Below are positions 1 to 31,823 of a stretch of 31,823 nucleotides of DNA, in pieces (the first letter of the stretch is position 1; the number at the start of each line of letters is the position of its first letter). The notes under the pieces were generated by a model. It was given only the letters and a program-made list of their open reading frames with translations. It was not told where the DNA came from and made no database searches. Source of the stretch: a virus; the IMG/VR virus record IMGVR_UViG_3300037488_002365, positions 1 to 31,823 of that record; one strand, written 5' to 3'. The position numbers were made by a program, and so were the translations under genes.

Positions 1-127
1 TTTTGTCAATCTCAGCCCATCTAATCGCAGTTTTTAAACAAAAGCTACAGATATTTTCTCCTTCAACGGACAGTGCAATTTTGTCTATCTCTTCGCAACA
101 ATCACAATGTTTTATTTCTGTACTCAT
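1..127 (-). CDS. Partial zinc-ribbon-like small protein (runs off left edge)
   Basis: The frame is open from an ATG at 127 to the window edge, giving 42 residues. The visible part begins MSTEIKHCDCCEEIDK and continues to a second Cys pair (CSFC about 18 residues later). The CxCC...CxxC spacing is typical of a small zinc ribbon, as in phage proteins that bind DNA, RNA or other proteins. It lies 17 bases after the RNA ligase stop and has a good ribosome site (AAAGGA, about 5 bases before ATG), so it is probably the next gene of the same operon. Its first 18 coding bases are identical to those of the RNA ligase gene. The C-terminus and true length are unknown, so no function is assigned. Confidence 0.6.
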   Translation of the reverse strand, partial: MSTEIKHCDCCEEIDKIALSVEGENICSFCLKTAIRWAEIDK

Positions 128-144
128 TTTATCCTTTATATTTT

Positions 145-702
145 TTAATTTGCTTCTTTTCCTGTTTCGTCATAATCAAAAGTTTTCTTGTAGAGTTGTT
201 TTGAAGCCGTATGATAAATAATTATTCCCTCTGGATTCATATAGTTTTTTGAAAATTTACTGCCATTTACTTTTAAATCATTCATTACTTCTTTAATTTT
301 TTCAGTACAAAAAGCTCCAGTATAAAGAACAGGAACTACCTCACAGCAAACGGGTTTATTTTCATTATTCCATTTATGGACATCAAACAAAACAAACTTT
401 TTATCAGTTAAATTATAGTTTCTTTTATTTATTCCAAGCCCGACCCATTCGCCAAAATGCTTGCCAGTACCAAGTTTTAAAAGCTCTTCTTTGTTTTCTA
501 AAGCCCATTTTCCAAAACCATAATTATCAGTTGCTTTACTGCCATCAACTTTTAACCATCTGCTTTTAGAGCCAACAAAAAACTCCCCATTGTGAGTTAT
601 CTGAATTAAACCATTAGTTCCGTCTAATTTTTCAGTAATAACCATCTCTTTTGATAGTCTTGGTATTTTTTTGAAACCTTCAAATTTTATTTCTGTACTC
701 AT
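145..702 (-). CDS. RNA ligase, minimal nucleotidyltransferase domain (Rnl2/RNA_ligase-like)
   Basis: 185 aa. Covalent nucleotidyltransferase motifs appear in order: motif I KLDGTN at residues 25-30 (K25 would carry AMP), a basic GSKSRW segment at 44-49, motif III FGEWVG at 83-88, motif IIIa KFVLFDV at 102-108, motif IV PEGIII at 147-152 and motif V YKKTF at 161-165. This is the ATP-dependent RNA ligase fold (RNA_ligase family, T4 Rnl2-like). Such enzymes seal 3'-OH/5'-phosphate RNA ends and in phages can repair RNA cut by host anticodon nucleases. It stops shortly after motif V, so the C-terminal domain of T4 Rnl2 is missing. It starts 1 base after the methyltransferase stop, so translation is probably coupled; its own SD is weak. 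The substrate is not known. Confidence 0.85.
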   Translation of the reverse strand: MSTEIKFEGFKKIPRLSKEMVITEKLDGTNGLIQITHNGEFFVGSKSRWLKVDGSKATDNYGFGKWALENKEELLKLGTGKHFGEWVGLGINKRNYNLTDKKFVLFDVHKWNNENKPVCCEVVPVLYTGAFCTEKIKEVMNDLKVNGSKFSKNYMNPEGIIIYHTASKQLYKKTFDYDETGKEAN

Positions 703-703
703 C

Positions 704-1786
704 TTATTTAAAAAATCTTAGCTGACTTTCCCCTCTAGGTCTATACTCTGATAAATCTATTATATCATTTTTTATTTCGACATTTTTGGAATAATAAGCT
801 TTTTCTACTCTACTTTTTGCTATTTCAAAATATTCAGTATCTAATTCACAACCTATAAAATTTCTTTTTAAATTCATGCAAGCAATGCCCGTTGTACCGC
901 TTCCCATAAAAGGATCAAATACTATATCGTTTTCATTGGTACTTATTTTTGTTAATCTCTGGATTAGTTTTAAGGGTTTAACCGTAACATGGCTTTCTTT
1001 CCCCGAACTAAAGAAGTTTTCGTTGTGGTGATTCTGTTGCCTTAAAATTTCATAAACTCCAAGCTGATAATTAAAGGGTCTTCTTAATGCTTCATACTCT
1101 TTTCTAAGTACTTCATATTCTTTTCTAAACAAATTAGTTCCTTCTTGTATTTTTTTATATTTTTCTTCAGTTGGCAAACTCCACTGATAATCACCAAAAT
1201 AGTGATAACTCATTCTATTTGTTCCAATTATTCTATCTATTTCTTTTTCAGCTTGTTTCTGCGTTTCTAAACCTTCTTTGATTCTAAATTTTTCCAATTC
1301 ATTTAATAAATAATCTTTCAAAGGTCTAAAAAGTTCTGGATTGTCATATAGTTTTTGAGTACCAGTTTTATTGCTTTCTATTCCATTTCCACCTTTAACA
1401 AATTGTAAATGCTCATAATAAAGTATTCTTTCAGTTCTTGTAGCAAGCTTTCTAAAATTAGCTTCACTTGTACAAATAGGGTTAATTTTATCCCAAACTA
1501 AATGATTTAAAAAATTAAAATGTTTATCAAAAATCACTTGGCAATAAGCTATATTTTTATCATCTCCGAACCAAAGTAAACTTCCATTAGGTTTTAAAAT
1601 CCTTTTAAATTCAATCGCCAATAATTTTACCCATTCTAAAAATTCATCGAAACTTTTAAATACAAAATCAAAACCTCCTTTAATTTCAAAGTAAGGCGGA
1701 TCGGTTATTATACAATCAACACTATTATCTGGCATAGTTTTTATATACTCCAAACAATCAATATTTTTTAACTCAAAGGTACTCAT
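704..1786 (-). CDS. DNA methyltransferase, beta class (N6-adenine or N4-cytosine)
   Basis: 360 aa from ATG at 1786. The frame is open further upstream, but that part overlaps a membrane-protein gene, and the ATG at 1786 forms a TAATG overlap with its stop, so the shorter start is preferred. Catalytic motif IV DPPY lies at residues 29-32, and the AdoMet-binding motif I DPFMGSGTT lies at 291-299, followed by a CELD segment. Motif IV before motif I is the beta-class order (N6_N4_Mtase family). The middle, about residues 150-250, is charged and probably holds target recognition. The enzyme would transfer methyl from AdoMet to the exocyclic amine of A or C, most simply to protect phage DNA from restriction. 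No restriction endonuclease is adjacent, so it looks like an orphan phage enzyme. Target sequence unknown. Confidence 0.9.
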   Translation of the reverse strand: MSTFELKNIDCLEYIKTMPDNSVDCIITDPPYFEIKGGFDFVFKSFDEFLEWVKLLAIEFKRILKPNGSLLWFGDDKNIAYCQVIFDKHFNFLNHLVWDKINPICTSEANFRKLATRTERILYYEHLQFVKGGNGIESNKTGTQKLYDNPELFRPLKDYLLNELEKFRIKEGLETQKQAEKEIDRIIGTNRMSYHYFGDYQWSLPTEEKYKKIQEGTNLFRKEYEVLRKEYEALRRPFNYQLGVYEILRQQNHHNENFFSSGKESHVTVKPLKLIQRLTKISTNENDIVFDPFMGSGTTGIACMNLKRNFIGCELDTEYFEIAKSRVEKAYYSKNVEIKNDIIDLSEYRPRGESQLRFFK

Positions 1787-1920
1787 TATTTCATTATTAC
1801 CGTTGAGTATGTTAATAAACCTGCTGAAAGCCAATAAATAACCCTTGCCCAGTCGCCTTTGATGCCATACTGAATAGCACACAATATATCTATTAATACT
1901 AATATATAAGGTAATTTCAT
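1786..1920 (-). CDS. 44-aa two-TM membrane protein, holin candidate
   Basis: Read directly: ATG at 1920, TAA at 1786-1788. The protein has two hydrophobic segments, residues about 3-18 (LPYILVLIDILCAIQY) and 26-43 (ARVIYWLSAGLLTYSTVI), joined by a short polar turn GIKGDW. A tiny two-TM protein two genes downstream of the endolysin fits a holin or holin-like (pinholin or lysis-accessory) role: it would open the inner membrane so the signal-less M15 endolysin can reach peptidoglycan. Its stop overlaps the methyltransferase start by one base (TAATG), so the two are co-translated. Small two-TM proteins of this kind with a GDW turn are common in phages but mostly uncharacterised, so 'holin' is inferred from topology and location. 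Confidence 0.6.
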   Translation of the reverse strand: MKLPYILVLIDILCAIQYGIKGDWARVIYWLSAGLLTYSTVIMK

Positions 1921-1922
1921 TT

Positions 1923-2084
1923 TTATTTTTTGGCTAACCTCTTGAATACATCAATATTTGCTTTTATACATTCCATCAACCTTTTGTAATGATACTCTTT
2001 CAGCTCTTCAGCGGTTAAGTTTTCAGGTGGATATTCTTTCAACTCTTCAGCGGTTAAGTTTTCAGGTGGATATTTTTTACTCAT
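1923..2084 (-). CDS. 53-aa protein with a tandem 13-residue duplication
   Basis: Read directly: ATG at 2084, TAA at 1923. After MSKK the protein has YPPENLTAEELKE twice in succession (13-residue period, identical copies), then a charged, probably helical tail ending FKRLAKK. It lies 1 base after the endolysin stop and 2 bases before the start of the holin candidate, so it is in the lysis operon. There is no signal peptide, TM segment or recognised domain. LTAEELKE repeats could form short helices with a PP break, possibly a binding motif made bivalent by duplication, but this is speculation. The reading frame is supported by tight spacing, an SD-like GGGAG 8 bases before ATG and the in-frame, synonymously diverged repeat. 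Confidence 0.65.
   Translation of the reverse strand: MSKKYPPENLTAEELKEYPPENLTAEELKEYHYKRLMECIKANIDVFKRLAKK
1993..2073 (-). repeat. 39-bp tandem direct repeat, two copies, inside the 53-aa gene
   Basis: Two copies with a 39-base offset (about 1993-2034 and 2032-2073). They differ at only two positions (CAGCTC/CAACTC and ACTCTTT/ATTCTTT). Both differences are silent, so the 13-residue units are identical in protein. Confidence 0.95.
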
Positions 2085-2085
2085 T

Positions 2086-2469
2086 TTAATACTCCCAAGT
2101 TCTATCTGAACCAGTATCTATGTGTACAAATTGTTCAAGTTTAATAGCCTTTCCGCCTTTGTGATGAACTTTTACATATTGCCATAATTCATTTAATGAT
2201 ACATCTAAAGGGAATATATCAGCCGCCCGACCTGTTAAGTGAGTGCTATCTTTTTTCCCACCTACTTTATTATTCAAAACTGGGCAACGATAACCGCTTG
2301 TAATGCGTATCCTACCAAATCTTTCACGCAAGGGGTCTAATACATTTTTACATAAATAAATAGCATTATCTTTATATTTTTTTAACTCCCAAGTATTATT
2401 TATTTTATACTTTTTAGCAGTTTCAGAGCGTAGAAACTCCTCTTCTGAAAAGTGTTCTGATAATTGCAT
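2086..2469 (-). CDS. Endolysin-type peptidase M15 (D-Ala-D-Ala carboxypeptidase / L-Ala-D-Glu fold)
   Basis: 127 aa from ATG at 2469; an upstream in-frame TTG at 2481 is a weaker start. The M15 zinc signature SxHxxGxAxD is present as STHLTGRAAD at residues 75-84 (H77, D84), with the third ligand H116 in FVHID, and the preceding RITSGYRCP block (55-63) is typical of the M15_3 / VanY-like group. The enzyme would cut peptide bonds in the peptidoglycan stem or cross-bridge during lysis. It has no signal peptide or TM segment and is therefore expected to need a holin; a two-TM candidate lies downstream. A TATAAT (2500-2505, minus sense) sits 30 bases upstream, but no good -35 is seen, so a local promoter is only possible. 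A virion or other wall-remodelling role is less likely given the neighbours. Confidence 0.88.
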   Translation of the reverse strand: MQLSEHFSEEEFLRSETAKKYKINNTWELKKYKDNAIYLCKNVLDPLRERFGRIRITSGYRCPVLNNKVGGKKDSTHLTGRAADIFPLDVSLNELWQYVKVHHKGGKAIKLEQFVHIDTGSDRTWEY

Positions 2470-2515
2470 AATAATAGCCAATTAGTATTCTTAACTACCA
2501 TTATACTATTGATTT

Positions 2516-2911
2516 TTAAGCACTTTTTAACTGTTTGGTTTTCATCTTCTCAGCATAATTTAAAAGCAATACTTCCCTTTGTTCCTCTGGTACTTCTAAT
2601 TCAATCAAATTAGACAACTTGACAATGTCTTTACTTTGTGAGCTGGAGCGTACAATGTCTTTACTTTGTAGACCCGAGTCTACAATTAATACATATTCTT
2701 TTTTTAAAAAATATTGCTTTCCATTTTCAAAGTTTTCACGATTCAAGATATTATCTTCAGTCCATTTTTTAAATTCTCTTTTATTTGGAAATAAAGTTTT
2801 ATAAACTTCCCAAGCCGTGATTCTTTTTTCTTCGGAAATATTTAAGTTAATATCAAAACTGCTTAAATTCCCTAAATTATGGGCTTTTAATGGTACTAAT
2901 TCTTTATTCAT
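2516..2911 (-). CDS. AntA-like antirepressor / KilA-type DNA-binding candidate
   Basis: 131 aa from ATG at 2911 (MNKELVPL). The frame is open to 2965, but the extension has no convincing SD. Residues about 31-75 (EEKRITAWEVYKTLFPNKRE, then FKKWTEDNIL, then FENGKQYFLKKEYVLIV) follow the pattern of the AntA/AntB N-terminal domain: ARELYE-like helix, F..W....I, then F.E...Y. AntA-type proteins counter lysogeny repressors in temperate phages. The second half has a short 10-residue tandem repeat (QSKDIV twice) and a charged C-terminal helix. It sits between the Acb2-like gene and the endolysin, an odd place for a classical antirepressor, and an inverted repeat lies just upstream. The match is by eye and weak; a different HTH or accessory role is possible. 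Confidence 0.4.
   Translation of the reverse strand: MNKELVPLKAHNLGNLSSFDINLNISEEKRITAWEVYKTLFPNKREFKKWTEDNILNRENFENGKQYFLKKEYVLIVDSGLQSKDIVRSSSQSKDIVKLSNLIELEVPEEQREVLLLNYAEKMKTKQLKSA
2622..2669 (-). repeat. 18-bp direct repeat with 30-bp period inside AntA-like gene
   Basis: The same 18 bases (plus sense ACAATGTCTTTACTTTGT) occur at 2622-2639 and 2652-2669. The 30-base period keeps frame and encodes two QSKDIV units. Confidence 0.9.
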
Positions 2912-2944
2912 AATAATTGATCTCAAGAGGTAATGGGTAGAGGA

Positions 2945-2972
2945 CCTATCAAAGCCATTACTCAATGATAGG
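2945..2972. promoter_or_regulatory. Inverted repeat CCTATCA-14-TGATAGG upstream of AntA-like gene
   Basis: CCTATCA at 2945-2951 and TGATAGG at 2966-2972 form perfect 7-base arms about 35 bases before the preferred ATG at 2911. A minus-strand TATAAT lies about 10 bases further upstream. The layout suits an operator or an mRNA hairpin; no terminator T-run follows. Function inferred only from position. Confidence 0.35.
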
Positions 2973-3025
2973 CTATTAATATTATATCAACTTTAATCTT
3001 ATTTTTACTCAGGTTCTTTTCTTAC

Positions 3026-3190
3026 TTATTTCTGGGGTTCTTCCTCTTTTGCCTTTAGCTCGCTAAACCACAAACGAGCTTCATCTATTTTAGTTATAAT
3101 CAAGGATTTTTCTCTAGAATTTGGAAGAACAGATAATTTCTCTTGAATCTGTTCAATAAGAGCGTAAAATGATTCTGTGTATTTTGGCAT
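3026..3190 (-). CDS. 54-aa Acb2-like (DUF7681-type) candidate, possible cyclic-nucleotide sponge
   Basis: Read directly: ATG at 3190, TAA at 3026. The protein is two predicted helices: residues 5-20 (TESFYALIEQIQEKLS) and 27-50, with the core LPNSREKSLIITKIDEARLW at 22-41. The pattern P.SREKSL..TK.EEA..W is the hallmark I associate with the small phage family that includes Acb2, a sponge that binds the cyclic oligonucleotides made by CBASS and Thoeris enzymes. Characterised Acb2 proteins are longer (roughly 90-100 aa) and hexameric, so this short form may be only the core or a relative with another role. It lies among accessory genes between the fibre region and the lysis genes, a usual place for phage counter-defence genes. 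SD is not obvious. Confidence 0.5.
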   Translation of the reverse strand: MPKYTESFYALIEQIQEKLSVLPNSREKSLIITKIDEARLWFSELKAKEEEPQK

Positions 3191-3246
3191 TTATTGTATA
3201 TGTTATGTTTAGAGTACAAATTAATATTAACTTACTTTTTAAGGTA

Positions 3247-3726
3247 CTATTTTTTAGCAAACCTTTTATCCTTTGCCCAGCCTAAACAAATTTGTTTTAC
3301 TAATAAAGCATCGCCATTTAAAGTAGTATCCAAATCTGCCAAAATAAAAGCAAAAGTTTTTTCTGTAAAAGGGTTAAAATCGGAATTGCCAAGTAATAAA
3401 TAAGTTATCGCCAATTTTGTTAATAGTGCTTTAACTTTATCTGGACCTATTCCGCTTCGATAAGCATTTAAAAACTGAACTAAATCTTTTCCCATTGCAA
3501 GCGGTTTTTTTGAGTCTAAATAATTATTGTAAAGTGTTTGATTAAATACAACTTTCCCATTTGCTAGCTCTAAACCAGCCCATGCGTCCTGTGAACCGTA
3601 TTTTTCTGCAATTTCTTCAAAGTCGTTAAACTCAGCTATAAACTCAATATCTTTATCGGGAGCGACTTTCACCCCCCAAAAATTTTCATTTGCTGATGTG
3701 AGTTTTAATATTTGTATTTTTTCCAT
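3247..3726 (-). CDS. Unknown 159-aa protein downstream of tail fibre
   Basis: The gene begins 7 bases after the fibre stop with an AGAGG-type SD about 12 bases before ATG. The N-terminal half is beta-like (IQILKLTSANENFWGVKVAPD), followed by acidic FNDFEEIAEKYGSQDAWAG, then a mainly helical C-terminus with a hydrophobic stretch at about 105-120 (LLTKLAITYLLLGN) and a basic end (KDKRFAKK). It has no signal peptide and no domain I can name. Position directly after the fibre raises the possibility of a fibre-assembly or attachment accessory protein, but nothing in the sequence confirms this. Confidence 0.75.
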   Translation of the reverse strand: MEKIQILKLTSANENFWGVKVAPDKDIEFIAEFNDFEEIAEKYGSQDAWAGLELANGKVVFNQTLYNNYLDSKKPLAMGKDLVQFLNAYRSGIGPDKVKALLTKLAITYLLLGNSDFNPFTEKTFAFILADLDTTLNGDALLVKQICLGWAKDKRFAKK

Positions 3727-3733
3727 TTTTAGT

Positions 3734-5083
3734 TTAGTTGAAACCTCTTAGTATAAATCTTCCTGTTATGTTTCCGCTCGTAGCGAGAACTTGAAAAGCG
3801 TTGTTTATTTCGTTTAATTCCCTTCGTGAGTTTACAATAGCCAGTGAGTGCGCAGGAGGATTAGTGACGACTTTAAAATTTGACAACATTGTTGTATATT
3901 CCGAGGAAGTTAAAGCACCCACTATTCTCACTACGCCTCCATGAATTGCGGTATTGACAAGAGCATCCGTTAAACGAGCTAGTGTATCTGTATATGTTGC
4001 AGACGCATAACTCCCTCCAGTTGCAACAAATACTTGTGATATATACGCTCCTGCCGTGGCTGTATATGTAGATCCGTTATCGGTTGATGTACGCAAACAT
4101 AACGCAGCACCATTTGTGCTAGGACCAGCATCAATCGTAAGTTCGTAATCTCTGTATGTTCCAATATTATTGAATGTTACACTTGCTACATTTGAAACGG
4201 TTTGGTCTGATATAGTGCGTGAGTTCGGTGGTTGGTCTATTACATACCAATTTGTACCATCTGATTTAATCTTCACATAATCATTGTTAGCTCCTTGCAT
4301 GGTAAAAGTAAGCGAACCGTTGATTGTTTCGCTGGCATTAGCGTCTATTGTGAGATATGTAAGCTGAGTAGTCGAACTGTTTATAATTAAATATTCTTTG
4401 TTAGTATTTCCTACCGCCGTTGGAAGCGTTAAAGTGGCAGTTGTTGCGCCAGTATAACGAATAATATTATCAGTAATTAAGGCTGTATAAGTTGCCCCAC
4501 TGAATGAAGTTGTAGGAATTATTAAATTGCCTAAGAAAGTTTGAGTATCTCTAAAATAATTTTCTCTAGTTTGAGTAGGCCCTTGCCAATTAATTGCAAA
4601 AGTTACCGCTCCTGCTCCGCTAACCGTTGCAATGCCAATCAAAGCTTTTTCAGTAATATTGCTAGGTAAAGCCGCTGTTATATTAGTAGCTTCATAGTCT
4701 TTAGTACCCGAAACAAAAGTAGCCCAAATATAAAAAGTATTTGAAGTAGTTAATCCAGTAATTGTTTTTGCGGGCCAGCCTGTTAAGCTTGCATTCGCTG
4801 TTTTGTCAGCTCTATAAACTGATTCGTCCCACCAAGTAATAGCATCAGCCAAAATAGCAAGCTGATTAGTACCACCCGAAAAACTGGTAGATATTACATT
4901 AATAATATGATCGGTAGTGTGAATTGCCTCTAATAATGCCCTATTTTCGGTTACTACTTCTCCAGTATTATTAATTGCCGTTGAAGTATTTTGCCTTGCC
5001 GTTACCTCACTAGCTGAACTAATTAAGTTATTAGCACTAATTCCTGCTACATTCGCTGTATATGTTGTTATTTGTTTTGTCAT
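3734..5083 (-). CDS. Tail fibre / receptor-binding protein
   Basis: 449 aa, rich in Thr, Ser, Asn, Ala and Gly with repeated beta-strand patterns, typical of trimeric fibres. Residues about 60-135 resemble a small beta-sandwich (WWDESVYRADKTANASLTGW to YIWATFVSG). About 195-285 is a beta-helix-like segment (TATLTLPTAVGNTNKEYLII, later YVKIKSDGTNWYVID), often seen in phage fibres. The last 155 residues (SNVASVTFNNIGTYRDYELTI to GNITGRFILRGF) match a C-terminal fibre domain found in many phages. It follows the nozzle gene by 1 base, so it is the distal tail gene. There is no chaperone domain at its C-terminus. GC in the C-terminal part (about 45% over 3901-4140) exceeds that upstream (about 36% over 4381-4620), consistent with exchange of the receptor-binding tip. 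Receptor unknown. Confidence 0.8.
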   Translation of the reverse strand: MTKQITTYTANVAGISANNLISSASEVTARQNTSTAINNTGEVVTENRALLEAIHTTDHIINVISTSFSGGTNQLAILADAITWWDESVYRADKTANASLTGWPAKTITGLTTSNTFYIWATFVSGTKDYEATNITAALPSNITEKALIGIATVSGAGAVTFAINWQGPTQTRENYFRDTQTFLGNLIIPTTSFSGATYTALITDNIIRYTGATTATLTLPTAVGNTNKEYLIINSSTTQLTYLTIDANASETINGSLTFTMQGANNDYVKIKSDGTNWYVIDQPPNSRTISDQTVSNVASVTFNNIGTYRDYELTIDAGPSTNGAALCLRTSTDNGSTYTATAGAYISQVFVATGGSYASATYTDTLARLTDALVNTAIHGGVVRIVGALTSSEYTTMLSNFKVVTNPPAHSLAIVNSRRELNEINNAFQVLATSGNITGRFILRGFN

Positions 5084-5084
5084 T

Positions 5085-6788
5085 TTATACGAACCTTAAA
5101 AGCCTCTTTCCGTCGCTAATTACACCAGTCAGAGCATATAGTGAACCGTGATTAGAAACTGCATCAATTTCTGAATACCACTCTACCAATATCCTCAAAC
5201 TTCGCCCCCCATCGGCAGGGGTAACATTCATATCTGCACTTCTTTCTTCAGTCCATAAACCAATATCCCATAATGCTACATCCCATAAACTAGCACCCGA
5301 AGACCCTCCGCTCGTTTTAGTAATAGTAATTGTACCAGTTTCTTTACCGTCCCAAATAAAAGTAAAACTAGCAGTTAGACCAACTGGAAGAAACCATTTA
5401 AAAATCAAATCTAAAACTTCTTTATATTGCGTTAAATCAGAACCTAAGTTTAAATCACCAGTTTCAAATGTACTTAAAATTGGCTGTCTGGTGCTTGTCG
5501 TAGTGGGGTTTCTTTCATACTCATCACCACTAAATGCTTTGTAAATATCGCCAAAATAAGAACCTAAATAAATATCTCTACCGTCTACATCGGCAGAACT
5601 CCAGCCCCAACCAGTCCCTTGTCGAGTCGTCCAACTTGAAACTATTGCTCCTGTTGCTGTCTGAATAGCATAAGTATAAGCTATTGTTAAATTCATTGGA
5701 GTTTCAGGATAAGCAAATCCTTCATTAGTATTTCCAATATCCGCCCCTGATGGCAAACTTATCCAGATTGTATTTCTTTCTTTGCAATGAATCATAAATG
5801 ACTTATTAAAAGCCGCATTCATTGCTCCGCTTTGAATCAAAGAATTAATCTGAATGCCAGCTTCTAAAATAGTACTTTGTACTTCATTTTCAATGGCACT
5901 TAAAGCCCCAATTCCACGGCTAGACATACTATACAAATCATTCAGATAATTAATTACACACTCTTGATTAATCGCACCAATATCTTTTGAAATATTATTA
6001 AATACCCCAAACCGATTAGTACTCGGAGTATCATCACTTTGCCCAGTAAAAGCCTGCTTTTCGGTATAAGCCACAATAGCCAAATCTTCTTTTGTTTGTC
6101 CAGATCGTTTTAAAGTGGCAATAGCTGTTATTTCAGTTCCTTCAGTGTCCAGTATTTCAAACCATGCATTATTAGCTCCAGCTCCAGCCGTGTATGTTTC
6201 GCCATTTTCTAAATCAGAAGCTAACAAATAATCAAAATTAGCTCCACCCTCAGGAAAAGACCATAAAATTCTATTCTTATAATTAATAACTTTATTTGGT
6301 CTATTGCTTGTTAAAATTTCGGTTAAAATATTGCTTCCAAAAGCCGTTATATTGCTTAAAGTAGTACCGTTCCAAACCTTAGGTTGATTAGTTCCATCAC
6401 ACAAAAATACTTTAGTTACACCACTTGCACCCCTTCCAATTGCCCATCTAACCGTTTTAGTAGCGTCAAAAGCTGAGCTAGATTCTAAAGTTTCAGCTCC
6501 ACCATTGATAGGAATTGAGTATAAATTACCACTTCTAACTTCTAATCTTTTGCCTTCGAACTTAAAAATAGCCCTTACTGGAGCGGTAGCCAGTCTATTA
6601 GTATTTTCTTTACTTGTACCAATTTCAATATTGCCAAAACCCCTAGTCGTTGGGTGTACATTTTTTGCCGTCCACAAAGCAATAGGGCTTAAAGCTGAAC
6701 GAGGCAATGAACGGTTTACTCCACCACCAGCTACGAATCCAGGGCTTTCCATTTCAGGGGGAAATGTTCTTACTCTACTTGCTACCAT
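5085..6788 (-). CDS. Tail nozzle / hub protein (T7 gp12 and P22 gp10-like)
   Basis: 567 aa, all-beta in appearance. A proline-rich N-terminal arm (FPPEMESPGFVAGGGVNRSL) leads to repeated blade-like strands such as LEVRSGNLYSI, KVFLCDGTNQPKVWNGTTLS, INYKNRILWSFP and VINYLNDLYSMSSRGI, matching the beta-propeller-type nozzle of short-tailed phages. The C-terminus has a GSSGASLWDVALWDIGLW segment and ends in a strand pair. In the virion it would form the lower tail tube below the adaptor ring and above the fibre. It overlaps the upstream 797-aa gene by one base (TAATG) and has its own SD (AAGGGAG, 10 bases before ATG). In T7 the nozzle gene directly follows the adaptor; here several ejection-type genes lie between them, a different but known podovirus arrangement. 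Confidence 0.8.
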   Translation of the reverse strand: MVASRVRTFPPEMESPGFVAGGGVNRSLPRSALSPIALWTAKNVHPTTRGFGNIEIGTSKENTNRLATAPVRAIFKFEGKRLEVRSGNLYSIPINGGAETLESSSAFDATKTVRWAIGRGASGVTKVFLCDGTNQPKVWNGTTLSNITAFGSNILTEILTSNRPNKVINYKNRILWSFPEGGANFDYLLASDLENGETYTAGAGANNAWFEILDTEGTEITAIATLKRSGQTKEDLAIVAYTEKQAFTGQSDDTPSTNRFGVFNNISKDIGAINQECVINYLNDLYSMSSRGIGALSAIENEVQSTILEAGIQINSLIQSGAMNAAFNKSFMIHCKERNTIWISLPSGADIGNTNEGFAYPETPMNLTIAYTYAIQTATGAIVSSWTTRQGTGWGWSSADVDGRDIYLGSYFGDIYKAFSGDEYERNPTTTSTRQPILSTFETGDLNLGSDLTQYKEVLDLIFKWFLPVGLTASFTFIWDGKETGTITITKTSGGSSGASLWDVALWDIGLWTEERSADMNVTPADGGRSLRILVEWYSEIDAVSNHGSLYALTGVISDGKRLLRFV

Positions 6789-9181
6789 TATAAACCACTC
6801 CCTTGTTGATAACCTTCATATTCACCGTCTGCCTCATCGGCTTCTTTCGATGTTTTGTTTATTCTTTTATCAATTAAATTAGCTAATTGTTCTCTAATTA
6901 AATCAGTATCCTCATTTAAAATAGCGTCCGCCATTGGGCTTACTCGTTCTGGATTGTGTCCGAATAGTTTTATTTTTGCCGCTTCATTAACATTTTTAAT
7001 AGTTTTACTTAAAATATCTGATTTTTCCTCATCTGACAACTCATCAAAAGCGGTATCTTGTAAAGCGTCCCCAATAATTGCTTTACTTTCACGCCCCAAA
7101 AATGTCTGATATTTACCAAGTTCACGACCGTTTAATTGACGACTCATTCTATTTCCATTTATATCTTTAATTGTGATTTTTTTGTCAGCTTGCTTTAATA
7201 AACCAGACTTTTCACCGGTCTTATTGTAAATGTCTAAAACCTCCGCTATTTGTGGATCTTTCTTTATTTCAGTAATTTGAGCAGGATTTAATAAAGTATT
7301 TAATGCTCTGATTACGATATCATCACTTCCTCTTTTTATCTCTTCACCACCAACATCAACCTTAGCAGGTAAAAACTTACTTGCCCCTGGAATTTGAGCT
7401 TGAAGCTGTTTACCTGTTTTGACGATTAAATTTTTATCATAAGTTTCTCTTTGTTTTTCATCAGCCTGTCTAGCTAATTGTCCGCTCAAGCTTCTAAATG
7501 GAATGAAACGACTAGCAGATCCAGCTACAACTTTTTGAACTCCCGCAAATTTATTATCAGGTTCAGTTTTAAATAAATCTTGTAGACCTCTTAAGAAACT
7601 TTGGTCTGCTATTACCGAAGGGGCTATTTCAGCCATTTGAAGCATTTGCTCCAAAGTATCAGCTTGTTCACCATTCAATTTAGCGTTTTTTTGCTTGCCC
7701 ATTTCAGCTCCTATCGCCAGCGGTATTGCAATAGGTTGCGCCCAGCCATAGCTAATTAATTTATCGCCTTTTCTTGACTTAGCGGCTTCTTTATTAAATC
7801 CACTATAAACAAATCGAATTAAAGCATTCATATTTATACTAAAAGGTTGTTCACCTTCCGCTCTTCTATTAGCACCTTCTTCTTGAGCGGGCAAACTGCC
7901 TGTAATAATGCCAGCATTAGCCAAAATAGCACTAGTTGCAATTAAACCAGTTCCCAAAGTAACATTTGCAATATCTTCTGTTATTTTTCCTCTTTTAACT
8001 AATTCTTCACCTTTAAAATGTCTAATTAAATCTATTCCAGTACCTACAAGTTTTAAAGGTGTCATTTCAACCGCCCTAGTCAAAAGATTGGCAGGTGTTT
8101 TTGTATAAGTCATTGATACATCTCCCAGCCCTACACCTCCGATTTTTGCATAATTTAAACCTTTTTTAATTTGGTTTGCCGCTTGTGCCGCTAAACTATT
8201 ATCTTGAAAAGTTGCTTTTAATCCTTCTAAGTGAGCTAATTCAAACATCTCATCGGTGGGAATTCCATTAAAATTAGGGTCTGCTTTTTTTGCCGCTTTT
8301 ATCAGTTGTAATAATTCCTGTCCGCTTGCCATTTTATAGAAAGCTCTATCTGGAGCACCTAATGCTACCTTTGTAGCTTTTTCCAAAAAACCAAGGTATG
8401 GGTCTTTAAAAACTTGCCTTCCCACCGAATTATAAGTATCAGTGGCTATATTAGTTGTATTAATTCCCAGCAAAGCGTCTCTGTAACCCTCTTGCCACCC
8501 TTCACGAAAATCTTTGAGTGCTTTCATAAATTCCCACTGAATAAATCTTTCTCTTTTTGCATTTCCTTTAAAAACCTTATTGTCAATGCCAACAAAAGCC
8601 CAGTCTAAAACTCCAGCAAATTGAGTGTGTACTCCCTTATATGCGGCATACATAGTATTACCTAGTGTATTTTTTATTAAAGTTGTAGTATTCAATAAAT
8701 CTCCCGTAAACATCAAAGTTTTAGCCATATCGCTTTTAGTAACTGGATTGACATCTTGAATAGCCACACTTAATCTAGCGGATAATACTTTTCTTTCATT
8801 GCTTCCCATCGGGGCTCTTTGTAATTGATTCGCCAAGTCTGTAATTATTTTTCTTTGTTCTGGCTTTAAAGAAGTAACGCCTAAAGTTTCACCAATTGTA
8901 TTTTTAACTTTAATTTCATTTAAACTTCCACCGTGTGAGTCATTGATTAGCCTTTCAAAAGCTTGTCTATATTCTTTTTTTACATTGTTATTCAAAGCTT
9001 TTTTTATAATATCGGCTTTCGTTTTCCCTGTAGCTGATTTAACACGGTTATTAATAAACTTTTCAATTTGTTTAGCTTCGTCAGCATTAGCTCCAGCTGT
9101 TCTTAAAGCTGATTCTAAACTTCTGCCATCGTTCGCAAAATGTTCTTTTATTTGCTTAGCAAACTTACAAAAATTAACCAT
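6788..9181 (-). CDS. Large virion/ejection-type protein, polyvalent (LPD38-like) C-terminal partner
   Basis: 797 aa, mainly helical. Residues about 155-195 (MFTGDLLNTTTLIKNTLGNT, then MYAAYKGVHTQFAGVLDWAF) carry the 'LLN..T.I.N..GN' motif seen in phage polyvalent and internal virion proteins (LPD38-type region). A hydrophobic, membrane-compatible segment lies at about 404-430 (LGTGLIATSAILANAGIITG), and further hydrophobic parts near 465-490. This suits a protein ejected with the DNA to form a channel across the host envelope. The gene starts by TAATG overlap with the 1553-aa gene and has its own SD (GGGAG, 10 bases before ATG). In related phages the region ending the 1553-aa protein and this region often seem to lie in one polypeptide, so the pair may be a split version. 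Exact function not proven. Confidence 0.7.
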   Translation of the reverse strand: MVNFCKFAKQIKEHFANDGRSLESALRTAGANADEAKQIEKFINNRVKSATGKTKADIIKKALNNNVKKEYRQAFERLINDSHGGSLNEIKVKNTIGETLGVTSLKPEQRKIITDLANQLQRAPMGSNERKVLSARLSVAIQDVNPVTKSDMAKTLMFTGDLLNTTTLIKNTLGNTMYAAYKGVHTQFAGVLDWAFVGIDNKVFKGNAKRERFIQWEFMKALKDFREGWQEGYRDALLGINTTNIATDTYNSVGRQVFKDPYLGFLEKATKVALGAPDRAFYKMASGQELLQLIKAAKKADPNFNGIPTDEMFELAHLEGLKATFQDNSLAAQAANQIKKGLNYAKIGGVGLGDVSMTYTKTPANLLTRAVEMTPLKLVGTGIDLIRHFKGEELVKRGKITEDIANVTLGTGLIATSAILANAGIITGSLPAQEEGANRRAEGEQPFSINMNALIRFVYSGFNKEAAKSRKGDKLISYGWAQPIAIPLAIGAEMGKQKNAKLNGEQADTLEQMLQMAEIAPSVIADQSFLRGLQDLFKTEPDNKFAGVQKVVAGSASRFIPFRSLSGQLARQADEKQRETYDKNLIVKTGKQLQAQIPGASKFLPAKVDVGGEEIKRGSDDIVIRALNTLLNPAQITEIKKDPQIAEVLDIYNKTGEKSGLLKQADKKITIKDINGNRMSRQLNGRELGKYQTFLGRESKAIIGDALQDTAFDELSDEEKSDILSKTIKNVNEAAKIKLFGHNPERVSPMADAILNEDTDLIREQLANLIDKRINKTSKEADEADGEYEGYQQGSGL

Positions 9182-12100
9182 TATGAAAAACTCCCTGGTG
9201 GACAGAAATTAAGTATGTCTTCAATTGCTTTTTTATTAGCTTTATTAAAGTCTTTGATTACATTTGCCGTAGCTTCTTTAAGTTTTTGAGCTTTAGCCTT
9301 AGGCATTGCTTTTTCTAAAACTTTATTAGCTTCTCTAATAGCTCCTTCTGGTGTCATTTTACCAAATCTGTAATAGGCTTGAATCATTTGTCCGCCTTCT
9401 GTAGCCTTTCTGGCTAAAGCATCTTCAAGCTCAGCCGCTTCATCTAATAAACCTTCTGACTCATATTTTCTCACTAATTCATAACCAGTAGCCACTTCTT
9501 CATCTGTCCAGTTGCTTTCTTTCCTAGATTTCATTCTAATTTCTTTGGCTAAGCTTTCAGAATCTTGAGTTTTGACTCTTTCAGTAGCCCTATCAAACAA
9601 ATCATTACTATTTCTTGTTTCATAAGTAGTATCTTTGCGAAATTCCTTAGTTTCTTGTTTGAAATTAGGATTTTCATCAATTGTTTGAATTAAACCTCTT
9701 TCTTTGGTTTCACCAGTTAAATTATCTGGTTTATTGATTAAATCACTTTTGGGTGCTTCTGGAACTTTTGCCTCAATAGCTGGAGTTTCTGCTTTAAATT
9801 TAGGAGCTTCAGGAACTTTAGAAACTTTTGCTTCAGTGCCTAGCATTTCATCATAGATTTTTCTCATCTTGTTATTGAGTTTTAAATCTATTTCTGAGCC
9901 TGTAATGCCTTTGTAAATATCTACCAACCAGTCTTTAAAATCATCAAATATTTGTTTTAATTCTGGAATTGGTGCTTTTCCTTCACTTAAATATCTCTCA
10001 AATCCTCTAGCAAATTTTTCGCTTGCGTTAGTATCCCATTCTTTACTACCAGCCCAATCTAAAATTTTAGTTCTTTCACTTTTGGTTAAAACTTCTTCGT
10101 AAACATGGGCTATTTCGTGTAATGGAGTGGAAACATTAGGATCGGTTAAAGCGTGAATAACTTTCTTTCCACTTTCAAGCGTTTCCATTGCTCCTTTTTC
10201 ATTTTGGAACTTAGTATTTTCGCCTCCCTTCCTTTTTTTTTGAAACAAATCATTCCATTTTTCTTCTTGGCTTTTGATTTCAGCATGATTTAACTCTTTG
10301 TATTTCGCTTCATACAAATCTGTCTTTTCTGAAGCCAACTTTTTAAAACCGTCCCACTGACCACTTTTGACAAAACTTGAAATTGCCTGATCTGTTGGTT
10401 TGTGAGTTATAAAAGCAATTTGGCCATCACTATTGACCCACAAATCATCTTTAGCTTGTAAAAAACCCTTCTTTCTTAAAAAAGTGGGCGTATATGTAGC
10501 ACCTGGTATATGATCGCTTACTCTTAATTGAACATCAGGATTAGAGACCCACTGACCGCTTTTATCCATATAGCCACCCCTCAAATTTTCAAGAGGTTTA
10601 CCATTCGCATCTCCCAAAACATAATAATTACTTCGGCTTTTACTGGTGTCGTTTTTACCTCGACTTGCAGATTTAATACGACTTATAATTGTAAAAGAAT
10701 CACCTTTCAGCTTTGCACTGCGTTGGTCGTGAGGGATTTCTTGTTCTAATTCTGGGTGGTAACTAGCTTCATCAAATCTTTCTTTTCTTTCAATTAAATC
10801 TTCCTTGTCATAGCCAAGTTCTTCTCTGACTTCGTCTTCAGTTTGACTTCTTGTTTTTTTTAATTCTTCTATTTTTTTTGGTTGAAAGCCGACATCTTGT
10901 TTGATCCTGTTTTGCTGTTTTGTATAATCTAAAAATTCATTCTGGAATCTTTCTTTTCGTGGCACTCCGTGAAATCTTTTACTAAGTTCCCCCATTATCT
11001 GGTTAACTTTTCTTCCGCTTTCCCAGAGTTTTTTTACATCATCTAAACTGCCAGTTTTTACAATTTCAATATCAGAAGGAGTTAAATCTTGTCTTTGTAA
11101 ATCACCCTGAAACTTAGCCCCTTTGCCCACTTCATTTAAATTACTCTTCTTAAAACCAACTTCACTATAAGCCGCTTCTTTTGTAATTCCTTTACGCCTT
11201 GCTATTGTGTCAAATATTCTGTCAGTTACAACCGCCGCCGCTTTACCTTTAGGTTCATCAAGTCCAAAAGTGGTTTTGTATGTTTGTTCTAGTTCGGTTT
11301 GGTTTTTAGGGTTTTCAGTAGCCTTTTTAGCTTGAACTGGCTCTTTCACTATTTCACCCAGTTTTTTCGTGTAAGAATCGAAATATTCGCCTTCAACACC
11401 CATTAAATCTGAATGTTCCTCTCCGACTTTCTCTAATTCTTCATAAGTCTTTGCATTATTTAAATCATCATTAAACTTTTTATGCTTGTAAGCCGCTTCA
11501 CCATCAAACTCATCAAGAAATTTATTAGCTTGAATATCATCTAAAAATTCACTAGCAACGCCATCAACACTAGTTCCGCCCGATCTAATATCATTAGCCG
11601 CTTTAGCACTTGCAATTTTATTTTTATAAGTATCTTTTAAACCACTTACTGAATAAGGTGGTGGAACATCTTTTAAACTTATCCGAACATTGCCAAGTTG
11701 AGCAAATTTATCACCCTTTTTATTGCTTTTAATTTCAAATCCTAATTCTTCAAGTCCATCTCTAAGCGGTTTTTCAGCTAATTGGCTTTCATTACTTAAA
11801 ACATTTTTGTATTCAGTTCTTAATTCAGATTGAGCTTGTTTGACTTCTTTTGGTGGTCTTTGTGCCACAGCCTCATCTATTTGTTTACCACTTCCTTTTA
11901 ATCCTTCAACCTTTGGCACCTCTGGCAATGCTTTGGCACTTGGTTGTGTTAAAACAGAAGCCGACTTGTTCGGAGTCAGTACAGAAGGTACTTTATTTGC
12001 CTCGGATACCGTTTTTTGTGGCGTGCTTGGTATTTCAGCTTGGTTTATAGTTTGATTAACTTCTTTTACCGCTTGCTTGCCGATTTGAGCTTCTTGTTTG

Positions 12101-13842
12101 TATTGAGCATTTTCAGCTTTTACATTTTTTTTTAGTTTTAATAAAGCTTCTTTTTGGTTTTGAGCTTCCTGCAGTCTTTTAGCTTTTAGATCTTCTTTTA
12201 GTTTTAATAAAGCTTCTTTCTCAGCTTGTTTTATAGTTTGATTAACTTCTTTTACCGCTTGCTTGCCGATTTGAGCTTCTTGTTTGTATTGAGCATTTTC
12301 AACTTTTACGCTTTTTTGTTCTAATCTATTTAAAGCAGTTTGAAGTTGAGCCTCTTCTTTAGCCTGTTGAGTAACTGTCTTTTGGGCATTTTTAGCCTGT
12401 TGAGTAGCTGTCTTTTGGGCATTTGCAATAGTTTGATTAATATCTTTTTGGGCTTGACTGGCGGTATTTTGAGCTATTTTTGTTTTATAATTAGGCATTA
12501 AAGCTTCAACCGCTTGCCCTTGTTCTTGCATTTGTAAAGCATTTTGCAATTCTTCTATGTCAGCATTTCGAGCTTGCCTTTCACCTTGTACCGCTTGTCT
12601 TTGAGTTGTTATTTCTTCAAATTTCTTAGCACGCCCTAATTTATCAAAAGTTGGTTTTAAAGCTTTCCCTACATTGTGTATTCCTAATTCAGCCACTCCA
12701 CCCAAGCCAGCCGCTAAAGCAGTTCTTCCTAATTGATTTTGTGCCGCTTGCTCTAAAGTTTGTTCACCGCCTGCTACTTTTGCCCCTTCTTGAATTAAGC
12801 CCATTGGTTGCTCCACGATAGCGTTTTCAATAACTCCTTTAGTTAAAACTTCAACTGTTTCTTTACCGCCATATTTTGCTAAAGCTTTACCAATACCAGT
12901 TTTCATTAAAGCTTTAGCTCCGCCAGTTGCTAATTTAGCCGCCCCCGTAACTTCACCACCCGCGAAAAATGGTAAAATTTCACCCGCAAATTCTCCTGTT
13001 TTATAACCACCTTGCTGTCTCATACCTTCCGCTAATTCTTTACTTCCTAAAGTTTTATTTTGAGCGTTTTTAATGAAATTAGGGTTTTGGTAATCAGCTT
13101 TGATAGCTTGTCTTTGAATTTCTGGGGTAGCTTCTAATTGGCTTTTTCTTTTTAGTAAATCAACTCTTTGATCGGCTGAAATATCTTTATTTAAATCTTG
13201 GTTTATTTGGCTAACTTTTAAATTGTCTAAAGCTTTAATTCCTTGCCCTATAATAGGAACAGACCTAAGAGCCTGATCTTGATAAGACGCGACCGAGTCT
13301 AAACCAGTATTTAAATCTTTACCAAATTGAGCGGTTTTCTCAAGTAAGCCAGCTCCAAAAGAGATGATCGGATTAGAGAAAGTATCAATTGTTTGTTCTT
13401 GTGTATTTAAAGGCTGTCCTATTTGTTTTTTTATATCAATTTGAGCTTTTTTAACTCCAAATTGATTAATTTGTTCTGGTGCAACTCCCGTTAAAGCCCT
13501 TTCCTGTTTTTGAACAGCCTTAGCTTGAGTAGCTTGCAATAAACTTTTTTGTTTTTGTTGTGCAAGTTTTCTTAAATTTTCTTTTTCACTCTCTGAAATA
13601 TCATCAGCATTGTCCAATATTTTATTAATATTCTGAAAAGTTGAATCAGTAGTTTTTTTATATTTTTCAACTTGCTTTGGTAATTCTTTTGTAGCGTAAT
13701 TAGCTTTAAGCTCTTCAACTCGTTTAATATCATTCAAATTTACTGCTTGCGGTCTAAGTATTCCCAAATCTTGCAAAACATTATTACCTGCATTAATGGC
13801 GGGCCGAGCTTGCTTTAATAAACCTGCAAATAAGTTAGCCAT
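9181..13842 (-). CDS. Giant multidomain virion protein with zincin (HEIAH) domain, polyvalent type
   Basis: 1553 aa, the largest gene here. Regions in order: helical, charged N-terminus (1-180); Ala/Gly-rich, hydrophobic part at about 285-395 (AAQNQLGRTALAAGLGGVAE), membrane-compatible; long Gln/Lys/Ala coiled coil at about 405-610 with an internal duplication; several charged modules; a beta-rich module at about 1090-1180 containing QLRVSDHIPGA; metalloprotease motif LHEIAHVYEEV (H1242, E1243, H1246) with a nearby EKFARGFERYL helix; and a helical C-terminus ending KTGKMT-like (RFGKMTPEGAI). The HExxH plus downstream Glu fits zincin modules of phage polyvalent proteins, which are packed in the capsid and injected. 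Likely roles are ejection channel, wall or host-protein cleavage, and early takeover. It starts with a TAATG overlap and an AAAGGA SD. Confidence 0.75.
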   Translation of the reverse strand: MANLFAGLLKQARPAINAGNNVLQDLGILRPQAVNLNDIKRVEELKANYATKELPKQVEKYKKTTDSTFQNINKILDNADDISESEKENLRKLAQQKQKSLLQATQAKAVQKQERALTGVAPEQINQFGVKKAQIDIKKQIGQPLNTQEQTIDTFSNPIISFGAGLLEKTAQFGKDLNTGLDSVASYQDQALRSVPIIGQGIKALDNLKVSQINQDLNKDISADQRVDLLKRKSQLEATPEIQRQAIKADYQNPNFIKNAQNKTLGSKELAEGMRQQGGYKTGEFAGEILPFFAGGEVTGAAKLATGGAKALMKTGIGKALAKYGGKETVEVLTKGVIENAIVEQPMGLIQEGAKVAGGEQTLEQAAQNQLGRTALAAGLGGVAELGIHNVGKALKPTFDKLGRAKKFEEITTQRQAVQGERQARNADIEELQNALQMQEQGQAVEALMPNYKTKIAQNTASQAQKDINQTIANAQKTATQQAKNAQKTVTQQAKEEAQLQTALNRLEQKSVKVENAQYKQEAQIGKQAVKEVNQTIKQAEKEALLKLKEDLKAKRLQEAQNQKEALLKLKKNVKAENAQYKQEAQIGKQAVKEVNQTINQAEIPSTPQKTVSEANKVPSVLTPNKSASVLTQPSAKALPEVPKVEGLKGSGKQIDEAVAQRPPKEVKQAQSELRTEYKNVLSNESQLAEKPLRDGLEELGFEIKSNKKGDKFAQLGNVRISLKDVPPPYSVSGLKDTYKNKIASAKAANDIRSGGTSVDGVASEFLDDIQANKFLDEFDGEAAYKHKKFNDDLNNAKTYEELEKVGEEHSDLMGVEGEYFDSYTKKLGEIVKEPVQAKKATENPKNQTELEQTYKTTFGLDEPKGKAAAVVTDRIFDTIARRKGITKEAAYSEVGFKKSNLNEVGKGAKFQGDLQRQDLTPSDIEIVKTGSLDDVKKLWESGRKVNQIMGELSKRFHGVPRKERFQNEFLDYTKQQNRIKQDVGFQPKKIEELKKTRSQTEDEVREELGYDKEDLIERKERFDEASYHPELEQEIPHDQRSAKLKGDSFTIISRIKSASRGKNDTSKSRSNYYVLGDANGKPLENLRGGYMDKSGQWVSNPDVQLRVSDHIPGATYTPTFLRKKGFLQAKDDLWVNSDGQIAFITHKPTDQAISSFVKSGQWDGFKKLASEKTDLYEAKYKELNHAEIKSQEEKWNDLFQKKRKGGENTKFQNEKGAMETLESGKKVIHALTDPNVSTPLHEIAHVYEEVLTKSERTKILDWAGSKEWDTNASEKFARGFERYLSEGKAPIPELKQIFDDFKDWLVDIYKGITGSEIDLKLNNKMRKIYDEMLGTEAKVSKVPEAPKFKAETPAIEAKVPEAPKSDLINKPDNLTGETKERGLIQTIDENPNFKQETKEFRKDTTYETRNSNDLFDRATERVKTQDSESLAKEIRMKSRKESNWTDEEVATGYELVRKYESEGLLDEAAELEDALARKATEGGQMIQAYYRFGKMTPEGAIREANKVLEKAMPKAKAQKLKEATANVIKDFNKANKKAIEDILNFCPPGSFS
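12035..12309 (-). repeat. 89-bp direct repeat (two copies, 186-bp offset) in coiled-coil part of 1553-aa gene
   Basis: Copies at 12035-12123 and 12221-12309 differ at two bases (G/T at 12043 and G/A at 12115). The offset of 186 bases is 62 codons, so frame is kept. Each encodes ENAQYKQEAQIGKQAVKEVN. The spacer also holds two copies of a shorter unit coding EALLKLK. A recent duplication extended the coiled coil. Confidence 0.95.
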
Positions 13843-14834
13843 TAATCAAATCCTTTAATAGAATTAAGTTGTTGCCTGATTAGCTCAGCTGTTCCGCCAC
13901 CGCCTCTACCTTGGACTGCTCTTGGTCTTCTTTGTGGGGCGGTATTTGTAATTCCCATATTGTAAGCATCTTCAGCTCTGATTATTTGACCAGTAGGATT
14001 ACCTCTTTTGTCTACTTTTACAAAATTACCATCTCTTGTTTGTTTGTATCCAGAAGCTCCACCGCCAGAAGCTCCACCACCAGAACCGCCACCGCTACGA
14101 CCATGCCCTCCACCACCACTTCCAACTTTAGGTGCTAAATATTTTGCTAATCTAGCGTCTGCATTAGCTTCACTCTTAGTTCTGTGAGCTTCACTAGAAG
14201 CAAATCTTTTTTCAGCTAAATTGTTATTTTGAATCTGTAGAAGCATTGAAGGGTTAGAAGCGTAAGAATCAAGCTCTTCAGGGCTAAATTTCATTCCGTA
14301 CTGCTTGGCAACAGAAGTAACCAGTGCTTTATTTTGTTCAAATTTTTTAGCTTCTTTGCTTGCATTTTCGGAGCCTTGCCTAAACCCTTTTTCATCAAAT
14401 GGGTTATCACTGTCTGGGTCAATATAGTCCTGATAATGTTCAGATTGCCAATCTTTAAGATTAAACATTGCAGGCGGAGCTTTAGGGGCAGTTTGAGCTA
14501 GATTTATTTGTCCTTGAACTGGTGAGCTTGGCATCGGTAATGGAACGGCACCATTTCCACTTATTGGCTCTGAACTGGGAATGGCTGTATTAGGCTGGGG
14601 AATTGCATTATTATTTCCATATTTTGCAGTCAATAAATCTAAATTTCTTTGTCTTTTTTTTGAAGTTAAATTATCTTTAATTTCCTCCATCTTTTGGAAA
14701 TCCTCAACCGCCGCCACTCTTTTCAAATTAAACATCTCAAGCTGGCGTTTTTCCGCTTTATCAAGTCTTCTATTTTGAGCAACATTTTGAGCGGCAAGCA
14801 TTAAGCCTTGCCCTAAGCCTTGACCTAAACTCAT
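13842..14834 (-). CDS. Gly-rich ejection-type virion protein candidate
   Basis: 330 aa. The N-terminus (SLGQGLGQGLMLAAQNVAQN) is short and Gly/Ala/Gln-rich, followed by a charged coiled-coil helix (about 22-70), a Pro-rich linker (80-120), a helical middle, and a Gly/Ser-rich flexible stretch at about 232-260 (GSGGGGHGRSGGGSGGGASG). The C-terminus is basic and Gly-rich (RRPRAVQGRGGGG). A similar order, short Gly/Ala start then coiled coil and flexible linker, is common in podovirus internal or ejected proteins such as the P22 gp7/gp20 and T7 gp14/gp15 groups, but no specific homology is claimed. It overlaps the upstream gene by ATGA, with a very strong SD (AGGAGGT, 6 bases before ATG), and the 1553-aa gene by TAATG. 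This suggests joint, stoichiometric production of the ejection set. Confidence 0.65.
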   Translation of the reverse strand: MSLGQGLGQGLMLAAQNVAQNRRLDKAEKRQLEMFNLKRVAAVEDFQKMEEIKDNLTSKKRQRNLDLLTAKYGNNNAIPQPNTAIPSSEPISGNGAVPLPMPSSPVQGQINLAQTAPKAPPAMFNLKDWQSEHYQDYIDPDSDNPFDEKGFRQGSENASKEAKKFEQNKALVTSVAKQYGMKFSPEELDSYASNPSMLLQIQNNNLAEKRFASSEAHRTKSEANADARLAKYLAPKVGSGGGGHGRSGGGSGGGASGGGASGYKQTRDGNFVKVDKRGNPTGQIIRAEDAYNMGITNTAPQRRPRAVQGRGGGGTAELIRQQLNSIKGFD

Positions 14835-15808
14835 ACTGAGACCTCCTGATAATTCACTTTCAGATAGCCAGATGGGTCTAAATGAACTGCATTGGGTCTA
14901 TATAATTGAGCTTCCTGTGCAATAACTCCAATTTGTGGCAAATCAGTACCTTTTATTTTGTAGCTGTAAATAGGTACTCCATTGGGCAATTTACCGATTG
15001 GTTTAATATTTTCTTTTAAGCGGCTATCACTAAATGCACTTGCCAACGCAAGACCTCCACCTATTGCCGAACCAACGCCTGATTTAGATTGTGCTTTCCT
15101 TTGAGCCGCCATTTGAGCATCATTCATCTCTTTTTGCTGTTGCATTTGAGCGTTTTGCTGTTGCATTTGAGCATTTTGCTGTTGAACTTGAGCAATATTA
15201 CTAGCCGCCCCTATCCTAGTATTAGCTAAATTCTGCCCCATTTGAGTTTGTAAGTTTGCTTTATTTGTATTAATTCCTTGCAATTGCTGTTGAATGTTCA
15301 TAGCAGGATTAAACAAACTTTGAGCTTCATTCAAATACTGATTACGAGCATCATTTCTAACACCCATTAATTGCTTGCCAGCATTATCCGCTAGGTTTTG
15401 GCTTAAAACAGCCTGTGCAAATTGCCCTCTTGAATTGCTTCGACCAGCCGACCCCATTCCTGAAAATGAATTACCTAAATTAGCAGTAACTTCATTTAAA
15501 ATAGGTTTATAATTTGCATTATAAGCTTCGTCCGAGGCTTTCCCTGCATTTACATCAAAAGTATTATATTTATCTAAAGCGGTATTATAAAGTTTTTGGC
15601 TTTCAAAGGGGTTATATAAAGCCTTGCTTGATTCAAGAGTATTAATGCCTTGATTGCCAAAGTCTCTTAATTCCCCTAAAGCCGCCTCTCTTTGTGCCCT
15701 AATTTCATTTTCTCTTGCGGCTTGGGCGGCGGCGGCGGCTTGGGCGGCTTGGGCGGCTTGGGCGGCGGCTCCATTATCTCCACCACCCTTTTTCTTTTTA
15801 AAACTCAT
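14831..15808 (-). CDS. Ala/Gln-rich virion protein with short peptidase S74-like C-terminal domain
   Basis: 325 aa. After a basic MSFKKKKGGG start comes an Ala/Gln repeat (about 14-32), then a helical body with many Asn/Gln (including repeats of QQQNAQM near 205-220), like internal podovirus proteins. The last 66 residues, from S260, carry SDSRLKENI, YSYKIKG, IGVIAQEAQ and PSGYLKVNY. This is the signature of the S74 / intramolecular chaperone domain usually found at fibre and tailspike ends. The domain is short: the long C-terminal helix of self-cleaving chaperones is missing, so autoproteolysis is doubtful. It begins by ATGA overlap with the preceding gene, with GAGGTGG as SD. Either an ejection protein or a tail-attached protein is possible; gene order favours the former. 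Confidence 0.7.
   Translation of the reverse strand: MSFKKKKGGGDNGAAAQAAQAAQAAAAAQAARENEIRAQREAALGELRDFGNQGINTLESSKALYNPFESQKLYNTALDKYNTFDVNAGKASDEAYNANYKPILNEVTANLGNSFSGMGSAGRSNSRGQFAQAVLSQNLADNAGKQLMGVRNDARNQYLNEAQSLFNPAMNIQQQLQGINTNKANLQTQMGQNLANTRIGAASNIAQVQQQNAQMQQQNAQMQQQKEMNDAQMAAQRKAQSKSGVGSAIGGGLALASAFSDSRLKENIKPIGKLPNGVPIYSYKIKGTDLPQIGVIAQEAQLYRPNAVHLDPSGYLKVNYQEVSV
15718..15770 (-). repeat. GC-rich GCGGCTTGG-type microsatellite encoding poly-Ala/Gln
   Basis: Imperfect 9-base units (GCGGCTTGG, with GCG expansions) cover about 53 bases that are almost entirely G and C apart from the TT of each unit, in an otherwise AT-rich sequence. They encode AAQAAQAAQAAAAAQAA near the N-terminus of the 325-aa protein. 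Replication slippage would change length in steps of one or three residues without frameshift. Confidence 0.9.
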
Positions 15809-16104
15809 AATTGCCCACCTCTTAAAGCCGCATTCATAGCCGCATATTTATTTTGAGGGGCCATTTGCATATTGCCCGATTGTAAAGCTTGAGCTATTTT
15901 TTGAGCTCTTAAAGCTGGCAGTATTTGGCTTGTGTAAATATCTCCACTTTCAGAACTATCAATAACCCCTTCAGGTGAGTTATCTATAATAGGCTGAGAT
16001 GGAATTAACTCACTCAACATACCGTCTATTCCTTTACCGCCAAAGCTCTTTCCACCTTGAAAAAAACCAGTATTATTATTTAATTTATCTTTTAAAAAAC
16101 TCAT
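15805..16104 (-). CDS. Small virion-associated protein candidate, unknown (99 aa)
   Basis: 99 aa from ATG at 16104 (MSFLKDKLNN). The frame extends to 16131, but the ATG at 16104 forms an ATGA overlap with the upstream stop, like its neighbours. The start MSFLKDK resembles the MSFKKKK start of the following protein. The sequence is Gly/Ser/Asn-rich (TGFFQGGKSFGGKGIDGMLS) then helical, ending NAALRGGQL. It lies inside the block between tail adaptor and the ejection proteins, so it is probably a minor structural or assembly protein. No known domain is recognised. Confidence 0.65.
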   Translation of the reverse strand: MSFLKDKLNNNTGFFQGGKSFGGKGIDGMLSELIPSQPIIDNSPEGVIDSSESGDIYTSQILPALRAQKIAQALQSGNMQMAPQNKYAAMNAALRGGQL

Positions 16105-16817
16105 GAGCCGTATTTCTTCTCCAGATCCCAACGATAATCCATCAACCAGTGATATTTTCCGTTCCAGCGAACAGAATGATTAGCTTGTCGAGAGAAGAAC
16201 ACATGATTAGGCTCTTTAGCTCCTGCATGGCGGATAAATTCTTTACCTTTTGGCGTGAACGAGTTCGCCCAAATATAACGGTAGCCTTTATCAAACCAAT
16301 GCCGCTGATAACTATTATGCCATAACTTTAAGAAGCTTGCCGCCGCTCTTGATTTTTCAATTTGACTTCCACGCAAGGCAATAATAATATATCCGCTATG
16401 TTTAGGCTCGTCCTCGTGAAACATAAACATACAATGTATTTGATTATTTTTAAATACAAATCCAATATCTTGAGAAATTCTGGCATATTCATTTAATAAA
16501 CCAATTCCATAATTAGCCACCAAAACAGAATTTTCAGTTTTTAAATTTTTAATTACATTCAAAGCAAATTCACGCGTAAAACCTTCAGGATAAGAAACAG
16601 GTAAATCAGGAGATAAGCTTTTCATGCAAACAAATAACTCTTTATCGCTTGCAGTTTCACAATACAAATCAACGATTTGGTGAAGATATCCAACTTTTGT
16701 GAATAGGTGAGGTATGTTAATATATCTTTCTAAATACCAAGTAGGTCGCTTGGGCTTTTTAATATCTATAACATTAGATTCCTCTTGAATATTCTCTATT
16801 TGCAATTCTTCTATCAT
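16101..16817 (-). CDS. GNAT-fold-like protein, possible T7 gp13 counterpart
   Basis: 238 aa. Residues about 45-145 alternate helices and strands (VLVANYGIGLLNEYARI, IGFVFKNNQIHCMFMFHEDE, GYIIIALRGSQIEKSRAAAS). Near the end, GYRYIW at 178-183 is followed by AN, a short helix and HAGA at 197-200. That arrangement (W, Asn, helix, GA) recalls the last part of acetyltransferase (GNAT) folds and in particular T7 gp13, a virion-morphogenesis protein encoded after the tail genes. Here too the gene follows the tail adaptor (ATGA overlap) and precedes ejection-type proteins. I see no clear acetyl-CoA-binding Q/RxxGxG/A loop, so catalytic activity is doubtful. The assignment is from pattern and position only. 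Confidence 0.5.
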   Translation of the reverse strand: MIEELQIENIQEESNVIDIKKPKRPTWYLERYINIPHLFTKVGYLHQIVDLYCETASDKELFVCMKSLSPDLPVSYPEGFTREFALNVIKNLKTENSVLVANYGIGLLNEYARISQDIGFVFKNNQIHCMFMFHEDEPKHSGYIIIALRGSQIEKSRAAASFLKLWHNSYQRHWFDKGYRYIWANSFTPKGKEFIRHAGAKEPNHVFFSRQANHSVRWNGKYHWLMDYRWDLEKKYGS

Positions 16818-17548
16818 ACAATGACGCTCCCGTTCCTAAATGTTATAAAACCACTACTTGCCGCTCCGTGTTGGTGAGGCTGAGAGAAACTAACTCTTGT
16901 ATTAACTTTAAAATCTTGTAAGCAATATCTCATTTTGCTTTCTGATTCAATTCTTTTAGCTTGTGCTTCATCGATTAGACCATTTGTAAACATAAGCCAA
17001 GCATATATATGATCTTCTAAAAATCCATCACCTAGCCGATTGCAAGCTGTTAAACTGGAAGCCGTTAAAGCACTTGGTTCTTGATAATAATAGCCTCTGA
17101 TTTGGTAAACATCATCTGGAGCTAAAACAAAGCTCAATTTTTTGGCATTGGCAACAGCGGTTGTCTTTATAAACCAGCCGTACGGTTTACCGCTTTCAAT
17201 ATCGCTTAAATCACCGTTATATTGTCTCTTTACAAAGTCTTCTGTGTAGTAAATTAAAGGTATATCATTTCTACCGCTTGGGTCTATAAGCCACATCTCA
17301 ACGCCACTTATTTGGGTTGTATCAAAAGCAAGAGTATATTCATTAACCGCTGCGATAGTATTAGTATCAAAGTAAGTTTTAAAGTCCTCTTGCTTCCAAT
17401 CAACCAATTCACCATAAGCTTTAGCGAATTCAGCTCTGGCACCTAATGGGTTTCTCTCAGTACTACTATCATAGTCAGTAGTTTGCAAAGGAGTTTTAAA
17501 AGCCCTTGCAAAAGCACGATTTACAATATTTAGTACTGAGTCTGCCAT
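16814..17548 (-). CDS. Tail adaptor / tubular protein A (T7 gp11, P22 gp4-like)
   Basis: 244 aa. The helical N-terminus (SVLNIVNRAFARAFKTPLQT) leads to the typical adaptor core: WKQEDFKTYFDTNTIAAVNEY, then YTLAFDTTQISGVEMWLIDP and a strand-rich insertion, then RIRGYYYQEP-type strands (here YQIRGYYYQEPSALTA), and a C-terminal helix LEDHIYAWLMFTNGLIDEAQ with a basic coiled end. This arrangement matches ring-forming head-to-tail adaptors of podoviruses, which bind under the portal and hold the nozzle. It has an excellent SD (AGGAG, 6 bases before ATG) and overlaps the next gene by ATGA. Position after coat and before ejection proteins supports the call. Confidence 0.75.
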   Translation of the reverse strand: MADSVLNIVNRAFARAFKTPLQTTDYDSSTERNPLGARAEFAKAYGELVDWKQEDFKTYFDTNTIAAVNEYTLAFDTTQISGVEMWLIDPSGRNDIPLIYYTEDFVKRQYNGDLSDIESGKPYGWFIKTTAVANAKKLSFVLAPDDVYQIRGYYYQEPSALTASSLTACNRLGDGFLEDHIYAWLMFTNGLIDEAQAKRIESESKMRYCLQDFKVNTRVSFSQPHQHGAASSGFITFRNGSVIV

Positions 17549-17556
17549 TTTTTCTC

Positions 17557-18006
17557 CTAGGTAATATTACTTGCTGATTCAATCACTATATTTACTTCGT
17601 AAGCACCTGCTGGAGTACCACCCAAACCTGCCGTGGTTACATTGGTTTGAATAGTATCTCCACTTGCAAAAGGTATAAATGGGCAATGACTCAAATTGCT
17701 AGCCACTGAATCACCTGGTAAGGTAACCGAGGTAGACGGTGTAAATTTATAAACAGTACCAACTACAGAGGCATCGACAAAACTAATAGTACCTAATGTA
17801 TAAGTAGTACCACTTCTAACAAGTTGCAAGCTTACCACGGCTGGAGTTGAGGTATTCACAATTGCGGTAGTTACAATTACTTCCGAATTGCCAATGTGCA
17901 AATTACCAGCACAAGGAGCTACATATTTATAAGCAATACCTGTGGCGGTGGTTACATCCAAAGTTTTAAGACCTGGATTGTTGAGAGTCATTATATTATT
18001 AGACAT
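17557..18006 (-). CDS. Beta-rich head-associated protein (decoration candidate)
   Basis: 149 aa from ATG at 18006 (MSNNIMTL). The alternative ATG at 18015 lacks spacing to an SD, while AAGG lies 8 bases before the chosen start. The gene overlaps the end of the 257-aa gene by 8 bases. The protein is strongly beta (TGIAYKYVAPCAGNLHIGNS, VVSLQLVRSGTTYTLGTISF, SGDTIQTNVTTAGLGG, YEVNIVIESAS), rich in Thr, Ser, Val and Ala, with few charges. This looks like a single beta-sandwich domain. Between coat and tail adaptor, such a protein could be a capsid decoration protein or a small fibre. No family is recognised with confidence. Confidence 0.6.
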   Translation of the reverse strand: MSNNIMTLNNPGLKTLDVTTATGIAYKYVAPCAGNLHIGNSEVIVTTAIVNTSTPAVVSLQLVRSGTTYTLGTISFVDASVVGTVYKFTPSTSVTLPGDSVASNLSHCPFIPFASGDTIQTNVTTAGLGGTPAGAYEVNIVIESASNIT

Positions 18007-18772
18007 TTTTAGCACCTTCTTTTTTAGGTTGTGTTTGGGGTTTTAGATTAAGCTTTTCAAGCAATAAATCAGTTTCAAATTCATTTAACGGGCAATCTTT
18101 TGGAATAGTATTAGTTTCATAGAGAGAAACAAGTAAGTTATTCAAGTGAGTAGTTTTATCCATGCCAACTTTTGACCAGTTGAAATAAACACGACTAGAC
18201 CAAGAACCTTTATCAATGTCGATAGTATCTTTTTTATACTTACGAACAGCCATATCCTGTTTTTCGGTTCCTTCTCTGTAAGCTTTATAGCGTTCACAAA
18301 ATAAAGCAATATCATTAACTAAACGCTCGGCTATTTTTAAAGACAACTGATCAAGATTTCTCATATTGTTTACATCAATTTGAAAGCCTTGACCAAGCCA
18401 GTATTTCTTTAAAACAGAAGTGGCAGCTCTTTCTTTTTCGCCAATTAGATTCCAGTATTCTTCAAACTCTAAATGAGCCATTACTCGAATAATTCCTTTA
18501 TGAGAAACAACTAAACATAAATCAGCTTTTGCAGCGTCTAAAATGCGTTGTTCCTCGGCAGTTCTATCGTCATTCTGCTCAAGAAGAGTAAAGTAATAAT
18601 TGTCTTCCCATTGGCTAGCTTGCTTGCTTTTACCACCAAGCATTTTTTCAATAACTTTACTTAAAGCATATTGACTGCTAGGAGGCAAACTTCTACTTAA
18701 CTTTTCATTGGAAAAAGAATTACTAGGTCTTGAAACACCTTCATTCAATCTCTCTAATAAACTAATACTCAT
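17999..18772 (-). CDS. Unknown 257-aa protein in head operon
   Basis: The gene begins 17 bases after the coat gene; the gap contains the palindrome GCTTAATTAAGC at the coat stop and a TAAGGA SD. The N-terminal 45 residues are polar and probably disordered (NEGVSRPSNSFSNEKLSRSL). The middle is helical and charged (EEQRILDAAKADLCLVVSHK, FEEYWNLIGEKERAATSVLK). The C-terminus is basic and Pro/Gln-rich (LKPQTQPKKEGAKNV). It contains no recognised motif, signal peptide or TM segment. Its place between coat and neck genes suggests a head-completion, internal or assembly role, but nothing in the sequence proves it. Confidence 0.75.
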   Translation of the reverse strand: MSISLLERLNEGVSRPSNSFSNEKLSRSLPPSSQYALSKVIEKMLGGKSKQASQWEDNYYFTLLEQNDDRTAEEQRILDAAKADLCLVVSHKGIIRVMAHLEFEEYWNLIGEKERAATSVLKKYWLGQGFQIDVNNMRNLDQLSLKIAERLVNDIALFCERYKAYREGTEKQDMAVRKYKKDTIDIDKGSWSSRVYFNWSKVGMDKTTHLNNLLVSLYETNTIPKDCPLNEFETDLLLEKLNLKPQTQPKKEGAKNV

Positions 18773-18789
18773 ATTTCCTTATTGCTTAA

Positions 18790-19710
18790 TTAAGCGTTAT
18801 TATCATCAAAATCAAGTAACATTCCAGCTACATCACGCAACTCAGCTACTCCATAAAATACATCAGCCACTTGCAAATTAGCCAATTCAGGCAAAATGTA
18901 GTCTGACTGTACTCTTGGCTTAATACCAAAAGCAATCATGATTCCCTCTTTAGTTAGAACCATGCCTTTAACCGCTCCACCAGTTTGAGTTAAATAATTA
19001 GAACGACTAATACTTACACCGTGAGGAGTTTCAATCAAATTACCTTTATTAACTTGGTCTAAACCTCTTTGTCCAGCGATTTGGTATTCATCACGACCTT
19101 GCAAAATGTCTTCATAAGCATGAGGTGAGACATAAGCTACTGCTCTATTGTCAGGATTGCGAATATCGATACCATTTGCGTAAAACTTTCTATTGACTTC
19201 ACCAAAAGTATCAAAACTCATAATAGAACCGTTACCAGAACCAACAACGGTACTGAAACCAGTCGCTAAAGCACAAATATCTCTTTCAAAAGCTTCGGCA
19301 ATTGCTTTAGCTTGATATTTTGCTAAGTTATCCATTGTAAGAACGCCTTGATTTAGCTTAGCAATGTCTTCCATCATAATAGCTACATATTTGTGCTTAT
19401 TAAGAGTTAAAGAAACAGTGCTTAAAGCATTAATTTGAGCAATAACAGGACTATTAGCGACTTTATCCTTAGCGGTGAATTTACCAGCGACGGTAACTCT
19501 GATTGTGTCCCCTTTCTGAGCATTACCTGGCACTTGGTCTGAAACATCAGTCAAAGGAACTGGGTGATCTGGACTCGCCAAGCCAGCTTGATTGAAAAAC
19601 ATTGGGGAGAAGTTTTGCAGCTCTTGATCTAAACTCCACAAAATCTTGCTTGTGAGTATTTTAGATACCTTGAGGGTATTGATTGAGCTGTCTGTATAGT
19701 TATAAACCAT
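18790..19710 (-). CDS. Major capsid protein (HK97-fold type)
   Basis: 306 aa. After a helical arm (INTLKVSKILTSKILWSLDQ) comes a loop segment with KGDTIRVTVAGKFTAKD, a strand pair SLTLNKHKYVAIMMED, a long 'spine'-type helix NLAKYQAKAIAEAFERDICA, and the A-domain part with AVAYVSPHAYEDILQ and EGIMIAFGIKPRVQSD, ending in a strand-rich segment. The pattern 'G.T..V..........V........ ..L..KY....... D' is typical of coat proteins of T7/P22-like and other podoviruses. There is no N-terminal delta domain or protease nearby; instead, a separate scaffold gene precedes it. An AAAGG SD is present. The gene will form the icosahedral shell. Confidence 0.85.
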   Translation of the reverse strand: MVYNYTDSSINTLKVSKILTSKILWSLDQELQNFSPMFFNQAGLASPDHPVPLTDVSDQVPGNAQKGDTIRVTVAGKFTAKDKVANSPVIAQINALSTVSLTLNKHKYVAIMMEDIAKLNQGVLTMDNLAKYQAKAIAEAFERDICALATGFSTVVGSGNGSIMSFDTFGEVNRKFYANGIDIRNPDNRAVAYVSPHAYEDILQGRDEYQIAGQRGLDQVNKGNLIETPHGVSISRSNYLTQTGGAVKGMVLTKEGIMIAFGIKPRVQSDYILPELANLQVADVFYGVAELRDVAGMLLDFDDNNA

Positions 19711-19726
19711 TGTAAAAAACCTTTAA

Positions 19727-20446
19727 TTAAAACGGATCGGGTATTTGTCCACTCATCCACTTCTGCTCAAGTTGTCTCACCATTTGAGGGTCTGCTGTAC
19801 GCCTCCAAGAGTTGTATTCTTGAGGACCATTAGTTTTCCCAAAGGGCCAACCGCCTGAAGATTGTGATTGAGTGTTTTGTTGTTGAGGAACTCTTCCAAA
19901 TGTCTGATTTTGCAAAGGCTGAGAATTTTGCTGTTTTCGCTCATTGAATGACTTGAATCCTTGTACAGCTTTTTGAATATTAACTCTACTACCAGACTCA
20001 TATAGATTCAATAAACTCTCTAGTTCGGCTTTAACTTGTGGATTATTAGCTGAATAATATTCACCCCAAAAATTTGCCGCTAAATGCTGAGAATTTTGGA
20101 AACCATTATTAATTGCCGCTTCTTCACGAGTTTCATTAGCCGCCATCTCAGTATAAGAATCTTTTGTCATCACCCCTTGGGCTTTGAGGAATTCTTGAGC
20201 TTCTTTTAATGAAGCTGGATCATACTGTGAGCTGGGCTGTTGAATTGGCTGGTAACCTAAACTCGCAAGTGGATTAGCTTTTAAGGTGCCAATTTCAGTT
20301 TTCAAACTTTGAATAGCTCCGAGAAGCTGTTCAACATTAGGGCTAGTTGGAGCTGGGGCAGCGTTATCCTGTTCGCCTTGGTTTTGATAATCATCTTGAT
20401 AGGACTCATTTGAGCTATCAAAATATGAAGTGTCGTCAATAGACAT
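19727..20446 (-). CDS. Capsid scaffolding protein
   Basis: 239 aa, acidic and Gln/Asn/Ser-rich. The N-terminus is acidic (SIDDTSYFDSSNESYQDDYQ), followed by a helix (VEQLLGAIQSLKTEIGTLKA), a central helical part (EAQEFLKAQGVMTKDSYTEM, QVKAELESLLNLYESGSRVN) and a disordered Gln-rich linker. A basic C-terminal helix (ADPQMVRQLEQKWMSGQ) is where scaffolds usually bind coat. Low sequence identity between families means the call rests on composition and its position immediately before the coat gene (16-base gap). It overlaps the preceding gene by 11 bases, which couples their translation. Confidence 0.75.
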   Translation of the reverse strand: MSIDDTSYFDSSNESYQDDYQNQGEQDNAAPAPTSPNVEQLLGAIQSLKTEIGTLKANPLASLGYQPIQQPSSQYDPASLKEAQEFLKAQGVMTKDSYTEMAANETREEAAINNGFQNSQHLAANFWGEYYSANNPQVKAELESLLNLYESGSRVNIQKAVQGFKSFNERKQQNSQPLQNQTFGRVPQQQNTQSQSSGGWPFGKTNGPQEYNSWRRTADPQMVRQLEQKWMSGQIPDPF

Positions 20447-20729
20447 TTAGTTTTTGTTCCTCTTGGTTTTCGAGCTTCCCGATCTGTTGAGCTAATTCGC
20501 TTAAAGAAAATTTAGATTTAACGACTTGCAAGCTGTCAATTCTAGCTAAATATTCGTGTCTCAGAGAAACATCTGAAATTTTAGAAAGATTAGCCCGCAA
20601 TTTTCGTATCTCAACTTCTATTTGGCTAGCAGCGTATTCAAGAATTGGCTCTATTTGCACTAGATCAATATTCTTAGCTTTCAACTTTAAAAGTTCTAGG
20701 TCTGAATTTTGGCTTTGTGCAGTTGTCAT
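20436..20729 (-). CDS. Unknown 97-aa helical protein before scaffold
   Basis: The protein is charged and almost wholly helical (NSDLELLKLKAKNIDLVQIE, EVEIRKLRANLSKISDVSLR, SKFSLSELAQQIGKLENQEE), a likely coiled coil. It overlaps the scaffold start by 11 bases and is the first minus-strand gene after the plus-strand cassette, so a promoter for scaffold and coat may lie just upstream (20730-20827). The start has no strong SD; AT-rich sequence with a TAATAA-tgac-TTATTA palindrome precedes it. It may be a head assembly accessory protein or a leader gene; no homology recognised. Confidence 0.65.
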   Translation of the reverse strand: MTTAQSQNSDLELLKLKAKNIDLVQIEPILEYAASQIEVEIRKLRANLSKISDVSLRHEYLARIDSLQVVKSKFSLSELAQQIGKLENQEEQKLNVY

Positions 20730-20827
20730 AATCTAATAATGACTTATTAATGATTGTCTTTTTGGTTAAATCAGTGTTATAGAGTGTGGTAAAATGCAAT
20801 AGAATACAGTAGATTTAAATAAATAAA
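20730..20827. promoter_or_regulatory. Divergent intergenic region with overlapping candidate promoters and a palindrome
   Basis: This is the only divergent gene pair in the window. Plus strand: extended -10 TGGTAAAAT at 20787-20795, without a good -35, would start transcription about 25 bases before the cassette. Minus strand: TATAAC (GTTATA at 20776-20781) could serve the scaffold-coat side, again with a poor -35. The two -10 elements are 8 bases apart, so polymerase could not occupy both. A 6-base palindrome, TAATAA-tgac-TTATTA (20734-20749), lies just before the minus-strand start and could be an operator. Confidence 0.4.
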
Positions 20828-21013
20828 ATGAAAATAACCAAAGTAGTTCTTGAAATAGAGGCAATGGATTTAAAAGTTCAAAAGAATTTAAATGAATTCT
20901 CTGAATTAAATAGACAACTTTTTAAAGCCGGAATAGACATAAATAAGATTCCAACTTTTGTAAAAAATGGAGAAGATGAACTCAAAATTGGAGAGGCTGC
21001 AATAAATGCCTAA
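20828..21013 (+). CDS. Unknown 61-aa protein, first gene of plus-strand cassette
   Basis: The gene starts about 25 bases after the candidate -10. No SD is visible (the leader is only AAATAAATAAA), so initiation may be on a near-leaderless or A-rich message. The protein begins with a strand (MKITKVVLEIEAMDL) followed by a helix (NLNEFSELNRQLFKAGIDIN) and a polar end. It resembles a small alpha/beta regulator but no family is recognised. It overlaps the next gene by 8 bases, which supports the start and the operon. Confidence 0.6.
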   Translation: MKITKVVLEIEAMDLKVQKNLNEFSELNRQLFKAGIDINKIPTFVKNGEDELKIGEAAINA

Positions 21014-21173
21014 AGCTAAAACAAGTGAAAAGCTGAAAACAGCAATGATTTGCGTAATTCATAAAGAAAACTGGGAATTTGTATTAAAAAATGTAAAACT
21101 CTCAGGCTGTAAAAACGAATCTGAATGGCTAAATCAAGTAATTAGACGGTTAAAAAATGGGGTGGAAAAATGA
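21006..21173 (+). CDS. Unknown 55-aa basic protein, second gene of plus-strand cassette
   Basis: Read directly: ATG at 21006, TGA at 21171-21173. The protein is basic (PKAKTSEKLKTAMICVIHKE at residues 2-21). The tail NESEWLNQVIRRLKNGVEK is an amphipathic basic helix, somewhat like a small ribbon-helix-helix or other nucleic-acid-binding protein, but the match is not specific. It overlaps the previous gene by 8 bases and the next by 4 (ATGA), which makes it a credible coding gene although very short. Confidence 0.6.
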   Translation: MPKAKTSEKLKTAMICVIHKENWEFVLKNVKLSGCKNESEWLNQVIRRLKNGVEK

Positions 21174-21469
21174 AAATCTTAAGTAAAGTTGCTATTGATG
21201 AAAAAATGGGGACTTACAGTTCTATTACAATGCAACCAAAAAAGGGCGAACCTATCACGATAAAAATAGGGGATTTGGTGCAAGGCAGGGATTGTGTTAG
21301 TTGGGATTCGTGCGGTGTAAGAAGTGAAACATCTAATATTTTCACAGTAACCGAGATAAACACCTCTTTGAATGGCAATATAAATTTCAGAGGAAAAGAA
21401 GGCGGACGGGGCTTTCATGAAGGTAAAGATAATATTGTTTTATTAGAAAGCAAACAGGGGGCTGAATAA
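21170..21469 (+). CDS. Unknown 99-aa beta-rich protein, third gene of plus-strand cassette
   Basis: The sequence alternates short strands and Gly turns (YSSITMQPKKGEPITIKIGD, CVSWDSCGVRSETSNIFTVT, GNINFRGKEGGRGFHEGKDN), like a small SH3 or OB-type barrel. Two Cys (DCVSWDSC) are present, not in a clear zinc-site arrangement. The ATG overlaps the previous stop by 4 bases and has GGGGTGG as SD. It ends KQGAE, where the codons double as the SD of the next gene. No family recognised. Confidence 0.65.
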   Translation: MKILSKVAIDEKMGTYSSITMQPKKGEPITIKIGDLVQGRDCVSWDSCGVRSETSNIFTVTEINTSLNGNINFRGKEGGRGFHEGKDNIVLLESKQGAE

Positions 21470-21470
21470 T

Positions 21471-21860
21471 ATGGGAAGTCCTTATAAAGAAGAATTACCT
21501 GCTGATTGGAATTGTGAAGCGGAAAGAAAGAGGTTTAAAGAGTATCTTGTTCAATTAAATGAACTGTTTGAAAAGGGTGAAGAAATTCATCCGAGCAATT
21601 CAGAGGGGCAGGGAACTCGTAAGAAATTTGAAACTTTAGTTGAATATGGAAATCTAGCAAATACTGTGCATTGTCTTCTCTATACGATGGAGAAAATTTC
21701 TAGACAATATCAAACTTACATAGGCAAGCAAAAACAATATCAAATTTACCTGCACAAGCAAAAACAGGGAGTTGAATTACCATCTTTTGAAGATTACTTG
21801 GTTTGGGTCAAAGCTTGGCAAGACTCACAGATGAAACAAAAAAAACAGGAGGCTAACTAA
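21471..21860 (+). CDS. Unknown 129-aa protein, fourth gene of plus-strand cassette
   Basis: The N-terminus is polar and acidic (PYKEELPADWNCEAERKRFK), followed by helices (EYLVQLNELFEKGEEIHPSN, FETLVEYGNLANTVHCLLYT) and a Gln/Lys stretch with a short repeat (GKQKQYQIYLHKQKQG). It ends KKQEAN. The start ATG is one base after the previous TAA with GGGGG 11-15 bases upstream. No domain is recognised. It is probably helical and soluble; it shares with the next gene the CAGGAGGCTAAYTAATATG junction. Confidence 0.65.
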   Translation: MGSPYKEELPADWNCEAERKRFKEYLVQLNELFEKGEEIHPSNSEGQGTRKKFETLVEYGNLANTVHCLLYTMEKISRQYQTYIGKQKQYQIYLHKQKQGVELPSFEDYLVWVKAWQDSQMKQKKQEAN

Positions 21861-21861
21861 T

Positions 21862-22212
21862 ATGACATTATCTGAATTGTATTTGGAATCGTTGCAAGAA
21901 CAAAAACATCTCTTATGCTCCCTGTCCCGAGTTAGAGAAGAAAACGACACTTTAAGGAGTCATTGCAGACATTCTAAAAAATCAATAACCGAATTGACGG
22001 AATTTAATGCTCTATTGAAGGAGGAATTATCTAAATATGTTGGATTGGAAAAAGTAGAGTTTCTAACTCGAAACTTTTATTTTCCAAACAGAAAAAAAAT
22101 TAAAACCCATTTAGAAGAAGAACAAGAGGAGAAGAGGCTTGACTCTTGGGCAAAACAAGAGATTCAAGATAAAAAAAGAGTTCTGGAAGCTTTAGAACAG
22201 GAGGCTAATTAA
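21862..22212 (+). CDS. Unknown 116-aa coiled-coil protein, fifth gene of plus-strand cassette
   Basis: Heptad-like, charged helices run most of the length (LSELYLESLQEQKHLLCSLS, VREENDTLRSHCRHSKKSIT, EEEQEEKRLDSWAKQEIQDK). A Phe/Tyr-rich break lies near residues 70-76 (TRNFYFP). It ends LEQEAN. The SD AGGAGG is embedded in the end of the previous gene, 9 bases before the start. The protein probably dimerises or binds a partner; no function can be assigned. Confidence 0.65.
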   Translation: MTLSELYLESLQEQKHLLCSLSRVREENDTLRSHCRHSKKSITELTEFNALLKEELSKYVGLEKVEFLTRNFYFPNRKKIKTHLEEEQEEKRLDSWAKQEIQDKKRVLEALEQEAN

Positions 22213-22213
22213 T

Positions 22214-22456
22214 ATGACAAACTTTGAGAAAGAAAAACCTACTTTTGCGGAAAACCTTAAAAGTAAACTTTTGGAAGTTTTGGCTGAAGCTGCAAATCTT
22301 GAAAAAAAGATAGAAATTTATCAACAACTAATAATGAGTTTATTATCTACTTTGCGAAGCTGCGAAGACGAGAAGGCTCACCGAAGCTACTTACTGACTG
22401 TCAGACATCTAAAAGATAAATCTGAATATGATTTTTTAAAAAACTGGGTGGAATAG
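22214..22456 (+). CDS. Unknown 80-aa helical protein, last gene of plus-strand cassette
   Basis: The protein is short, helical and charged (FEKEKPTFAENLKSKLLEVL, AANLEKKIEIYQQLIMSLLS). It has AGGAGG in the tail of the preceding gene as SD. Its TAG stop ends at 22456 and the portal's stop begins at 22457, so the convergent pair has no intergenic base and no room for a terminator between them. No family is recognised. Confidence 0.65.
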   Translation: MTNFEKEKPTFAENLKSKLLEVLAEAANLEKKIEIYQQLIMSLLSTLRSCEDEKAHRSYLLTVRHLKDKSEYDFLKNWVE

Positions 22457-24604
22457 TTAAACTCCCAATAATTGTTTAGCTTGTTCATTATCTTGAACTT
22501 CTTGGGTAGTTTTAGCGGCATTAGCTGACATAACTTGAGTTTGAGCCATATCTTTCTGAGCTTTAGCGTCCGCAACCTTGGCGTTGTCTTGAGCTTGTTG
22601 AGCTTCAATTGCTTGTTTTTGTTGATTAGCTTGCTCTTCAGCGTTAAGTATCTCTAAATATCTTTCTTTATTTTTATTTTGTCTTAAATCAAGATATTCT
22701 TCAATTGCCAACTGTAAAGCTTTCATTTTCCCCGGTCCTTCGGGCATTGCTTGAATGAGATTCATCAATTCTAAATTAGCCGCTTTATTTTCTTCAACAT
22801 CATAGACATTACCCTCAAGTTTAATCTCAATGTCTGCTTTGAAAGCGGCTAATAATCTTTGAGTAAGAGTAATATATTCCTTCTTGGCTACAGGATTAAT
22901 CTGACTACCCATCACGACAGGCAAACCATTGGCATCAACTCCAACTTCTTGTTGTTGAGTCAGTGGTTCACTTAAGCTTTTGAAAATATTAACTAAATGC
23001 TCAATGTCAGGATTTATTTCTTCCAGTCTTTCATCGTCAATATCAACTTCAATCAATTCATCTCTAATTAATAATAATAAATCTTCTAAAAACATTTCTA
23101 AAAACGGCTGTAAAACACTTTGAGACATATTCCTTAAGTATTTTTTGTAAACGGCTGTTTGTTTTTGCTGGACAAAATCTACACCTGTTGCCGTTCCACT
23201 TACGACTGAATCAGATGATAAATCAACATTTATTTCTTGTAATTGATTAATTGTTTTCTGAATTTCCCCGTCCATGAGTTGAATATCATTCATTTGATAT
23301 TTATCATCTGGCGACCAAATACCATCAGCACCTTGAGTATAAGATTCTGCATTAAAAGGAATATCATAACCAGCACCACGCAAGGCGTTCTCTAAATCAT
23401 GCTTTGCAATTCCTGTTTCCATTGCGGCGGTATAAAGATTAGATGGAATAAAACGAGTTCTAAATGTAGTTTTACCGACCGAGTAAGCCTGACAAGCTCT
23501 TAAATAGTTAAGCCAGCATGCTTGATTATAGCTAAGTCCTAACTGAGATTTGCCATACATTCCCCAAGGGTTAGTTTGAGCTTCACATAATAAGATATTT
23601 TTGCGATTATATGGATTGTGATTATATTCAACTAATAGAGGAATTACTTCATTTAAAACTTTTGCATACAGAACAATTACATTTTCATAAGTTTCTTTAG
23701 TTTCACCACTTTTCACGCAAAATTCTTTTAAGTAGGCGGTTCTCAGCTCGCAATAACCTTTATATCCTTCCTCGCTTTGCCTAATGCCTGGCTGAGTGGC
23801 TTGTTCAATTCTTCTCTGTGAGTCTGTTTTGCTTAAAGTAGACTGTTCAAGTTTTAATAGTTCTGAATTATCACGATAAATAACATAATCTTGATAAGTA
23901 TAAGGAGCATTTGGGTCAAAATCTGGATTTGATTTTAAATCATTAAGTGAAACAGCTTCCCAGAAATACAAATCTACCGCATTCATATCATTATTTACAG
24001 GACTAAGCATATCTGGATAGCAATTAAACATATTAATTACAGTCGCTTTAGCACCTTGATAAACCAATTCATTTTCACCATCATTCCGTTTAATTCTTAT
24101 CTTTCCGCCTTCCATCTCAATAGTTTTGGCTCTTTTCTTTTCAGTTTTCATTATGTATGAATAAGCCAAACCGCTTGTATTCAATAAACTACATTGCAAG
24201 TCAAAGTTATCTAATGCATTATAAAAGCCGCTTTCTGGGTGATTCAAAGACTTTCTCATCTTACTTTTTACAGCATTTACCAAAGTGGTATTTGTATTTT
24301 GTTCACCGCTCGGAGCTAAATCAAACCAATCACCGTCTTTAGTTAGCCATTGCAAGCGATATGCACTTGCTTGTCTCCATGAGCTAGGATAAAAACTATT
24401 AGACAAATTTACATATTGCTTAGCCAAATTCATGACTCTTGAACCTTCTTCACCCTTGATAGCCATGGAAATATAATCAGTCCATTCTTTCTCTAATGGC
24501 TGGCGAATAGATTTATTCTGTTCTAAACGCTTATCATATTTCATTACCGCTTCTTTAATGGCGGCTGGGTCTATAGTTTGCTGAATATCTAATATTGTTT
24601 CCAT
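22457..24604 (-). CDS. Portal protein (head-tail connector, T7 gp8 / PF12236-like)
   Basis: 715 aa. The pattern WTDYISMAIK (41-50), then YRLQWLTKDGDWFDLAPSG (82-100), then an ALDNFDLQCSLLNTSGLAYS helix-strand part, is typical of the head-to-tail connector portal family of T7-like and BPP-1-like podoviruses. A strand-rich wing and a helical stem follow (SGTATGVDFVQQKQTAVYKK). The last 70 residues are a Gln/Ala-rich helix (the barrel or tail of the crown). The dodecameric ring anchors terminase during packaging and the tail afterwards. It has a very good SD (AAGGAG, 9 bases before ATG). It precedes the plus-strand cassette rather than being followed directly by scaffold. Confidence 0.9.
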   Translation of the reverse strand: METILDIQQTIDPAAIKEAVMKYDKRLEQNKSIRQPLEKEWTDYISMAIKGEEGSRVMNLAKQYVNLSNSFYPSSWRQASAYRLQWLTKDGDWFDLAPSGEQNTNTTLVNAVKSKMRKSLNHPESGFYNALDNFDLQCSLLNTSGLAYSYIMKTEKKRAKTIEMEGGKIRIKRNDGENELVYQGAKATVINMFNCYPDMLSPVNNDMNAVDLYFWEAVSLNDLKSNPDFDPNAPYTYQDYVIYRDNSELLKLEQSTLSKTDSQRRIEQATQPGIRQSEEGYKGYCELRTAYLKEFCVKSGETKETYENVIVLYAKVLNEVIPLLVEYNHNPYNRKNILLCEAQTNPWGMYGKSQLGLSYNQACWLNYLRACQAYSVGKTTFRTRFIPSNLYTAAMETGIAKHDLENALRGAGYDIPFNAESYTQGADGIWSPDDKYQMNDIQLMDGEIQKTINQLQEINVDLSSDSVVSGTATGVDFVQQKQTAVYKKYLRNMSQSVLQPFLEMFLEDLLLLIRDELIEVDIDDERLEEINPDIEHLVNIFKSLSEPLTQQQEVGVDANGLPVVMGSQINPVAKKEYITLTQRLLAAFKADIEIKLEGNVYDVEENKAANLELMNLIQAMPEGPGKMKALQLAIEEYLDLRQNKNKERYLEILNAEEQANQQKQAIEAQQAQDNAKVADAKAQKDMAQTQVMSANAAKTTQEVQDNEQAKQLLGV

Positions 24605-24619
24605 TTTTTGTTCTCCTTT

Positions 24620-25003
24620 TTACCAAAAATGCCATCTTGGTTTTGCTTTAAGTTCTTCTTGGCTTAACAAGTTTTTAAGTTTTTCCATAGTAGAATCTAC
24701 ATCATCTGAGATAAAGAATTTTATATAGCATTTAGAATAAGGTTTATCAAAAGCAAGATAACAGTTGATAGTAGACCAATTATTTTTTGGAGCGATGTTT
24801 TCATTATAAAACTTTTGGAAACGGGCCGCTCTACGAATAAATCTTGGCTCTCGAAATCTGAAATCTGCAAGCTTAAAACAAAATTGCTCAACTGTATTTT
24901 TCCAAAATTCAAAAGTTTTTTTGCGTTCTCGAAATTCATCAAAAGTACTTTGATGTTCAAAATTATATAAACTTTCTAAACCTTTTTTTTGAATTGTTTC
25001 CAT
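24620..25003 (-). CDS. Unknown 127-aa protein between terminase and portal
   Basis: The gene starts at the base after the TerL stop (TTAGGATAA then ATG), so its translation is coupled. The sequence is rich in aromatic and basic residues (TFDEFRERKKTFEFWKNTVE, FRFREPRFIRRAARFQKFYN) and ends in a charged helix with PRWHFW. No motif is recognised. Small genes at this place in podoviruses are often packaging or head-assembly accessory proteins, but no comparison supports that here. The first residues METIQ resemble the portal's METIL. Confidence 0.65.
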   Translation of the reverse strand: METIQKKGLESLYNFEHQSTFDEFRERKKTFEFWKNTVEQFCFKLADFRFREPRFIRRAARFQKFYNENIAPKNNWSTINCYLAFDKPYSKCYIKFFISDDVDSTMEKLKNLLSQEELKAKPRWHFW

Positions 25004-26662
25004 TTATCCTAATATCCTCAGTGTTCCTATTATAACACTTGTATTTTTAACTTTTGGTGGGTCAGGCCATGTTCCTAATATTCCATAACTCACAGCATCA
25101 CATATATCACCAACTGGGTGATTTTGATAAACCTGACTGGTATTTATTTCACCCATTTTAGAAATATCATATTGCCATTCTTTGTTCAACCATCCATCCA
25201 GTAATCCATCGCAAGTATCTAACACTAATACGCACGGCAAAGAGTCAGCACAACGCCTCATTACAGCATTATTAACTTCGTTTGCCCTGTGATCTAACCT
25301 GCGAGCCCATTTGTCTTTATAAGCTTGCTGTTTTTCTTTTGTTAAATATTCGGACGGATTTCTCAAATTGTCTAATAGATTGATTGTACGCCCTGTTTCA
25401 AGCTCGAAAGTGCTTCGATTTGGTGCTAATGCAGGGTCTCCAAAATCCTTAATTTTTAGTCCTTCTGGATAATATTGAGTTGTAAAATTATTTAGCCAAT
25501 TATTTGATTGCCTAATCACCTCCGTTAATACGCCACCATCTTTTGAGTTGGCAAATGCTTTGAGAAATATAAACCGCTCCAAGTCAGAATTATACAAAGA
25601 AGGTACACAAGCATTATGCCTAGACGCTCCGCCTCCGTCCCAATGATTGACAAGTATCCATTTATAATTAGATAATAGATTTTTGATAACAGGGCTTTGA
25701 AGGCTCCACCTGACAGGTTGCAAGACATTACTAGTATCATAAAACACTTCGTTAAGACACTCTTCAATTATGTTTGCACTTGTTCCTCCAGGCTCCCCAA
25801 ATACCTCTTGTCTTAATTTTGAAGGTTTAAGCTTTCTCATTTGAGCGTCTAACCAATCTTGGTCATTAGCTGGATTGACTGTGTAAGGAACAAAAAAGCT
25901 TTTGGCGTGTGATGCTACTTCTCTTCTATATAACTGTTCAAAATAATGATTACGGCTTTCTGGCGCCGAACTAACAAGACTTGTAATTTTGCAAGTAAAT
26001 GACAAAGCTGTATAAGCCGTTTCAAGATCTAATGTAGGCCAAAAACCAGCTTCATCAAGTAAAGCAAACAAGCCTCGTCCACCACGACCAGCTTTTTTAG
26101 CCGATTGTTTACTTCCTACGGCTTTACCTTGAATTACTCCGTGCCCTATTTCACGGCTCATGTGTGTTGAACTCCAGTTATCAGGCTTAAGCCATTCTGG
26201 TAAATTACTATAAATAATATCTAATCTTGGCATTAAACTAAATTGAGCACTTGAGCCGTCTGTGGTATCTTCATCTTGAGCAGCTACAACGCTACTATGT
26301 CCCCAATACTGAGCTACCCAAAAGAAAAATACTAAATGAGTGTCTGACCAGCCAACACGCCTAGACTTTTTGAAAGCATAAACATCAGGTATAACTTTAG
26401 GTTGCATTGCTAGCTGACTAAAAGGTTGAATTAGCAATTTATCTTGTTCAGGGAATAATCTAAACTTTCTTAATCTGTCGCCTCGTGAGCTTTCTTGGTC
26501 ATACATCCACGCGCAAAGGTTAATCCAATCAGCACAATTATATTTAAAATGCTCTTTCAGCTCTTCTCTAAGCTCAACAGGCAAATCTTCTAAAAGTTTT
26601 GGAAGTAAATCATAATCGTTTACTTCTTTCAAGTGATTCAATATTTCATAAAATAAGCTCAT
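25004..26662 (-). CDS. terL: Terminase large subunit (packaging ATPase-nuclease)
   Basis: 552 aa. The ATPase domain has a variant Walker A KSRRVGWSDT at residues 99-108 (the lysine lies N-terminal in the motif, as in terminases) and Walker B LFALLDEAGF at 198-207, with D203 and E204 as the magnesium/catalytic acids. The nuclease domain follows with VNHWDGGGASRHNAC and, near the end, LVLDTCDGLLDGW and HPVGDICDAVSYGILG, carrying expected acidic residues. The enzyme drives genome packaging through the portal and cuts concatemers at the end of a round. It overlaps TerS by ATGA, the usual small-large order. The packaging mode (headful or site-specific) cannot be told. Confidence 0.92.
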   Translation of the reverse strand: MSLFYEILNHLKEVNDYDLLPKLLEDLPVELREELKEHFKYNCADWINLCAWMYDQESSRGDRLRKFRLFPEQDKLLIQPFSQLAMQPKVIPDVYAFKKSRRVGWSDTHLVFFFWVAQYWGHSSVVAAQDEDTTDGSSAQFSLMPRLDIIYSNLPEWLKPDNWSSTHMSREIGHGVIQGKAVGSKQSAKKAGRGGRGLFALLDEAGFWPTLDLETAYTALSFTCKITSLVSSAPESRNHYFEQLYRREVASHAKSFFVPYTVNPANDQDWLDAQMRKLKPSKLRQEVFGEPGGTSANIIEECLNEVFYDTSNVLQPVRWSLQSPVIKNLLSNYKWILVNHWDGGGASRHNACVPSLYNSDLERFIFLKAFANSKDGGVLTEVIRQSNNWLNNFTTQYYPEGLKIKDFGDPALAPNRSTFELETGRTINLLDNLRNPSEYLTKEKQQAYKDKWARRLDHRANEVNNAVMRRCADSLPCVLVLDTCDGLLDGWLNKEWQYDISKMGEINTSQVYQNHPVGDICDAVSYGILGTWPDPPKVKNTSVIIGTLRILG

Positions 26663-27183
26663 TCTTTAAGTGCTTTCAAAGCTTGCAAGTAAGTATCAGC
26701 AGTTAGCTTTTGGGTTTTTAATACTTCTAATTCTTTTTCCAGTTGTGCAATTTTTTCTTTAGCTTCGCCGTCTTTCGAGGTTGCATACTCACCTATCATT
26801 TTTGTCAATTGATCTAACGATTTATTAGCAGCATTTCGGTCAAGCTTTATGTAGCTACCCGATTCAGTTAAAATCGTATCACCAGTCATCGCTGATTCAT
26901 AAACTTTCTTATGTTGCTCCAAAAGCCATTCCCTATTAATTTGAAACTTCTCTTCGGAAATTTTCCTGACTTTTGTGAGTTTTTCAAAAAAATATTGAGT
27001 TTTTGAGAGTTTTTTGTAAAGTTTTACTGATTCGGTTCTCGCGCTATTCTCATTAGCTTTTTGGTAAACTGCTTTGTAAGCCTTAATCCAGTCTTGCCCA
27101 TTGTCAAAATAATCATCTATCACATTTAAATGCTTAATTGAAAGCTCTTTTTCACTCATAAATAAATCAAATAAACACTCCAT
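26659..27183 (-). CDS. terS: Terminase small subunit
   Basis: 174 aa. Residues 14-75 (SIKHLNVIDDYFDNGQDWIK, AYKAVYQ, then TESVKLYKKLSK) match the Terminase_2-type start: a helix with 'F.D.Y', then A..A.Y, then a helix-turn-helix. The central coiled coil (VRKISEEKFQINREWLLEQH) is the oligomerisation part, and a Lys/Glu helix is at the C-terminus. TerS binds phage DNA at pac or cos and loads TerL. An alternative ATG at 27159 (MSEKELS) exists; neither start has a strong SD, so the N-terminal 8 residues are uncertain. A 4-base ATGA overlap joins it to terL. Confidence 0.82.
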   Translation of the reverse strand: MECLFDLFMSEKELSIKHLNVIDDYFDNGQDWIKAYKAVYQKANENSARTESVKLYKKLSKTQYFFEKLTKVRKISEEKFQINREWLLEQHKKVYESAMTGDTILTESGSYIKLDRNAANKSLDQLTKMIGEYATSKDGEAKEKIAQLEKELEVLKTQKLTADTYLQALKALKE

Positions 27184-27190
27184 ATCATTA

Positions 27191-27337
27191 TTATAACACT
27201 TCTATAATGTCATAATCTTTTGTGACATCTTTATAGTTTTGTTCAAAATCATCACCAGCATAAAAATACAATACTCGTCTGTCTAAAGTAGCAATCAAAT
27301 AGCCATATCCTATATGCCCTTTTTCATAGTTTGGCAT
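27191..27337 (-). CDS. 48-aa protein upstream of terS
   Basis: Read directly: ATG at 27337, TAA at 27191. The ATG overlaps the stop of the 78-aa gene by one base (TAATG) and ends 7 bases before terS. The sequence is aromatic-rich and strand-like (GHIGYGYLIATLDRRVLYFY) with an acidic end. Compactness, overlap and position support a real gene, but no function is visible. A role as translational link to terS is possible. Confidence 0.55.
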   Translation of the reverse strand: MPNYEKGHIGYGYLIATLDRRVLYFYAGDDFEQNYKDVTKDYDIIEVL

Positions 27338-27573
27338 TATCCTAAATTGACTCTCCATGAAGATCTGTAAGCTTTAAGAATTTTGGCTATTTTTTCTGCT
27401 GATTCGCCAGCTTTAACGGCTTTTTTTAACGCCTTGGCGGAATGCTGAAAAGTGCTAGTCATTGATATTTCGTCCCAATTTTTGCCAACAAAAAAATTAG
27501 CTAAAATTTCTATTTCTTCATTTGAAGATTTTGCTATTGAAGTTTTGTTTATGTTTTGAATTAATGTTGTCAT
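27337..27573 (-). CDS. Unknown 78-aa protein with recurrent leader
   Basis: 78 aa from ATG at 27573. The frame continues up to 27666, but a leader identical to those of three other genes (AAGAGAAAAACAAAATG) ends exactly at this ATG, so this is the start. The middle is a helix-rich domain (EEIEILANFFVGKNWDEISM, KALKKAVKAGESAEKIAKIL), like a small DNA- or protein-binding helical bundle. Function unknown. Confidence 0.65.
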   Translation of the reverse strand: MTTLIQNINKTSIAKSSNEEIEILANFFVGKNWDEISMTSTFQHSAKALKKAVKAGESAEKIAKILKAYRSSWRVNLG

Positions 27574-27600
27574 TTTGTTTTTCTCTTGTTTGTTTATAAG
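27571..27600 (-). promoter_or_regulatory. Recurrent translation leader, copy A
   Basis: CTTATAAACAAACAAGAG followed by AAAAACAAAATG on the minus strand. AAGAG is the SD, 9 bases before ATG. The same leader occurs at the ATGs at 27872, 28489 and 28856. Confidence 0.7.
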
Positions 27601-27626
27601 TGGTTTAGAGCTATATAAGCCCTTGC

Positions 27627-27648
27627 CAACAGTCAGTTTAGACTGCTG
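27627..27648 (-). promoter_or_regulatory. 8-bp hairpin between two small genes
   Basis: Arms at 27627-27634 and 27641-27648 pair (CAGCAGTC with GACTGTTG, one G-U) around a 6-base loop TAAACT, just after the 70-aa gene stop. No U-run follows in either direction close by. It may be an RNA processing, stability or attenuation element. Confidence 0.4.
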
Positions 27649-27659
27649 ATAAGGAATTA

Positions 27660-27872
27660 TTACCAATCAATCGAGTCTAAGCTTAATTGATTGTTTGATG
27701 GCTTTTTGAACTGAAAAAAACCTAACTGCTCTTTTTTTTCTTCTTGTTTTAAAGCTGCTGGTTTTATTCTGTAAGCAAACTTGATCGCATTCCCTAATTT
27801 TGGAAACAAGTGTTTAATTTCATGTGCTTTTTTTAAAACTTGTGAATTGTTTTTTGTAGTTAAGTTATTCAT
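27660..27872 (-). CDS. Unknown 70-aa basic protein
   Basis: The ATG at 27872 directly follows the promoter-leader repeat at 27870-27975, so the start is well supported. The protein is basic (VLKKAHEIKHLFPKLGNAIK) with an 'A..I......F...A...A..I' pattern seen in small phage and plasmid helical proteins, then a Lys/Glu stretch and a FFQFKKP motif. It is transcribed from its own candidate promoter with the 78-aa gene, the 48-aa gene and possibly the terminase genes after it. Function unknown. Confidence 0.65.
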   Translation of the reverse strand: MNNLTTKNNSQVLKKAHEIKHLFPKLGNAIKFAYRIKPAALKQEEKKEQLGFFQFKKPSNNQLSLDSIDW

Positions 27873-27975
27873 TTTGTTTTTCTCTTGTTTGATTTATAAG
27901 AATAATTTTATACTATTACTATTCACTTTGTCAATAACTTTATAACATTCTTTTTAAAAATCATACTAAAGTTTA
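27870..27975 (-). repeat. Promoter-leader repeat, copy B
   Basis: About 106 bases nearly identical to 28854-28958 (a handful of substitutions and one indel). It covers the promoter, 5' leader, SD and ATG of the 70-aa gene. See the promoter entry at 27907-27934. Confidence 0.95.
27907..27934 (-). promoter_or_regulatory. Sigma70-type promoter B: TTGACA-16-TATAAA
   Basis: Minus strand: consensus -35 TTGACA (27929-27934), 16-base spacer, -10 TATAAA (27907-27912). Transcription should begin about 25 bases before the 70-aa gene. The same elements recur in copy C, which supports function by conservation. Confidence 0.75.
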
Positions 27976-27980
27976 GGGTT

Positions 27981-28208
27981 TTATCTCTTTTTCTCAAATT
28001 CAATTACATCAGCAGGGTTGTAGTAAACAGCACCCCCTCCCCCCTCGTATTGCTTGCCCTGTAAAATTTCCCTAGCTTGCAATTTAGCTAAAGAGCTGAC
28101 AGACAGCTTTAAATAGTCAGCCGCTTGTTGTCTTGTCCATTTTCCTTCTGGTCTATTGTAGGGTAAAGCCTGTTTGGCTTGCCTTGGTTTATATTGTTTC
28201 TTTGGCAT
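27981..28208 (-). CDS. Small helix-turn-helix (MerR/excisionase-like) DNA-binding protein
   Basis: 75 aa from ATG at 28208 (MPKKQYKPRQ); an upstream TTG at 28280 would add an unlikely, His/Phe-rich extension. A basic arm (residues 2-23) precedes KWTRQQAADYLKLSVSSLAK (23-42), a helix-turn-helix of the type in small excisionases and HTH_17 regulators: 'T..QAA..L..S..S...L'. The end, AVYYNPADVIEFEKKR, matches the 'Y...DV..F' wing. It lies among early genes, so a transcription regulator or recombination directionality factor is plausible. No integrase is seen in the window. A Gly-rich loop (EGGGGAV) interrupts the wing. Confidence 0.65.
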   Translation of the reverse strand: MPKKQYKPRQAKQALPYNRPEGKWTRQQAADYLKLSVSSLAKLQAREILQGKQYEGGGGAVYYNPADVIEFEKKR

Positions 28209-28303
28209 ATTAAAAACTTCGTGAAAAGTGAAATTGTGATTGAAATTGTGTTTGTTTAAAAATATTAACAGCTTTATCAAATTCTTTACAATTTGGTTTA
28301 TTT

Positions 28304-28489
28304 TTATCCTCCCTGGTAAGTTTGTTTATTTTCTTCACACTCAAGCCTTGCTAAAGCTCCTCTTTTTTCCCAAAGTTTTAATTCTAAAAAACGCAGAATT
28401 GCTTTGGACTTAAAAAAGCCTGTAGGTTTATTTATTTTTTCTTCAATTCTCTCTATTGAAATTTTCAGATTGTGTATTTCAAATGTCAT
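28304..28489 (-). CDS. Unknown 61-aa helical protein
   Basis: The ATG at 28489 is preceded by the recurrent AAGAGAAAAACAAAATG leader. The sequence begins TFEIHNLKISIERIEEKINK and continues with a basic helix (FFKSKAILRFLELKLWEKRG) and an acidic end. The stop lies in GGGAGGATAA, whose SD has no good ATG after it. No function recognised. Composition suggests a two-helix hairpin. Confidence 0.6.
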   Translation of the reverse strand: MTFEIHNLKISIERIEEKINKPTGFFKSKAILRFLELKLWEKRGALARLECEENKQTYQGG

Positions 28490-28503
28490 TTTGTTTTTCT
28501 CTT
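28487..28503 (-). promoter_or_regulatory. Recurrent translation leader, copy D
   Basis: AAGAGAAAAACAAAATG ends at the ATG of the 61-aa gene. Unlike copies B and C, no consensus promoter precedes it, so the leader element recurs independently of the promoter. Confidence 0.7.
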
Positions 28504-28525
28504 GTTAGTTTTGTTTGTTTTGTTT

Positions 28526-28548
28526 AAGGGGTTTTTGCCCCGTTTTTT
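28526..28548. terminator. GGGG/CCCC hairpin after 97-aa gene
   Basis: GGGG (28528-28531), 6-base loop, CCCC (28538-28541), followed on the plus strand by GTTTTTT. It has a U-run only for plus-strand transcription, while the genes here are on the minus strand. The stem is only 4 GC pairs. It could weakly stop antisense transcripts or be a simple RNA structure. Confidence 0.3.
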
Positions 28549-28562
28549 AATTGCTAAATTTT

Positions 28563-28856
28563 CTAAATGCCATTTTGTATTGCTTCACGACGATTTAAAT
28601 GATTTTCTATTTTTGATATTAATTTTTTATATTTTTTTTCTGTTACTATAAAATGCTCAGTGCCGAAAGTACACACCACCCCTGCCCCCTTTACACGGTC
28701 AAATAATCTTATTTTTAAATCTCTACAATCAAAAATTTCAAAACCCTCGTCTCTTTTATTAATCAATTTAAAACCGTTAATTATTGGGGTGTTGATTAGC
28801 TGATTTCTTGTAAAACCACCTACTTTTTTTAATACCATTTTAACTTCGTCTGTCAT
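28563..28856 (-). CDS. Unknown 97-aa protein driven by promoter C
   Basis: ATG at 28856 directly follows the promoter-leader repeat. A helix (DEVKMVLKKVGGFTRNQLIN) is followed by a strand-rich core (GFKLINKRDEGFEIFDCRDL, GAGVVCTFGTEHFIVTEKKY) and a basic C-terminal helix. No known family. As the first gene after a consensus promoter, it is probably expressed early and strongly. Confidence 0.65.
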   Translation of the reverse strand: MTDEVKMVLKKVGGFTRNQLINTPIINGFKLINKRDEGFEIFDCRDLKIRLFDRVKGAGVVCTFGTEHFIVTEKKYKKLISKIENHLNRREAIQNGI

Positions 28857-28958
28857 TGTGTTTTTCTCTTGTTTGATTTATAAGAATAATCTTATATTAT
28901 TACTATTCACTTTGTCAATAACTTTATAACATTCTTTTTAAATTCATACTAAAGTTTA
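28854..28958 (-). repeat. Promoter-leader repeat, copy C
   Basis: 105 bases nearly identical to 27870-27975, ending at the ATG of the 97-aa gene, with no similarity between the genes that follow. The boundary at the ATG shows that only the control region was duplicated or kept. Confidence 0.95.
28891..28918 (-). promoter_or_regulatory. Sigma70-type promoter C: TTGACA-16-TATAAG
   Basis: Minus strand: -35 TTGACA at 28913-28918, 16-base spacer, -10 TATAAG at 28891-28896. Same layout as promoter B. Confidence 0.75.
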
Positions 28959-28980
28959 TTTTTTATTCTAAATTCAATTT

Positions 28981-29024
28981 AAAGGGGGTTTAAACTTAAA
29001 ATAGTCATAAGTATTCACCCCTTT
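28981..29024 (-). terminator. Imperfect nested hairpin after 101-aa gene
   Basis: AAAGGGG (28981-28987) pairs with CCCCTTT (29018-29024). Inside is a second short pair (ACTTA/TAAGT). It starts 4 bases after the last early gene stop and precedes promoter C, where a terminator would be useful. In the minus direction the following sequence is AT-rich but has no clean T-run, so it may be only a weak terminator. Confidence 0.4.
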
Positions 29025-29027
29025 AAT

Positions 29028-29333
29028 TTAAACGCCAAAATCAAGCATTAAACTGGACTGTGTTTCAACTTCTGCTGTAAATTCTTTTTTTGCTTGGTCT
29101 ATCCATTTTTTTGTGTGAGTATCAAGAAATTCCCATGATTTTATTTCTCTAATTTTTGGATCTGGAATCGACTCGGCTAAATAAAATTCTTCTTCAAAAA
29201 TTTCAGACTCTTTGGTTTTGTTTAATAAAAATTTCAGCTTCTTTAAATCTTGATTAGAAATTTCAGAATGATTTTTTTTTGCTTTATAATTTTGTTTGGT
29301 TAAAACAGTTGATTGCATTGTGGCATTTGTCAT
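29028..29333 (-). CDS. Unknown 101-aa protein
   Basis: The start is fixed by an ATGA overlap with the upstream gene. The sequence is Lys/Glu-rich and helical (NQDLKKLKFLLNKTKESEIF, then FLDTHTKKWIDQAKKEFTAE). No motif is recognised. It is the last gene of the replication-side operon before the nested hairpin. Confidence 0.6.
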   Translation of the reverse strand: MTNATMQSTVLTKQNYKAKKNHSEISNQDLKKLKFLLNKTKESEIFEEEFYLAESIPDPKIREIKSWEFLDTHTKKWIDQAKKEFTAEVETQSSLMLDFGV

Positions 29334-29890
29334 GATGTGATTAACTCCAGTTGTTCGGTAACTATTTTTTTAGGTTCTTGGGGTGGGCTAAATGTTTGAT
29401 AAGCCGTGAAAAGTTCTAAATATTCTTGATATTTGCTTTTCAGTTTAAAGTCTTCAAAATTTAGCTTTTCATTATGCTTCGGAGGCTTGATAAATTCAGC
29501 TATTTCTAAGATTTTTCCAGTTTTTGTAAAGTCATTATTTGGCTTTGGTTGGCATGACATAAAAAATATTGAATCTTTTTCCTCTAAAATCAAAGCAAAT
29601 TTAGCCTCCACTTCAGGGTCTTCATTGTTTTCAAACCATTTAATACCATTTAAAAACTTATCCAAGAGCTTGTTATACCTATCAATCATCTTAATTAGCT
29701 CTTGATTAAGCTTTTCAACTTGCTTTTTCCAAAAAGCAATATTTGTTTTCTGCCTGACTTCCATGTATTCGCACAACTTATAAGCAGACGCATCGTTTTT
29801 ATTAAGTTCAAGCTTGCTAAGTGCATTCTTAACTTCCCTCGCACAGACAGAAATTGGCTTTGGTATATTAAGATAAATTTCTTTAGACAC
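29330..29890 (-). CDS. Unknown 186-aa coiled-coil protein (GTG start)
   Basis: The start is GTG at 29890, supported by AGGAG 8 bases upstream and by an 8-base overlap with the previous gene. A central coiled coil (FWKKQVEKLNQELIKMIDRY at about 54-73) is followed by an acidic segment and a strand-like part (KDSIFFMSCQPKPNNDFTKT). It belongs to the putative replication operon. It may be a recombination or replication accessory protein, but nothing specific is seen. Confidence 0.65.
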   Translation of the reverse strand: MSKEIYLNIPKPISVCAREVKNALSKLELNKNDASAYKLCEYMEVRQKTNIAFWKKQVEKLNQELIKMIDRYNKLLDKFLNGIKWFENNEDPEVEAKFALILEEKDSIFFMSCQPKPNNDFTKTGKILEIAEFIKPPKHNEKLNFEDFKLKSKYQEYLELFTAYQTFSPPQEPKKIVTEQLELITS

Positions 29891-30491
29891 TGGCTGTCTC
29901 CTTTCCTGTTGGTTGATTAACTGTTAAATAACTGACTGTTTTTGCTTCATGCCAGTAATGCTTTGTCTGCTCCAAAAATTCAGCAGTGGTTTGACTTCCG
30001 AGTTGATATGATTTTTGCCTTAAGCGGTCGATATTTGGCTTATAAATGCCATCGATTGTTTGAATAGCTAAGTCATCTTTGAATAGTTCGTATAAACCTT
30101 TTAATCCGAAATAAGCCCGTTCATTGTCTCGTTCATTGCTTAAAATGTGAATAAATGGGCTCTCTCGTGTTTTTAAATGCTCAACTATAGAGCTATTAAT
30201 TATGCTTTCAACCGCTTTGTCTAAAGCCTTAAACGGCTTGTATTTTGGCTGTAAATCATTGTGAATTTGTTTTAAAACCGCTGGTGTTAAAGTGTATGTT
30301 TTGTTTCCCTTCTCGTCAGTAGGCAAGCCATTTTTAACTATATGCTGAAAGACTCCTCTCAAGTCTTTTAGAGCTAAATCTGACAATGCTTTTTGCCAAA
30401 TTTTAGCTATTTTTAAATCAATTTGATTGTTTTGGCTCAAATAACCAAGTATTTGAAGTTCTTGTAAGTTTTCTAAAATAAATTTTTCCAT
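29883..30491 (-). CDS. Possible helicase-loader-type protein
   Basis: 202 aa. The N-terminal helical domain (residues about 12-75: LQILGYLSQNNQIDLKIAKI, WQKALSDL, then LRGVFQHIVKNG, then LTPAVLKQ) follows the pattern of small phage helicase loaders (G39P-like): 'W...L.......... .A...H......P....I'. The remainder is mixed and charged (ESPFIHILSNERDNERAYFG, FLEQTKHYWHEAKTV) with no clear family. It lies directly after the replisome-organiser-like gene (5-base gap), as loader genes do in many phages. A weak SD (GGAG, 13 bases away) suggests coupling. The match is by eye; another replication accessory is possible. Confidence 0.4.
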   Translation of the reverse strand: MEKFILENLQELQILGYLSQNNQIDLKIAKIWQKALSDLALKDLRGVFQHIVKNGLPTDEKGNKTYTLTPAVLKQIHNDLQPKYKPFKALDKAVESIINSSIVEHLKTRESPFIHILSNERDNERAYFGLKGLYELFKDDLAIQTIDGIYKPNIDRLRQKSYQLGSQTTAEFLEQTKHYWHEAKTVSYLTVNQPTGKETASV

Positions 30492-30496
30492 TTTGT

Positions 30497-31558
30497 TTAA
30501 GGTCTCCGTCTAGTTCCTGCTTTGTATTCTTCTTCCAATTCAGCGTCCAATTGCTCAATTAAGGCTCTGGTTTTTGCTCTGTCAATCTCTTCTTCCATCG
30601 ATTGCGAACCGCTTTCTAGCTCGGTTTGCCATTGTCCCGAGTTTAAAAAAGTGGCAAAATTTTGAATATAACCATCTTTCACCCTCTTGGACAACGAATA
30701 AGCCGCTATTGCTTTTTCAAAATCTTGAAGACTTGCCTTGTTTTTAACCTTAAGCCAAGCTTTGTAAGCAACATCTTTTCCGCCTTGCTTACCTTTTGCT
30801 ACAGTTGAATAACCCACCCAAAGCCGTTTAAAAACCTCACACGGATAAGGGTCTTTGATTGGTTTAACTTCAATTAGTTCACCACCGAACGACCCGTTTT
30901 CTTTTGGCTTTAGATTTAAGCTTTGACTTTTTAAAGGTGTTAATTCTTGATTTAAATTTTCACTGCTAGAAAAAGAAGAAATAGTATTTACTTCAAAGTT
31001 AAAGCTTTCGTCTGCGTTAGCAGACAAGTCTGTACGCTTTTCTGAAAAAACGGGAATAATAATATTCTCTTCTTTTCTTGTCTTATCTTCTCTTCTCTTA
31101 TCTTCTCTTCTCTGCATTTCATTTGCATTGCTTGCGTTATGCGTTTGCATTGCATTTGCATTGCTTGTGCATTCAGAGTTTGAAGTTTTACTTTTCTCTC
31201 TTTCCTTATCCCACCTAGCGTTTGCCGCATTTTGGGCTTTGCTAGATTTTTCTGAAATTTTATCTTTTGCAATTTCTACAAATTTCAGCTTAAGCGTAAT
31301 TACATCATCAGATTTTTCAATTCTTATAAATTTTTCAAACTTTCGGATCGTATTTGCTAAAGAAGTTGGCTTAACATTTAATAAATTAGCCAATTCCTCA
31401 TACTCAATTAAATTATCAATACTGTTGTAAGGTAATTCAATATCTTCTGTCATGGCTAATCCAATTAAATCTAAAAGTATTGCTTTCTCTTCTGGCTTTG
31501 CCTTTCTATAAGACAAACTATTTAAATCAGATTGTTCTATTTTTATCCAATCAACCAT
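30497..31558 (-). CDS. Replication initiator / replisome organiser-like protein
   Basis: 353 aa. The N-terminal part (1-100) is a winged-helix-type domain (LIEYEELANLLNVKPTSLAN and IRKFEKFIRI), like phage replisome organisers and DnaD-type proteins. It is followed by the typical SKAQNAANARWDKEREKS linker (103-120) and a long disordered Ser/Asn/Arg-rich region. Near 235-320 comes VFKRLWVGYSTVAKGKQGGK, AYKAWLKVK and FATFLNSGQW, a conserved C-terminal domain of such phage initiators. It would bind the origin and recruit the helicase loader. The SD is excellent (AAGGAG, 6 bases before ATG), and the start is one base from the previous stop. No iteron array could be identified inside the gene. Confidence 0.65.
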   Translation of the reverse strand: MVDWIKIEQSDLNSLSYRKAKPEEKAILLDLIGLAMTEDIELPYNSIDNLIEYEELANLLNVKPTSLANTIRKFEKFIRIEKSDDVITLKLKFVEIAKDKISEKSSKAQNAANARWDKEREKSKTSNSECTSNANAMQTHNASNANEMQRREDKRREDKTRKEENIIIPVFSEKRTDLSANADESFNFEVNTISSFSSSENLNQELTPLKSQSLNLKPKENGSFGGELIEVKPIKDPYPCEVFKRLWVGYSTVAKGKQGGKDVAYKAWLKVKNKASLQDFEKAIAAYSLSKRVKDGYIQNFATFLNSGQWQTELESGSQSMEEEIDRAKTRALIEQLDAELEEEYKAGTRRRP

Positions 31559-31823
31559 CTAAACTCCTTCTTTAACTAAATGTGTAACACTATTATTAGC
31601 TTGCTTCTTGGACATTTCCAAGTCGTTTAAAACTTTAAATTCAATTACAACGGCTGTTGAGGTGATTTCTTCAGACTTAGCGTCTTCTTCCGAAATTCTT
31701 TCAACTCTTATGTTTGTTATTTCTAAATGAATTCTGCTTAATTCTTTAGGCATATAAATTGGAGACTTCCAAAATCCTTTCCCTTTGGCGGGATCATTAT
31801 AATCAGCCTTGTAAATAGCTTCT
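31559..31823 (-). CDS. C-terminal part of ASCH-like phage protein (cut by window edge, internally shortened)
   Basis: The frame is open through the right edge, so the ATG at 31753 is only an internal Met and not a good start: no SD lies before it and conserved sequence continues upstream (KGKGFWKSPIYMPKELSRIH). The visible part has the pattern W..SI.MP...SRI.LE....RVERI.EEDA, which is well known in a widespread phage protein family (ASCH-like fold) of unknown function, usually ending VWVIEFK. Here the usual 40-60 residue segment between EEDA and IEFK is missing; about 10 residues (KSEEITSTAVV) connect them. It ends LVKEGV, where the codons form the SD of the initiator gene. Confidence 0.75.
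   Translation of the reverse strand, partial: EAIYKADYNDPAKGKGFWKSPIYMPKELSRIHLEITNIRVERISEEDAKSEEITSTAVVIEFKVLNDLEMSKKQANNSVTHLVKEGV

Follow-up and report, generated by a model that had tools for sequence, protein, structure and literature searches.

The window analysed here is the entire IMG/VR record IMGVR_UViG_3300037488_002365, a metagenomic viral contig of 31,823 bases from an AT-rich, uncharacterised phage whose minus strand carries most of its genes. Read along that strand, replication-type genes (31.6-29.0 kb) are followed by a module of small open reading frames (ORFs; 28.9-27.2 kb) and then by the small and large terminase genes (27.2-25.0 kb), and the window further encodes portal, capsid, internal and tail proteins, an endolysin, a methylase and an RNA ligase. 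The annotated phage collection holds no close phage: the large terminase finds its best match, at 26%, in Flavobacterium phages, and portal and capsid have no match there. A host search with two queries against 84,980 prokaryote genomes returned no relative, and the methylase, considered as a pointer to the host, proved no guide and was set aside. Among the ORFs and families searched, no phage RNA polymerase was noticed. Most genes of the phage carry strong Shine-Dalgarno (SD) sequences (about -5 to -11 kcal/mol), which would fit a host that reads sigma70-type promoters. Elsewhere in the window (12035-12463), direct repeats of 97, 43 and 33 nt lie within the gene for a 1553-aa protein and encode repeated Gln/Lys/Glu-rich segments.

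The small-gene module comprises five minus-strand ORFs, which encode, in order of reading, proteins of 97 aa (28563-28856), 61 aa (28304-28489), 75 aa (27981-28208), 70 aa (27660-27872) and 78 aa (27337-27573). The only match of any module ORF to a known family is a weak one of the 75-aa protein to HTH_17 in Pfam (E 0.0021, below the family cut-off), accompanied by a match to PHROG 66, excisionase and regulator (E 0.001); we treat this HTH_17-like protein as a candidate regulator. Searches of solved structures gave no credible relative of it, and its predicted structure, being of low confidence (mean pLDDT 60), was set aside.

Two direct copies of a unit of about 105 bp, spaced 984 bp apart, punctuate the module on the minus strand. 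Copy 2 (28854-28958) stands directly before the 97-aa ORF, with TTGACA as -35 at 28918-28913, a -10 read as TAAGAT (28894-28889) or TATAAG (28896-28891), a leader at 28883-28857 and the ATG at 28856. Copy 1 (27870-27975) fills the space that separates the end of the HTH gene from the ATG of the 70-aa ORF (27872), with TTGACA at 27934-27929, a -10 read as TAAAAT (27910-27905) or TATAAA (27912-27907) and a leader at 27899-27873. In a search of the phage's own genome, 27869-27958 and 28853-28942 align without gaps at 97% over 90 nt (E 2e-39); allowing a one-base gap extends the homology to TAAACTTTAGTATGA, ending at 27975, five bases past the HTH stop, and at 28958. The longest exact run is 45 nt, and the copies differ at several sites. 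Each comprises an AT-rich upstream block, an exact TTGACA followed by a -10, and a leader, and the likeness stops at the ATG, beyond which identity drops to 1-6 of 10 per block, the chance level. Alignment thus bears out the two copies and the ATG boundary proposed in a first-pass annotation of this DNA, and it confirms that the HTH, 61-aa and 97-aa genes lie between them. The genes behind the two copies are likewise unrelated, as had been claimed: the 97-aa and 70-aa ORFs have no similarity, and common descent was rejected.

The last roughly 30 nt of the full unit, probably its 5' UTR, recur twice without a promoter. These leader-only copies, overlooked in the first pass and recovered when its proposed search for further copies in the same genome was run, lie on the minus strand at 27570-27600 before the 78-aa ORF (start 27573; 97%, E 1.4e-9) and at 28486-28512 before the 61-aa ORF (start 28489; 93%, E 1.3e-6). 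In each, 21 of the 24 nt upstream of the start are shared, for the 78-aa leader with copy 1. The module presents ACAAGAGAAAAACA at four gene starts, a conserved asymmetric sequence within a few nucleotides of unrelated start codons, and of 861 pairings of gene starts the six closest are those among the four leaders. Transcription is predicted to start near 27899 and 28883, giving a 5' UTR of about 27 nt that is A-rich and unstructured. Because the leader-only copies begin at about this predicted start, the 5' UTR seems to be a separate unit, used or copied independently of the promoter. The leader may matter for translation. Its SD, CAAGAGA, pairs weakly, at -2.9 kcal/mol where most genes of this phage reach about -5 to -11: the first-pass description of a shared control unit before unrelated genes holds, but the SD that it listed among the elements was overstated. 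A second start-junction repeat, AACAGG(A/G)GGCT(A/G)A(N)TAATATG, occurs on the plus strand of the same phage at 21453-21473, 21844-21864 and 22196-22216 (0 expected by chance); it marks three consecutive gene junctions, each time running from the end of an ORF across the strong SD and ATG of the following one, and the operon concerned is a small plus-strand one set within the minus-strand structural genes.

A sister phage, IMGVR_UViG_3300044610_000369 (35,442 bases; stretches labelled L005, L012 and L013), allowed the locus to be compared between close relatives. Its terminase protein is 98% identical, with DNA identity of 97% across the terminases and 88-97% over most structural genes, and the genes flanking the module are syntenic on both sides. 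The sister has one promoter copy (L005 6515-6630), at the place of copy 2 and behind the homologue of the 101-aa gene that adjoins it in the window; it has no orthologue of copy 1. A leader-only copy (L005 6776-6806, 84%) lies 175 nt beyond its promoter. Behind the promoter no gene is common to the two phages until homology resumes at window 27328: the ORFs of this stretch encode 97, 61, 75, 70 and 78 aa in the window and 50, 87 and 68 aa in the sister. A conserved promoter followed by unshared ORFs indicates that the promoter site is old and that the genes behind it have been exchanged. Nor is the sister a simple deletion derivative, since the 70-aa and 78-aa genes behind copy 1 are missing from it as well. 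It does encode a distant HTH_17-like relative of the 75-aa protein (31%, E 2.6e-9), on the opposite strand and about 4.4 kb away. DNA similarity between the two phages also breaks between the large terminase and portal genes, where the window has a 127-aa ORF (24620-25003, minus strand) and the sister a 184-aa ORF (L005 9672-10226), another apparent gene replacement.

Within the promoter, conservation between copy 2 and the sister is strikingly uneven. The segments TATTGACA and TAAGATTATTCTTATAAATCAA, covering the -35 and the stretch from -10 to leader, are identical at all 30 of 30 positions, and the spacer between them agrees at 7 of 18; the associated Fisher p of 1e-6 is optimistic, as the block limits were chosen after seeing the alignment. 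The upstream block TAAACTnnAGTATGA is also kept in the sister, farther from the -35 there. This footprint supports a working promoter at copy 2 and points to selection at that site. The comparison rests on one relative, the third known (L015/L017, capsid 79%) being a fragment that ends short of the locus. When 2.9 million viral contigs were scanned for exact patterns of the promoter, the footprint and the leader, every hit was either the sister or a chance match; nothing credible came from phages and plasmids, where two weak Staphylococcus phage matches (42 nt, E 7e-3) appeared, and no known RNA family was found at the locus.

Both copies have the features of a sigma70-type promoter: an AT-rich upstream region and TTGACA-18-TAAAAT (copy 1) or TTGACA-18-TAAGAT (copy 2), with 11 and 10 of 12 matches, respectively. 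In the window itself the -10 is ambiguous, and the first-pass annotation, correct in its exact TTGACA, had placed it at TATAAA/TATAAG after 16 nt. We consider TAAGAT/TAAAAT at 18 nt the more likely register, because the sister reads TTGACA-17-TAAGAT and has no TATAA hexamer there. Promoter-like matches are no commoner in this AT-rich DNA than in shuffles, which leaves conservation and the exact TTGACA as the sole arguments for promoter function. A search for an operator in the window promoters was negative, the best inverted repeat being no better than those of shuffles (741-762 of 2000 as good). The sister's own -35 to -10 spacer (L005 6569-6588) is a near-perfect palindrome, ACAGGGTTTATAAACACTGT, matched by 43 of 2000 shuffles and absent from the window promoters; it is suggestive only, of a possible operator of different specificity.

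Just upstream of copy 2, where it marks the border with the 101-aa gene, lies a conserved hairpin (29028-28976, minus strand), with an outer stem GGGGT/ACCCC, an SD-like AAAGGGGTGA and no T run. It contains an ORF of 9 codons (29008-28979, MTILSLNPL), or of 13 codons. Its 5' half is identical in the sister at 30 of 30 positions, and its 3' half has changed yet still pairs; the gene adjoining it is only about 70% identical between the two. In both phages the folding beats most shuffles (z -2.3 and -2.7). As to function, the hairpin may set the module apart from the replication genes as an insulator, or it may be a regulated leader peptide.

Taken together, these observations are probably best explained by a host-sigma70-type promoter with a 5' UTR of about 27 nt that heads a hypervariable small-gene module and has been duplicated in the course of cassette turnover. 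The two copies of the window are more alike (46 of 48 positions in the promoter core) than are the orthologous copies of two close phages, a likeness that recent duplication or gene conversion would explain. Sequence comparison further suggests that copy 2 is the ancestral site and that the two lineages had already separated when copy 1 originated or was homogenised. The sister polarises two substitutions: copy 2 keeps its G in the -10, where copy 1 is derived and has the better hexamer, and before the ATG it is copy 1, not copy 2, that retains the sister's A. The strict boundary at the ATG had been read in the first pass as showing selection; a recent duplication yields the same boundary, and that argument falls. 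The first pass also called the unit early, which for a module placed between the replication genes and the terminase is a conjecture.

An old duplication, with both copies needed and kept alike by gene conversion or, as the first pass supposed, by strong selection for a single shared control unit that some phage or host factor has to recognise, would also account for the 97% identity, and both the constraint on -35, -10 and leader in the sister footprint and the reuse of the leader at two more genes agree with it. We nonetheless regard it as unlikely, since the spacer matches at 17 of 18 positions between the copies but at 7 of 18 between the phages, which fits recent copying or conversion rather than selection on promoter elements, and since the sister has a single promoter. 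With one relative covering the locus, old copies may also have been evened out by gene conversion. Alternatively the selected unit could be the RNA leader, acting as a start-associated translation signal of the SAS type (below), with the promoter carried along in one duplication. The leader-only copies that begin at about the predicted transcript start, the second, leader-only copy (84%) of the sister, the A-rich and unstructured leader and the second start-junction repeat of the same phage all lean that way; against them stand the weak SD pairing, the mere four copies, and the conservation of the upstream block and -35, which implies a constraint on the promoter itself, and we hold this reading to be very unlikely. 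That the contig was misjoined across the 105-bp repeat is scarcely credible: the contig is metagenomic and the repeat shorter than a typical read, but the copies differ at several sites, with no exact run beyond 45 nt, and the genes on both flanks are syntenic with the sister.

Under recent duplication with cassette turnover, copy 1 most likely came in at the head of a gene cassette acquired by recombination, or else arose by unequal crossing over; after either event the 97 aa-61 aa-HTH segment would be bracketed by direct repeats, and a single crossover between these could remove it again. The first-pass annotation had foreseen such recombination, and loss of the 984-bp segment leaving one hybrid promoter remains a sound expectation; the inversion that it also entertained does not, as direct repeats give deletion. 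We infer that host RNA polymerase would transcribe two tandem units with the same signals, the 97 aa-61 aa-HTH genes from copy 2 and the 70 aa-78 aa genes from copy 1, perhaps reading on into the terminase genes, so that the two sets would be co-expressed. The two promoters might drive a small anti-defence or host-takeover module, with the HTH protein at the end of the first unit repressing both of them, Aca-like, after the first minutes of infection; we rate this as distinctly unlikely, and if it is true the promoter sequence could serve as bait for such genes in this phage group. Irrespective of function, the locus offers a clean, recent example of how accessory genes are added, with promoter and 5' UTR kept and the genes behind them swapped between close relatives, and the 97-, 61-, 70- and 78-aa orphan proteins and their sister counterparts form a candidate set of co-controlled accessory genes.

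The case belongs to a broad kind, in which a shared start or promoter sequence stands before unrelated small phage genes. Start-associated sequences (SAS) and their extended form (ESAS) are described from Cluster K mycobacteriophages and Cluster EF Microbacterium phages, with the SAS consensus GGGATAGGAGCCC, an AGGAG core and 10-19 copies, to which ESAS adds 17-bp inverted repeats upstream (PMC3203893, PMC7302621). The present unit resembles them as a near-identical asymmetric sequence just before the starts of small non-structural genes that are unrelated to one another, and in that only part of the copies extend further upstream. Its sequence is CAAGAGAAAAACA, however, with a weak SD core and four copies, and the extended part is a sigma70-type promoter without the 17-bp inverted repeats; by sequence, SD core and inverted repeats it is not SAS/ESAS, though similarly placed. 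In SIRV2 and other archaeal viruses, a shared early regulatory sequence has been used to predict anti-defence genes (PMC11065993). Here too one strong promoter sequence precedes small unrelated genes (two promoters, four leaders) and the set includes an HTH-protein gene, but the promoter is of bacterial sigma70 type, has two copies only and heads a module with no known anti-defence gene. LRRHood compared with Cali, and Island3 with Brujita, provide accessory segments that are flanked by repeats in one phage and replaced by a single copy in its relative (PMC3029335), much as about 1 kb of small genes (984 bp here) lies between direct repeats in the window and a single copy stands in the sister. 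Unlike those cases, the repeat is the whole promoter-leader unit, and the sister differs also beyond the second of the two repeats, with other ORFs until window 27328. Together the three parallels cover the main features of the locus, and its particular merit is the clean comparison with the sister.
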